A stretch of 53,886 nt of DNA from an archaeon (lineage in GTDB: Archaea; Thermoplasmatota; Thermoplasmata; Methanomassiliicoccales; Methanomethylophilaceae), in assembly GCA_024399195.1 (NCBI GenBank), contig JAKSHW010000002.1, positions 1 to 53,886 of the forward strand, in the 5' to 3' direction. This document shows, in pieces, positions 1-53,886 of the stretch. A program made the position numbers and the translations under genes. The notes under the pieces are model-generated. The model was given only the letters and a program-made list of their open reading frames with translations, had not been told where the DNA came from and did not search any database. Each line of letters begins with the position of its first letter. Within the stretch, counting starts at the first letter, position 1.

Positions 1-50
1 TGGGGGAACAGCTCACAGGCCTTGTGGAAAAAGGTCCCTCCGGGGCCTGA
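1..50 (+). CDS. 3' end of an upstream gene (partial)
   Basis: In the third frame the window opens inside a reading frame ending ...LTGLVEKGPSGA and a TGA at 48-50. Codon choice matches the genes further right. Only about 15 residues are visible, so no function can be given. A perfect 10-base inverted repeat starts at its stop codon and may end the transcript. Confidence 0.35.
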   Translation, partial: GEQLTGLVEKGPSGA

Positions 51-84
51 TTCCGAATTACCACACAAAGCGGAAATTCGGAAT
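50..84. terminator. Stem-loop after the upstream stop codon
   Basis: Perfect inverted repeat ATTCCGAATT (50-59) and AATTCGGAAT (75-84) with a 15-base loop, starting at the last base of the stop codon. No T-run follows, so it is either a weak terminator or a protein-binding palindrome. Confidence 0.35.
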
Positions 85-250
85 GTAATATGTGCTACAG
101 AATGTAGGAATTTTGTATAATTCTCTGTTTTTCATTTGTCTAATAATTGATATATCTATTAGACATTTATAGTTAAATCAGGTCAAATAATACATATAGA
201 TAATCATTTGACTAAGAAAAATTTGTAAAAAAACCGTCGTTTGTATGAAA

Positions 251-377
251 AAACCCCCTTGTACACGCCCCTGTGGGGGTTTACATGTTTATAGGGGTTA
301 TGTCTCTTTTGAGACATATCAATCCCCCCATGTCCCGTGAGGGACAACCGTAGCCTATATATGTCCCTTTGAAGGGG
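251..377 (+). promoter_or_regulatory. Hairpin-rich leader/operator region of mgtA
   Basis: Four consecutive inverted repeats precede mgtA: 251-258/275-282 (AAACCCCC/GGGGGTTT); 299-306/311-318 (TATGTCTC/GAGACATA, TTTT loop, flanked by GGGG and CCCC that can extend it); 331-336/341-346 (TGTCCC/GGGACA with a GNRA-type GTGA loop); and a short CCCT/AGGG stem at 365-376. ATGTC(T/C)C recurs at 300, 330 and 361, about 30 bases apart. Possible TATA boxes lie upstream (163-170, 193-200), which would put the hairpins in RNA. Another AT box at 385-392 would make them operators in DNA instead. Either could control a magnesium transporter. Confidence 0.5.
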
Positions 378-411
378 TACGTTTGAAATATAATGTTTTT
401 TTCGAACATCC

Positions 412-3174
412 GTGGTCAATGGTTCGTTAACTTCCGATGAAAGAATGAAGTTCGCAGCATCCGCGGAATCCGTGGATGTAGTAGACGAGTTAGGCAGTAA
501 GCCTGAGGGACTCACTCAGGAAGAAGTCGTTGCATCTCGCGTTCAGTACGGCAGGAATACCGTCACTAACAAGGATAAGCACCGTGTTGCCAGAAGGTTC
601 TCACGCGCATTCTTTAACGTTTTTGCACTTGCACTTTTCTGTTATGCATTCCTCGACATAATCCTGTGCGGATTGGACGTTCCCCACGACGGGATACTCG
701 ATCTGTTCGTTCAGGGTTACCTCGATGATTGGCAATTCGTCACCATTATTGTGTCACTGATCCTCATTTCCGGAGCGGTATCGTTCATACAGGAAACCAG
801 AAACACAAAAGTCGCCGACAAGCTCATCAGTATGGTGTCCACCACCATCACCGTCCGCCGTGACGGGGAAGAGGCCGAGGTCGATTCCAGGGATCTCGTC
901 GTCGGAGATATCATCATTATGGATACGGGAGACACCGTCCCCGCAGACGTAAGGATAATACAGTCCAACCATCTCAAGGTGGATCAGTCCGCCCTTACCG
1001 GTGAGTCCGTAGAGGTCACCAAGGTCTCGGACACCGACAGTCCCTCCAAACCTGTCCTTGAATGCAACAACATCGCATTCATGGGAACCAGCGTCGTCGG
1101 CGGAGCCGCAGAGGCCATCGTCGTCAACGTAGGAAACGACACTATTTTCGGGGCCATGGCCGACAAACTGTCCGGCAAAAGGCCCAAGACAACCTACGAC
1201 AAGGGAACCCAGAAGGTCGTCAAGCTCCTTCTGACCATCATGGTCTGCATGATCCCTCCCGTCCTTCTCATCATGATCGCCAAGGACCCCACTTGGGACG
1301 GGGTGTTCGATGCGATCAAGTACGCCATTGCACTCGCGGTCGGACTCATGCCCGAGATGCTTTCCACCATCGTCACCGCGAACCTTGCAAAGGGTGCCAT
1401 CGAGATGTCCAAGAAGAAGGTCATCGTCAAGGACATGACCTCTCTTCAGAACTTCGGAGCAATGGACATCCTCTGTTCCGATAAGACCGGAACCCTCACC
1501 CAGAACAAGATCTCCGTCAAATCCTGTTGCGACGTGTTCGGAAACAACAGCACCACCGTGGCCCTGTATTCCGCCCTCAACAGTTCCAACCTCACTTCCT
1601 CTACCAACCAGATCGATTGGGCCATCGACGAGTTCTCCGCAGAGAAGGACGAAATCGTCGACGAGATGGAGAAGTACACTTTCGTGAACGACCTCCCCTT
1701 CGATTTCATCAGGAGGAGGGCCACCGTCGTCGTCAAGTACAAGGGTGACGAGTACGACACCCTGATCACCAAAGGTGCGATACAGGAGATGCTTTCCATC
1801 TCCTCCGGATACATCGACGAGAACAGGGATATCCAGCCCCTTGACGACAAGGTCACCAACGACATCCTCGGTCTCGCCGAGTGGTACAGCACCAAGGGAA
1901 TGCGTGTCCTCGGAGTGGCTTACAAGCCCATCGCGGACGGAACCAAGTTCACCCCCGCCGACGAGTCCGACCTTATCATTGCAGGTCTCATCGTCTTCAT
2001 GGACCCCGTCAAGGAGACCGCTGCCGCCGCCATCAAGGACATGAAGGACTACGGAATCCAGGTCAAGGTCCTCACCGGTGACAACGAGTTCGTCACCAAG
2101 TACGTCTGTGACGAGATCGACCTCGAGACCTCCGACATCCTCGTAGGTTCCCAGATAGACGCCATGTCCGATGAAGATCTCGGAAAGGCTATGGAAACCT
2201 GCAACGTGTTCGCCAGGCTCACCCCCGACAACAAGGCACGTATCGTAAGCGTCCTCCGCAACAACGGACACACCGTAGGTCTTCTCGGTGACGGTATCAA
2301 CGATTCCGTCGCAATGAGGCAGGCCGATGTCGGTATCTCCGTCGACACCGGTGCCGATATCGCTAAAGAATCCGCAGACCTGATCCTCCTTGAGAAGGAC
2401 CTCGGAGTCCTCAAATCCGGAGCCATCGAGGGAAGATGCGTCTACGCCAACACGGTCAAGTACGTCAAGATGATCGGAGGAATCAACTTCGGTTACATGT
2501 TCTCCCTGATCATGGCCACCCTTCTGTTCAACTTCGAACCTATCGGAGCCATGCAGATCCTTGTGTTCAACCTTGTGAACGATATCGCATGCATGTTCAT
2601 CGCATGGGACAATGTCGAGGACGAGTACGTCCGTGAACCCCGTAAATGGGATACAACAAACCTGCGTACGGTCTTCGTCGGTTATGGACCTATGTGCTGT
2701 GTCACTGATGTCATCTCATGGACGTTCTTCGCGTTCGTGGTCATTCCCATGGCCTGCCCCGGCGTCACCAGCGGATGGGACGTCCTCATGGGTGGTTTCG
2801 TCACTGATATCGAGAGCGAGCTCGAGGCGATGTCCCCGCTTATGCAGGAACAGTCCCTCTACGCCGTCGCCATGTTCCAGACCTGCTGGTGTGTAGAGCA
2901 GTATTGGATGCAGGTATGGGCTATCCACATCGTAAGGAACAACAAGATCCCCTTCCTGCAGTCCTGGTCCGCACCCATCCTGGTCGTCACCACCCTTGCA
3001 GCCCTCGCCTGGGGTACCCTTGTACCCTTCACCCCCATCGGAGAAGCCATGGACATGGTCTTCATCCCCTGGTATGCCCTGGTGTTCATGCCCCTCATCG
3101 GACTCACCTACTTCACCATCGCATCCCTTGCAAAGAAACGTGTCATCAGGAAGCACGGTTACTTCGCCTGCTGA
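412..3174 (+). CDS. mgtA: Magnesium-translocating P-type ATPase
   Basis: A P3B-type P-type ATPase that imports Mg2+ across the cytoplasmic membrane using ATP. The 920 residues are a normal family length. Visible motifs are the actuator TGES (about residue 197), the phosphorylation site DKTGTLTQNK with the aspartate at about 357, and the hinge GDGIND at about 626. Membrane segments lie near 65-125 and 275-345, and six more follow residue 680. The GTG at 412 is preferred because an AT box (385-392) sits about 24 bases upstream and no Shine-Dalgarno sequence is present. An ATG at 445 would shorten the protein by 11 residues. The gene stands alone, with a strong terminator 21 bases after its stop. 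The hairpin array upstream suggests magnesium-responsive control, but that is inference. Confidence 0.95.
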   Translation: MVNGSLTSDERMKFAASAESVDVVDELGSKPEGLTQEEVVASRVQYGRNTVTNKDKHRVARRFSRAFFNVFALALFCYAFLDIILCGLDVPHDGILDLFVQGYLDDWQFVTIIVSLILISGAVSFIQETRNTKVADKLISMVSTTITVRRDGEEAEVDSRDLVVGDIIIMDTGDTVPADVRIIQSNHLKVDQSALTGESVEVTKVSDTDSPSKPVLECNNIAFMGTSVVGGAAEAIVVNVGNDTIFGAMADKLSGKRPKTTYDKGTQKVVKLLLTIMVCMIPPVLLIMIAKDPTWDGVFDAIKYAIALAVGLMPEMLSTIVTANLAKGAIEMSKKKVIVKDMTSLQNFGAMDILCSDKTGTLTQNKISVKSCCDVFGNNSTTVALYSALNSSNLTSSTNQIDWAIDEFSAEKDEIVDEMEKYTFVNDLPFDFIRRRATVVVKYKGDEYDTLITKGAIQEMLSISSGYIDENRDIQPLDDKVTNDILGLAEWYSTKGMRVLGVAYKPIADGTKFTPADESDLIIAGLIVFMDPVKETAAAAIKDMKDYGIQVKVLTGDNEFVTKYVCDEIDLETSDILVGSQIDAMSDEDLGKAMETCNVFARLTPDNKARIVSVLRNNGHTVGLLGDGINDSVAMRQADVGISVDTGADIAKESADLILLEKDLGVLKSGAIEGRCVYANTVKYVKMIGGINFGYMFSLIMATLLFNFEPIGAMQILVFNLVNDIACMFIAWDNVEDEYVREPRKWDTTNLRTVFVGYGPMCCVTDVISWTFFAFVVIPMACPGVTSGWDVLMGGFVTDIESELEAMSPLMQEQSLYAVAMFQTCWCVEQYWMQVWAIHIVRNNKIPFLQSWSAPILVVTTLAALAWGTLVPFTPIGEAMDMVFIPWYALVFMPLIGLTYFTIASLAKKRVIRKHGYFAC

Positions 3175-3195
3175 TCCGACAGTCAAAACATTTTA

Positions 3196-3230
3196 CCCCG
3201 TCTGGGATTCCGGACGGGGATATTTTTGTT
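3196..3230 (+). terminator. mgtA terminator
   Basis: Ten-pair stem (CCCCGTCTGG with CCGGACGGGG, one G-T pair) around a GATT loop at 3196-3219, followed by ATATTTTTGTT. Confidence 0.8.
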
Positions 3231-3276
3231 CTTTATTGCATGTTTTTGTATATTGGAAATGCTGTTTTTGACATAT

Positions 3277-3298
3277 TAATGTATTAATTAATACATTA
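3277..3298. promoter_or_regulatory. 22-base perfect palindrome upstream of alcohol dehydrogenase
   Basis: A perfect 22-base palindrome with arms TAATGTATTAA and TTAATACATTA. A further AATACAT half-site follows at 3311-3317, just before a TATA-like TTATTTATA at 3320-3328. The position directly upstream of the core promoter suits a dimeric regulator. The AT-only composition lowers certainty. Confidence 0.45.
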
Positions 3299-3396
3299 GA
3301 GTATACAATAATACATGAGTTATTTATACTGGTTCGAGGATTGGTGAATCAGAGGCCGACGTGAAACAACTTCGGCGAAAATCAAAGGTGAATCAA

Positions 3397-4557
3397 ATGG
3401 CAACCCCTTACTACACTCTTCTTCAGAAAGCGAAGATGCTCGGACACCCCGGAGCGATCAACCAGCTCGGCGACGTCATCAACGACGGCGGATTCAAGAA
3501 AGCCTTCCTCGTATACGACCAGGGAGTCAAGATGTGCGGAATCATCGACAAGATCACCGCTCTCCTCAAAGCCAACGGCACCGAGTACGTTGAGTTCGGA
3601 GAGGTTCTCGCCGACCCTCCTTCCGGAGTCATCGACAAGGGAGGAGAACTCTGCAGGCAGTCCGGATGCGACTGTGTCATCGCCATCGGTGGAGGATCCT
3701 CCATCGACACCGCAAAGGGAATCACCCTCCTCCGTGTCAACGGCGGAAAGATCCTCGACTACAAGGACGCCGCAACCCCCAAGAAATACTCCCCCGGACT
3801 CATCTGCATCCCCACCACCGCAGGAACCGGTTCCGAGCTTTCCCAGGGTATCATCGTAAGCGACCTCGAGAACAAACAGAAGGTCCCCATGATGGCCTTC
3901 GAGGCAATGGCCGAGTTCATCATCCTCGACCCCGAGCTCACCGTCGGAATGCCTGCCGGACTCACCCTCATGACCGGACTCGATGTATTCTCCCACGCAT
4001 GGGAATCCTACGTCACCCCTATCGCACACCCCATGAGCGAGATCCAGAGCGAGAAGGTCATGCAGGAGGTAATCAAATACCTGCCCCGTGTCATGAAAGA
4101 CGGAAACGACATCGAGGCAAGGACCAGGATGCTCATGGCAGCTTCCCTCGGTGGATTCCTCCTCAGGATGGCCGCCACCAACTGTGGGCACTCCATCGCA
4201 CATGTCATCGGTGCACACTTCCACATCCCCCACGGTGCCGCTTGCGCCTACGGTGTACCCCCTGTGATGAGGCTCATCGCAAAATACAACCCTGCCAAGA
4301 TCAAATACATCGGAGAGCTCTTCGGAGTCGAGTTCGATGGAAAAGAGACCCCCGAGCAGATCGGAGAGAAGACCGCCAACGCATACATCGCATTCAGGGA
4401 TGGACTCGGACTCAAGCCCCTTTCCTCCTACGGTGTCACCAAAGAGCAGCTCGTCTCCGTCGCAAAGGATGTCGCAAACGAGCCTTTCGCACCCCTCACT
4501 CTCGGTGGAATGACCGAAGAGCTCGCAGCACAGCTTCTTGCAGAGTGCTACTACTGA
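3397..4557 (+). CDS. Iron-containing alcohol dehydrogenase
   Basis: A 386-residue group III (Fe-dependent) alcohol dehydrogenase, which oxidises or forms short alcohols with NAD(P)H. The nucleotide-binding GGGSSIDTAKG lies near residue 98. Metal ligands are likely within DVFSHAWESY (about 200) and NCGHSIAHVIGAHFHIPHG (about 263-281). A longer frame opens with GTG at 3361, but ATG 3397 has AGGTGA five bases upstream and gives the usual N-terminus. It is a single gene with its own promoter region and two consecutive terminators. The physiological substrate cannot be read from the sequence. Codon use is strongly biased, as expected of a well-expressed gene. Confidence 0.93.
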   Translation: MATPYYTLLQKAKMLGHPGAINQLGDVINDGGFKKAFLVYDQGVKMCGIIDKITALLKANGTEYVEFGEVLADPPSGVIDKGGELCRQSGCDCVIAIGGGSSIDTAKGITLLRVNGGKILDYKDAATPKKYSPGLICIPTTAGTGSELSQGIIVSDLENKQKVPMMAFEAMAEFIILDPELTVGMPAGLTLMTGLDVFSHAWESYVTPIAHPMSEIQSEKVMQEVIKYLPRVMKDGNDIEARTRMLMAASLGGFLLRMAATNCGHSIAHVIGAHFHIPHGAACAYGVPPVMRLIAKYNPAKIKYIGELFGVEFDGKETPEQIGEKTANAYIAFRDGLGLKPLSSYGVTKEQLVSVAKDVANEPFAPLTLGGMTEELAAQLLAECYY

Positions 4558-4567
4558 AACTAAAAAA

Positions 4568-4601
4568 GGGTCGGAGGATATCCGACCCTCTTTCTCTTAC
4601 C
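4568..4601 (+). terminator. First terminator of alcohol dehydrogenase
   Basis: Eight-pair stem GGGTCGGA/TCCGACCC (4568-4588) followed by TCTTTCTCTTA. Confidence 0.75.
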
Positions 4602-4616
4602 CCTAGTTTACATCAT

Positions 4617-4643
4617 GCCCGATCCATCGGGCTTTCCTTTTTT
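4617..4643 (+). terminator. Second terminator of alcohol dehydrogenase
   Basis: GCCCGAT-CC-ATCGGGC stem-loop at 4617-4632 followed by TTTCCTTTTTT. Confidence 0.75.
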
Positions 4644-4688
4644 CTCGTGCGGTGGACTACAGGTAAGATATTCTTCCATCTTATCGTA

Positions 4689-4780
4689 ATCCGGAAACAG
4701 ATACATCTGATCCGGATAGACGATTATGGTCGTTCGGACCTAGGCCCAATATATCGGGATCCCGATGTATTGGGCATAGG
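4689..4780. repeat. Two adjacent large hairpins between convergent genes
   Basis: Hairpin one, 4689-4717: ATCCGG/CCGGAT enclosing CAGAT/ATCTG. Hairpin two, 4739-4780: 19-base arms that match at 17 positions around a GATC centre. They lie between the convergent alcohol dehydrogenase and the zinc-ribbon gene. They have no T-run, so they look more like a palindromic repeat element or RNA-processing structure than a simple terminator. Confidence 0.5.
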
Positions 4781-4791
4781 CTTACGCATTA

Positions 4792-6255
4792 TCAGAAGAT
4801 GTCAAATGGCTTCAGGGAGCCGTTCGCCATCCCTACAAGGGTTTCGATGACTTCATCGACGTCCATTTCCTCCATACCCAGTTTACTCAACGCTTTGTTC
4901 ACTTTGCGCCTATTATTGCGGATGACCGAGAGGTACTTCATCTCTATTTCCAGTACCTCGGACCTGGTAAATTCATCATCGATATCTGTAGCTATATCGA
5001 ACGCTTCCCGAAGATCCGTTGTTTTTCCGGATATCAAGTAACGATGGTAATAGGCCAGTGCCCAGTTTACTTCGTCCAATTCGAAGAAATAGTCTTGCCA
5101 TTGACCGTTGCCCTCGAACATGTCGATGATACAGTTCAACTTATCAAGAACCATGCTTTCGATATCGGGATGTTCTTTACAATGCAGGCATAATCCGAAA
5201 AGTGCGGAACAATAATCATCCTCGAATTCCGAAAATTCGACTTCGTGATCGAAGAACTCTTTTGCCATTTCGAATGTGTTTCTGGCAGGATCGGTGCTCC
5301 CATAGGCCTCGGTCAGGCATTCATCCGCGTTTTCAAGCGTGGTGATGTTCTTTTTGATGAGATCTATGGTCCTGATTGCCAGTTCGTGGGCCTGTTTTTT
5401 GAATCCGAGGGTAGTGATCAGATTGCACGTTTCGAGATAGGGGTCTATTTTTTGCCGGTCGTCATCGTTTTTCGATTCAGCAATACGTTTTTCGACCAAT
5501 AGGTCGATCCATTGCGATATTTCGACTCCGCAATCCACTCCGGTCGTCTCGCAGGAATATAGCGCTAGGACGGCCTCGACCATGCCTTCGTAGTCTGTTT
5601 CACGTACAAGAGACTCTATCTCTTCGATCTGTTTTTCGCTCAGCCTTTCAACAGGCACGATACCATCACCTATGCTGCGGGTGAAGATGAACCTCACGAG
5701 AATGCCCTTGTACTTTTCAACGCCCATATCGCACAGTTCTTTACAAGTTGCAAAGATGTCGTCATCGACCTTGCTGAACATGTCGAACGATTCGGAATCC
5801 AGCAGAGGTTGGATGAGACTTTCCATGATGCGGTATTTTTCTTCCAACGCCTCTTTACGGGTAGCATAGGAGTTTTCATCGAAACGCTGGTAGAGAATTA
5901 GGTTGTTGCCTTCACAATTAGGGAGATAGCAGAGTCCTGAACCTCTGAGCGTCCATTCCTTTTTTTCGATATCATGGTCGACCGTGAACTTACCGCAGTT
6001 TTTGCATGTGAAATCTATGGAAGATATGACAAGACCGCGTTTATGTTCGAAGTGATCCGTTCTACATTCGATACCGCATTCGGGACAGCAACAGAAGGTG
6101 GCATCATCGATGATACGTTGTATTTCGGACAGGTCGTTGTACAAAGGTTTCTTTCTACGGTTAACCATGTGGATCGTATCCATCGGCGGTATATTAGACT
6201 CGTATGTCTGAACGTAGGCTTGGGTCTGTACATGGGTTTTTTGGAAGTAACACAC
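4792..6255 (-). CDS. Unknown protein with N-terminal zinc-ribbon cysteines
   Basis: No family recognised. The 487 residues begin with a short tail, then a possible zinc-binding segment (CCCPECGIEC at about 54-63 and CKNC at about 84-87). A long acidic, helix-rich region without membrane segments follows, reminiscent of TPR-like helical repeats, for example near residues 270-420. The GTG at 6255 is preferred because TTATTAAT (6279-6286 on this strand) is centred 27 bases upstream with no Shine-Dalgarno sequence. ATGs at 6183 and 6168 would remove 24 or 29 residues that carry no domain. It is divergent from the duplicated regulator at 6426. It could be a cytosolic protein-interaction partner of the neighbouring Sel1 proteins, but nothing proves that. 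Confidence 0.75.
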   Translation of the reverse strand: MCYFQKTHVQTQAYVQTYESNIPPMDTIHMVNRRKKPLYNDLSEIQRIIDDATFCCCPECGIECRTDHFEHKRGLVISSIDFTCKNCGKFTVDHDIEKKEWTLRGSGLCYLPNCEGNNLILYQRFDENSYATRKEALEEKYRIMESLIQPLLDSESFDMFSKVDDDIFATCKELCDMGVEKYKGILVRFIFTRSIGDGIVPVERLSEKQIEEIESLVRETDYEGMVEAVLALYSCETTGVDCGVEISQWIDLLVEKRIAESKNDDDRQKIDPYLETCNLITTLGFKKQAHELAIRTIDLIKKNITTLENADECLTEAYGSTDPARNTFEMAKEFFDHEVEFSEFEDDYCSALFGLCLHCKEHPDIESMVLDKLNCIIDMFEGNGQWQDYFFELDEVNWALAYYHRYLISGKTTDLREAFDIATDIDDEFTRSEVLEIEMKYLSVIRNNRRKVNKALSKLGMEEMDVDEVIETLVGMANGSLKPFDIF

Positions 6256-6327
6256 TCTTGATCGAACTTATGCGTAACATTAATAAGTAAAATCGTAATA
6301 CACTAATTGGTCTATTGTGTCTCTTTA

Positions 6328-6361
6328 CAGGCCGGGAGGAATACCTCCCTTTCCCGGCCTG
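6328..6361. promoter_or_regulatory. Palindrome between divergent promoters
   Basis: Nine-pair inverted repeat CAGGCCGGG/CCCGGCCTG (6328-6336 and 6353-6361), with an inner AGG/CCT. It lies between the divergent leaderless promoters of 6255 and 6426. A regulator site is likelier than a terminator because no gene ends here. Confidence 0.4.
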
Positions 6362-6392
6362 GAAATAGTCATTTTTCCGTTGGACGTTAGGG

Positions 6393-6405
6393 TTATTATT
6401 TTATT
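6393..6405 (+). promoter_or_regulatory. TATA box deciding the GTG start at 6426
   Basis: TTATTATTTTATT is centred 27 bases before GTG 6426, leaving essentially no 5' leader. Confidence 0.55.
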
Positions 6406-6425
6406 GTAGACAAGAATTTACTATC

Positions 6426-7901
6426 GTGTTCGAGGTTTACGTCACCCCTTCGGGACCTACTTTGGTCGACAATGAGCAGCAGATTATGATTTTGAACGCT
6501 GTTTTCAAGGGCTGTAAGACGTTTTCCGATATACAGAAGCAGACGAACATATCCAAATCCACTTTGTCTACCAATATGAAGAAACTCGTTGCAGGCAAAT
6601 TCCTGTCGATAGAGGAGAGTTCGAACGAATGTTTCAAGGAAACATGGTACATGCCTACCTGCTATCAGTTGATACAGGCTGTCGATCCCCTGGGTGTTTC
6701 GGCATGGAATGATCTGGCGATCAACGTCTCGGAAGGTGTCCCCGACGCTTTCGAGAGATGGGTCTTCCTGTTTATGATCTATTCCACTAGACAGTGTGGT
6801 CTTTCCATTGCACCGCTTCTGGGAAACCTCATGGTGGATATAGGCCGTATGGGTGCGGTCATCAACAAAGCCAATCCCTCTCTCGAAACGGCATTGGAGA
6901 AGATCTCCGAATTTTTCAGAAAAAGCGTGTTCGCAGAGATCGATGTGGTGTCGAAACTGCCTTTGGTCCTCGACATCCGTCTTATGTTCTATGCGACTCC
7001 CGAATACCAGGAGCTGTTCGCATACTTGATCTCCTGTGCGATCTGCGGTTATCTGTCCAAATCACAGGGCATTCCCTGTAGGATCAAAGGCATCGAAACA
7101 AAGGATGACGAAGGACATCTCCGTATCACCTTGGAATCGAGCTCCAGGGAGGAACATTTCGATTTCAAGGACGGAATGAAGTGCGATTTCACCATCTATT
7201 GGAACGGTAAGAAATACATCCCCGTCAAAGGAAACCTCGATAACGAGATCCTGGCGGTCCTGGGAAGGAAACGTATGTCTTCCTTAGGGATGTCCGAGGT
7301 CTTCGGTACCCCGTCATCCACCATGTCCGGTTACATGAACCGTCTTGAAAGGGACGGCCTCATACAGGCAGTGAAGGTGCACAACCGGGTGGAGTACACC
7401 ATTTTGGCGAAGAAAGTGTTTGATTGGGGAAAGATCGTCCCTTCTCTCGCAGCAGAGGGTAACAGCTATCTGGTGAAGGCCTGGTCGGATCCGAACCATT
7501 GTTTCAGATACCTGTTCTGTTATTTCCTCACCTATTCCAGGATGCTCGGGCTCGATACGGATACGTTCATGTACTTCATTGGGAAAGTAATCCCCAATTT
7601 CGTCTCGAAAGTGTACCCCAACACATACATCGAGGAACTTTTCAAGATATTGTCTGAAAATTCACACAGGCTGTTCTCTGCCGAGTTCGCTGTGACATCC
7701 TATTATCCGCTATCCGTCGTCAAGGTCTCGGATTACAGCGTATCTTCCAATGTCGCACAGGACATGAGGACGTTCTTCAATGCGTTCATAACAGGGCTGT
7801 TGGAAAAGACCATGGGAATCCCCTACCGTATCAGGGACGATTCCCTGTACGGCGAGGGTTACCGTGGATACAGAGCGACCTTCGTCCCTAATCCGGACTG
7901 A
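6426..7901 (+). CDS. Duplicated winged-helix regulator with V4R-like effector domains
   Basis: A likely DNA-binding regulator of 491 residues made of two similar halves. Each half has a winged helix (about 15-70, with SKSTLSTNMKKL; about 265-320, with PSSTMSGYMNRLERDGLI). Each then has a helical effector domain ending in a similar motif (GYLSKSQGIPCRIKG and GLLEKTMGIPYRIRD). The effector resembles 4-vinyl-reductase-like ligand pockets, but this is tentative. A paralogue with the same layout lies at 16369-17895, and its residues 20 onward align with this start. The gene converges on a three-gene Sel1 operon, only 2 bases from its last stop. A single chain carrying two HTH-effector units could mimic a dimer. 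Ligand and targets are unknown. Confidence 0.7.
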   Translation: MFEVYVTPSGPTLVDNEQQIMILNAVFKGCKTFSDIQKQTNISKSTLSTNMKKLVAGKFLSIEESSNECFKETWYMPTCYQLIQAVDPLGVSAWNDLAINVSEGVPDAFERWVFLFMIYSTRQCGLSIAPLLGNLMVDIGRMGAVINKANPSLETALEKISEFFRKSVFAEIDVVSKLPLVLDIRLMFYATPEYQELFAYLISCAICGYLSKSQGIPCRIKGIETKDDEGHLRITLESSSREEHFDFKDGMKCDFTIYWNGKKYIPVKGNLDNEILAVLGRKRMSSLGMSEVFGTPSSTMSGYMNRLERDGLIQAVKVHNRVEYTILAKKVFDWGKIVPSLAAEGNSYLVKAWSDPNHCFRYLFCYFLTYSRMLGLDTDTFMYFIGKVIPNFVSKVYPNTYIEELFKILSENSHRLFSAEFAVTSYYPLSVVKVSDYSVSSNVAQDMRTFFNAFITGLLEKTMGIPYRIRDDSLYGEGYRGYRATFVPNPD

Positions 7902-7903
7902 GG

Positions 7904-8518
7904 TCACTTTTTTACAAGGAGTTTCTTGAGCTTTTTCTTGGCGTCCTTATCGCCTTGTTTGGCGGCCAGACTGTACCAATAGGTTGCCTGGTCGAAGTCC
8001 TGGAATGTACCGTCTCCGAGCTCATATGCCATGGCCGCATTGTACTGTGCGTCCACGTTTCCGCTTTTGGCCCCTTCGAGGAACCATTTGAACGCTTCTT
8101 CGGAGGACTGTTTGACACCGTCCCCACACTGGTACATATTGCCGAGACGCAGCTGGGCTTCCGCGATACCGTTCTTGGCGGCCCTTCCGAACCAGTATAC
8201 GGCTATCGCATAGTCCTGTTTGACCCCGAGACCTTCGAAATACAGTTGACCGAGGTCGTTCTGGGCATAGGGTTGGTCAAGTTCGGCGGCACGTTTGAAG
8301 AGTTTGGCGGCCATTTCAAAAGAGGTCTCTCCGGCGGCACCGCTGCAGTATACCGTTCCCAGAAGATATTGGGAGGAGGGATTTCCCTTCTCCGCGGACT
8401 TGTTGAGCAGATCGATTGCGTCCTTGTATTTTTTGGACTTAAGAAGGTTTATGGCTTCTTTCAGGGCCGGGTCGGCCGAATCCTTTTCTGTGACCGGCAT
8501 TGCGAAATCTTTCTTCAT
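7904..8518 (-). CDS. Sel1-repeat protein
   Basis: A 204-residue cytosolic protein with about four Sel1 repeats (AxxxLGxxYxxGxGVxxDxxxAxxWxxxAAxxG pattern from about residue 45) and a lysine-rich C-terminus. Sel1 repeats form alpha-solenoids that hold partner proteins together. The start is ATG 8518, which overlaps the stop of the upstream Sel1 gene by four bases (ATGA), so translation is probably coupled. A longer frame to 8653 lies inside the neighbour and is not credible. It is the last gene of a tight three-gene Sel1 operon. Partner unknown. Confidence 0.85.
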   Translation of the reverse strand: MKKDFAMPVTEKDSADPALKEAINLLKSKKYKDAIDLLNKSAEKGNPSSQYLLGTVYCSGAAGETSFEMAAKLFKRAAELDQPYAQNDLGQLYFEGLGVKQDYAIAVYWFGRAAKNGIAEAQLRLGNMYQCGDGVKQSSEEAFKWFLEGAKSGNVDAQYNAAMAYELGDGTFQDFDQATYWYSLAAKQGDKDAKKKLKKLLVKK

Positions 8519-9315
8519 TCTTTCATCTGCTCCCTTACAAGTTTCAGTGCATCCGCCGCATCGGGTATACGTTTTGCCGCCGCTTTCTGAAGATACAGTG
8601 CCGCCTCCTCGAGCCGACCGTCGTCTGCAAGTAGGAGACCGTAGTTGTAACATGCCTCGTCATGGCCTTTGTCGGCGGCCTTTTCAAACCAGAACATGGC
8701 ACGGTCTATATCCGTATCCACCCCGTTTCCGTTGGAATACATCCTACCTATACAGACCTGGGCTTCCGTGATGTCCTGTTCTGCGGCTTTTTCATACCAT
8801 TTCGCGGCTTTCTCCAGGGACATGGGGACGCTCTGTCCGGACTCGTACATGGTGGCCAGGTTGAACTGTGCACCCGCATATCCGTTCTCGGCGGACCTTT
8901 CGAACCATTGGAATGCTTCCGAATCGTTACGCGAGGCCCCTTCGCCGTTGAGGTACATGAGCCCTAGCTGGTTCTGGGCCTCCGCATGGTCCTGTTCCGC
9001 TGCCGCTTCGTAGAACATGAACGCATTGTCCAGAGAACGTTCCCTTCCCTGGCCCGTGTAGTACATGTTCGCCATCTCGTACTGTGCGACGGAACATCCT
9101 TTCTTGGCCGCGGCCTCTATGAGGTTAATCCCCGAACGCTCCCCCATCTGCAGGTCCATGACCCCTGCCGTGTATTCCGCCAAAGCGTTTCCTTCGTCCG
9201 CACATTCTCCGAAAAGAAGCCTTGCGGCCGCAAGGTCCCCTTCGCGGTACAGTCTTACCGCTTTCAGGAAACGGGCGTCATTACGGCAGGCGTCATCGAT
9301 CTTTATACGAATCAC
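8515..9315 (-). CDS. Sel1-repeat protein
   Basis: A 266-residue protein with about six Sel1 repeats, seen as recurring GLMYLNGEGA- and NLATMYESGQ-type turns followed by A.KWYEKAAEQ helices. It has no signal peptide or membrane segment. It overlaps the upstream gene by four bases (9312-9315) and the downstream gene by four bases (8515-8518), so all three are translationally coupled. It has the same likely scaffold role as its neighbours. The different repeat numbers suggest the copies bind different partners rather than being simple duplicates. Confidence 0.88.
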   Translation of the reverse strand: MIRIKIDDACRNDARFLKAVRLYREGDLAAARLLFGECADEGNALAEYTAGVMDLQMGERSGINLIEAAAKKGCSVAQYEMANMYYTGQGRERSLDNAFMFYEAAAEQDHAEAQNQLGLMYLNGEGASRNDSEAFQWFERSAENGYAGAQFNLATMYESGQSVPMSLEKAAKWYEKAAEQDITEAQVCIGRMYSNGNGVDTDIDRAMFWFEKAADKGHDEACYNYGLLLADDGRLEEAALYLQKAAAKRIPDAADALKLVREQMKE

Positions 9316-10013
9316 TCCTTGTCTTTGGCCTCGATCTCATCGATGTACTTCTTCACATTGACGAATCCGAGGGAGAACGCCTTTTTGAAGTACTCGAGCG
9401 CGACCGTATCGTCCTTCTCCACACCGTCTCCTTCGTAGTAGAGGATGGCGGTGTCGTATATGGCCTCCCTGAGGCCCATGTCGGCCGCTTTCTTGCAGAG
9501 GCGTGCGGCCCTTTCGGGGTCGCGTGCGGTACCTGCACCGAGACGGACGAGGTGCGCGAGGCAATAGTAGGCGTTGACTATGCCCGCATCGCATGCGATC
9601 TCGTAGAGACGTACCGCACGGGTGAAATCACGGGCGGTTCCGATCCCTCTCTCGAAGAAAGTACCGAGGTTGTAGATCGCCTGGGGATAGCCTTTTTCGG
9701 CCGCGGCGGCGGTCCATTTGAACGCTCTGTCGGGAGACCTCTGGGTCTCTTTGCCTTCGGAATACATGATACCGAGCTCGCTCATGGCCATGATGTGGCC
9801 TTGGAGGGCGGAACGGCGGTACCATTTCATGGCCGCACGTTTGTCCTTGTTCACCACGATGCCGTGATAGTAGAACACTCCGAGACGGAACTGAGCCTCG
9901 GCGTTGCCTTCCATGGCTGACTGGTTGAAAAGTGCGAAAGCGTTGTGCAGGTCTTTCTTCTCGAAGGCTACGATACCTGCCTTGAGGTAAATTTCGGCGG
10001 ATTCAGCGGACAT
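9312..10013 (-). CDS. Sel1-repeat protein, first of a three-gene operon
   Basis: A 233-residue cytosolic protein with about five Sel1 repeats. The last segment keeps the repeat register but loses the consensus, as is typical of a capping helix. The ATG at 10013 starts it. A TATA-like CTATAAGG lies at 10031-10038, closer than usual. The methylase-like gene on the same strand ends 68 bases upstream, so the three Sel1 genes may also be read from that promoter. Confidence 0.88.
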   Translation of the reverse strand: MSAESAEIYLKAGIVAFEKKDLHNAFALFNQSAMEGNAEAQFRLGVFYYHGIVVNKDKRAAMKWYRRSALQGHIMAMSELGIMYSEGKETQRSPDRAFKWTAAAAEKGYPQAIYNLGTFFERGIGTARDFTRAVRLYEIACDAGIVNAYYCLAHLVRLGAGTARDPERAARLCKKAADMGLREAIYDTAILYYEGDGVEKDDTVALEYFKKAFSLGFVNVKKYIDEIEAKDKE

Positions 10014-10081
10014 TCAAATCGTTCTGCCTTATAGGATTGAACGTATTAACTGTATGTGTCCTGGTGTAGATGGATGAAACG

Positions 10082-12115
10082 TCAATCGTTCATCCAATTG
10101 TCCCTTTCCTTTTCAAGTCTTTTCTTTACGTTAAGAATATTGAACTTCTCTTCCTCGTCGGCACCGTTGAGCTCCATCCCCAGGTAGTCCATGAACGCCC
10201 TGACGTAGGTGAGCTTCAGGTCTTCCATGGCCCTGAGCTGTTCCATCAGGAAACCCCATTCGTAGAGACGGTCGGCACCAAGGCCCATCATGGCCTTGTG
10301 GATGACCCCTAGGCAGTCATTGAACTTGTCGGTCTCCGCACGGAACGAAAGACAGTCCTCGGACCCGAACTGGAAGTCCCCGATCCTGAACGGCACGTAT
10401 TCCTCCTCCCCTCTGACAAGGGACCTGCTACGGAAATGGTCTGTATGGGCTATGCTCGCCATAGGCACCATGATACTGTTGAGTTCCTCTACCGGGACAC
10501 ATCCTTTTTCGGAGAACATGCGGTTGGCGAAAGGTATGATGTACCTGTACAGGACGTACGTCCTCCAGATCTGGAGTTTTTCGAAGGATTTTTCTTCACC
10601 TACGTAGTCGGAAGGCAGATCATCCTCCCTGAAACGGCTGAAAAGCACTCCTTTCTTGGGAACTATCTGTCCCCCTCCGCCACGGAACGTGAACCTGGTG
10701 CCGTTATGTCCCAGAAGGATACAGCTGCCTTTCACAATGTGTCCACGGCATTTGCTTATTGGGACCTTGTGGGGGATGCATCCTTCGTCCTTGAAGAACT
10801 CCTCGTCGGCGTATTCCACACCGAACATGCTTCCCATACCGAAGACGGTCTTCAGGTCTATCCCCAGGTCTTCGAAAGGCATGACGTTCCCCAGTTCGGT
10901 CAACGGCACAGGAGAGTACATGGTGTCTTCCAGACACCATCTGCGGTCCAGACGGTCACTGTTCACCAGTACCGTGTGTATCCTCTCCTTGCGGGGACCG
11001 TAGGTGAGTTCGTGCAGAGGCAGGGAGAAATCCCTGTCGAAGGTAAGGTTCATGCAGGTCTTACCACCGTAGAGGTCTTTGGGGGACAGGATCAGGATGG
11101 CCTCTCCTCCGAACTGGTATTCCAGATTCTTGGAGATGACCGCCCTAATCTTCGTGTTCTCGAAGACGTGTCTGCGTGCATCTGCGAACTCGTCGAGGGT
11201 CAGCATGTCTGATGGTATGCAGACCACCATGACCCCGTCGGGAGTCAGCGTACGGTATCCGTGGACGATGTCCTTCGCAAGGTCGAAGGCATCCATGTTC
11301 ATCGTGTCGAGAAGGACCACCACACTTGAGCTCAGACACCTTGCGCCGTATCTGAACTGTCCTTCGACGGTGGTGACGTCCATGGACGTCATTTTACTGT
11401 AAAGCAGACCCGTGTCGATGGAACCGTCGGGTTGGGGGCATATGACGAAAGGTCTGTCGGGGAACAGCTCTTTGAAAGCATGCATGTTGCTTGCATCGCA
11501 GCTCCTTGCGATGGTGACGATACCTTTGTCGGGGAGAAGCTCTATGAAATCCTTGAAATAATCGATGCATTCCGATTCGATCTCGCATACGGCGTCAAGG
11601 CTGTTGAGGAAGATCAAAGGTAACTGTTCCTTCTTGGGAAGGTTGTTCCTGAGGATCCTGGCTATCGGATTGTTCCCCGTGTGACCTTCCAGGTACAGTT
11701 TGAACCCGTCATGGATCAACGCCTGGAGGGTGTACGGGCCTCCGTTCATCTCGTTGGCGACGACCACGATGTCGTGGACGGTCTTCTTGACGGAACAGTG
11801 GTCGTTCTTGCAACGGGGTATCGAATCCACTTCCCGTATATGGCCGCGGACGAGGGTGAACGCCGACATCATATGGTCCAGCATGAAAACGCACGTCTCG
11901 ATGTGTTCGAAACCGAGGACCGTCTTGGCAGACTCTACGATGTCGTCCGAGAGATTACGGACACATAGCACTTTGCATGAAGCCGGGACGACACTAAGAC
12001 CTTCCATGTTGTCTATAAAGCACACGTCGGATGCCTGAAAACCTGCGTCCATGGCCATGTATACAATGGTGTTTTCCTCGTTGTCCACGTTGTCGGGACA
12101 GGACCCGTAATCCAT
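10082..12115 (-). CDS. Methylase-like protein with specificity-like C-terminus; function unknown
   Basis: No firm family match. In the 677-residue protein, residues near 320-370 (LTPDGVMVVCIPSDML, then FENTKIRAVISKNLEYQFGG and EAILILSPK) resemble the end of the HsdM-type N6-adenine methylase fold. The following region (about 425-550) contains a stretch recalling type I specificity subunits (a long loop, then KGSCILLGHNGTRF and RGGGGQIVPKKGVLFSRF). The catalytic NPPY/F motif expected before it is not visible; VVVLLDTMN stands in its place. The ATG at 12115 is chosen because AAATACAA (about 12141) is centred 26 bases upstream. The longer frame to 12274 runs into the divergent gene. It lies immediately upstream of the three-gene Sel1 operon on the same strand. 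It may be an inactive methylase relative. Confidence 0.6.
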   Translation of the reverse strand: MDYGSCPDNVDNEENTIVYMAMDAGFQASDVCFIDNMEGLSVVPASCKVLCVRNLSDDIVESAKTVLGFEHIETCVFMLDHMMSAFTLVRGHIREVDSIPRCKNDHCSVKKTVHDIVVVANEMNGGPYTLQALIHDGFKLYLEGHTGNNPIARILRNNLPKKEQLPLIFLNSLDAVCEIESECIDYFKDFIELLPDKGIVTIARSCDASNMHAFKELFPDRPFVICPQPDGSIDTGLLYSKMTSMDVTTVEGQFRYGARCLSSSVVVLLDTMNMDAFDLAKDIVHGYRTLTPDGVMVVCIPSDMLTLDEFADARRHVFENTKIRAVISKNLEYQFGGEAILILSPKDLYGGKTCMNLTFDRDFSLPLHELTYGPRKERIHTVLVNSDRLDRRWCLEDTMYSPVPLTELGNVMPFEDLGIDLKTVFGMGSMFGVEYADEEFFKDEGCIPHKVPISKCRGHIVKGSCILLGHNGTRFTFRGGGGQIVPKKGVLFSRFREDDLPSDYVGEEKSFEKLQIWRTYVLYRYIIPFANRMFSEKGCVPVEELNSIMVPMASIAHTDHFRSRSLVRGEEEYVPFRIGDFQFGSEDCLSFRAETDKFNDCLGVIHKAMMGLGADRLYEWGFLMEQLRAMEDLKLTYVRAFMDYLGMELNGADEEEKFNILNVKKRLEKERDNWMND

Positions 12116-12136
12116 ACTCTCTGTTAGTTTTCCCTT

Positions 12137-12182
12137 TGTATTTGAATTAGGTGTCTCGGACCTATAGGTTCTGTTACATATA
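12137..12182. promoter_or_regulatory. Divergent leaderless promoters
   Basis: Minus strand: AAATACAA around 12141 sits 26 bases from ATG 12115. Plus strand: ACATATAG (12175-12182) is centred 26 bases before ATG 12205. Confidence 0.55.
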
Positions 12183-12204
12183 GTTCGACAATAATAGGTT
12201 GTGT

Positions 12205-12996
12205 ATGGCAAAATCCGATGAACTATACGCGCAGGGCCTCGAACTTCTCGAGAAGGAAGATTGGAAGACCGCATTCAAAGTATTGAAGGAGGCATCCGAA
12301 CTAGGCAACAGGGATGCCACATACAATGTCGGATTGATGTACCTCAGAGGAGACGGTGTCACCAGATCCTTCGAGGAATCGGTGAAGTATTTCCGTAAGG
12401 CCGCAGAGGAAGGTGATTCCGATTCCATGTTCATGATGGGTCAGCTGTATCGCAGCGGACAGGGCGTCCCCCGTTCCGCAGTAAGGGCCCTCAAATGGCT
12501 TAAGATGTCTGCGGAGAAGGACAATCCCGACGGTCTTGTGATCCTCGGTGACATGTACTTCAACGGAGAGGGGATAAGGGAATCCAGGCACAATGCGTCC
12601 GCATGTTACCTCAGAGCGGCCGAACTGGACCATCCCGGAGCGCAGTTCATCATCGCGAGCATGTACGAGGAAGGTTACGGTGTGGAGAAGAATCTCGAGA
12701 CCGCGTATGCCTGGTACCTCAAGGCCGCCGATAACGGAGAGGAGAACGCTATGTATTCCGCCGCCATGATGTGTTACACTGGGGAAGGTACTGAGAAATC
12801 CCTTGAGAACGCGGTACGTCTCCTCAGACTTTCAGCCGATTCCGGATGTCCTGATGCACAGAAGTTCCTCGGTGACCTGTATTCCCGCGGGGAAGGTGTC
12901 GAATGTGATATGGGCATTGCCATCGAACTTTGGAAGGATGCGGCCGCGAACGGTAATGAAGAGGCTGCGGCGATTCTGAAGGAAACAATGGAATAG
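12205..12996 (+). CDS. Sel1-repeat protein
   Basis: A 263-residue cytosolic protein with about six Sel1 repeats covering almost its whole length (for example NVGLMYLRGDGV, MMGQLYRSGQGV, MYEEGYGVEKNLETAYAWYLKAA). The start is ATG 12205, 26 bases from a TATA box; an in-frame TTG lies six bases earlier. It is divergent from the methylase-like gene, whose downstream genes are also Sel1 proteins, so one divergent promoter region may serve four Sel1 proteins. It ends with TAG. Read-through of the TAG would add only about 15 residues before TAA. Confidence 0.88.
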   Translation: MAKSDELYAQGLELLEKEDWKTAFKVLKEASELGNRDATYNVGLMYLRGDGVTRSFEESVKYFRKAAEEGDSDSMFMMGQLYRSGQGVPRSAVRALKWLKMSAEKDNPDGLVILGDMYFNGEGIRESRHNASACYLRAAELDHPGAQFIIASMYEEGYGVEKNLETAYAWYLKAADNGEENAMYSAAMMCYTGEGTEKSLENAVRLLRLSADSGCPDAQKFLGDLYSRGEGVECDMGIAIELWKDAAANGNEEAAAILKETME

Positions 12997-13015
12997 ACCC
13001 CTATTGTTTTTCAGA

Positions 13016-13168
13016 TCATTCATGAAAATATGTGCATCTAACATGGTTGCCGTGAAATCGACGGTTATTTCCTCTCCTTGGTCTCGCATCCTTGGATCCC
13101 TGCGGATGTCCACGTTTATACGGGCCTTTCTGTGGGACGGTCTTTTTGACCTTGTAGCAGTCGACCAT
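13016..13168 (-). CDS. Candidate small basic protein
   Basis: A 50-residue frame rich in Lys and Arg (KVKKTVPQKGPYKRGHP, then RPRRGNNRRFHGN) with a strong Shine-Dalgarno-like GGGAAGGA just before its ATG. The start codon shares the CATG at 13166-13169 with the start of the opposite small gene. The later part drifts from the local codon preference, so it may be chance. The composition would suit nucleic-acid binding. No family recognised. Confidence 0.3.
   Translation of the reverse strand: MVDCYKVKKTVPQKGPYKRGHPQGSKDARPRRGNNRRFHGNHVRCTYFHE
13114..13121 (+). promoter_or_regulatory. Possible TATA box of the isochorismatase operon
   Basis: GTTTATAC would place transcription start near 13143, about 24 bases before ATG 13167. 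Confidence 0.35.
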
Positions 13169-13364
13169 GTCCTTCCCTGCAGTTGTGCGATACCCTCAGG
13201 AACTGTCATCGATGCTTATCTCGACGCAGTCGTGGAGGTCTGACAGCGAGGACTCGTTGACAGTCGATGCGGAAAAAGCAATGACCCTGCATATTGTAAT
13301 CGGGGTCGTTATTGCGGTCATTGTACTTGCAGGTGCATTCTACATAGGGAGGAAGAAAATTTGA
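13167..13364 (+). CDS. Small single-pass membrane protein
   Basis: A 65-residue frame whose last 27 residues form one clear membrane helix ending in a positive stop-transfer tail (VIGVVIAVIVLAG, then GRKKI). The N-terminal half lacks recognisable features. Its stop (TGA 13362-13364) overlaps the TTG start of the next gene, and that gene's Shine-Dalgarno sequence lies inside it. The coupling supports it as a real gene, although it could be the remnant 3' end of a lost anchored surface protein. A second possible start is ATG 13281, which would leave only the helix. Confidence 0.45.
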   Translation: MSFPAVVRYPQELSSMLISTQSWRSDSEDSLTVDAEKAMTLHIVIGVVIAVIVLAGAFYIGRKKI

Positions 13365-13783
13365 ATCAGATGATGGGGGCACATACCCTCGGTGTCTATG
13401 GTAATGTGATATTCGTCGATAGTGGGAATAATCCTGTTACATCTAAAGGGGGGATGTACCTCCCGGGGGAATCCGGATACACACGCCACTGGATCAGGGC
13501 GGATGATCTCCTGACTTATGACGTTGGTCTGGAGAAGATAGTCTCTTGGGCATGCACCTCGTCCCCCGACAACATGATGTCTGTGACGGACATCGCAGAC
13601 TACATATGCTACAGCTACACGGAGAACGGTATGAACCTCTACGGGGAAAATCTACATGCCACATCACTTGCACCCTCGGTCACAGAGGCCATGCCTTACG
13701 TCCTGGGGGCCCTAATGGTCGTTCTGGTGGTACTGGTATTTGCACCTGCCATCTACGGGGGAGGTGCCTGCTATGATCCTTGA
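13361..13783 (+). CDS. Unknown protein with C-terminal membrane helix
   Basis: A 140-residue protein of unknown family: an extracellular-looking N-terminal region with two cysteines (residues 65 and 84), then a membrane helix at about 112-132 (VLGALMVVLVVLVFAPAIYG). TTG 13361 is preferred over ATG 13370 because GGAGG (13349-13353) is seven bases upstream of the TTG and too far from the ATG. It overlaps the preceding small membrane gene by four bases and the following isochorismatase by eleven, so the three form a coupled operon. It may anchor or partner the hydrolase, which is inference from context only. Confidence 0.55.
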   Translation: MNQMMGAHTLGVYGNVIFVDSGNNPVTSKGGMYLPGESGYTRHWIRADDLLTYDVGLEKIVSWACTSSPDNMMSVTDIADYICYSYTENGMNLYGENLHATSLAPSVTEAMPYVLGALMVVLVVLVFAPAIYGGGACYDP

Positions 13784-14327
13784 TACCATTTGGGGTTCCA
13801 ACATGGCTCTCCTCGTGGTCGACATGCAACGCAAGTTCGCTATGGAAAGGGCCGACTGGGCCGTCATCCGTGACTCTGCCGTCGGAAAGATCAATTCCCT
13901 CACGGAAATGTTTCGTTCCCATGGTAGGTCGGTGATCTTTGTCGCCACTGACGGGGAGGGACACGGCCTTTACACGGGTGATGACGGTGACGAGTGGCTG
14001 GAGGGACTAAGATGTCTGCCTGATGATATCGTGGTCCATAAGGGTGGCATGAGCGCTTTCAGGGGAACGAATCTCGAGGATATACTCAAAGAGGAAGGGA
14101 TTGACTGCGTATTGATCGCCGGCATGTATACCGAGATGTGTGTCGTCGGGACCTATTTCTCCGCCTCGGAGAGGGATATCTTCCCCTGTCTGGCACAGGA
14201 TGCCGTGATAGCTTACGGGGAAGGCATTAACGATGCCGCCGAGAAGATACTGAATATCGTTTCCGCAGACACTGTGGAGAGGTTCCTCGATGGGGAACAG
14301 GAATACCTCGACCCGGGGGCGTGCTGA
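13773..14327 (+). CDS. Isochorismatase-family cysteine hydrolase
   Basis: A 184-residue cytosolic hydrolase of the isochorismatase/nicotinamidase superfamily. The catalytic triad is visible: Asp in LLVVDMQRKF (about residue 14), Lys in VVHKGGMSAF (about 89) and Cys in GMYTEMCVVG (about 119). Length is normal. Members hydrolyse amides or enol ethers, for example nicotinamide, ureidoglycolate-type compounds or isochorismate, and the substrate cannot be told here. ATG 13773 is set by GGAGGTG (13759-13765) at seven bases. It is the third gene of a coupled operon with two small membrane proteins. A short frame follows at 14329-14412 (27 residues), with no sign that it is a gene. Confidence 0.88.
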   Translation: MILDTIWGSNMALLVVDMQRKFAMERADWAVIRDSAVGKINSLTEMFRSHGRSVIFVATDGEGHGLYTGDDGDEWLEGLRCLPDDIVVHKGGMSAFRGTNLEDILKEEGIDCVLIAGMYTEMCVVGTYFSASERDIFPCLAQDAVIAYGEGINDAAEKILNIVSADTVERFLDGEQEYLDPGAC

Positions 14328-14406
14328 TATGGTCGTTGAACGTAGAATGAAGGGTCACCGTATCAGGTACGGTCACATATGGACAATGTGGACGGAACAC
14401 CGTTCC

Positions 14407-14414
14407 ATATAAAA
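14407..14414 (+). promoter_or_regulatory. TATA box of the candidate RNA gene
   Basis: ATATAAAA is centred about 26 bases before GGCAACATG at 14434, in a region without a coding frame that begins there. Confidence 0.5.
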
Positions 14415-14433
14415 ATCAAAACTGCGGGGTTGC

Positions 14434-14568
14434 GGCAACATGCTGTGGCCCTGCGGGAACCTGAGGGGGTCCAGGTAGACCGACCTGTTCTCCTCGGGTG
14501 CCCCAGATGTTCATTGCCATTGTGGGGGTGCATCATATCCCCGTATGCATTCGGATGCAGTTTACGGC
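14434..14568 (+). ncRNA. Candidate structured non-coding RNA
   Basis: No credible gene occupies 14413-14675, yet the plus strand folds well. GGCAA/CAT (14434-14441) pairs with ATG/TTGCC (ending 14519). Inside, CTGTGGC pairs with GCCCCAG with one mismatch, CCC-TGC-GGG forms a small hairpin, and CCTGAGG/CCTCGGG encloses CAGGT/ACCTG. A second hairpin follows at 14540-14567 (CCGTA/TACGG around TGCAT-TCGG-ATGCA). The 5' stem begins where the TATA box predicts transcription to start. The 3' end is uncertain; T-rich stretches at 14672-14690 could terminate it. It lacks the conserved motifs of RNase P and SRP RNA. The boundaries are approximate. Confidence 0.45.
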
Positions 14569-14675
14569 CTACTTCATGAACGATAAGGTGCTGTGTGTTC
14601 AATATGTAAGGTGAGGATGGTGAGGTTCGATGGAAGACATATTAGCAGAGGGCGGGTCCCGGAACTTCTTCGGTT

Positions 14676-15362
14676 TTACGTTTTATCTCTCCTTTGAAGT
14701 TCTTCGATCAACCAGGCGATTCCTTTCAATGTACGTCCTAGCGGATTGGAGAAATGCCCTCCCGGGTTGGATTCGAACTTCACCTTCGATATTTTCGACA
14801 GACGTTTCCTTTCTTTGGTGTATTGTTCACCTATGGACGCGGTCAATGGATTTCCAGAACCGGGTTCCTTTCCACCAAGGCTGAGATATGCTACTCTGTC
14901 TTTTCCGACAGGATTTTTTTCGGCGAATTCGTCCCACCCTTCGAACCACAGCGAACCCGAACAACATGCGACACCTTTGAACAGGGTATTGGAATGGAAT
15001 GACCATAACGAGAAGAGACCTGACAACGAATAACCTGCGATCCCGCACATATCGGAACCACCGATGGTTTTGGAGAACGGGATGACATGGTTCTTTATCC
15101 AATCCAAAGTATCTTTTCCACCATGTCCGAATGACTGTCCATACGGGGTGTAAAAATCCCAAGGGGAGAGATCGTCGTTCCACTCCTTTACGAAGAACAC
15201 TATCAGGGCATACGGCCCTGTGACAGAACTTTCTAGGAATTCTTCTATCTTGACCGATATATCCGTTTCGTTTTCCATTGTCCCCCATACAATGGTCGGT
15301 CCGCCTGTGTCCTTCCGGTAGACAAGGCATTTCCTGCTCCCGATGTACGTTCCGTCGTTCAT
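14676..15362 (-). CDS. Alpha/beta-hydrolase, esterase type
   Basis: A 228-residue serine hydrolase of the alpha/beta fold. The nucleophile elbow is GYSLSG (about residues 108-113), following a GGSDMCGIA strand. The likely catalytic His is in NPGGHFSNP (about 204). The form resembles small putative esterases related to enterochelin esterase or esterase D. No signal peptide is present, so it is cytosolic. ATG 15362 has CTAAATAC around 15386, about 24 bases upstream. It is a single gene on the minus strand, and its 3' end abuts the candidate RNA. Substrate unknown. Confidence 0.82.
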   Translation of the reverse strand: MNDGTYIGSRKCLVYRKDTGGPTIVWGTMENETDISVKIEEFLESSVTGPYALIVFFVKEWNDDLSPWDFYTPYGQSFGHGGKDTLDWIKNHVIPFSKTIGGSDMCGIAGYSLSGLFSLWSFHSNTLFKGVACCSGSLWFEGWDEFAEKNPVGKDRVAYLSLGGKEPGSGNPLTASIGEQYTKERKRLSKISKVKFESNPGGHFSNPLGRTLKGIAWLIEELQRRDKT

Positions 15363-15644
15363 ATCCCTTCAGCGGATACAGGGTATTTAGTGTATCGTCA
15401 GGATATTGAAATGTGCATCATCTCCCATCTTGATTTTGAAAAATATGGTGGGATTTGACTGATTTTCATTGAATATTATGCATATAATCTAATGTCTAAT
15501 AAAATTAAATTCTTTTCTTTATATAATATATCAATATGTCAAAATTAATTATACTAATCTTTGGAACAGGTCTTCAATCGGTATTTTATCCAAATTTGAC
15601 ATAGTACGGTGGATTCAGGAGATAGGCTAGTATAATCGAAGCTG
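15363..15644. other. AT-rich intergenic region
   Basis: No gene seen. It holds the esterase promoter at its left edge and, about 15490-15550, a long A/T stretch including TTTATATAATATATC. GTATAATC at 15630-15637 is the probable TATA box for the Sel1 gene at 15675. Confidence 0.5.
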
Positions 15645-15674
15645 TTGTACCATTTATTCAAGGACGGACCGAAC

Positions 15675-16355
15675 ATGGACGGCAAAGGATACGAACTGTT
15701 TTCCAAAGGGAACTACAAAGAGGCATTGGAGGTCTTTTCTGAGGCCGAGGATGGGGAAGCACTGTATGCACAGGCGTTCATGTATCTGAACGGTAGAGGT
15801 ATCAAAAAGGACCAGAATCTGGCATTCGCACTCTTCAAACGTTCCGCAGAATCGGGATATGTACCCGCCTTCGCCGATCTCGGTGAATGCTATGGATACG
15901 GTAAAGGTGTAAAGATGGACGATCCCAAGGCCTTCGAGACGTTCCTCAAGGGGGCAGAGGCAGGGGACGTGTACTGCATGTCGATGGTATCCCGCATGTA
16001 TTCCGAAGGGGAAGGTGTGAAAAAGAGCCGTAAATCCGCCGATGAATGGGATTCCCGCATACCCGAGGAATACGAGGCCGAAGAGGACCAGGCGTTCACC
16101 TATCTGGAATCGGGGGACGTGATAAGGGCGCGTATCGGTCTTAGGAACTGTTCCGCCATGGGTTCGCCGATGTCTTCCATGGCCCTCTCCCTGATATTCG
16201 AGTACGGTATCGGTGTGGCGGAGGACGACGAGGAAGCAGAGGATTGGAACGATACCGCGGAATTCCAGGATTTTGACTCTCTGAGCAGGGAAGACTTCAG
16301 AGGTCATGAGAATTGGTTTGATAAATACACCGATATTTCGGAATGGTTCGATTGA
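15675..16355 (+). CDS. Sel1-repeat protein with conserved acidic C-terminal tail
   Basis: A 226-residue protein with about three clear Sel1 repeats (residues 15-125), a degenerate helical section, and a C-terminal tail containing REDFRGHENWFDKYTDI. A nearly identical tail ends the Sel1 protein at 17964-18683, so the two form a subfamily. ATG 15675 is preferred over the in-frame TTG at 15645, which lies upstream of the predicted transcription start; GGACGG precedes the ATG. The duplicated regulator begins 13 bases after its stop, so the two probably share an operon. No membrane segment or signal peptide. Confidence 0.85.
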   Translation: MDGKGYELFSKGNYKEALEVFSEAEDGEALYAQAFMYLNGRGIKKDQNLAFALFKRSAESGYVPAFADLGECYGYGKGVKMDDPKAFETFLKGAEAGDVYCMSMVSRMYSEGEGVKKSRKSADEWDSRIPEEYEAEEDQAFTYLESGDVIRARIGLRNCSAMGSPMSSMALSLIFEYGIGVAEDDEEAEDWNDTAEFQDFDSLSREDFRGHENWFDKYTDISEWFD

Positions 16356-16368
16356 AATCGCTGATAAA

Positions 16369-17895
16369 ATGAGTGATTCTTCGGTGTTATCTGACAAAAC
16401 CGATAAATGTAAAGATTCCAATCCCAGTCGCACGTTCGAAGTATATTATACGGACCACGGCCTCAGGCTGGTCGATAATGACCGCCATATACGGATATTG
16501 GACCTTGTAGCCGACGGTATCGACACTTACTATGGTATCCGCAAGAGTATGAAGATCCCCAGATCGTCCCTGACCTCCGCTTTCAAAGACCTTGTGGACC
16601 GTAATCTTCTCAGACGCGTGGATTCACCCGACGATCCGATGGACATCAGATACGAACTCATCTCCATGAAACTGGTCGCGTCCATGGACAAGTCGGATAT
16701 GTCCGTGATGGACCTGTTGCCTTCTTTGGACGATCCCCGTGTAGACATCTTCGAACGTTGGTCTATATGGAACATGGTCGCCGCAACCCGTCTTTGCGGG
16801 CTGTCCCTCCGTCCTGTCATGGAACAGGTGATCTACGGGATAGGGCAGTATGGTGCGTACAGTCGTGGGACGTCCAACATCGATTCAGCGATATTCCATC
16901 TGAACGAGTATCTCGACCATGCGGATATGGCGACCATATCGAAGGTCTCGGACATTCCGTTGAAGATAATGATAAACCTCCGCATCCATGTTTCAAAAGA
17001 CACCTTGGACATCTTCACACGCATATCCGCGAGCCTTATCTGCGGATACCTGTCGAAGCTCGACGGCAATCACTACAGGGTTACGGGGACCGATTATTCC
17101 CGTTCCGATGAAGATATCATAACGGTACGTCTCGAACCTACCGTAAAGCCGTATCTACCTTCGATAAACCCAGTCGAGGACCACAGGTTCGATTTCACGA
17201 TCTACCGTATAGACACCGATTTCATTCCTTTGGACAACAAGCTCAAGGAGGTCATGGACCTGGTCTATGGGAACCGTGTTACCACCAAGTATCTTTCCTC
17301 CAAGCTCGGAAAACCCCATTCCACCGTCTCGGGTCTGGTGCAGAAGCTTGTGGATCTAGGTGTTGTCTGTTATGAAGTGGTGGGTAACCATGTGTTCTAC
17401 TGTTCCCGGGGGACCAAGGTCTTCGAATGGAACAAGCCTCTCGACATCACGGAGTTCGGTAACTCCAATCTGCTTTCCCTGATCTGGGCGGACATAGGAC
17501 ACTCGATGAGGGGGCAGTTCGATTATTTCGTATATGTACTGAGCGGTATAGGTTACGATATGGGGGTTCTTATAAACAACATGGTGGCGTCGTTCGTGAA
17601 CGGTCTTGTCAAGAAACATGGCGGTCTGTCCTTCGAGGAGTTCATCGGAAAGATGTCTTCCAACGCCCACAGGTTGTTCTCGTCGTCCCTGTCGGTGACC
17701 TCGTATTCCCCGTTCACCGTGTTGCATAGGTTGGACTACCGTGTCGATGCGTCCGTATCCGCGTTTAAAAGGAGGATGTACGACGGATTCTACAACGTCC
17801 TTCTGGAGAAGTTCACGGGGATCAGATACAAGGTCTCCAGTTCCGTTCTGGAAAACAACGAGTATGCCGCTTCGTTCGTCCCCGATCTGGGGTGA
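16369..17895 (+). CDS. Duplicated winged-helix regulator with V4R-like effector domains
   Basis: A 508-residue paralogue of the 6426-7901 protein with the same two-unit layout: winged helix (about 35-95, IPRSSLTSAFKDLVDRNLL), effector domain, second winged helix (about 295-350, KPHSTVSGLVQKLVDLGVV), second effector ending near GIRYKV. FEVYYTDHGLRLVDN aligns with the first residues of the other copy. ATG 16369 is chosen because the longer frame would overlap the Sel1 gene. It sits between two Sel1 genes with matching tails, in an operon with the first and convergent with the second. A role in controlling those genes is inference. Ligand unknown. Confidence 0.72.
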   Translation: MSDSSVLSDKTDKCKDSNPSRTFEVYYTDHGLRLVDNDRHIRILDLVADGIDTYYGIRKSMKIPRSSLTSAFKDLVDRNLLRRVDSPDDPMDIRYELISMKLVASMDKSDMSVMDLLPSLDDPRVDIFERWSIWNMVAATRLCGLSLRPVMEQVIYGIGQYGAYSRGTSNIDSAIFHLNEYLDHADMATISKVSDIPLKIMINLRIHVSKDTLDIFTRISASLICGYLSKLDGNHYRVTGTDYSRSDEDIITVRLEPTVKPYLPSINPVEDHRFDFTIYRIDTDFIPLDNKLKEVMDLVYGNRVTTKYLSSKLGKPHSTVSGLVQKLVDLGVVCYEVVGNHVFYCSRGTKVFEWNKPLDITEFGNSNLLSLIWADIGHSMRGQFDYFVYVLSGIGYDMGVLINNMVASFVNGLVKKHGGLSFEEFIGKMSSNAHRLFSSSLSVTSYSPFTVLHRLDYRVDASVSAFKRRMYDGFYNVLLEKFTGIRYKVSSSVLENNEYAASFVPDLG

Positions 17896-17924
17896 GTTTT
17901 CCAAGTGTGTCGTAAAATAGGTCT

Positions 17925-17955
17925 TGCGGCACTACGGATACCATGCAGTGCCGCA
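17925..17955. terminator. Bidirectional terminator between convergent genes
   Basis: Perfect nine-pair stem TGCGGCACT (17925-17933) with AGTGCCGCA (17947-17955), between the regulator and the convergent Sel1 gene. Confidence 0.7.
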
Positions 17956-17963
17956 GAGGGTGT

Positions 17964-18683
17964 TTACTCGAACCAACTCTCGATGTCGGTGTATTCCGCG
18001 AACCATTTCTCATGTCCGCGGAACTCTTCCCTTTTGAGGTCGTCGATACCGTCGTCGTAGGCCAGTTCATCCCAGACCTCTCCGAGCTCCTCGTCCTCTT
18101 TCACACCGTTACCGGTCAGATAGAGGTAGGAAAGTGCCTCTGAGGATATGGGTGAACCGAGGATCGCACTCCTCATAAGGAGGAACCTTGCCACGATGAT
18201 GTTTCCGGCGTAAAGGTACTCGAAAGCCTTGTCTTCCACGGCCAGGGTGTCTGCGGCGGCGATGGCACGGTTGTAGAATTTCGAGGACATGTATTCGTCC
18301 GCCTCGCACCCTGTTCCGTCACGTATCATGATCGCAAGGGCGTTCAACATGAACGGGTCCTCGTATCCGGTGGACTTCAGGTAGATGTCGTAGGCGGTCT
18401 CTGCGGTGTTGTCGAACTGCCTGTATACGTCTGCAAGTTCCGATATCGCAGGGAGGTATCCTTTTTCGGCCGAGACCTTGAGTATGTCGATGGCCTCCTT
18501 GTCGTCCTCTTCCACGCCGAGTCCGTTCATGACCATGTACGCCTTGCAGTAGAGGGCTTCCGCATCTTCGGGATATTTGGAGAACTCATCGAAGGCCTCG
18601 TCGTATTTTCCCTCACAGAACAGACCGTACGCGTCTTTCAGGGATTCCGATGGACCTGTTTCGAGAAAATCCACAAATTTCAT
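17964..18683 (-). CDS. Sel1-repeat protein with conserved acidic C-terminal tail
   Basis: A 239-residue acidic protein with weak Sel1-type repeats (AYMVMNGLGVEEDDKEAIDIL, SEKGYLPAISELADVY) and a final REEFRGHEKWFAEYTDI tail shared with the 15675 gene. Its middle, with short ..AGNIIVARFLLMRSAILGSP.. helices, also matches the other copy (..SGDVIRARIGLRNCSAMGSP..), so the similarity covers the whole C-terminal half. ATG 18683 has TTTTAAAA (about 18709) centred 26 bases upstream; the frame to 18773 extends beyond that promoter. It is convergent with the duplicated regulator. Confidence 0.8.
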   Translation of the reverse strand: MKFVDFLETGPSESLKDAYGLFCEGKYDEAFDEFSKYPEDAEALYCKAYMVMNGLGVEEDDKEAIDILKVSAEKGYLPAISELADVYRQFDNTAETAYDIYLKSTGYEDPFMLNALAIMIRDGTGCEADEYMSSKFYNRAIAAADTLAVEDKAFEYLYAGNIIVARFLLMRSAILGSPISSEALSYLYLTGNGVKEDEELGEVWDELAYDDGIDDLKREEFRGHEKWFAEYTDIESWFE

Positions 18684-18742
18684 GATACGTAATCCGATTC
18701 GCTCTATTTTAAAAGGTTGTTTTTTACATATCGGACGATATT

Positions 18743-19030
18743 TCAGTTTATCTTGCACGAAGGATTGGGGCATTCTATACCTAGGACGTTCGCGGCGTAA
18801 GAGCAGCTGGCGGCTATTCTGAGTCCCTCGGCCTTTGTGAACTCGTCCGCTTTCTCAACAAGTTTCCTAGCGATGCCCTGTCCTCTCATGGAAGGGTCCA
18901 CCACGGTGTGCTCTATGTCCAAGGTCCCGTTGTCGATGGAATAGGTCAGGTATCCGACCTCTTTGTCTCCGAGCATGGCGGAGATCCTGGCGCAGCATCT
19001 TTTCTGGACTATCTCGATGGAACTATCCAT
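18743..19030 (-). CDS. Small GNAT-family N-acetyltransferase (YjdJ type)
   Basis: A 95-residue single-domain acetyltransferase. The acetyl-CoA-binding loop is visible as VVDPSMRGQGIARKL (about 47-61) after the YSIDNGTLDIEHT strands, and a CSYA segment follows near 77. Length and layout match the short YjdJ-type GNAT proteins, whose substrate is usually unknown. The C-terminal tail with two cysteines (CPNPSC) is unusual for the type. ATG 19030 is 26 bases from GATAAAAC (19052-19059), indicating a leaderless transcript. It is divergent from the Vsr gene. Confidence 0.87.
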   Translation of the reverse strand: MDSSIEIVQKRCCARISAMLGDKEVGYLTYSIDNGTLDIEHTVVDPSMRGQGIARKLVEKADEFTKAEGLRIAASCSYAANVLGIECPNPSCKIN

Positions 19031-19051
19031 GCCTGTGGATAGGTCTACATG

Positions 19052-19096
19052 GTTTTATCAGTTGTCCGGGACACCGTCGGGAAACAAGCGTATATC
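19052..19096. promoter_or_regulatory. Divergent leaderless promoters (GNAT and Vsr)
   Basis: Minus strand: GATAAAAC at 19052-19059, 25-26 bases from ATG 19030. Plus strand: CGTATATC at 19089-19096, 27 bases before ATG 19120. Confidence 0.65.
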
Positions 19097-19119
19097 CCCG
19101 ATGGCCGATATCCTGTCCC

Positions 19120-19605
19120 ATGTCGGACGAGGAGTACCTGAGGGACGGAAGGGCCCCGGTACCGGTCAATGAGAACATCTCCAAATCCATGCGGTCCAAC
19201 AAGGGAAAGAACACCAAACCCGAACTGGTCTTCCGCAAGGCGTTGCGTGACAACGGGATGAGCGGTTACCGTATCCATTGGAAGATCCCGGGAAAACCGG
19301 ACGTTGCCTATCCTGGGAGGAAGATAGCGGTGTTCGTGAACGGATGTTTCTGGCACAGATGCCCCTATTGTAACCTGTCCCTGCCGAAAAGCAACGTGGA
19401 GTTCTGGAAGAACAAGTTCGACAGGAACGTGGAACGTGACGGACGCAACACCCGTATCCTGGAGGAGGACGGGTGGACGGTGCTCACGTTCTGGGAATGC
19501 GAGGTCAAGAAGGACCTTCCGGGGACGGTCGAAAGACTCAGGACGGTGTGGGCCGGGAAATCCCCCGTCCATGCATCGGCCGATACCGAGGAAGACGGTC
19601 TTTAG
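19120..19605 (+). CDS. vsr: Very-short-patch repair (Vsr) endonuclease
   Basis: A 161-residue Vsr-type DNA mismatch endonuclease, which nicks DNA 5' of T:G mismatches produced by deamination of 5-methylcytosine. Family features are visible: MRSNKGKNTKPELVFRKAL (about 24-42), the metal-binding aspartate in KIPGKPDVAYPGRKIAVF (about 57-74), and the zinc-binding segment GCFWHRCPYC (about 77-86). ATG 19120 is fixed by a TATA box 27 bases upstream. It ends in TAG and overlaps the convergent nitroreductase by four bases. No cytosine methylase lies in the window, although vsr usually sits beside one. Confidence 0.92.
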   Translation: MSDEEYLRDGRAPVPVNENISKSMRSNKGKNTKPELVFRKALRDNGMSGYRIHWKIPGKPDVAYPGRKIAVFVNGCFWHRCPYCNLSLPKSNVEFWKNKFDRNVERDGRNTRILEEDGWTVLTFWECEVKKDLPGTVERLRTVWAGKSPVHASADTEEDGL

Positions 19606-20270
19606 GCCCATTCGAAGTTCTCTTTCCCTGCGGCCACTTCGAAATGGTATTTCGCAATGCCGAGGTCCACCGCCGAGAACGGACCTTTTCTGGACGAGGC
19701 TAGCACCTTTTCTTCCTTCAGTTCGAAGAAGAACTTCTGTTGGTTCATGGCGGTCGGGGCCATGAGTGCGGAACCCACGCCCATCGAGAACCATTTCGGC
19801 ACGTCCACATCGCATTTCGAGACCTCCCTGGGACTTTTGCTGGGTCTCGGGACAGGTGTCTCGGCAGGATATCCAAGGGATATGACGCATACGAGCTTCT
19901 CGCCCGGTTTTATCTCGGCAAGGCAACCTTTCTTGCTGAACGTGAGTCCGACCCAACATGTGCCCAGCCCCAGTGTCTGGGCCAGGAGGACGATCCTCTC
20001 GCCGTAGTATCCCGCTTTCTCCAACAGGTCCCTGTCTTTCTTGGGGCCCACGATCGCGATGTAGTTCCTGACGTTCTTGAAACCGCTGTGACGGGCCATG
20101 AACGATCCGAAGGTCAAGGGGTCGTCCACGACCAGCTGCATATTGAGGCCGCTCTCCTCATTGCATATATCTATCTCTCCCCTGAGGGCTTCCTCGTCAC
20201 CGGCCATTATCCCTTTTTCCCTGTATTCGCGTATAGAGCGTCTCAGGGTGATCGCTTCCAGAAGTTCCAT
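19602..20270 (-). CDS. Nitroreductase-family FMN oxidoreductase
   Basis: A 222-residue flavin oxidoreductase of the nitroreductase superfamily. It has the N-terminal FMN-binding RRSIREYRE (about 10-18), the mid-chain GLGTCWVGLTF (about 105-115), and a C-terminal half beginning SALMAPTAMNQQKFFFEL. The last segment resembles the nitroreductase family with two half-domains. ATG 20270 is preferred over ATG 20276 because AGGGG lies about five bases before it and directly abuts the earlier ATG. It converges on Vsr with a four-base overlap. Physiological electron acceptor unknown. Confidence 0.88.
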   Translation of the reverse strand: MELLEAITLRRSIREYREKGIMAGDEEALRGEIDICNEESGLNMQLVVDDPLTFGSFMARHSGFKNVRNYIAIVGPKKDRDLLEKAGYYGERIVLLAQTLGLGTCWVGLTFSKKGCLAEIKPGEKLVCVISLGYPAETPVPRPSKSPREVSKCDVDVPKWFSMGVGSALMAPTAMNQQKFFFELKEEKVLASSRKGPFSAVDLGIAKYHFEVAAGKENFEWA

Positions 20271-20386
20271 TCGCATCCCCTTATGTCAGAATGCAAGTGA
20301 TTCCTCTGCTGCGGTCTTAACGTTTTCGTACATGTCGGGGTCAACCGTTTTATCCGTTCCAAGGGATACCGCAAACAGGTGGAAAC

Positions 20387-22543
20387 TTGGATTGGTACGA
20401 TCTCAAGGACCATCGTCCTGACGAATCCTTTGTGGAACAAGCGATGGGACATAAGGACGATGAAGGGGAGGAATGCATACCCATCCTCAGCGGCATCCCG
20501 TATCCCGACTACAGCGTCCTGGATCCGAAGATGACAAGATACTACCTGTATTGGCGTGGAAAGCTTCTCGGAGGGGAATGTCTCCGTACCGATGTGGGGT
20601 ACGTGAACCTGTTCGTCAACGAATCCGTGATCCTCGGAAGGGATCCCGGGACGGTCATGGACTGTCTCGACCTGGTGGAGAAGGCACGTATGGTGTCTTC
20701 GGACGATCTGTGCGTGCTGAGGACCGACATCTGTCTCAGATACGGTCTCCCTATAACCACGGGACTTCTCGGCCCCCGGTGCGTTTTGAGGAATTTTATT
20801 ATATCGAACGCCTTCGAAAGACCTTTGGAGTACATCCACGACCTCGGATTCCTGATCGGACCTGTGGCCGCCCGTTACGATCCAAGACTTATCAGGATGG
20901 TCAACAACGCCTTCCTTTCGATAGACGGTCTTCTCTACGAGACCACGGGCAAGGGGATAGCGGAGACGTTCGGTACCGGGACCAGGGTTGTCAGATACAC
21001 TCCTTTCAGGGAGATGTACGTGCCGGACAGGAAACGTCTGGTCATAACCTACAGGGAGATGGGGGAGGGTTTCAGGAAGTTCCTCGAAGGGGTCTGTTCG
21101 TACTGCATGTACCGTGTAGGGATATCGCACGTCAAACCGCGTGGTTTCGATAAGGTCCTGTCTAAACTCATCGACGGTTTGGACGATGGGGTCATGAAAA
21201 AGACCCAGAAACGTCCTGTCCCGGATATCCGTGTGGAATCGGACGACGACCTCGAAGGTGTCCTGTTCAAAGGAAACGAAGGTCCGTGTCCCGTCGGGGA
21301 TGTGGTATATGTCCCATCGGACGGCCGTGATTCGGATTTCAGGACCCTGGACGACGGTCAGAAGGAGTATTATCTCTATTGGAAAAGGTGCATCTCGGAA
21401 GGAAGACACCCTCCTGTGGACAGAGGGTATCTGGGACTGTATCTTGCCGAGGTTATCGGTGGCCCTCGGGACGTGGAGGAGAAGTTGTCCGTTCTGACCG
21501 ACCTTTACGATGTGTACTACAAGGGGAACGGGAAGGAAGGTGGGATCGTGGGAAGGACCATCATGGACCTTTCGATAGCGGAAGGTCTGGACATGCCGTC
21601 AATCGATCTGAGCCCCGATGAGATCACCGTGGGCAGGATGTTCATGTCGTTCCTGGAGAAAGGAAAAGGCGGTTTCACACCGGGTGTGTTCTGCAGGATG
21701 GCCGAGATCGGACCGTCGGGTGCGTCCGAGGTCACGGCGGAAGTGGCCGACATCGCCAACCATGTCCTGTCGGAGATCGAAACCAACGTTCCCGGTGGGT
21801 TGATGGAGGCCGGAGGACTGTACTTTTCAGAGTACCGCCGCGTCCTGTTCGACGGCCTAGGACGTTTCGTGGAACCGGTCGTCATCGAGGAAACGGTCCC
21901 TGTCCTGCTGGGGAACCCGGTATGGTCGAGGAACATCCGCGGACTGCTGTCCATCGTGGTGTCCGAGATAGAGGTGTACCGTGGAGGGAAGGGGAGGTAT
22001 ACGCGCGGACAGATCTTCGGTTCGGACATCCATGGTATTGTAGAGGATGTCGTCAGGAAACGTCTTCCGATGATCCGCAGGGACGAGGTGGAGAAGGGGT
22101 TCGGTCTGGACCCGGACAAGGTCGGATCCGCGGAGGACGATCTCGATTCGGTGAAAACGATGATGACCGTTGCGGACCGTACCCAGGGGCCCGTGTGCTC
22201 CGAAATGGAAACGGTGATCGAAAAAGGATGGGGTGCTTTCGTGGACTCGTTGGAAAAGGACCATCTCAGATACCTTTGCAACCTATTGGACGGGATATCG
22301 ATGGAACGTGACGTCCGTGTGGAAGATAGGATAAACCTCGTCGCTGTCGAACGTCTCGGTGAGCCTGTACTTGACGATGAAGGGATCGCGGGGGAGTATC
22401 TCTGGCACATCAGGAACATCAAACATCCGTTTCCTCGTCGAATTTTCCACATATGTACAATCAACAGACCTAGGATACCATATAGTGCGATTTTTACGAT
22501 TTTTCCCACAATCAATCTTTTATACGACCGTTGTTCGGGGTAA
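20387..22543 (+). CDS. Protein with duplicated TerB-N domains
   Basis: A large cytosolic protein (718 residues) with two TerB N-terminal-type units. One is near residues 33-90 (SGIPYPDYSVLDPKMTRYYLYWR, then DVGYVNLFVNESVI). The other is near 305-365 (VYVPSDGRD, then QKEYYLYWKR, then DRGYLGLYLAEVI). Each is followed by a long helical region. TerB-N proteins accompany tellurite-resistance and phage-defence modules; the biochemical role is unclear. A TTG start at 20387 is used because AGGTGG lies four bases upstream; no good ATG is available. The last 40 residues (from about FPRRIFHICTINR) are in AT-rich sequence that already contains the next gene's promoter. This suggests that the original stop was lost or that a frameshift extended the protein. 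Confidence 0.72.
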   Translation: MDWYDLKDHRPDESFVEQAMGHKDDEGEECIPILSGIPYPDYSVLDPKMTRYYLYWRGKLLGGECLRTDVGYVNLFVNESVILGRDPGTVMDCLDLVEKARMVSSDDLCVLRTDICLRYGLPITTGLLGPRCVLRNFIISNAFERPLEYIHDLGFLIGPVAARYDPRLIRMVNNAFLSIDGLLYETTGKGIAETFGTGTRVVRYTPFREMYVPDRKRLVITYREMGEGFRKFLEGVCSYCMYRVGISHVKPRGFDKVLSKLIDGLDDGVMKKTQKRPVPDIRVESDDDLEGVLFKGNEGPCPVGDVVYVPSDGRDSDFRTLDDGQKEYYLYWKRCISEGRHPPVDRGYLGLYLAEVIGGPRDVEEKLSVLTDLYDVYYKGNGKEGGIVGRTIMDLSIAEGLDMPSIDLSPDEITVGRMFMSFLEKGKGGFTPGVFCRMAEIGPSGASEVTAEVADIANHVLSEIETNVPGGLMEAGGLYFSEYRRVLFDGLGRFVEPVVIEETVPVLLGNPVWSRNIRGLLSIVVSEIEVYRGGKGRYTRGQIFGSDIHGIVEDVVRKRLPMIRRDEVEKGFGLDPDKVGSAEDDLDSVKTMMTVADRTQGPVCSEMETVIEKGWGAFVDSLEKDHLRYLCNLLDGISMERDVRVEDRINLVAVERLGEPVLDDEGIAGEYLWHIRNIKHPFPRRIFHICTINRPRIPYSAIFTIFPTINLLYDRCSG

Positions 22544-22599
22544 AACATTTACCAATAAGGGATGTTTCTCAATAACGTCTCCATAGTTATGGTGATAAT

Positions 22600-25500
22600 A
22601 TGAAAACGACAATGATGGCAACGGTATCGTTATTCCTCGCGATCGTCGGTCTTACGATCGTGGCGACATCGGTCGATGCGGATACTTCCGACGATTGGAT
22701 GTACAGCCTCGAAGAAGACGGCGCGGTGATAGACGGATACGCAGGTACGGATGCGGAGATATACATCCCGTACGAAATAGGTGGAAAACCGGTCGTAGCG
22801 ATAGGTACGAACGCGTTTTTGAAGAACAAGACGATAGTCTCCGTGAGCATACCTTCCACGGTCAGGGAGATCAGGGACAGTGCGTTCGACAGGAGCTCCG
22901 TCTCCACAGTGGTGTTCGAGGACGAAGGTCTGGACTTCATAGGGAACCAGGCCTTCTACAAATGTACGGAGCTGGTCTCCATCGAATTCCCGGAGTCCCT
23001 CCAGGATATAGCCAAAAGGGCGTTCAAGGGATGCACTTCTCTGGAAAACGTCAAGATGCCTTCCAAGATGAACAAGATCGCGGCCGAGGCCTTCTCTACA
23101 TGCACCTCCCTGAAATCGATAACGATCCCGGCGGAGGCCAACGTGAATTCGGAAAACGTGTTCAACGGATGCACCTCGCTTTTGGAAGTGATCGTCGACG
23201 AGGACGTTTCATACATAAGTTCCGCCACGTTCCCCAATCACAGGTTCTACAGCGTGGACGGAGAACCCCTTACCGACAGGAACGGGCTCAAAGGACGTAC
23301 GTTCCACGGTGTCTCCACCGAGGTCATGGTGGCAGACCAGCCCTGTATGGCGTATTTCATCTCAGATGGAGAGGTTTTCGGAATATACGACGGACCTGTC
23401 GGGACCCCCATCGTCGTCCCTGACGAGGAACCCAGGCGTGCAGGTCACACATTCGTAGAATGGAAAGGGTACATCGAAGGGATGTTGCTGACCTGCGATA
23501 TCGTCTTCGAGGCCGTGTTCGACATCAACAGCTATACCATAACGTTCATGGCCGATGGGGAGACGGTCTCATCGGACAGATACGAGTACGGCACTGTGAT
23601 CGTACCTCCGGAAGCCCCCGATAAGGAAGGTTACGACTTCGTGGCCTGGTCCGGTTTCACGGAAGGCATGACGGTCACCAGGAACATGACGTTCTACGCC
23701 GAATACGATGTGGAGAAGTACATGGTGGCGTTCCTCGTGGACGGGGAACCCTATTCCATATCCTATAAGGAGTACGGGGCGTTGATCATACCTCCCGGCT
23801 CTCCCGAGAAAGAGGGATACACGTTCGTGGGATGGAAGGACTATGTCAGGGGAATGACCGTTCCCGACCACAGCGTGACGTTCGATGCGATGTTCGAGGC
23901 GTTGGTCCTCACTCTGACCACCGTGGTCCTCGGCGAGGTCACGGAAACCCCTGTGCAGTACGGGGACATCCCTGATCTTCCCGCCCCCTCCGTGGAAGGA
24001 TACAATTTCGACGGATGGTACCTGGACCCCGCCTATTCAGAGGAGTATATCCCGGAACCTGTCTCCGACGATCTGACGCTCTATGCACGCATGGTCCCTG
24101 CAGACCCTTCGGGTTCGTGCGGAAGGGACCTATTCTGGACCATGTCCAACGACGGTGTGTTGACCATCTACGGTACCGGTGACATGTATTCCTGGGATTT
24201 CTCCACCAATATCGTCCCCTGGTACGGATACAGGTCCGAGATAATGAAGGTGGTCGTCTGCGAAGGTGCCACCTCAATAGGGCGCTACGCGTTCCATGAA
24301 TGCGATTCGTTGGTATCCGTCTCGATTCCGTTCACCCTCAATTCGATATCGGACGGGGCCTTCTTCAAATGCTACAGCCTCGTGGAGGTCTTTAACGACA
24401 GTCCCCTCAAGATCTCTCCCGGACATTCCGATAACGGACACATAGCGAGATACGCCGTGAACATCTATTCGTCGTTCGAAGGCGGTTCGATACTGTACGA
24501 AACTGTGGACGATGACGGATACGTATACATCTTCATGGACAGAGGCGACATCCATTTCCTCGTGAAATCCACGAAACGCGAGGGCGATGTGTTCCTCTCC
24601 GACGCCCTGTGCGACGGTACCGCCTATACCTTGGGGGTATACCAGTACGCGTTCTACGGATGCAGTTCCCTTCGGACGGTGACCTCGCCGTATGTGACCG
24701 CGATAGACTCCTATGCTTTCCAGGACTGTACTTCTCTCTACCTGGTTGACATGCCCGCCCTGAGATCGATCGGAACATCCGCGTTCTATAACTGCATGGC
24801 CCTGACCTACGTCTCTTCCACATGCATAGAGGTCGTCGGTGCCACCGCGTTCTTCCGTTGCAGCTCGCTCGAGATGCTGGACCTGCCAATGGTCGAGTAT
24901 ATAGGCAATTACGCCTTCTCCAGATGTTCGTCCCTCAGGGAGGTCGATCTTCCGTCCGTGTCCTCGATAGGGGATACCGCGTTCAGCGGTTGCACTTCCC
25001 TCATCCGTCTCAGCATCGGCGACGTGTCAGACAAAGGCATCGGGGCGGTGTCCATGGAGATCCTCGGTGCAGGTGAGACCGTGAGCTATTACTTCGTACC
25101 CGCCCGTACAGGCACCATGGTCGTCACCACCGCGGGTTCCTGCGACACCTACGGTATGCTCGTATATGCCGACGGTACTTTCGTCATGGATGATGACAGT
25201 GGTGACATGCGCAACTTCATGATCGTCTTCGATGCGGTCGCAGGTATCGGATACACCTTGGAGGTGGGTACCTATTCCGTTTCTGACGACAATGTGTTCT
25301 GGACCATGTTCGAGGAAGGGACCTTCGTATGTCCCCTCCAGTCCACTGTCTATCTGGGGAACGGAGCGTTCCAGAACTGCACCTCCCTGGAATACGTGTC
25401 CCTAGGCCCCGCGGTGTCCGTCATAGGCAGGGACGTGTTCAACGGGCTCGTGTTCATGGTAGGCGGATCGGTGGTCGAGCCCACCTGTGACAACCTCGCA

Positions 25501-26793
25501 GGAAGGACGTTCACCGGTAACGGGGACCAGGTCCTCCGTGCCGAGAATCCGGACGTCCACACCGTGACGTTCTACTTCGGAAAATACAACCTGGTCTACA
25601 CGTTGGTCCACGGATCCCCTGTGGAACTTCCGGCTCCCGTCCCATCCGACATCCATTCCGATGGAAACGTCCTCGTCTTCAACGGTTGGAACGGTTATCA
25701 CGACGGTATGGTGGTGGAGTCCGACCTAGTCTTCACCCCTTCGTTCAAGGTGGAAGGGTCGTACGAGGTCACCGTGATCTACGGAGACGGTTCTTCCGAA
25801 ACCCTGTACGTATCGCCCGGAGAGACGGTCGTACCTTCCAAACCCGTCCATAGGTTCTATCTCGATGAGGAAAGGAACGTGTCCTGGCCTTCGTCGTCCA
25901 AGGTGTTCCACGACCTCGTCCTGTATGCGGACGCATACTACTCCGGAGCCGCAGGGGAGACCGCCTACTGGTCGTTGGACCTGTCTACGGGAACTCTAAG
26001 GATATACGGCGAGGGTAAGACCTACAACTGGTCTGTGAAGACCACGCCCTGGTACCAGTACAGGGGAAGCATAACGTCCGTGGTCATCGACGAAGGCATC
26101 ACATCGCTCGGATCGTATGCAGTCTACAAATATTCCCACGTCACAGACATAACCGTGTCCGACACGGTCGAACATGTGGGAAAATACGCCTTGGTGTCGT
26201 ACGTCCTGGAACATCTCCGTGTAGGGTCCGGACTGTCTGACCTGGGGCTCAGAGGATTCCATGGGATGACCCTATACGACAACGGGAACGAACGTACCGT
26301 GAAGGTGGACAATCTTCGTTCCAAGGAGTATATGGGCATGTCCGGGGCCTTGGACCTCGTCGCCATCAGAGGCATCGCAGGGGATTTGTCATGGACCATC
26401 GACTGCAACGACAAGACCCTTATAGTGTACGGCGAAGGTTCCACCGGAAACTGGACCGCGACCAGTGCACCCTGGTACCAGTACAGGGGATACTTCGAGA
26501 ACGTCTTCGTCGGAAAAGGTGTGACCGAGATAGGGGACTTCGCCTTCTATTCCTATTCCAAGGTGAAGACCGTGGTCTTCGGAGACGATGTGGTCAGGAT
26601 CGGTAAGAACTGCATCAGAGGCTGTCCTTTGGAGAAGGTCACTTTCGGGGACGGACTTTCCGTCATAGGTTCCAACGCCCTTACCGGATACGTCTTCATG
26701 ACCATGGAAGGTAAGGAACTGAAACCTTCGGTGAAGAACCTTGCAAGCCACACGTTCGTTGGTAACGGCGGATCCATGGTCCGCGTGGTCTGA
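22600..26793 (+). CDS. BspA-like leucine-rich-repeat surface protein with InlB-type repeats
   Basis: A 1397-residue secreted protein with a signal peptide (residues 1-28, KTTMMATVSLFLAIVGLTIVA). Domains in order: BspA-type LRR_5 repeats (about 60-215, ..AFxxCTSLxxIxIP..); three InlB B/Flg_new-type repeats (about 275-505, for example ITFMADGE to EGYDFVAWSGF); a module starting GSCGRDLFWTMSNDGVLTIYG; more LRR_5 repeats (about 560-810); a jelly-roll-like section; a further InlB-type repeat (about 985-1040); and two more W-SLD/GTLRIYGEG plus pWYQYRG modules. Such proteins bind host or microbial surfaces. No C-terminal membrane anchor or sorting signal is visible, so it may be released or held by other means. 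GGTGA precedes the ATG by four bases. Confidence 0.92.
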   Translation: MKTTMMATVSLFLAIVGLTIVATSVDADTSDDWMYSLEEDGAVIDGYAGTDAEIYIPYEIGGKPVVAIGTNAFLKNKTIVSVSIPSTVREIRDSAFDRSSVSTVVFEDEGLDFIGNQAFYKCTELVSIEFPESLQDIAKRAFKGCTSLENVKMPSKMNKIAAEAFSTCTSLKSITIPAEANVNSENVFNGCTSLLEVIVDEDVSYISSATFPNHRFYSVDGEPLTDRNGLKGRTFHGVSTEVMVADQPCMAYFISDGEVFGIYDGPVGTPIVVPDEEPRRAGHTFVEWKGYIEGMLLTCDIVFEAVFDINSYTITFMADGETVSSDRYEYGTVIVPPEAPDKEGYDFVAWSGFTEGMTVTRNMTFYAEYDVEKYMVAFLVDGEPYSISYKEYGALIIPPGSPEKEGYTFVGWKDYVRGMTVPDHSVTFDAMFEALVLTLTTVVLGEVTETPVQYGDIPDLPAPSVEGYNFDGWYLDPAYSEEYIPEPVSDDLTLYARMVPADPSGSCGRDLFWTMSNDGVLTIYGTGDMYSWDFSTNIVPWYGYRSEIMKVVVCEGATSIGRYAFHECDSLVSVSIPFTLNSISDGAFFKCYSLVEVFNDSPLKISPGHSDNGHIARYAVNIYSSFEGGSILYETVDDDGYVYIFMDRGDIHFLVKSTKREGDVFLSDALCDGTAYTLGVYQYAFYGCSSLRTVTSPYVTAIDSYAFQDCTSLYLVDMPALRSIGTSAFYNCMALTYVSSTCIEVVGATAFFRCSSLEMLDLPMVEYIGNYAFSRCSSLREVDLPSVSSIGDTAFSGCTSLIRLSIGDVSDKGIGAVSMEILGAGETVSYYFVPARTGTMVVTTAGSCDTYGMLVYADGTFVMDDDSGDMRNFMIVFDAVAGIGYTLEVGTYSVSDDNVFWTMFEEGTFVCPLQSTVYLGNGAFQNCTSLEYVSLGPAVSVIGRDVFNGLVFMVGGSVVEPTCDNLAGRTFTGNGDQVLRAENPDVHTVTFYFGKYNLVYTLVHGSPVELPAPVPSDIHSDGNVLVFNGWNGYHDGMVVESDLVFTPSFKVEGSYEVTVIYGDGSSETLYVSPGETVVPSKPVHRFYLDEERNVSWPSSSKVFHDLVLYADAYYSGAAGETAYWSLDLSTGTLRIYGEGKTYNWSVKTTPWYQYRGSITSVVIDEGITSLGSYAVYKYSHVTDITVSDTVEHVGKYALVSYVLEHLRVGSGLSDLGLRGFHGMTLYDNGNERTVKVDNLRSKEYMGMSGALDLVAIRGIAGDLSWTIDCNDKTLIVYGEGSTGNWTATSAPWYQYRGYFENVFVGKGVTEIGDFAFYSYSKVKTVVFGDDVVRIGKNCIRGCPLEKVTFGDGLSVIGSNALTGYVFMTMEGKELKPSVKNLASHTFVGNGGSMVRVV

Positions 26794-26802
26794 AACATTT
26801 TG

Positions 26803-26834
26803 GACGGGGGTGGCCCTTACGGACCCCTCCCGTC
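26803..26834. terminator. Bidirectional terminator
   Basis: GACGGGGGTGG and ACCCCTCCCGTC stem between the convergent surface-protein and stress-protein genes. Confidence 0.7.
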
Positions 26835-26843
26835 TGTGAAAAT

Positions 26844-27644
26844 TCAATCCTTGTTCCTGATGATGGTGACAGGGCAGGATGCGCCGACCATGACGGCTTC
26901 GGCGACACTTCCGTTGAAGAGTTTCTTGAGACCTTTGCGGCCTTCGGTACCCATGACGATGAGGTCGTAGAGACCGGACATCGCATTGATGGAATCTACG
27001 GGGCTTCCTGAACCGATCTTGACGTCGGCGGTGATACCTTCTTTCCTGCACTTCTCGGCGACCTTCTCGGCGAGCTCCTTGGCGTTGGGGATGACCTTGG
27101 ACTCGACGGAGAACACGGTGATCGAAGAGTGGGTGTGCTGGGCGGTTCCGATGGCGAGGTCTATCGCCTCCTCGTGCTCGTTCGCCACGGGGAGAAGGAT
27201 CTTCTCGAGCCTCTGGGATCCGGACTTGAGGGTGAGGATGGGGCAGAAACTGTTCTCGATGGTCTTTTCAGCGGTACTTCCGATGCGTCCTCTTCTGAGG
27301 CCGGTCTTTCCGGTGACCCCCATGATCATCATGTCGTATTTCGCAGAGTATTCGGAAAGGACCATGTACGGGACACCTTCGACCATCAGGGTCTCGCATT
27401 CCACACCGTACTCGGCGGCCTTTTTCTTGGCGACGTCTAGGATGATGTCACCTTCGGTCTTGAGAAGGGCACGGGTACCGTCTTCATCGACGACACCGAA
27501 CCTCTTGTTGTACATGGTGATATCGAGAATATAGATGAAGGTCAGTTTGGAATCGAACGCATCCCTGGAGTGGAATGCAAGATCGATGGCGACCTCCGAA
27601 AGGGGGCTTCCATCGACGGGTACCAGAATGTTATTGAACTGCAT
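26844..27644 (-). CDS. Tandem universal stress protein
   Basis: A 266-residue cytosolic protein made of two UspA domains. Each starts with an NNILVPVDGS or EKILLPVANE strand and carries an ATP-binding loop: GVTGKTGLRRGRIGS (about 124-138) and GTEGRKGLKKLFNGS (about 236-250). Both loops keep the GxxG-x9-GS pattern, so ATP binding is expected in both halves. ATG 27644 has AGGTGAT upstream at good spacing; the frame to 27698 adds a meaningless tail. A TATA-rich stretch follows upstream (27670-27700). Expression under stress is the family's habit and is not shown here. Confidence 0.93.
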   Translation of the reverse strand: MQFNNILVPVDGSPLSEVAIDLAFHSRDAFDSKLTFIYILDITMYNKRFGVVDEDGTRALLKTEGDIILDVAKKKAAEYGVECETLMVEGVPYMVLSEYSAKYDMMIMGVTGKTGLRRGRIGSTAEKTIENSFCPILTLKSGSQRLEKILLPVANEHEEAIDLAIGTAQHTHSSITVFSVESKVIPNAKELAEKVAEKCRKEGITADVKIGSGSPVDSINAMSGLYDLIVMGTEGRKGLKKLFNGSVAEAVMVGASCPVTIIRNKD

Positions 27645-27780
27645 ATCATCACCTTTGTAGGAGTATATGTCCATCGTTCTACATATTAATATATACATGC
27701 TGGTCGATTAATCCATAAATGAATATTATAGTTCATTTCGATATTTTTATATTAAATATAGGGTTTTAAAATTTTGATGA

Positions 27781-28425
27781 TTATTGACATCCGCGACGGA
27801 TGACAACGCGGTGGATCCTCACACCCTTCTCAACGAACTGCATCTCGTAGTCGGTCATCACGTTCCATTCAGGGTTTCCGTTCACATGAAGGTCGTAATC
27901 GATCTCTTCGGTGATCCACCCTTCCGATACCGCTTCCTTAAGGGAGAAATCGAAAAGAGGTGTGTTGTCCGTCTTGAAGACTATCTTTCCGTTCTCTTTA
28001 AGGACGATGTCGTACTTCTGCAGGAAGTGTGCGGATGTAAGCCTTTTGTTGGCCTTGCTGACCTTCGGCCACGGGTCCGAGAAATTGAGATGGATCTCGT
28101 CGATCTCGTGCTCTTCGAACATACCTGTGAGGAACTCAGCATTGATGCGTATGAACCTGACATTGGGGAGTTCCAGTTCCTCTGCTTTCTTGACCGCACG
28201 GTACAGGGGGTTGGAATAGAGTTCGATACCTACGAAGTTGATCCCGGGTTCGCGTGCGGCATATCTGGTGAGGTAGCTGCCTCTCCCTGTGCCGATCTCT
28301 ACGATGAGCGGATTGTCATTTCCGAACACCTTGGCCCACTTTCCTTTCCAGGACATGGGGTCGGATATGCAGTAATCGCTCTGATCGATGTATTCGTAGG
28401 ATCCTTTGATGCATCTCAAACGCAA
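27781..28425 (-). CDS. trmB: tRNA (guanine-N7-)-methyltransferase, bacterial TrmB type
   Basis: A 214-residue SAM-dependent methyltransferase that forms m7G46 in the tRNA variable loop. SAM-binding EIGTGRGSYL (about 43-52), then GIELYSNPLYRAVKKA, the catalytic-loop NFSDPWPK (about 112-119), FLQKYDIVLKENGKIVFKTDN (about 132-152), and the TDYEMQF motif near the C-terminus are all present. TTG 28425 is chosen by alignment: the protein then begins MRLRC, like bacterial TrmB (MRMRH in Bacillus). No in-frame ATG gives that N-terminus. It is a single gene. Bacterial TrmB is unusual in archaea, which suggests acquisition from a bacterium such as a Firmicute. Confidence 0.93.
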   Translation of the reverse strand: MRLRCIKGSYEYIDQSDYCISDPMSWKGKWAKVFGNDNPLIVEIGTGRGSYLTRYAAREPGINFVGIELYSNPLYRAVKKAEELELPNVRFIRINAEFLTGMFEEHEIDEIHLNFSDPWPKVSKANKRLTSAHFLQKYDIVLKENGKIVFKTDNTPLFDFSLKEAVSEGWITEEIDYDLHVNGNPEWNVMTDYEMQFVEKGVRIHRVVIRRGCQ

Positions 28426-28617
28426 GGTATCGGTCAGAGTAAGTATCGGTGGTACTTGATTATGTCCGAAGATGGTGTGGGACTTCGGGCGATGGGTTCC
28501 GGTTAGGTGGACGAGTCCGTAGTGGAATCGACTGTTCTATAATGTCCCATCTTCCCGTTCCAGAGGTACATCCTTCACCCGATTTTTCCCACTATATGGA
28601 TGTTTGAACATATATTT

Positions 28618-28657
28618 ATATTACACTTAAATGTAATATTATTAATAAATGTAATAT
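28618..28657 (+). promoter_or_regulatory. Operator and TATA box of the CARF regulator
   Basis: Inverted repeat ATATTACA (28618-28625) and TGTAATAT (28632-28639), with a third half-site TGTAATAT at 28650-28657. The third copy overlaps the best TATA box (TAATATAC, 28652-28659), which is 25 bases before ATG 28680. Segment 28611-28638 recurs in the CRISPR leader at 32061-32088 with two mismatches. Confidence 0.6.
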
Positions 28658-28679
28658 ACCTTGTATGCATTGTACGTGT

Positions 28680-29645
28680 ATGGCAGACCGTCTCACCCAC
28701 GACAAGGTAATGATCGCATGTGTGACCAGGGAGGTCACCCTCATAGTCCAACCCGCTATCGACAACAACGTGGACCGTGTCCATCTGATCCACTTTGTGA
28801 AGAAATCCTCTGACAAAAGCGACCGTTCCGACCTTTACCAGGAGTTCTACGATGAGAACGAACGTCGTCTTAAGGAGAATGGCATCGAGGTCGTGGAACA
28901 TTCGGACGCCGCCGTTTACAATTTCCGTGCCATGATGGCGGAAATCTACTCTATACTCCTGGATGAAAAGAAGAACATGAAGAGCCAGGTCTACGTCAAC
29001 CTTTCCGGGGGGACATCAGAATACACTGCGGCCGCCGCCATAACCTCGATGATGTTCGAGGACGTCGAGATATTCACCGTGGGGAAGAGCTATGAGGGCA
29101 TGACGGAGAATTACGAGCAGATCCGTGAGAGCTGCATGAAGGATGGACGTCTTGTGGGCAGTTGTGTGAAGATATCCGGTACCTACAACATCGACAGATT
29201 CCCTATCGAGGTCCCTGACCGCAATCTCTTGAAAGCCTACAAGGTCTACTGCACCATGGCAGACAACGGACACAAGGTATCCAACACCGCCGTCATACGC
29301 AACCTCATACTGAAGGACATATGGATGTCCAGAGGGGATATGGAGACCGGTTCGGTGATAAAGGGTACGTCTGTGGAACTCGAGGATCCCGCCAAGGGAT
29401 ATGCATGTCCCAGATCCCATGAATTCGAATATGCCAGAAGGCAGAGGGGTGAAGCGGTGCAGTATTTCCGCAACTACGTCAGCGAATGGTTGGCCAAGGG
29501 TTGGATAAGGCAGATCAACAAGACGAAAAGGTACATGATCACTCCCGAGGGGAGGAACGTCCTCGAGATATTCTGTCCATCGAAGGTCATGGCGTACGAC
29601 AAGGACGATATCGCCGTACAGGTGGAGAAATTCTGTACGGACTGA
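28680..29645 (+). CDS. CARF/winged-helix regulator (HFX_2341/DUF6293-like)
   Basis: A 321-residue archaeal regulator. The N-terminal Rossmann-like domain (1-150) holds a CARF-type signature, YVNLSGGTSEYTAAAAI (about 107-123), the loop that binds cyclic oligoadenylate or similar nucleotides in CRISPR-linked proteins. The C-terminal half (about 180-305) is helical with a winged-helix appearance (SEWLAKGWIRQINKTKRYMITPEGR). ATG 28680 is favoured over ATG 28665 because TAATATAC is centred 25 bases before it. A palindrome at its promoter implies self-control, and the same motif lies in the CRISPR leader. Ligand is inferred, and no cOA synthetase is visible nearby. Confidence 0.78.
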   Translation: MADRLTHDKVMIACVTREVTLIVQPAIDNNVDRVHLIHFVKKSSDKSDRSDLYQEFYDENERRLKENGIEVVEHSDAAVYNFRAMMAEIYSILLDEKKNMKSQVYVNLSGGTSEYTAAAAITSMMFEDVEIFTVGKSYEGMTENYEQIRESCMKDGRLVGSCVKISGTYNIDRFPIEVPDRNLLKAYKVYCTMADNGHKVSNTAVIRNLILKDIWMSRGDMETGSVIKGTSVELEDPAKGYACPRSHEFEYARRQRGEAVQYFRNYVSEWLAKGWIRQINKTKRYMITPEGRNVLEIFCPSKVMAYDKDDIAVQVEKFCTD

Positions 29646-29704
29646 CATTGCACCGTACCGTAATGTTTTACACAACCCCGAAGTGTGAAACAACAGGAAA
29701 AAAC

Positions 29705-29712
29705 GGTATATC
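29705..29712 (+). promoter_or_regulatory. TATA box deciding the exporter start
   Basis: GGTATATC is centred 25-26 bases before ATG 29734 and only 10 before the first in-frame ATG (29719), so the later ATG is favoured. Confidence 0.6.
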
Positions 29713-29733
29713 CGTCCAATGGCATGTATGCTC

Positions 29734-31260
29734 ATGTCAGATAAACTGACCTACGAGAACATCGACCCACGCAGCAGGTCATTGATAATGCTCGGTCTCG
29801 CGATCGCGATGCTGGCGGCCTGTTTCGACGGTACCATCACCACCACTTCGGGTCCTGTGATCGCTAGGGTTTTCGATTCCTTCGATATGCTGCCTTGGTT
29901 GACGGTGGCATACCTGTTATGTGAGACCGTGATGGTCCCCCTTGCGGGTAAACTGTCCGATCTGTACGGCAGGAAAAAACTGTTGAACATAGGACTTGTG
30001 GCGTTTATGGCCAGTTCGCTGTTGGCCACGTTCTCCCCTAGCATGGAAGTGCTCATCGTCGCACGTGCCGTACAGGGTATCGGAGGAGGTATCCTCATCC
30101 CCGTGTGTACCGCGGCCGTATCCGACCTCTACGCCCCCGAGACCAGAGGAAAGATCCAGGGTGCCATCGGTGCGATCTACGGTATAGGTATGGGTGCAGG
30201 CCCCCTCATAGGCGGTGCACTCTGCAGCATCTCCGATCTCGGATGGCATATCTCGTTCTTCATCAACGTCCCCATAATCCTGGTGATCTTCGCCCTCTGC
30301 AAGAGGCCGTTCCCTGGAATGATGGACGATGGAAAGAAGCCCACGATCGATTACAAAGGTATCGCACTTCTTTCTGCGGCACTCATCATGACCATAGCAT
30401 TTTTCGAGAGTATCGGAAAAGCGTTCGATATAGTCAGTATCGAGTCCTTTGTAATGGTCCTGGTGATCTTCCTTTTGTTCGGATCGTTCTTCAGTGTAGA
30501 ATCCGTGGCAGCGGAACCGATCATCGCCCCCCATGTTCTCAGGAACCCCACCGTAAGGTCAGCATCCTTGTTGTTGCTCATATTGGGATTCGCAATGGTC
30601 GGAGACGAGCTGTTCTCATCCATGTACATGCAGAGGGTCGTCGGATTCTCGGCCATGGAAGCAGGAATGTTCGTCGTCATCATGGTCATAGGCATGTCCA
30701 TAACGTCATCCATTGCCGGCGCTACCATGGGCAGGACCGGATACAAACCTTGGATAGCGGCCGGGCCTGTGCTCATGGGTCTTGGATTCTTCCTATTGTC
30801 CTACATCACCCCTGAATTCAACGCGGTGGAGTTTGCCGCCGGTGAGTTCCTGTTCGGGGCGGGAGGAGGGTGTCTCATAGCATCCCTTATGACCGCCGTC
30901 CAGAACAGCTGTGACGAACACGAGGTCGGTATGACCACCTCCGCCGTATCCATGTTCAGGAACATCGGTTCCACCGTAGGTTCCACCGTGTTCACCCTGA
31001 TCGTCAATGCGATCGTCTACACCGAGGCCGTCGGGACCCCTGCGGAACCTTACAGGGACATGGGTATCGGTATCCTCAACGTGCTCGGATCGGTCAGCGA
31101 GACCGTGGGTGAAGCTATCAAGCTGGTCTTCACGGACTCCGTCGGATATGCGTTCGGTGCCGGAGCACTTGCTCTGCTCGTTGCGACCGTTATCGGGTTC
31201 AGGTTCAAGATTGTTCGGACTTCTCATACAAAGAACGCTATTGAATGTGAAGAAAATTGA
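29734..31260 (+). CDS. MFS multidrug exporter, DHA2 (EmrB/QacA) family
   Basis: A 508-residue proton-coupled exporter with 14 predicted membrane helices. Family motifs are visible: LAGKLSDLYGRKKLL (motif A, about 70-84) and ARAVQGIGGGILIPV (motif B, about 109-123). Motif C-type GIGMGAGPLIGG follows near 149-160. Substrates of the family include drugs, bile-type amphiphiles and dyes; which applies here is unknown. The start is placed at ATG 29734 by its TATA box. The gene stands alone downstream of the CARF regulator, 88 bases after it, with its own promoter. Confidence 0.9.
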   Translation: MSDKLTYENIDPRSRSLIMLGLAIAMLAACFDGTITTTSGPVIARVFDSFDMLPWLTVAYLLCETVMVPLAGKLSDLYGRKKLLNIGLVAFMASSLLATFSPSMEVLIVARAVQGIGGGILIPVCTAAVSDLYAPETRGKIQGAIGAIYGIGMGAGPLIGGALCSISDLGWHISFFINVPIILVIFALCKRPFPGMMDDGKKPTIDYKGIALLSAALIMTIAFFESIGKAFDIVSIESFVMVLVIFLLFGSFFSVESVAAEPIIAPHVLRNPTVRSASLLLLILGFAMVGDELFSSMYMQRVVGFSAMEAGMFVVIMVIGMSITSSIAGATMGRTGYKPWIAAGPVLMGLGFFLLSYITPEFNAVEFAAGEFLFGAGGGCLIASLMTAVQNSCDEHEVGMTTSAVSMFRNIGSTVGSTVFTLIVNAIVYTEAVGTPAEPYRDMGIGILNVLGSVSETVGEAIKLVFTDSVGYAFGAGALALLVATVIGFRFKIVRTSHTKNAIECEEN

Positions 31261-31268
31261 TTTTTTTG

Positions 31269-31284
31269 CCGGGGGAAACCCCGG
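31269..31284 (+). terminator. Hairpin after the exporter gene
   Basis: Perfect six-pair CCGGGG-GAAA-CCCCGG stem eight bases after the stop. A T-run precedes it but none follows, so termination is probable rather than certain. Confidence 0.55.
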
Positions 31285-31541
31285 TATATAGTCAAATATA
31301 GTCTTATATTATATACCAATGGGATTATTAGTTAGTTAATAATTATTGATTTAATAATATTATAAATTAAATATTATCATTTAATTATTAAATTATTTAA
31401 AAAATTATAATTTTTAATAATCAAACAACTAATAAATCTTCAATATGTAATAATTGTAAATTAATTATTTTAGAAGTATGCATCACAGGCATGATTCATT
31501 TACTAATGTGGTATGGGTAGTCTTAGATTAGAAATCTTGAT
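31285..31541. other. Very AT-rich gap at the trailer end of the CRISPR array
   Basis: No gene seen. It contains GGTATATA/TATATACC inverted ends (31283-31317), two TATAGTC copies, and long A/T stretches. It may hold the remains of older spacers, but no repeat can be recognised. Confidence 0.4.
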
Positions 31542-31974
31542 ATTTCAATTCACACACCCGTGAAGGGTGTGACACTCGCCTCGTCCCCAAGGTCATACAT
31601 ACGATGAATTTCAATCCACACACCCGTGAAGGGTGTGACCCGCCTGCAAATCGACCGCGATAACCGTCACGATATTTCAATCCACACACCTGTGAAGGGT
31701 GTGACGTTGACCGGTCCGGAGTTGCCGACGGAGTGGAAATCATTTCAATCCACACACCCGTGAAGGGTGTGACGCAAAGACACCCTGTATTTCCTTGCGA
31801 CATCCCAATTTCAATCCACACACCCGTGAAGGGTGTGACCCATCGCCAATGCGATGCCGAGCGTGGACTTTCCCATTTCAATCCACACACCCGTGAAGGG
31901 TGTGACGTCCAGGGACGAGGACAAACCCAAAAGGCCCAGGAGATTTCAATCCACACACCCGTGAAGGGTGTGAC
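31542..31974 (-). CRISPR. CRISPR array, 7 repeats, type I-C-like, transcribed leftwards
   Basis: Seven 32-base repeats start at 31542, 31608, 31674, 31742, 31808, 31875 and 31943. The six spacers are 34, 34, 36, 34, 35 and 36 bases long. On the minus strand each repeat starts GTCACACCC, folds through CACACCC/GGGTGTG around TTCAC, and ends GGATTGAAAT, as in type I-C repeats. The 3' ATTGAAAT would form the crRNA 5' handle. Repeats at 31542 (C to T) and 31674 (C to T) carry single changes. The altered outermost left repeat marks the old end, so the leader is to the right. No cas gene occurs in the window. Confidence 0.95.
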
Positions 31975-32307
31975 CGCAAGATGGTACCATTCGGGGAACT
32001 TCATCATCATCATTCGGTTTTATTAGGTTTTTAAGCTAATTGTAAGTTGGATGTTTTTCTTATATTTATATTTCATTTAAATGTAATAAATGAAATATAT
32101 ACAATATATTTGAATCAATAGATTTTCTATAGATTCGTTTAAACAGAATGCGTATTCGTACAATTGTGAAGATCTCATGTGTATGACATTGAATCATGTA
32201 TGCGTTTTGTATTACCTTTTTATAAATAGTATGTTCTGATTATTACTATTTTTAAAGAAATATTATCAATAATATCGATTAAATAGTAGCTAAATCATTG
32301 AAAAAAC
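31975..32307. promoter_or_regulatory. CRISPR leader and DMT-transporter promoter region
   Basis: 31975-32012 is GC-rich and spacer-like but lacks an outer repeat. The rest is AT-rich leader. 32061-32088 repeats the CARF-regulator operator (26 of 28 bases). It also forms a longer palindrome ATATTTCATT/AATGAAATAT (32068-32098). On the minus strand a TATA-like segment at 32060-32071 would start pre-crRNA near 32040. On the plus strand TTAAATAG (32279-32286) is 26 bases before ATG 32308. Confidence 0.65.
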
Positions 32308-33225
32308 ATGGATAAGAAGGTGATGGCGATTTCGTTCGCGATCCTTGCAGCGGTGTTCTACGCCGTGAACGTTCCTATGTCCAAGATCCTCCTTGAGCAT
32401 GTGGGTCCCTCTATGATGTCTTCATATCTCTATCTCGGGGCCGGAGTAAGTATGGGCGTGTTGTATTTTTTCACCAAGGGCAGGATCCCTGAGCAGGAAC
32501 ATCTCTGTAGATCGGACTTGAAGTACACGGTCGGAATGGTGTTGCTCGATATCGCCGCACCGATCCTTCTGATGTACGGATTGATGATGACCACTCCAGA
32601 AAACGTATCCCTCCTGAACAATTTCGAGATCGTCGCAACATCATTGATCGCGTTCACGATCTTCAAGGAAGCTATCAGCAGGGAGCTTTCCATTGCGATA
32701 ATCCTGATCCTGATCTCCGGTATGATCCTGTCCTATGAAGGTTCGGAAGGTCTTGTTTTCAATGCCGGTTCCCTTTGCGTTATCGGCGCATGTATCTGTT
32801 GGGGTCTGGAAAACAACTGTACGCGTGCGATAAGCGAGAGAAGTTCCACCGAGATCGTGACCGTGAAGGGACTTTGTTCCGGTACCGGGTGTTTCATCAT
32901 TGCATTGGCTACGGGGGAGGTCGTTCCCGAGGTCATGTATGTTTTAGCCACCATGGCATTGGGAGTCGTCGCATACGGGCTCAGTATCAACCTCTATATC
33001 AAGGCCCAGAGGCACATAGGTGCGGCCAAGACCGGGGCCTATTATTCGGTGGCACCGTTCATAGGGGTCTTTTTCGCTTTGTTGATATGGGGCGAGGTTC
33101 CTGGAATCTCGTTCTTCATCGCATTTATCATAATGGTCCTTGCCACGGTCCTTGTGATCAAAGATTCGCTGGGGTGGACATGGTCTGGAAACAGACCTTC
33201 GGCCCAGGACGATCTCGATATATGA
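32308..33225 (+). CDS. DMT-superfamily (EamA) transporter
   Basis: A 305-residue inner-membrane permease with about ten helices in two EamA halves. The first half starts AISFAILAAVFYAVNVPMSKILL; the second (about 160-285) ends near GVFFALLIWGEVPG. EamA proteins export amino acids, nucleosides or other metabolites, and no substrate can be named here. ATG 32308 has a TATA box (TTAAATAG) centred 26 bases upstream and no Shine-Dalgarno sequence. Its last 184 bases are overlapped on the other strand by the extended C-terminus of the AlbA_2 gene. A second, distant EamA gene lies at 52709. Confidence 0.9.
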   Translation: MDKKVMAISFAILAAVFYAVNVPMSKILLEHVGPSMMSSYLYLGAGVSMGVLYFFTKGRIPEQEHLCRSDLKYTVGMVLLDIAAPILLMYGLMMTTPENVSLLNNFEIVATSLIAFTIFKEAISRELSIAIILILISGMILSYEGSEGLVFNAGSLCVIGACICWGLENNCTRAISERSSTEIVTVKGLCSGTGCFIIALATGEVVPEVMYVLATMALGVVAYGLSINLYIKAQRHIGAAKTGAYYSVAPFIGVFFALLIWGEVPGISFFIAFIIMVLATVLVIKDSLGWTWSGNRPSAQDDLDI

Positions 33226-34601
33226 TCCGGTCGGACCTCTTGTCGGGGATCACGGCAAGAGGTTCGATCACCCATTCGATGGACAACGATCCACAATCCG
33301 TTCTTTTTTGAACCTTCGCGGACCAAGATGCCCCTTTTCCTCAGGGAATTAATGGTGGCGATGATTCTGTATTCGCTCGATCCTGTCTTTTCGGCCATGC
33401 GACTTATAGGAAGCGTTGGGTCTGTGGAAATGAGGTCTAGCAGTATCATTTCGTCCGAGGTCATTGCACCTATCGGTGTTTTCGGTGAATTGACCGGTTT
33501 ACGTAGGAACTGGAACGTAAACGAGTAATCGTCCTGGGCATAGGTGTATCCTATCCCTGTGGCCGAACACACGGTGAACACCCGATGGAATCCGGTTCCG
33601 AACGCATCGATGGATCTGTTGAGGTACAATGCATTGGCGATCAGGGGATTACGGAGATAGGACGGTGACGATCCTTCTGCATACGATAAGGGATCCTTCC
33701 CTTCTGGAAGACCGCCGGGGTTGCTTATGCTGAGCCGTTTCGGGGTGAGGAATATCTCGTTATACGGCTGCGATCCGTATTTCATATGGGCGAAGCTGTT
33801 GATCACGATCTCCCTGATCGCTTCGGTCGGTATCTCGGGGGTTTCCATCCTTTTCAGACCTATGATCTCTGCGGACCAGTGGATGTTCGAGCGGATGTAT
33901 TTCAGGGCTTCCTCTATGCATTCGAATACGTTACCGTCAAACTGTTTTATATCGGAAAATCCCAGGCGTTCATCCGTGTTGAATATCGCCAGTTTCAGTT
34001 TCAACGGTTTTGACAATGAGAACAGATAGTAGCCGGCATTGTTCAGTTCGTTCTCGGAATACATTAGTCCGAGCTTGGACAAGGTCGTTTGTGTATCACG
34101 GTAGAGGTAATCCAAACGACCTGTTTCGTTACATTGGTCTATGAAGTCGATCAGACGTGATTCGTCTACGCACTCAAGCGTATGACCGGAACGTTGTTGT
34201 TCCCACCTGTTCTGGGTGTCTCCAGATCTTTCAAATGCTTGGCGAAGTTGCAGAGGAGTCATCTGTAAGTCTTCGTCATCTGAACGGATGTAGTATCTTC
34301 CAAAAGCGGAATAGGGGGCATCACATCCGCTCACATCCACTTTTATTACTTGACCCCCTTCATGGTTCACAATCGAGATATACGGTGTTACAACGGGTCT
34401 TAGGTTATCTCTGACGATTACCGATATGTCTCTTGTCGTATTTTCACCGATCATCATTTTATGGCATATTCCACCGCTGTTATCGATTCCGAAATATACG
34501 GTTCCATGACCGTGCTTGTTTAACATCGACGACATGGAGATTACCGATTGTTTCAACTCCTTGGTGGTTTCTTTGAATTCTACTGTTTCGGACTCCCTCA
34601 T
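33042..34601 (-). CDS. AlbA_2 (Schlafen AlbA_2-type) putative transcriptional regulator
   Basis: A 519-residue regulator. The N-terminal AlbA_2 domain (about 1-115) opens SETVEFKETTKELKQSVISM and includes GTVYFGIDNSGGI. A GHKL-like C-terminal ATPase region follows (about 255-370, EAIREIVINSFAHMKYG then PGGLPEG). Last comes a winged helix (about 385-440, ISRMAEKTGSSEYRIIATINSLRKRGILVREGSKKNGLW). The usual family end is near this GLW. About 80 further residues run on, and the last 60 are antisense to the DMT transporter, so a stop was probably lost. ATG 34601 has TAAATAAA about 26 bases upstream. Targets unknown. Confidence 0.85.
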   Translation of the reverse strand: MRESETVEFKETTKELKQSVISMSSMLNKHGHGTVYFGIDNSGGICHKMMIGENTTRDISVIVRDNLRPVVTPYISIVNHEGGQVIKVDVSGCDAPYSAFGRYYIRSDDEDLQMTPLQLRQAFERSGDTQNRWEQQRSGHTLECVDESRLIDFIDQCNETGRLDYLYRDTQTTLSKLGLMYSENELNNAGYYLFSLSKPLKLKLAIFNTDERLGFSDIKQFDGNVFECIEEALKYIRSNIHWSAEIIGLKRMETPEIPTEAIREIVINSFAHMKYGSQPYNEIFLTPKRLSISNPGGLPEGKDPLSYAEGSSPSYLRNPLIANALYLNRSIDAFGTGFHRVFTVCSATGIGYTYAQDDYSFTFQFLRKPVNSPKTPIGAMTSDEMILLDLISTDPTLPISRMAEKTGSSEYRIIATINSLRKRGILVREGSKKNGLWIVVHRMGDRTSCRDPRQEVRPDHISRSSWAEGLFPDHVHPSESLITRTVARTIMINAMKNEIPGTSPHINKAKKTPMNGATE

Positions 34602-34927
34602 GGAGAGGTAGAGGGTTTTTATTTATTTATCATCTATTATTTATTTTTTAAAAAATAAAAATAAATAAAAATTATTAAAATTAAAAAATACTATTGCATG
34701 AAAATATTACCTATAATAATTAGTATTCATTAATAAATAAATAATTTTATCTATTTAATATAAAATTTATTTGTGTCTGTTCGGGAAGGGGCGGCTGAAC
34801 ATCTCGATCTAACTACCCACCTGTATCAAAAGTTCTAGAATCGAAAATTTGATGGTGGAGATATCCCTTGGATCCCTTTGGAGGATAAGACCTATTATAC
34901 TTTTGAAACGATTTTAGGTAGTTCAGT
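34602..34927. other. AT-rich gap with a small GC-rich island
   Basis: 34602-34770 is almost pure A/T and includes an 18-base palindrome of TTATTTTTT type at 34641-34658. AATATAAA around 34762 is a good TATA box 26 bases before a GC-rich island (GGGAAGGGGCGGCTGAAC, 34783-34800) with no coding frame, so a short RNA is possible. TATTATAC (34893-34900) is the likely promoter of the KAP gene. Confidence 0.4.
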
Positions 34928-36049
34928 ATGGTCCAGATAAACGACAGTCCGATCAACAACAGCTCCGAAGACCTCCTTCACAGGAAAGACCTTGCAAAAT
35001 ACCTTGCGGATACGATCCGTACCCACGATGTCACCAACAGTTTCTCCATAGCGGTCTGTGGCAAATGGGGTTGTGGAAAGACCTCGTTCCTCAACATGGT
35101 CCAAAGCGAGTTCGACGATTCGGAAAAGGTGGTGTTCATCAACTACAATCCATGGATCTACACCAATCAGACCGACCTCACCAAGGAGTTTTTCAACACA
35201 TTCCTGGACACCATAGACGTCCGCAACAACCTGATAAAGAAATCCAAGAAGGTCATCAATGCGGCCCAGGTGGGGATGAAGGTGGTCGAACCCATCTTCG
35301 GATCGAACGCCATATTCAAACAGTTGAAACAGTACATCACCCTTCTTTCCACGGACAATACCGTCACAATGTCCCTCAAGGAGACCAGGAACAGGATATC
35401 GGACATCCTGAAGAAGACGAAGTACCGTTTCGTGGTGATCCTCGATGACATGGACCGTCTGGAACGCAACGAGATCGTCATGTTGATAAAACTCGTCAGG
35501 ACGGTTGCGGACTTCCCCAATGTGATCTATCTTCTGGCCTATGACGAGGACATAATGTCCAAGGCATTGACCACCGACCTTTACGCAGGTGGGGACTATC
35601 TCCACAAACTGGTCAACATGAGCATAGATCTTCCTGCGATCGGGGACGGTTTCGTTCCCCAACAGGTCATGGGACACTACAAGGACGTCGTGGGCGATCT
35701 GGACGAACGTGCCACAAGGGCGATCCTGGACTCCGTATCCGCGATAGACACGGTACGTGAGATCAATCTGCTCTTCAGGCGTTTCATTTCCGATTATGCC
35801 GTTCTCAGAAACCGTATAGATCCGGTGGACCTGTTGGTTCTGGACATCATAGAGGTCAAAGACCGCGATCTGTACAACACGATCAGCGATAACAGGTCGG
35901 CCCTTTGCAACGGTCGGCCGGACATGGAGGTTCCGCAGAGGTTGGAAAAACTGGTTTCCATCCTCTTCCCCCGGTATCTCGATGTCTCCGCCGAGATCTC
36001 CGAAGGGAAGAGGATATGCGATCCGAAGTATGTGGACGGTTACTTCTGA
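34928..36049 (+). CDS. KAP-family P-loop NTPase (short form)
   Basis: A 373-residue NTPase of the KAP (Kidins220/PifA) family. Walker [10 protein letters not shown] (about 44-52) and Walker [11 protein letters not shown] (about 172-181) are intact, with [12 protein letters not shown] (about 73-84) typical of the group. KAP proteins often act at membranes and in phage exclusion. No transmembrane insert is visible here; residues 105-125 are only moderately hydrophobic. The protein stops right after [13 protein letters not shown], a position where most KAP proteins continue with a further C-terminal region, so this looks truncated. Its end overlaps the convergent surface-protein gene by ten bases. 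A TATA box lies at 34893-34900. Confidence 0.85.
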
Positions 36050-39000
36050 TCGGACCTCAGGAGCTTTCCGTCCACAAGGTCGAAGGTATGTCCCGCGACC
36101 TTTTCGGCGGTTCCCAGTTTGGTTGTTCCTGTCGAGTTGTAGAGGAGAAGACCGAGTGACAGTGCGGAATAGGACTTCAGACCGGTTCCGAACTCCACAT
36201 GTTCCACGTTCAGACAGTCCTTGATGGCGTACTTTCCGAGGACCTCCAGACTGTCCGGCAATACGACGGATACGAGGTTGTCGCATCCGTAGAATGTGAA
36301 TGCACCGATGGAAACGATTCCTTCGGAGAGCTCCAAGGTCCTGATCAGGTTCCTGTACCCGTACCAGGGGACATCGCTGTTCTTCTCGAACGGGTCCATG
36401 GAACCGTTTCCTGACAACGTGAAGCTGCCGTCGGTGACACTCAGGTTCCAGGACAGGCCGTCTATGGAACCACGGACGTTCACAAGGTTCAGGACACCGT
36501 CCGATCCGAAATACTCCTTGCCCGCAACCGCGTTGCTGTCGGTCTTCACGGAAACCCCGTCTTCCAACAGGGACATCCCATGGAATCCGCGGAGACCGAC
36601 GGACGAGATGTTCGTTCCGATGTCCAGGTGTACCAATCCGTATACCGCAACCGCGTACTTTCCGATGGACACCACACTGTCGGATATGACGACATCCGTG
36701 AGGTAGGGGTACTTGTAGAAGGCGTATGCCCCGAGACTGGTGATACCGTTCTCTACGACAACGTTTGAGATGTAGTTGCGGTAGGTGTACCAGGGGGCGG
36801 TGGTGGCTTTCCAATCATACGTGTCCCCAGTTCCCGAAACGGTCAATGTGCCAGTGCCGAAATCGAGGGACCAGGCGGAACCGTCACCTGCGGTACCGGA
36901 CGCCTCGTTGACCGCATACACGGTGATGTCCGAGTAGACCTTGGTCGTAGGGGACCAGATATCGGTCATCTCTTCGTCCTTGTAGTATTTCCATACGCGT
37001 CCCGGTTCGGAAAGGGCCGATCCGATGACGGTCTCCACATGTCTCACGGTCCCATCGTTGTAGACTATCGTCACGGTACAGACGTTGTCCGCCTTGAAAA
37101 CCGCCTTTATGACGAGCCCGTCATAGGACCTGAGCCCCTCGTGATAGCCGTCCCATCCGACGAACGTGTACGAGACCCCGTCCACAGTGGGTTTGACCGG
37201 GATTATAGGCAAGGGGGAGAGAAACGCGTCGGCAGGAGTCACGACAGGGAGCAGGAGTCCGTCTATGTCGTAGGTCACGACCACGGTACCTGTTGCGGGG
37301 ATCTCCACGTAGGTGCTGTGATCGCATCTGGAACAGGTTTCGTATGCGTACCATCCGTGCTCGGTAGCGGTCGGTTCCTTGGCCTCATGGTGGACAAGGT
37401 CATGTCCCAGTGCGGGTATCACCGTCTGTTTGATCAGGACCTCGCCGCATACGGAACAGTAGTATCCGTCGGAAAGACCGTCCTCGGTGCAGGTCGCAGG
37501 GTATCCGGGAATAAGGACCTCGGTATGGGGGAGTCTCTCTATGACGATATGTTCGGATGAAATGACCTCGCCGCACCTTTCGCAGTACACGACGATGTCG
37601 TATCCGCCCTCTTCGGAACAGGTGGGGTCCTTCATGTTCTCGATCACAGGTTCTCCGGGCAGATGTCCCAGTGCAGGGATGGTCTCCTGTTCCACCAGCA
37701 TCTCGCCGCACACGGAACAGTGGTATCCGTCGGAAAGACCGTCCTCGGTGCAGGTCGCAGGGTATCCGGGAATAAGGACCTCGGTATGGGGGAGTCTCTC
37801 TATGACGATATGTTCGGATGAAATGACCTCGCCGCACCTTTCGCAGTACACGACGATGTCGTATCCGCCCTCTTCGGAACAGGTGGGGTCCTTCATGTTC
37901 TCGATCACAGGTTCTCCGGGCAGATGTCCCAGTGCAGGGATTACCTCCTGTTCAACAAGTATCTCGTCGCACACTTTGCAGTGGGATCCTTCGGTCAGAC
38001 CGTCCTCGGTGCAGGTGGGTTCCACCCTGGGATCGATGACGGACGTGTGTTTCTCCTTGGGTATCGTGATGGTCTTGCTCGTAAGTTTTTCACCGCACAG
38101 TATGCAGTAGGTCACGATGTTGCAACTTCCCTCTTCTGTGCAGGTAGGTCCTACATAGTCTTCCATCACCGCAGGTCCGGGGATATGTTCGAGCTTGGGT
38201 ATGATCTCCTGTTTAACAAGGATCTCTTTGCATATCTCGCAATGCGACCCTTCGGTCAGACCTGTACTGTCGCAGGTGGGTTCCACCCGGGGGTCGATGA
38301 CCACGGTGTGAGGCAGTTTTTCAAGGACCACATGTTCCACGGACACGGTCTCCCTACAGACGATGCACACGGTGACGAGGTCGTAGCCCCCTTCCTCGGT
38401 GCAGGTGGGTTCCACATGGTTTTCAACATATGGTTCGGATCCGATATGGTGGGTCACGGTGTATACGGTCAGGTCGTTGTATACGGGGGTCTCGGCATCG
38501 AACGGCACCGTATAGTCCGGGTCCGTATACCATCCGTGGAATCCTTCGACACCTGCCATAGGATCATATTCAGACAGGGTTTTTCCATATGGTACGTAGA
38601 CAGTCTCGTTCTCCCCGTCTATATTACATATTACAGTAAAGGTCAACCTCACAAGGTCGCCTTCGTGTCCGATATAGGTGTATCCTGGGATCTCTTCCGA
38701 TGTCAGAGGTTCTCCGACATGGTCACTGAACGTGAGTCCTTTGAACGCATCGTCGGCCATCGTGGACACTGACCGGGGTACGGTCAACCATGTGACGGCC
38801 ATACACCCTGCGAACGCTCCCGTACCTATCGATACCGTACCTTCGGGTATGGTGTAGGACGTCTTCGAACCGGGATACAGGACCAAGGTGGTCAGATCTT
38901 TGCTGAAAAGCACTCCGTCCACCGAACGGAACGACGGATTGTTGGCGAGTACGTTTATGGATTCGACGGAGGAGCAACCTTCGAACGGACAACCGACAAG

Positions 39001-39780
39001 GGTCACCAGACTGTTGGGTAAGGAAAGGGATGTGAGGGAGACACAGTCCTTGAACGCACCTTCCCCTATGGTCTTCACGGCGGAGACAGTCAACGACCTT
39101 AGGGAAGTACATCCCTGGAAAGAGCTTTTCCCAATCTCCGTGGCGGTCACCACAGTGGCGGTTTCCAGACAGGTGCAGCCATAGAACGCAAAGTCTCCGA
39201 CATATGCCACGCTTTTCTTTATCGACACGACCTTGAGGACGTCCCTGTACGCATACCAAGGGGCTTCGCCCGCTTCGTAGTCATACATGCCTCCGGTCCC
39301 GGAGACGACCATGTCCCCGTTCTCGTATAACGAATACGTCACATCCTCCCCGCATTTCCCTTCGGAAAGGAGCGGGACCTCTTCGAAACCGGTGACCACG
39401 ACCTTGAGGTCTATGGGGAGTTCGAAATCCCCTATGTACGATTCGTAGCTCAGTACGGTGCCCGAACCTGCAGGGAATACGGGTTTGGGATCGTTGTTGA
39501 GCGTTATGGGATTGGAGACCCCGTTCACGGTCATCACCAGGGTCAACCCTTCGGGCGAGGTCTGGAAACCTTCCTTCGGGGTCAGTTGCAGGTAGAACAC
39601 CGTGAAATCCTCGTTGTAATCGGTGAACACCCTGGAGTATGGGTTTATGGGTCCATCGTACGGTATGACTATGTCGACATGGTGGTCAGCGGCCTCCGTA
39701 TCGTCTGCGATAGCAACCGATGCGGTAACGGTCACAGCGATCAGGATCGCCACGGCGATGAGTTTCTCTGTCGTCCTCAT
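36040..39780 (-). CDS. Large BspA-like surface protein with CxxC repeats
   Basis: A 1246-residue secreted protein with a signal peptide (about 1-32, [22 protein letters not shown]). Domains in order: an N-terminal sandwich-like region; a [21 protein letters not shown] module; LRR_5 repeats (about 195-350); an InlB-type end ([15 protein letters not shown]); then four 87-residue units plus a half unit. Each unit has two CxxC pairs (such as CERCGE and CSVCGE), each preceded by a PTC..EG-type cysteine, and likely binds metal or forms disulfides. Another InlB-type segment and two [18 protein letters not shown] modules with pWYTYRN-like motifs follow. No C-terminal anchor is visible. AAGGAG precedes ATG 39780 by eight bases. 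Confidence 0.9.
37462..37941. repeat. Perfect 219-bp direct repeat inside the surface gene
   Basis: Positions 37462-37680 and 37723-37941 are identical base for base, with a period of 261 bp (87 codons, in frame). They encode the third and fourth CxxC units. Identity at silent positions shows a recent duplication or gene conversion. The other two units have diverged. Confidence 0.9.
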
Positions 39781-39962
39781 GATATTCGCTCCTTGGTCGG
39801 ACTGTACATTTACGGTCCGTAATCGGCTCCATCATTGCGCGATGCAACATAATGTTTACCCGATATCCTTCCAACCGTTATCCATCGCACATAGGGGTAC
39901 CTTTTTCGGAAAAACCGATACTGGCACATTCGGTCACTTTCGGCGACCTCCCCCGATTCCGC

Positions 39963-39970
39963 TTATATAC
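39963..39970 (+). promoter_or_regulatory. TATA box of the SF1 helicase gene
   Basis: TTATATAC is centred 25-26 bases before ATG 39992, giving a leaderless start and excluding the 123 residues of open frame upstream. Confidence 0.7.
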
Positions 39971-39991
39971 CGTTCTTTGAATCCGGAACAT

Positions 39992-42478
39992 ATGGAAGAC
40001 ACCGTCCGTATGGCATTCGATGCACTGTTGGAGCCGTTGGTATCGTTCGAACGTGATGTTATGCACAGACATCTCGGAAAGGACGACGTCCCAAAGGACA
40101 TGGGCGGTGCATTGTTCCTTCTACGTTCTGAGTGGAGGATATTCCGCCATTATCTGGAGGACAGAAGGTACGGACGTATCGCAGCCGATCTTTTGGACGC
40201 ATGGAACGTCATATCCAACGGGAAGGATCCCGGACACGGTGTCGAGAAGAAAGTGAAAGAGCTCTGCGGTGCGATGGATCCGACGGCCGCGGAACGGATC
40301 GAAGTGCCTGTCGATATAGTCGGAACATCGGATGAATGGTCGATGGTGGAGGAAAAACAGGTGTTCCCCCGCACAGACGCGCCTGTGGATGTAAGAAGGG
40401 CCGTGGCGGCCTGTATCCGTTCCGCGGAGGATATGCTTGTGTTCGACGAGATGCTCCCCCATGGGGACAAGGGACAGGACGCGGTCGTATCCGTGGTGTC
40501 CTATACCGTCACGGGCGATTCGGACCTGATGCTTTCGTTGGACGGGATGCTGTCCGACACGGGTTCGCACCAATTGGTGATAAACGGGAGGCAGGTTCCC
40601 CGCGGGGAGGTGGAGTTCCCGTTCTATGACCGTGAATCGGGTCTTCTCGGGGTACACGTGTCGCCGGAGACCGTCAGCAACCTGCTGTCCCTTCGGAATC
40701 CGGAGATAAGGATCGTCAGCAATCTGTCGTTCCTCATAGAGAACGTGGTCGGGTTCTACAAGACCTATGGGGACAGGATCGGCTATGCGGACAAGGTGGA
40801 TCCCATCCCCATACCCGATCTCACAGGACCCACTCCCTCGCAGAGGGTGGCCGTGGAGACGGTATTGGGTTCCAAGTTGGCGTACATATGGGGTGCCCCC
40901 GGCACGGGAAAGACCCAGATGGTCCTGGCGACCTCGTTGGTGGCCTGTATGGAAGCGGGGGAGAGGGTGGCTATAGTCGCACCGACCAACCTTGCAGTGG
41001 AACAGGTCCTCCGCGGCCTGGTGACCATGGTACGCAATGACCCAGTACTTGGAAACGTCATCGATCCCGGAAGGGACATAGTACGTCTGGGGACCGCTTC
41101 CGACGCGTTCCTCGAGGAGTTCCCGGAGGTCTGTGAGAACAGGTCCGTCGAAGCCCTGATCGAAAAGAAGAAGATGGAGCTCTACCGTCTTTCCAACGTC
41201 CCCTTCGAACGTGACCTCGATACGTTGATAGGGCTTACAGAGAAACTTCTGACCGGTGAAGGCGATCCGATAGATGTGTACCGTATCCTCGCTATGCACG
41301 GCAAGGACGACGAAGCGGACCTTTCGGACAGGAGAGGCATAGAATCCTTCCTTGGAAGACTGAAGACCTTCCCCCGTTCCGAATATGCGGATTGGACCGA
41401 TGAGGCAGTGGACCTGGTCTCCAGACGTCTGGACCAGGATATAGACCGTCTGTTCGTACAGACCTTGACCGGTACCGACAAAGACCCCCGTATCGTCGCC
41501 TGCACTCCCCATGTGTACATTTCCAGGTTCGTACCGAGGACCGTGAACGAACCTTTCAGGAAGAAGTTCATCGCCGACCGTATATTCCTAGATGAGGCGG
41601 GATACTGCAGTGCCATTCTGGCGATGACCCTCATGGCGAACCGCGTCCCGTTGATCATGCTCGGAGACCATATGCAGTTGCCTCCTGTGTGCCCTGTGGA
41701 CGAAGAGGTCATAGCGAAGGTCCGTTCGAAGTATCCCAGACAGTTCTCGGAAGGTCTGATGGAGATGTGGTACCTGTGGGACCTTCCCGCCACATACATA
41801 GACACGTTCCTATGCCGTAACCCTACGGCCATAGCACAGATACACAAGTCCAAGCTCCCTCCCCTGGCACATGAGATGCAGGTGAGGGTTCTGAGGGAAT
41901 CGTACCGTTTCGGAAAGAACCTCGCAGAGGTGTTGGACCGTGTCGTCTACCATAACGGTATAACCGGTGCCTCGGGAAGCACGTTGGACATCCAATGCAT
42001 AGACGTTCCCGGCCCTGCAGAGGGATACGTGATGTCCCAGTATGACGGTACGGAAAGGGTACGTAGGGCGAATCCGAACGAGGTCACGGCCATTGTGGAG
42101 TACCTGGACCGGAATCCGATATGTCCCGAGGACGTATGCGTGTTGACCCCTTACTCCGAACAGGTCTCCGAACTCAAACACGCCCTTCCGAAATACGCGG
42201 AGGACAGTATAATGACGGTCCACCGTTCGCAGGGAAGGGAATGGAACACGGTCATCCTCAGTGTACAGGACGGGGAACATATGTCCTCCACGTCCGAACC
42301 GTTGAGGTTCACAAGTTCCAAAGGCATCGGACTGAACCTCATCAATACCGCCGTATCGAGGGCGAAGAAACATCTTGTGGTCGTCTGTGACAGAAGGTTC
42401 TGGTCCAAGATGGAGGGCGAGCTCATAACGGAACTGATACGTGCGGCCGAACCTTCAGAGCCCTATGACATCGAATGA
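39992..42478 (+). CDS. Superfamily 1 (Upf1/Dna2-like) DNA/RNA helicase
   Basis: An 828-residue SF1B-type helicase. Motif I GAPGTGKTQ starts at about residue 301, motif Ia is APTNLAVEQVL, motif II LDEAGY is near 533-538, and motif III is GDHMQLPP (about 567). Motif V is TVHRSQGREWNTVIL and motif VI is AVSRAKKHLVVV. A helical insert (about 370-500) separates Ia and II, as in Upf1/Dna2-type enzymes. The 300-residue N-terminus is unassigned and shows no nuclease motif that I recognise. ATG 39992 is 26 bases from its TATA box. The gene overlaps the convergent duplicated unknown protein by 24 bases. It could serve in repair, RNA metabolism or defence. Confidence 0.9.
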   Translation: MEDTVRMAFDALLEPLVSFERDVMHRHLGKDDVPKDMGGALFLLRSEWRIFRHYLEDRRYGRIAADLLDAWNVISNGKDPGHGVEKKVKELCGAMDPTAAERIEVPVDIVGTSDEWSMVEEKQVFPRTDAPVDVRRAVAACIRSAEDMLVFDEMLPHGDKGQDAVVSVVSYTVTGDSDLMLSLDGMLSDTGSHQLVINGRQVPRGEVEFPFYDRESGLLGVHVSPETVSNLLSLRNPEIRIVSNLSFLIENVVGFYKTYGDRIGYADKVDPIPIPDLTGPTPSQRVAVETVLGSKLAYIWGAPGTGKTQMVLATSLVACMEAGERVAIVAPTNLAVEQVLRGLVTMVRNDPVLGNVIDPGRDIVRLGTASDAFLEEFPEVCENRSVEALIEKKKMELYRLSNVPFERDLDTLIGLTEKLLTGEGDPIDVYRILAMHGKDDEADLSDRRGIESFLGRLKTFPRSEYADWTDEAVDLVSRRLDQDIDRLFVQTLTGTDKDPRIVACTPHVYISRFVPRTVNEPFRKKFIADRIFLDEAGYCSAILAMTLMANRVPLIMLGDHMQLPPVCPVDEEVIAKVRSKYPRQFSEGLMEMWYLWDLPATYIDTFLCRNPTAIAQIHKSKLPPLAHEMQVRVLRESYRFGKNLAEVLDRVVYHNGITGASGSTLDIQCIDVPGPAEGYVMSQYDGTERVRRANPNEVTAIVEYLDRNPICPEDVCVLTPYSEQVSELKHALPKYAEDSIMTVHRSQGREWNTVILSVQDGEHMSSTSEPLRFTSSKGIGLNLINTAVSRAKKHLVVVCDRRFWSKMEGELITELIRAAEPSEPYDIE

Positions 42479-43534
42479 TATGATGGCGGTACCGAGGGTC
42501 GGGTCCGTGATGCCGTAGGTTTCCTTCAGAAGATTGTCGGTAGACGGGGACGGAAGCATCGAGATCGCATCGCATACGTTCTCCTCCTCGCCTATGCAAC
42601 GCAGATACTGCGGTTGGAGGACGACTCTCGTCCCTGCACCCGTATCGAAATCCTCCGTGACCGCGAAGTCGTCCGAGATCCAATACAGGTCCGAACGGCT
42701 CTCGTATGCGGCCTTGTCCTCCTCGTTCACGATGAACCCGACGGTCTTGTTGCGGTAGTCCTTGAGGACCACGTACTGTACGGGGGAGGGATCGAATATG
42801 CCCGAAGTGGTGACGAACACGTGCAGTCCGCGTTTTTTGGATTCGGAAAGTGCCAGGTTCTCCATAGGCATCCCCGACATGGTCTTGACGGTGGCCTCTT
42901 CCTCGAAGGCTTTTCTGATGGTCTCCCTGTCCATACGGTGGACGTCGACTATCCTGTCGTTCTTCAAGAGCTTCGATATCACCGCTTCTATGGCGAGGTC
43001 GTCAAGGTCCGTCTCCTCCTCGTCTATCCATGGAGGTCTGTCGAAGGACACCATAGCGATGTCGCCTTGCAGAAGGTACATTTTCCTGACGAGTTTCGAC
43101 GTCTTCGGTGAAAGATACATGAACACAGGTTCGTAGATTCCGTTCGGTCCGCCCAGTGTGGCAGGTTCGTACGGATGGACCACGGCCTTCAGATGGTCCT
43201 TGTCAGGTACCACAAAATAACCTTCCGACAGTTTTACAGCTTCTTCGGGGATTCTTTTGTCTATAGGTCCTCCGATGATGTTCCCATGGTCGTCCTCGAC
43301 CGTGACGAGGTTGTATCCATGAGGGGTCAGGGGCTCGTTCAAGGATACCAGGACATGCATGGACTTTTTGGACGATTCGGTGAGGGCATCGTTCTGGACC
43401 TGTAGCCCCATCAGGCTGTGGAAGCTCTTCTCTTCGCGGACGATGTTGCGATATTCGGCATCGGAGGGGCATACGGCCTTCTCGACCTCATCCATAGCTT
43501 CGAGACATGATATCGCATGGTCCAACGGGTCCAT
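42455..43534 (-). CDS. Unknown protein with internal tandem duplication
   Basis: A 359-residue acidic cytosolic protein with no family recognised. It consists of two related halves: GLQVQNDALTESSKKSMHVL in the first matches GMPMENLALSESKKRGLHVF in the second. Each is followed by a YNLVTVEDDHGNIIGG- or YVVLKDYRNKTVGF-type strand pair and later by a 'hPYxPxxLG/LQPQYLR' segment and a 'LLQG/GTAIISFD' ending. No catalytic signature is evident. ATG 43534 lies about 25 bases after the start predicted from TTATATAC (43582-43589). The longer frame opens with TTG at 43603, upstream of that promoter. It is divergent from the DUF4143 gene across three iterons. Confidence 0.7.
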   Translation of the reverse strand: MDPLDHAISCLEAMDEVEKAVCPSDAEYRNIVREEKSFHSLMGLQVQNDALTESSKKSMHVLVSLNEPLTPHGYNLVTVEDDHGNIIGGPIDKRIPEEAVKLSEGYFVVPDKDHLKAVVHPYEPATLGGPNGIYEPVFMYLSPKTSKLVRKMYLLQGDIAMVSFDRPPWIDEEETDLDDLAIEAVISKLLKNDRIVDVHRMDRETIRKAFEEEATVKTMSGMPMENLALSESKKRGLHVFVTTSGIFDPSPVQYVVLKDYRNKTVGFIVNEEDKAAYESRSDLYWISDDFAVTEDFDTGAGTRVVLQPQYLRCIGEEENVCDAISMLPSPSTDNLLKETYGITDPTLGTAIISFDVIGL

Positions 43535-43581
43535 AGGGATGTATTGTCCAATGACTAGATAATCTATCTGGATTGCCCTAA

Positions 43582-43674
43582 GTATATAACTATCGTTAAT
43601 CAATTTTTATCGAAATTCGTATAATCAATTAATCGAAATTCGTATAATCTATTTATCGAAAAACGATTAATAAT
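43582..43674. promoter_or_regulatory. Divergent promoters with three 23-bp iterons
   Basis: ATCGAAATTCGTATAATC occurs exactly at 43609-43626 and 43632-43649. A degenerate third copy begins at 43655, giving a strict 23-bp period. Outward-facing TATA boxes flank them: TTATATAC on the minus strand (43582-43589) and TTAATAAT on the plus strand (43667-43674). Confidence 0.7.
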
Positions 43675-43694
43675 AAGATGCAATCAGTTCGAAC

Positions 43695-44978
43695 ATGATG
43701 ACTCCCTATTATCCACGCACTGTCGATTCCGAATTGGAACAGGTTTTGAGCGTAATGGGGGCCGTTGTCATAGAAGGTCCTAAATGGTGTGGGAAAACAA
43801 GGACCGGTCTCGAAAATTCAAAAAGTGCCGTAAAGTTGCAAGATCCGGACAACCGCAGTAGGTTCACTCTGATGGTAAACAACAAACCATCCTCTCTTCT
43901 GGAGGGGGAGACCCCCCGTCTGATCGATGAATGGCAGACCTACCCCGTGTTATGGGATGCGATCAGATTTGCTGTAGACGAACGTGGGGTTCCTGGCCAA
44001 TTCATTCTGACCGGTTCGAACAGTCCTTTGAGCAAGGAGGACAGATCAGAGATTCACCATAGCGGGACGGGACGTATAGGTCGTATCAGGATGCGTCCCA
44101 TGTCTTTGTTCGAATCGAACGATTCCAAGGGGAGCGTTTCCTTGAAAGATCTCTTCAATGGAAACCATGGTTTCTTTGATGAATCCCCTCATTCGTTGAA
44201 GGATGTCGCATCCCTTGTGTGCCGTGGCGGGTGGCCAGCTACAATAGGTATGGGGGATGAGCAGGCAATTGAGTCGGTAAGGCAATATTATCTCGGTCTG
44301 ACCGGCTCAGACATCTCGGAGATAGACGGAGTAAATCGTAAGACCGACACCGTCAAAAGACTGATGAAATCTATCGCTCGCAACACCTCATCGCCCGTGG
44401 GGATCACAGCGATCTCGGAAGACATGGCCGATGGGATAGACGGCAGACATGAAACCGTGTTGACCGTCCGTAGCTATCTCAACGCGTTAAAAGGGTTATT
44501 CATAGTGGAAGAACTTCCAGGTTGGTCCCCCGACATGCGTTCCAAAGTCCGTGTGAGGTCTACGCCTAAACGCAATCTCTGCGATCCGTCATTGGCTGCC
44601 GTGGCACTTGGTTGCGGTCCGGACAGACTCATCGAAGATCCATCGACCTTCGGTCTACTTTTCGAATCCCTGTGTATCCGTGACCTCAGGGTCTATTCCC
44701 AATCCCTCAAAGGGACGGTGTACTACTACCAGGACGAGACCAAGTTCGAAGTGGATGCAATAATAGAACTTTTGGACGGAAGGTGGGGGGCTGTAGGGAT
44801 CAAGCTCAATCCCGATAGGGAGGACAAGGCTGCTGACAATCTCAAGAAGCTTGTGAAGAAAGTGGACACCGTTTCAATGAACGAACCTTCGTTCCTTATG
44901 GTCCTCACCGCCACCGGTTTCGCACATCGTCGTGACGATGGTGTGTTGGTGGTACCCATCGGCTGTCTACGTGATTGA
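43695..44978 (+). CDS. DUF4143/AAA_14 ATP-binding protein
   Basis: A 427-residue AAA-type ATPase of the AAA_14 plus DUF4143 family. Walker A GPKWCGKT (about 28-35), Walker B LIDEWQTYP (about 76-84) and the sensor-like ILTGSN (about 103-108) are followed by the DUF4143 domain, with a nuclease-fold-like end (YYYQDETKFEVDAIIELLDGRWGAVGIKL, about 345-373). The D-xx-I-E-L and K positions recall PD-(D/E)XK. Members are widespread in anaerobes, often near toxins or defence genes, with role unknown. ATG 43695 (or 43698) is 25-28 bases from TTAATAAT. Confidence 0.88.
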   Translation: MMTPYYPRTVDSELEQVLSVMGAVVIEGPKWCGKTRTGLENSKSAVKLQDPDNRSRFTLMVNNKPSSLLEGETPRLIDEWQTYPVLWDAIRFAVDERGVPGQFILTGSNSPLSKEDRSEIHHSGTGRIGRIRMRPMSLFESNDSKGSVSLKDLFNGNHGFFDESPHSLKDVASLVCRGGWPATIGMGDEQAIESVRQYYLGLTGSDISEIDGVNRKTDTVKRLMKSIARNTSSPVGITAISEDMADGIDGRHETVLTVRSYLNALKGLFIVEELPGWSPDMRSKVRVRSTPKRNLCDPSLAAVALGCGPDRLIEDPSTFGLLFESLCIRDLRVYSQSLKGTVYYYQDETKFEVDAIIELLDGRWGAVGIKLNPDREDKAADNLKKLVKKVDTVSMNEPSFLMVLTATGFAHRRDDGVLVVPIGCLRD

Positions 44979-45061
44979 ACGTCCATTCCCCAATGGCCAT
45001 AACCAAATAGTGTTACACCGTTCCCGTTGTATAGGTACACCTTCACAGGTGGGTGATCAGT

Positions 45062-46471
45062 ATGCAGAAAATGGTTATGGAAGAGGCCCAGGGTCAGCAG
45101 GACCTGCTGTACAAAGCGGTCGAACACATGCAGGACCTAGGTGCGGAGTTCGCGGATGCCAAGTCCCAGTCCGTCAGGAACACCGGAATCAGTTCCGTCA
45201 ACGGGGAGCTCAGGAACCTTGTCCGCAAAGGTGTGGGCGGGGTCTGTGTAAGGGCATGGATCGGTGGAAGGTGGGGATACGGAAACGTCTCCTCCTTCGA
45301 CAAGGACGCGGTCATGAAGGCCGCCGAGGATGCGGTCAGGAACGCCGCAGGCGACAAGAGGTCCGACCTGTCCCTCGAACCCGTCGTGGTAAAGAAGCAC
45401 ATGAAGGCCCAGGTGAAGATCCATCCCGATTCGGTGGACCTTACCGAGAAGATCGAGGTCGTACGCGATCTCGACAAGGTGCAGAGCATCGACGAGAGGA
45501 TCATCAACCGTATCGGTTCCTATTCGGAGGAGATCAAGGACAACTGTCTCGTCAACTCCGCCGGTTCCGACATTTCATGGCAGGAGGTACGTACCCTCTG
45601 CAGGGCCATGTCCGTCGCCGCCGACGGTCAGAGGTTCGAAAGATACTACGACGGACCTGACAGCACCCTCGGTTTCGAGGTTGTGAAGGACACCGATATC
45701 GAGGCTCTCGGAAGGAAGACCGCACAGGAGGCCATCGCCACCCTCGGCGCCGTAAGATGCCCCTCGGGAAACCTCACGGTCCTTTCCGATCCCATGATCA
45801 CGGGACTTCTCGCACATGAGGCGATGGGTCATGCCTCCGAAGGTGACGAGATCACCAAGAAACGTTCGTTCCTCACCGACGCCTGCGGAAAGAAGGTCGC
45901 ATCAGACATCATCTGCATGTACGACAACGGTACCGTCCCCGGTGCCCATGGATCGGTTCCCTTCGATGACGAGGGAACCCCTTCCACCTGTACCAAGATC
46001 ATCGACAACGGTGTCTACAACGGATACATGCACAGTCTCGAGACCGCATCCCAGCTCGGAGTTAAACCCACCGGTAACGGAAGGGCGGAGAACTTCGGAA
46101 AGAGGACCTGGGTCAGGATGACCAACACCTACTTCGGACCCGGGGAATGGGATAAGGACGAGCTCATCGCCGAGACCAAGGACGGTATCCTCACCGACAA
46201 GATGGTCAACGGAATGGAGGACCCTGTCGGAGGATGTTTCGAGGCCAAGGCCCTTAGAGGATACATAATCAAAAACGGTGAGATCAAAGACATCGTACAG
46301 TCATTCACCCTCACCGGAAAATCCGTGGAGATCCTCCAGACCGTCGACGCCCTTTCCGACGAGGTCGTCCTCGACGGAGGAATGTGCGGAAAAGGTATCG
46401 AGGACTGGGTCAGGGTATCTTCAGGAGGACCGTACATGCGTGCAAGGATGATCGTGGGGGGAGGACAGTGA
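45062..46471 (+). CDS. tldD: Zinc metalloprotease TldD
   Basis: A 469-residue catalytic subunit of the TldD/TldE protease, which cleaves unfolded or modified peptides in the cytosol. The zinc-binding HExxxH is HEAMGH at about 252-257, followed by ASEGDE, and the family's C-terminal GGMCGKGIEDWVRVSSGGP is complete. The start is ATG 45062 with AGGTGGGTGAT just upstream; an in-frame GTG nine bases earlier is inside that site. The TldE gene starts at its stop (GTGA overlap), so the two subunits are translated together in fixed ratio. Substrate in this organism unknown. Confidence 0.94.
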   Translation: MQKMVMEEAQGQQDLLYKAVEHMQDLGAEFADAKSQSVRNTGISSVNGELRNLVRKGVGGVCVRAWIGGRWGYGNVSSFDKDAVMKAAEDAVRNAAGDKRSDLSLEPVVVKKHMKAQVKIHPDSVDLTEKIEVVRDLDKVQSIDERIINRIGSYSEEIKDNCLVNSAGSDISWQEVRTLCRAMSVAADGQRFERYYDGPDSTLGFEVVKDTDIEALGRKTAQEAIATLGAVRCPSGNLTVLSDPMITGLLAHEAMGHASEGDEITKKRSFLTDACGKKVASDIICMYDNGTVPGAHGSVPFDDEGTPSTCTKIIDNGVYNGYMHSLETASQLGVKPTGNGRAENFGKRTWVRMTNTYFGPGEWDKDELIAETKDGILTDKMVNGMEDPVGGCFEAKALRGYIIKNGEIKDIVQSFTLTGKSVEILQTVDALSDEVVLDGGMCGKGIEDWVRVSSGGPYMRARMIVGGGQ

Positions 46472-47787
46472 ACGGCTACATCACGGAAAAGGCTATGCAG
46501 GCCCTTAAGAAATACGACCAGGCGGAGGTATACGTCTCCGAGACCGTCGTCAACACGGTCTATATCGACAATTCGAAGATCAGCAACGTGGAGACCAAGA
46601 CCGACAAGGGAATGATGTTCCGTATGACCAAGGACGGGAGGATGGGCAAGGCGTCCGTCACCCTCAACGGCCCCGGTGCGGAGGAGGATTGCCTTTCCAT
46701 GGCCGATTCCGTTCTCCAGTTCTCTCCTGTCAACCACGACATGAATCCCTATGTGTTCCCCAGGTCTGCGAAGATCTCCGTTCCGGACGTGTTCGACAGG
46801 AAAGTGGCCGAGATCACCCCCGATGTGCTCAGGGAACTCGCCAAAGGCGTGATCGACAACTGTTCTGTCAACATCCCCAGGGCACAGATCAGGGTTTCCA
46901 CCACATCGTCCCATGTGATGAACAGCAACGGTGTCGACGTATCCCATTCCAGCACATTGGTCTACGGACATTTCACCTCCATGACCGTCAGGGACCACCC
47001 CGGAGAGGGTATCGACACCTTCCACGGGACCCATCTCACCTTGGATCCGGCCCATATCGGAAAGGAGCTTTCCAGGAAGGCCAACGATGCGGCGGTATGT
47101 ACCGGTTTCAAAGGTACCGAGCAGATGACCATGATCCTCCCTCCCGGAGAGCTCGGGGATATGCTGTTCTCCTCCGTAGGTGATGCTATCGACGGTGAGA
47201 ACGTGAAGTACGGACGCAGCATGTGGAAGGATTCCGTCGACTCCCCCGTGGCATCCGAGAAGCTCACCATCACCGACGATCCCACGGTCCCTGCACCTCT
47301 TTCCTGTGCGTTCGACGACGAGGGACAGCCTACCCAGAAACGTCCCGTATTGGAGGACGGTGTCCTCAGGGGATTCCTCAGGGACTCCTTCTGTGGTGCA
47401 AGCACCGGTAATGGAATGCGTAGGTCGAGCGTGGAGGCCCAGGGTGCATACGAGCGTACACCCGTCATCAAACCCCTCAACCTAGTCGTGAAACCCGGAA
47501 ACCTCACCAGGGAACAGATCATCGAACAGACCGACCGCGGTATCCTCGTGGAGAAGTTCGCGAGCCCCGAGGCCGACGGATTGACCGGAAGGTTCGGTCT
47601 CAACGTCAGGTGCGGATACATCGTCCGCAACGGCGAGATCACCGGTGTGGTGAACAACGCCCTTCTCATGGGCAATATGTTCGACTGTGTGAAGAACGTC
47701 GACCTCATCGGTTGCGACAGTACGCAGATGGGTGTCATCACCGTTCCCACCATGAGCTTCACCGGAACCGAGCTCGTGGGTAACTGA
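46468..47787 (+). CDS. tldE: TldE/PmbA subunit of the TldD/E protease
   Basis: A 439-residue partner of TldD. It has the overall TldD/PmbA fold (for example GFKGTEQMTMILPPGELGDML, and the C-terminal GLNVRCGYIVRNGEITGVVNNALLMGNMFD) but lacks the HExxxH motif, as expected for the non-catalytic subunit. The GTG start at 46468 overlaps the TldD stop TGA (46469-46471) and is preceded by a strong GGGGGGAGG. The ATG-less extension to 46384 would lie inside tldD and is rejected. A hairpin terminator follows the gene, so tldDE forms a two-gene operon. Confidence 0.93.
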   Translation: MNGYITEKAMQALKKYDQAEVYVSETVVNTVYIDNSKISNVETKTDKGMMFRMTKDGRMGKASVTLNGPGAEEDCLSMADSVLQFSPVNHDMNPYVFPRSAKISVPDVFDRKVAEITPDVLRELAKGVIDNCSVNIPRAQIRVSTTSSHVMNSNGVDVSHSSTLVYGHFTSMTVRDHPGEGIDTFHGTHLTLDPAHIGKELSRKANDAAVCTGFKGTEQMTMILPPGELGDMLFSSVGDAIDGENVKYGRSMWKDSVDSPVASEKLTITDDPTVPAPLSCAFDDEGQPTQKRPVLEDGVLRGFLRDSFCGASTGNGMRRSSVEAQGAYERTPVIKPLNLVVKPGNLTREQIIEQTDRGILVEKFASPEADGLTGRFGLNVRCGYIVRNGEITGVVNNALLMGNMFDCVKNVDLIGCDSTQMGVITVPTMSFTGTELVGN

Positions 47788-47797
47788 AACCTCAAAG

Positions 47798-47827
47798 CGG
47801 TCGGAAGGGGATAGACCTTTCCGGCCG
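47798..47827 (+). terminator. Terminator of the tldDE operon
   Basis: CGGTCGGAAGG (47798-47808) pairs with CCTTTCCGGCCG (47816-47827), with one bulge and one G-T pair. Confidence 0.6.
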
Positions 47828-47923
47828 TCATATCCAATTGACGGGTACATACGTACGGTCCTGGACTATGTGCGACCGTCGACCGTTCCTAAAATAAACT
47901 ATGAAACGTTTTCACACCACATC

Positions 47924-50900
47924 ATGAAAGGACGTTCGGTTCTGTTGCTGTTCGGATTGGTCCTGCTCTGTGCAGGGATCCTCGGTTCGTTGCCCGATGA
48001 TTCCATGGCCTCCGGACAGACCTATAAAATTACCTATGTTATCGATGAAGCCTGCGGTGTCAATTCCCCCGACAATCCTTCGGAATACGAATCGGGGATG
48101 AACGTGCATCTGGTCGATGCAGTCCCCCAGGACGGATATGTTTTCGAAGGATGGTATTCCGTCTCGTTTTTCGGATCCTTGGTCAAGAGGGTCGATATCA
48201 CCCAGGGGGACCAGGTCCTGTACGCCTATTGGTATTACACCTGTCCCATAGTATACGATCTCCAAGGGGGTGTGAACAACGAGGACAACCCCGAGATGTA
48301 TGATTCGCATGCGGGTCTGAACCTGGGCGATCCCTCGTTCGACGGACGCGGGTTCGGAGGATGGTACACACGCAGTACGATAACCAAGACCACGGCGTCG
48401 CCTGTGGACCATATCGAGATATTCGCTGTATGGAACTACACATTGGAATACGATCTACAGGGCGGTACATCCACAGGAACCTATCCTTCCACCTACAACG
48501 AGATCAAAAGACCCAGTATCAGGAACCCCGTCAGGGCGGGCTACGAGTTCGAGGGATGGGTGGACGAGAACGGAGACGATGTGGACATCTCCCGTATCAA
48601 CGGAAAGGACTACGTCCTCACCGCCGTGTGGTCAAAGCTGCCCGGGTACACTATAACCTACCATGACGGTGACACCGTCGTAGGTACCGATACCTATACC
48701 AAAGGTGTGGCGAAGACCGATCTCCTCGAGATCGACGGAGGGGACACACGCATGTTCAACGGATGGTGTATCGACGGTGATCATTCCAAGAGGATACTTT
48801 CCATCCAGGTCGGTACCGTCGGGGACCTGGACCTTTACGCCTGGTGGATCCCCGTATCCGATGTGGTGGGCCATTATTACACGTTGTCCTATACGAAAAC
48901 GACCGCCGAATGGTTCAACACAAATACCGAGACCGGAAAGTTGACGGTCAAACACTATCAGTACGATCCGATGAAAGGGTTCTACTCGGTCTCTGTCCTG
49001 GACACCTCCGCGGGGATGAACGTGGAGAGCGGTTGGGATTCGGACTCGACCGGAAGCCTTACCTGGACCTATGCGGGAATGGGCGAGTACAAGGGATACC
49101 TCTGTGAGGTGTACCGTGGGAGCGGAGGATCGCTTTCCGCCGTCCAATACATCTACGACGGGTGGATCCCGGTCCATATAGAATATTCCTCGAGCTATTT
49201 CTCATGGACCAGCAACGCCTCGGTCAGGATCGTCTATGACCTTTTGGAGACCGGGACCTTCGATATAACCGCGGACATCGAGGTCAAAGGTTATGGCGAT
49301 GTGGGGATCGATGTTTCCGGAAGCGGTCTTTTCGAACCCGGGAGCGAGGTAACGCTTTCCGCGGACATATCCGCAGGTACCGTTTTCAAGGGATGGTACA
49401 ACGCAGACGGAAAGCTTCTGAGCGAGTCGAAGACCTACACGTTCGCCGTATACCTGGACACGGAGGTCTATGCCCTCAACGACAAGGACCCGGACTTCAC
49501 CTATTCCTACAAGGAATCGTTCAGGCCGTATGTCCGTGAAGGCCTGACCGATGTCAGTCTGTCCGTCTACTGCACGTCCACGGGAGAGACCGTCGAGTAC
49601 ACGGACGATGTCACATTTTCGTTGAGCACCGGCGGGGAGTACAGGATAACCTATTCGGGAACCCTCGGGGACAACGAATACTACGGTTTCTATATCGTAT
49701 TCGTGGACGGTGACGTGTTCAGGACGTACAACTGGGACGCACAGAAGGTGAACTATTCCCTGACGGTGTCCATCCTGTATTCTGATTTCCAGAAACACCG
49801 TAACGATACCGTCACCAGGTCGTATACAGGTATGTCGGACCTGAAGAAATTCGTCAACCCTTCCGATAACAGCGTGGTGCAGATCGCGAAGTACATCATC
49901 GACAACACTCGGGGCATGGACGACGGGGACAGGCTCTATGTCCTTCTCCGTTTCGTACAGATCCTGAAGTACCAGTACGACTCGGTGTCCATGGGTCAGG
50001 AGGAGTATTTCAAATACCCTGTGGAGACCCTTTACGATATGAACGGCGATTGCGAGGATACGGCCTTCTTGTTCTGTTCCATAGCATGTGCGATGGGGTA
50101 CCAGTCTGCACTGATCCTGTTCGACGGACATATGGCGTCCGCGGTACAGGTTCCCGATGGAAGTGTGAACGGCAGGTCCGTGTTCAAATACCTCGGAGAG
50201 GACTATCTGTACTGTGAGACCACCGCCACCGGTTACGGTATCGGGGAGGCTCCTTCCGGATACGAACAGAGCGGTAATCTGTACAAGAGCATGATATCCA
50301 TCCCCGTGGAACACGATCTGGTGTTCGTAGAGGCCAAGGAACCCGACTACGAGAACGACGGATGGGTCGAACACTACCATTGCGAAACGTGCGGACGCAA
50401 CTACAAGGATTCACATGGTCTGGAGGAGATCCCCAACATCGTCATTCCCAGGCTCAAGGCGGACCTTACCGTAAAGGTGGAAGGGGATGCCCAGGAGATA
50501 TCCGTAGACCTTCTCAAAGAGCTTAGGGACGACGGAAGGTCTGTGGAATACAGGTTCGGCGATATGTCCGTGATGTTCAGGTCCGAAACGATAGCCTTCC
50601 TTTGCGATTCGGATGTCGGATATCTTCTCGAATGCCGTGTAGCCGAACCTTCCGACCTCACAAAGGAACAGAACTCCGCTTTGGGTGACGGTATCGCATA
50701 TCTGTTCAGATTGACCAAAGGGGATTTCATCATCGATGTGGAGGGATCCGTTACCCTGACCCTGCTGTACAGTCAATCGTTGGATGTAGAAGGTCCCTAT
50801 CTTCTCGGAGAAAACGGTGACAAGGCCCTTGTGGGGGATGCGGTCATGGAGACCGGATGCGTTGTGTTCCAGTCCGATGGGTTGGGCGTATATTGTCTCG

Positions 50901-51013
50901 ACATCGTCCGTCCCCATCAGGAAGAAGGGACCCCGTTCTATCTCATCGTGGCCACGGTGATCGCCATACTGGTGTTCATCGGATTCATGGTGATGCTGCA
51001 CCGTCACAGGTGA
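47924..51013 (+). CDS. Membrane-anchored surface protein with transglutaminase-like domain
   Basis: A 1029-residue exported protein with a signal peptide (about 1-30, GRSVLLLFGLVLLCAGILGSL). Four InlB B/Flg_new-type repeats (about 35-310) come first (GYVFEGWY, GFGGWYTRS, GYEFEGWVDENG, MFNGWCIDG). Beta-rich domains follow (315-600). A transglutaminase-like region (about 640-780) has a Cys in NGDCEDTAFLF, a His in FDGHMASAVQV and an acidic residue in YLYCETTATGYG, the expected Cys-His-Asp/Glu order. Next come a CxxC half unit like those in the 36040 protein and a C-terminal membrane helix with a basic tail (FYLIVATVIAILVFIGFMVML). It is probably cell-attached, with protease or cross-linking activity outside. 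ATG 47924 follows an AAAATAA box by about 30 bases. Confidence 0.88.
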   Translation: MKGRSVLLLFGLVLLCAGILGSLPDDSMASGQTYKITYVIDEACGVNSPDNPSEYESGMNVHLVDAVPQDGYVFEGWYSVSFFGSLVKRVDITQGDQVLYAYWYYTCPIVYDLQGGVNNEDNPEMYDSHAGLNLGDPSFDGRGFGGWYTRSTITKTTASPVDHIEIFAVWNYTLEYDLQGGTSTGTYPSTYNEIKRPSIRNPVRAGYEFEGWVDENGDDVDISRINGKDYVLTAVWSKLPGYTITYHDGDTVVGTDTYTKGVAKTDLLEIDGGDTRMFNGWCIDGDHSKRILSIQVGTVGDLDLYAWWIPVSDVVGHYYTLSYTKTTAEWFNTNTETGKLTVKHYQYDPMKGFYSVSVLDTSAGMNVESGWDSDSTGSLTWTYAGMGEYKGYLCEVYRGSGGSLSAVQYIYDGWIPVHIEYSSSYFSWTSNASVRIVYDLLETGTFDITADIEVKGYGDVGIDVSGSGLFEPGSEVTLSADISAGTVFKGWYNADGKLLSESKTYTFAVYLDTEVYALNDKDPDFTYSYKESFRPYVREGLTDVSLSVYCTSTGETVEYTDDVTFSLSTGGEYRITYSGTLGDNEYYGFYIVFVDGDVFRTYNWDAQKVNYSLTVSILYSDFQKHRNDTVTRSYTGMSDLKKFVNPSDNSVVQIAKYIIDNTRGMDDGDRLYVLLRFVQILKYQYDSVSMGQEEYFKYPVETLYDMNGDCEDTAFLFCSIACAMGYQSALILFDGHMASAVQVPDGSVNGRSVFKYLGEDYLYCETTATGYGIGEAPSGYEQSGNLYKSMISIPVEHDLVFVEAKEPDYENDGWVEHYHCETCGRNYKDSHGLEEIPNIVIPRLKADLTVKVEGDAQEISVDLLKELRDDGRSVEYRFGDMSVMFRSETIAFLCDSDVGYLLECRVAEPSDLTKEQNSALGDGIAYLFRLTKGDFIIDVEGSVTLTLLYSQSLDVEGPYLLGENGDKALVGDAVMETGCVVFQSDGLGVYCLDIVRPHQEEGTPFYLIVATVIAILVFIGFMVMLHRHR

Positions 51014-51022
51014 TGGTGTGCA

Positions 51023-51044
51023 CAGGCCCTTGTGCAGGGGCCTG
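51023..51044 (+). terminator. Hairpin after the surface-protein gene
   Basis: CAGGCCC (51023-51029) pairs with GGGCCTG (51038-51044). AAAACCTTTCCC follows. Confidence 0.5.
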
Positions 51045-51099
51045 AAAACCTTTCCCTATCCCCGAAGTATAAAACGGACCTGTACCTCGGGGGTCTGCA

Positions 51100-52125
51100 A
51101 TGTGGAAACTAGGTAACCTCGACATAGACGGACGTGTCGTATTGGGTCCGATGTCCGGATTCACCTGCAGCAGTTACAGGGAGTTCATGAGACCTTTCGG
51201 TACAGCGGTAACCGTGACTGAGATGATCTCGGACATGGGCGTCGTCTACGGTGGAAGCAAGACCGCAGGTTATCTGGAGTTCAAGGACAATGGTATCACG
51301 GGGGTACAGCTTTTCGGAGGGACCCCCGAAGGCCTTGCCATGGCCGCGAAGAAGGCTCTGGAGATCAATCCTGACATCTCGTTCTTCGATGTGAACATGG
51401 GATGTCCTGTGACCAAGATCATCCGCGTAGGTGCGGGTTCCGTTCTGATGAAGGATCCTGTCAAATGCGGCGAGATGGTACGTGCGATAAAGAAGGCGGT
51501 GGACGTCCCTGTGACCGCGAAGATCCGTCTGGGGTGGACCAACAAAAGCATGAACTTCCGCGAGGTTATCGAAAAGGTCACCGATGCAGGGGTGGACGCG
51601 GTGACCGTCCATGCGAGGACGAAGGAAGAGAGGTATCTGGGAACCCCCCATTACGACCTGATAGCAGACCTTCAGTCGGAGATGTCAGTCCCGTTGATCA
51701 TCTCGGGGAACATAGTTTCAGTGGAAAGCGCCGCAGAGGCAATGGAGCTCACCGGAGCCACTGCGGTGATGGTGGCCCGTGGAGGGGTAGGCAATCCTTA
51801 TCTTGTAACCCAGTTGGACCGTTATTTCCGTACAGGGGAGGTCCTTCCGAATCCCACCGTATCCCAACAGGTCGATTGGTGTATACAGTTGGCGGACATG
51901 CTGATCGCAGAGAAGGGGGACGATTCCGCCATGAGGAAGTTCCGTAGTTTCGCACCCCGTTTTGTAGCAGGATGTCATGGGTGCAGGGAATACCGTCACA
52001 GGTTGGCTACGGAATCCGTGGATTACGACAGTCTTGTCAATCTTCTGAACGAGATCAAGGAGAAGCTTGGTTCGGAACACATTTTCAACGAGGGCCGTAG
52101 GGAAGACCTTCCCGATATGGAGTAG
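51100..52125 (+). CDS. dus: tRNA-dihydrouridine synthase
   Basis: A 341-residue FMN enzyme that reduces uridine to dihydrouridine in tRNA. The barrel begins RVVLGPMSGFTCSSYREF; the catalytic cysteine is at about residue 102 in VNMGCPVTKIIRVGAGS. TAKIRLGW (about 140) and TVHARTKEERY (about 168) are FMN/RNA-binding motifs, and ISGNIVSVE plus ARGGVGNP close the barrel. A C-terminal helical tRNA-binding tail follows. ATG 51100 comes about 29 bases after the TATA box GTATAAAA. The stop is TAG, and the frame stays open beyond it into the next gene (see findings). Confidence 0.94.
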   Translation: MWKLGNLDIDGRVVLGPMSGFTCSSYREFMRPFGTAVTVTEMISDMGVVYGGSKTAGYLEFKDNGITGVQLFGGTPEGLAMAAKKALEINPDISFFDVNMGCPVTKIIRVGAGSVLMKDPVKCGEMVRAIKKAVDVPVTAKIRLGWTNKSMNFREVIEKVTDAGVDAVTVHARTKEERYLGTPHYDLIADLQSEMSVPLIISGNIVSVESAAEAMELTGATAVMVARGGVGNPYLVTQLDRYFRTGEVLPNPTVSQQVDWCIQLADMLIAEKGDDSAMRKFRSFAPRFVAGCHGCREYRHRLATESVDYDSLVNLLNEIKEKLGSEHIFNEGRREDLPDME

Positions 52126-52144
52126 GCCGGTACGACTGCTATTC

Positions 52145-52152
52145 CAATATAC
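52145..52152 (+). promoter_or_regulatory. TATA box deciding the start at 52174
   Basis: CAATATAC is centred 25-26 bases before ATG 52174, favouring it over the GTG at 52159. Confidence 0.6.
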
Positions 52153-52173
52153 CAGTATGTGTTAACATGGACG

Positions 52174-52701
52174 ATGTCCGTCGATCCGTTCATCGAAGCA
52201 TTGCGTTCCAGATCCGATGTCTACGGGGTCTACCCATTGGACGATCCTACTATGGAACAGGTGACCGATGTCGAATCCCACCTTGAAGGTAAGGGGTACG
52301 TTTTGGACAACCAGGCCGTGAAGGACCTGAACGAACGGTCCATCAGGTACGTGGTGTTCTCGAAAGGTTTCCTCGAGGAACCGAAAGGACACATCATCGA
52401 GTTCATCGACAGGGCCTACGGGTTATGCGGTCATGACGTCATACCCGGTAAAACGGAGGATGTCCCCGAAAACGCCATCTGGGCCTCCAAATCCTTGGTA
52501 ATATATCCTGACAAACTGTCGGATAAAGGGGTTAGCATGGTGTTCAACAGCTATCCTATATCGTTTATCGAAGGGGTGGACGACGCCGTGGCGTACAATC
52601 CGTCACTCGGCACCGACACCTATCTGAAATCCAAATACAGCTTCGATGGACCCAAACACACAATGTCCACGATCGTCGCATTGGGTGTATCGGGCGACTA
52701 G
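52174..52701 (+). CDS. Unknown small cytosolic protein
   Basis: A 175-residue protein with no recognised family. It has an acidic, mixed alpha/beta composition, no membrane helix, and three cysteine-poor segments. SKGFLEEPKGHIIEFIDRAYGL and SKSLVIYPDKLSDKGVSMVFN are the best-conserved-looking parts. The start is ATG 52174, placed by its TATA box. It lies in the same reading frame as the dihydrouridine synthase, separated from it only by a TAG and 16 sense codons. It ends with TAG eight bases before the stop of the convergent DMT transporter. Confidence 0.65.
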   Translation: MSVDPFIEALRSRSDVYGVYPLDDPTMEQVTDVESHLEGKGYVLDNQAVKDLNERSIRYVVFSKGFLEEPKGHIIEFIDRAYGLCGHDVIPGKTEDVPENAIWASKSLVIYPDKLSDKGVSMVFNSYPISFIEGVDDAVAYNPSLGTDTYLKSKYSFDGPKHTMSTIVALGVSGD

Positions 52702-52708
52702 TCCGTCC

Positions 52709-53626
52709 TCATTCCCGATCCGTTTTCTGTTCAGGGTTATGCATAAGTGCGTCGAGGTTCATCAGCACGATGGCCATCGGGATCATCACGAGTCCGAGGA
52801 TGTTCAGTACCCCCAGGCTTTCACCATAGAAGACGAACCCTACAAGGGTGGCCACCACAAGTTCGATCAGGTTGATGATGTTGGATTTCACCGCGTCCAT
52901 GTATTTGAGGCAATACGCCTGCAGATAGTATGGGACCAGGGTCATCAGGATACCGATAGAGAGGATGTCGAACAGGGTGTGTTCGTTGAAAACGACCGTA
53001 GATGCCATGCCGCCTAGGTCGGCGAAGGGGATGATCATCACCGTACCTATGACGAACACGTAAAGCAACGTGGTGTTGGCGGAATATCCTTTGGTTATGA
53101 TCAGTTTCGTACCGGTCACATAGGTCGCGAATGCGACTCCCGAAAGGATGGCGCAGACTATTCCTATAAGGTTGAAGTCGATGTCCTTTTCAAGGACCCC
53201 TGTGGCAAGGAGACATCCTACGAACGCTATCACGATGGCGGTGATCTTTTTCACAGTGATCCTGTCTCCGAAGAGGAATATGGAGAACAGGAACACGTAG
53301 AACGGGGACGTGAGCTGTAACACGGTGGAAAGCGACAGATGGATCATTGTCTGGGCCTGGAAAAGCAGGACGTCCGAGGCGAGTTTCGCTATCGCGAACA
53401 CAACGAAGATCCAAAGGTCCTTTTTCCGAATGTGGAAACATTTCCTGTCGAACAATGCCAGACAGACCACCAGTACCGCGGTGCCGATCCCCATCCTGAC
53501 CGCCGTCACCTGCATGGTGGTGAAACCGGCATCGAACAGGTTCCTGGAGAACAGGCCTATAAATCCCCAGAGGACGGCCGCTATAAGTATTGCCATAAAG
53601 GCACTGAACTGTTTGGAGTCCGACAT
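52709..53626 (-). CDS. DMT-superfamily (EamA) transporter
   Basis: A 305-residue inner-membrane permease with ten hydrophobic helices in two EamA halves. Landmark segments are AAVLWGFIGLFSRNLFDAG (first helix), QTMIHLSLSTVLQLTSPFYV (about 92-111), and NIINLIELVVATLVGFVFYGE (about 253-273), typical of the family's helix 9. ATG 53626 is chosen because TATATA (53651-53656) is centred 27-28 bases upstream; an ATG two codons earlier (53632) is only 22 bases away. Substrate unknown. It is distinct in sequence from the EamA protein at 32308, so it is not a recent duplicate. Confidence 0.88.
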   Translation of the reverse strand: MSDSKQFSAFMAILIAAVLWGFIGLFSRNLFDAGFTTMQVTAVRMGIGTAVLVVCLALFDRKCFHIRKKDLWIFVVFAIAKLASDVLLFQAQTMIHLSLSTVLQLTSPFYVFLFSIFLFGDRITVKKITAIVIAFVGCLLATGVLEKDIDFNLIGIVCAILSGVAFATYVTGTKLIITKGYSANTTLLYVFVIGTVMIIPFADLGGMASTVVFNEHTLFDILSIGILMTLVPYYLQAYCLKYMDAVKSNIINLIELVVATLVGFVFYGESLGVLNILGLVMIPMAIVLMNLDALMHNPEQKTDRE

Positions 53627-53815
53627 TCTCATCGTGCAAGTTGGATGCAGTATATACGGAATTGGGTTTTTTTGTGACCACGATCGATCCAGAAGGTCGA
53701 GGATACGATTTTAAATCCCTCTGGAAGGTTCATGACACATGATTTTTCGATGACGATTCTTCTGTTTATACGATGTTATCAAACACTTATTAGTCGGATT
53801 GTCATCTGGACGCCC

Positions 53816-53886
53816 ATGATGCAACTTCCAATCCTGGAAGGCTGTACGATCCTCTACGGGATATCCTTCCACAATAAGGTGCCCCA
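53816..53886 (+). CDS. 5' end of a gene running off the window
   Basis: ATG 53816 opens a frame (MMQLPILEGCTILYGISFHN) that stays open to the window end. CTTATTAG is centred about 28 bases upstream, like the other leaderless starts. Too short to assign. Confidence 0.5.
   Translation, partial: MMQLPILEGCTILYGISFHNKVP

Follow-up and report, generated by a model that had tools for sequence, protein, structure and literature searches.

One CARF-wHTH regulator probably controls both its own gene and an orphan CRISPR array, because comparison with relatives indicates that the site common to the two loci is the regulator family's own operator. We place at roughly two in three the probability that the regulator encoded at 28680-29645 uses this site as its operator and thereby, as a sensor, controls itself and the array. 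The window, which is the whole stretch of DNA analysed, comprises 53,886 nucleotides from an archaeon of the Methanomethylophilaceae that we take to be a gut-type methanogen. The original prediction had proposed a single sensor acting on itself and on the array; its core idea is well supported, with an operator of the regulator's family at both sites, but the two sites are not equivalent in layout. The elements concerned are:

28680..29645, plus strand: gene of the CARF-wHTH regulator, 321 aa (PF19810, PADLOC CARF3, structure model)
31542..31974, minus strand: CRISPR array of 7 repeats of 32 nt, GTCACACCCTTCACGGGTGTGTGGATTGAAAT on the minus strand, type I-C-like (orientation from the relative G143)
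28611..28638, plus strand: first copy of the shared 28-mer, in the regulator promoter, TATATTTATATTACACTTAAATGTAATA
32061..32088, plus strand: second copy of the shared 28-mer, in the CRISPR leader, TATATTTATATTTCATTTAAATGTAATA

Regulator, orphan array and shared site

By profile search, the regulator is a PF19810 (HFX_2341-like) CARF protein of the CARF3 clade: its N-terminus matches HFX_2341_N (PF19810) with an E-value of 1.8e-14 and 54.7 bits, the curated cut-off being 30, and the PADLOC CARF3 model matches with an E-value of 1e-57. A second in-frame ATG is located at 28665. The predicted structure (pLDDT 83.5) alternates strands and helices in its N-terminal part and forms helices and a short hairpin in its C-terminal part; Foldseek matched this model to CARF proteins, including Csa3 (2wte, E 2.8e-6). 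The modelled fold is that of a CARF Rossmann domain with a C-terminal winged helix, the latter taken from secondary structure alone. Membership of the Csa3 family is not supported, as the profile search gave no Csa3 match in the PDB and no cas genes are adjacent. No CARF relative was found on viral contigs. Cas10 is the usual source of cyclic oligoadenylate. Its palm domain was not found in this genome, which is 89% complete, so that a cyclic-oligoadenylate ligand is not supported here, and a ligand or source other than cyclic oligoadenylate and Cas10 is possible.

The array has no adjacent cas genes, as had been claimed, and the genome contains no other match to its repeat. It runs on the minus strand with the leader at its right, an orientation supported by the leftmost repeat, which is a variant, and by the geometry of G143, a relative in which a type I-C-like array is arranged in the same way next to cas-like genes that, read by eye, follow the I-C order Cas3-5-8-7-4-1. 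The repeat closely resembles that of this cas-adjacent array, which places the orphan array with type I-C. Cas1, Cas7 and Cas10 were not found in the 89% complete genome, and cas3_core gave matches below the cut-off only; given this lack of detected cas genes, the array is possibly inert. A GC-rich, spacer-like stretch (31975-32009) separates the leader-proximal repeat from the AT-rich leader and has no closing repeat on its leader side; a repeat has perhaps been lost here, leaving a leader unable to take up new spacers. Two array sequences, one spacer and one spacer-like stretch, gave no match to viral contigs. In G036, the sole member of the genus with a Cas7 match, no array is present in the 19.5 kb covered of that contig.

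Beside the array, a Schlafen/AlbA_2 protein (33200-34601) and a KAP NTPase (34928-36049; PADLOC PifA, E 9e-57) are encoded, which possibly form a small defence cluster. The region lies between the genes of two very large, repeat-rich proteins of surface type (22600-26793 and 36040-39780), in which BspA-like leucine-rich repeats were recognised by eye.

The two 28-mers agree at 26 of 28 bases at the predicted coordinates and lie on the same (plus) strand; because the array runs on the minus strand, they are opposite relative to their transcripts. Shuffling of the window (n = 100) yields an expectation of 0 such matches, and in dinucleotide-shuffled versions of both AT-rich regions the best 28-mer match had a mean of 18.7 and a maximum of 23, with 26 or more never reached in 3000 trials. 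Throughout the 2.27 Mb genome, the site occurs with at most 3 mismatches at these two places only, contrary to the possibility, raised at the outset, of a motif found at many AT-rich promoters. The palindromic half-sites and the third half-site proposed for the regulator promoter are likewise present, namely ATATTACA (28618-28625), TGTAATAT (28632-28639) and, 18 bp (2 x 9) from the second, another TGTAATAT (28650-28657). The leader carries ATATTTCA (32068-32075), TGTAATAA (32082-32089), TGAAATAT (32091-32098) and TACAATAT (32100-32107); a 9-bp register joins the last three (32082, 32091, 32100), so that the units at 32091-32098 and 32100-32107 continue the register outside the 28-mer.

The operator in related genomes

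We collected 90 homologues of the regulator from Methanomassiliicoccales and analysed the promoters of 80 non-redundant ones, which show a pronounced periodicity of 9 (z = 18.5 at lag 9 and 9.8 at lag 18, with z about 4 or less at other lags). In these promoters, TGTAAT-type hexamer pairs spaced by 9 bp were observed 21 times, against 0.1 expected. In the operator, an inverted core (about TTAACA-N6-TGTAAT) precedes a tandem series of 9-bp units (WTGTAATWW). As judged from this pattern, the site shared by regulator promoter and leader is the predicted conserved operator of the regulator's family. Conservation in related genomes thus extends to homologue promoters across Methanomassiliicoccales, including that of the closest orthologue (56%) in G039 of the same genus; the 26-mer of the site itself is matched in only 3 of 147 genomes. 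In the open-licence literature, we found no description of this operator.

The strongest evidence comes from models trained on relatives, because these are blind to both sites under study. A position weight matrix (PWM) was trained on relatives only, leaving out the regulator's own promoter and the leader, and was applied to both strands of the 54 kb window. The leader ranks first and the own promoter second, and the score of each was reached in 0 of 2000 shuffles:

28618..28657, plus strand: predicted regulator operator, inverted core 28618-28639 and unit 28650-28657, with a degenerate unit at +9 (PWM 22.0 bits)
32068..32107, plus strand: predicted leader operator, inverted core 32068-32089 and units 32091-32098 and 32100-32107 (PWM 23.9 bits)

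A sequence-only model built from 20 relatives returned the own promoter as its first match in the genome and the leader as its fourth, with weak E-values of 2.5 and 8.6, so that only the ranks are striking; two further weak matches, on C309 and C290, point to no obvious target. Two further candidates were discarded. An operator-like site left of the array (31433..31478, plus strand) scores 19.4 bits, but 29 of 2000 shuffles reach this value (p about 0.015). In G074, the strong site lies downstream of the regulator gene (locus on the minus strand), and the regulator's own promoter scores 12.4 bits.

Strong operators are present in 37 of 75 genomes with a CARF gene versus 4 of 72 without (p = 1e-9) and, when only sites away from CARF genes are considered, in 17 of 75 versus 4 of 72 (p = 0.004), both comparisons being tallied by hand. 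The operator is tied to the regulator by this far higher frequency in genomes with a CARF gene, and the co-occurrence bears on the explanation by a widespread AT-rich promoter element, reflecting TATA/BRE context or a global AT-binding protein. All regions concerned are indeed AT-rich, and in relatives the operator is also found at unrelated genes, for example between ABC-transporter-like genes. The restriction to two places in the genome, the strict 9-bp register and the lack of an operator match at the genome's own distant CARF paralogue on C46 speak with the co-occurrence against such an element, which we consider highly improbable.

The relatives' matrix bears equally on another view of the leader copy, in which a stretch of the regulator promoter was duplicated, arrived along with the array and now serves no purpose. 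An additional 8-mer, GGATGTTT, is common to 28598-28605 and 32049-32056, upstream of the 28-mers at an offset shifted by 1; it may reflect common descent of a longer piece and speaks, as does the lack of detected cas genes in the genome, for a functionless duplicate. Beyond the 28-mer, however, the leader has units in register (TGAAATAT and TACAATAT), the corresponding unit of the regulator promoter being degenerate, the matrix scores the leader above the own promoter, and both substitutions give a half-site variant that is used as a unit in relatives. We therefore regard a functionless duplication as unlikely and favour an operator that is in use at both loci.

Two layouts of the operator

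At CARF promoters of relatives, the units come after the core, on its start-codon side, in 11 of 12 cases (11 forward, 1 reverse), whereas at other genes they lie upstream of the core in 21 of 24 (21 reverse, 3 forward). This contrast has a nominal p of 6e-6, to be read with the facts that genes were called by a simple script, that some loci are near-duplicates, that the PWM learned its orientation from CARF promoters in the forward direction and that about half of the reverse cases concern one orthologous neighbour gene, unrelated targets alone giving about 10 versus 3. In reverse-layout targets, the core abuts a TATA-like sequence, TTATTATAT. The corresponding promoter elements in the window are:

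28611..28620, plus strand: candidate TATA box of the regulator (sequence reading)
near 28653-28660, plus strand: alternative TATA box of the regulator, AATATACC, directly behind the last unit; this position would fit a leaderless transcript
32060..32070, minus strand: candidate pre-crRNA TATA box, TATAAATATAA, adjoining the core (sequence reading; target-promoter layout in relatives)

Read on the minus strand, the leader presents the units, the core and, at 32070-32060, TATAAATATAA, which lies some 90 nt ahead of the first repeat. Relative to the pre-crRNA, it therefore has the layout of a target promoter. Since the layouts at regulator and leader differ, equal effects at the two sites are not to be assumed.

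The leader site might instead act on the plus strand, with the EamA transporter gene (32308-33225) rather than the array as its target. In plus orientation, its layout is that of the regulator promoter, with units downstream of the TATA box and EamA downstream on the same strand, and deletion of the family member HFX_2341 mainly affects transport and metabolism genes according to the available sections of its report (PMC11434293). The EamA start, however, is about 200 nt from the operator, compared with at most 94 nt at CARF promoters, TATA-like sequences lie closer to it (32217-32230), and the reverse orientation usual among non-CARF targets (21 of 24) points to the array. Control of EamA in place of the array is thus quite unlikely.

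In the proposed mechanism, CARF-wHTH dimers would bind along the core and the repeat units. At the regulator's own promoter, where the units extend from the TATA region in the direction of the start codon, binding would block the start region and lead to self-repression. In the leader, where the units lie upstream of the core and the pre-crRNA TATA box, it would suit activation or ligand-controlled recruitment of general factors; the array would be under direct control, possibly by activation. Whether the regulator binds would depend on a nucleotide ligand of its CARF domain, and the sensor would thereby set its own level and the crRNA output of the orphan array. If the TATA box of the regulator is AATATACC instead of 28611-28620, the units would lie upstream there too and self-repression would be a weaker reading.

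An operator in a CRISPR leader was found in this genome and in no second species. Scans of G143 and of G089, in which the contig does not include the leader, revealed none at another array, and in relatives no CRISPR repeat is present at 20 operator loci far from CARF genes. In relatives, operators often lie just after the CARF gene, at the start of a conserved peptide some 50-60 residues long (M-YYKQTLLSPLP...YDKYG type), which follows the reversed operator in L199 (about 3055-3130), L200 (3036-3212), L203 (3424-3597), L204 (3293-3454), L212 (1658-1813), L216 (3434-3610) and others. This peptide, for which the one member searched gave no Pfam match, is likely the main conserved target of this branch of regulators. 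Operators are also located before a TBP paralogue, a Schlafen/AlbA_2 protein and a SIMPL protein and beside ABC-transporter-like genes, at the loci L235 (2097-2732), L234 (1522-2754), L223 (2490-3251), L149, L148 and L151. In G039 (L040, 2944-3654), the operator separates the regulator from a divergently transcribed gene whose product resembles, by eye, an NYN/PIN-type nuclease. A broader reading, on balance somewhat doubtful, is that of a CRISPR-independent CARF branch in which one operator serves self-repression or target activation depending on its orientation and into which the orphan array of this cas-poor genome has been recruited; crRNA production would then be under a nucleotide sensor with a ligand of non-type-III origin.

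Comparison with known regulators

Many archaea encode CARF-wHTH regulators outside cas loci. The novel elements described here are the operator, its two layouts and its predicted role at an orphan array, in a genome (89% complete) that yielded no Cas1, Cas7 or Cas10. The type of circuit is not new, because MM_0565 of Methanosarcina mazei is a close published precedent (PMC7465815). Purified MM_0565 binds its own promoter with a KD of 285 nM and the type I-B leader with a KD of 0.96 uM, and it binds the leaders of both CRISPR arrays; it requires the whole 60-nt AT-rich promoter region including BRE and TATA, with no clear motif (PMC7465815). It is regarded as mainly an activator, and its overproduction left cas and crRNA levels unchanged (PMC7465815). 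Both proteins combine CARF and wHTH and have their own promoter and a CRISPR leader as sites, through a shared predicted operator in the present case. They differ in that MM_0565 is encoded beside a cas operon, whereas the array described here has no cas genes, and in that a defined operator with 9-bp units takes the place of a region without a motif.

HFX_2341 of Haloferax mediterranei (PF19810/DUF6293) belongs by name to the same Pfam family and, like the present regulator, is not linked to CRISPR loci. Its overexpression represses cas genes; its main effects are on nutrient transport genes, and the available sections of its report describe no operator or direct binding (PMC11434293). Csa3a and Csa3b of Sulfolobales regulate cas operons (PMC7480081, PMC8844856) and resemble our regulator in being CARF-wHTH proteins, with the Foldseek match to 2wte; their sites consist of two palindromes, in contrast to the tandem 9-bp units found here.

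The reports on the two closest studied regulators give no DNA-binding motif: none was found for MM_0565 (PMC7465815) and none is reported for HFX_2341 in the available sections of PMC11434293. A sharply defined operator would make the targets of CARF-wHTH regulators predictable by sequence alone and amenable to simple binding and ligand tests. The locus described here would be a direct example of a CRISPR array governed by a regulator from outside any cas locus, and its operator would help to find out which signals CARF domains detect where a genome lacks Cas10.
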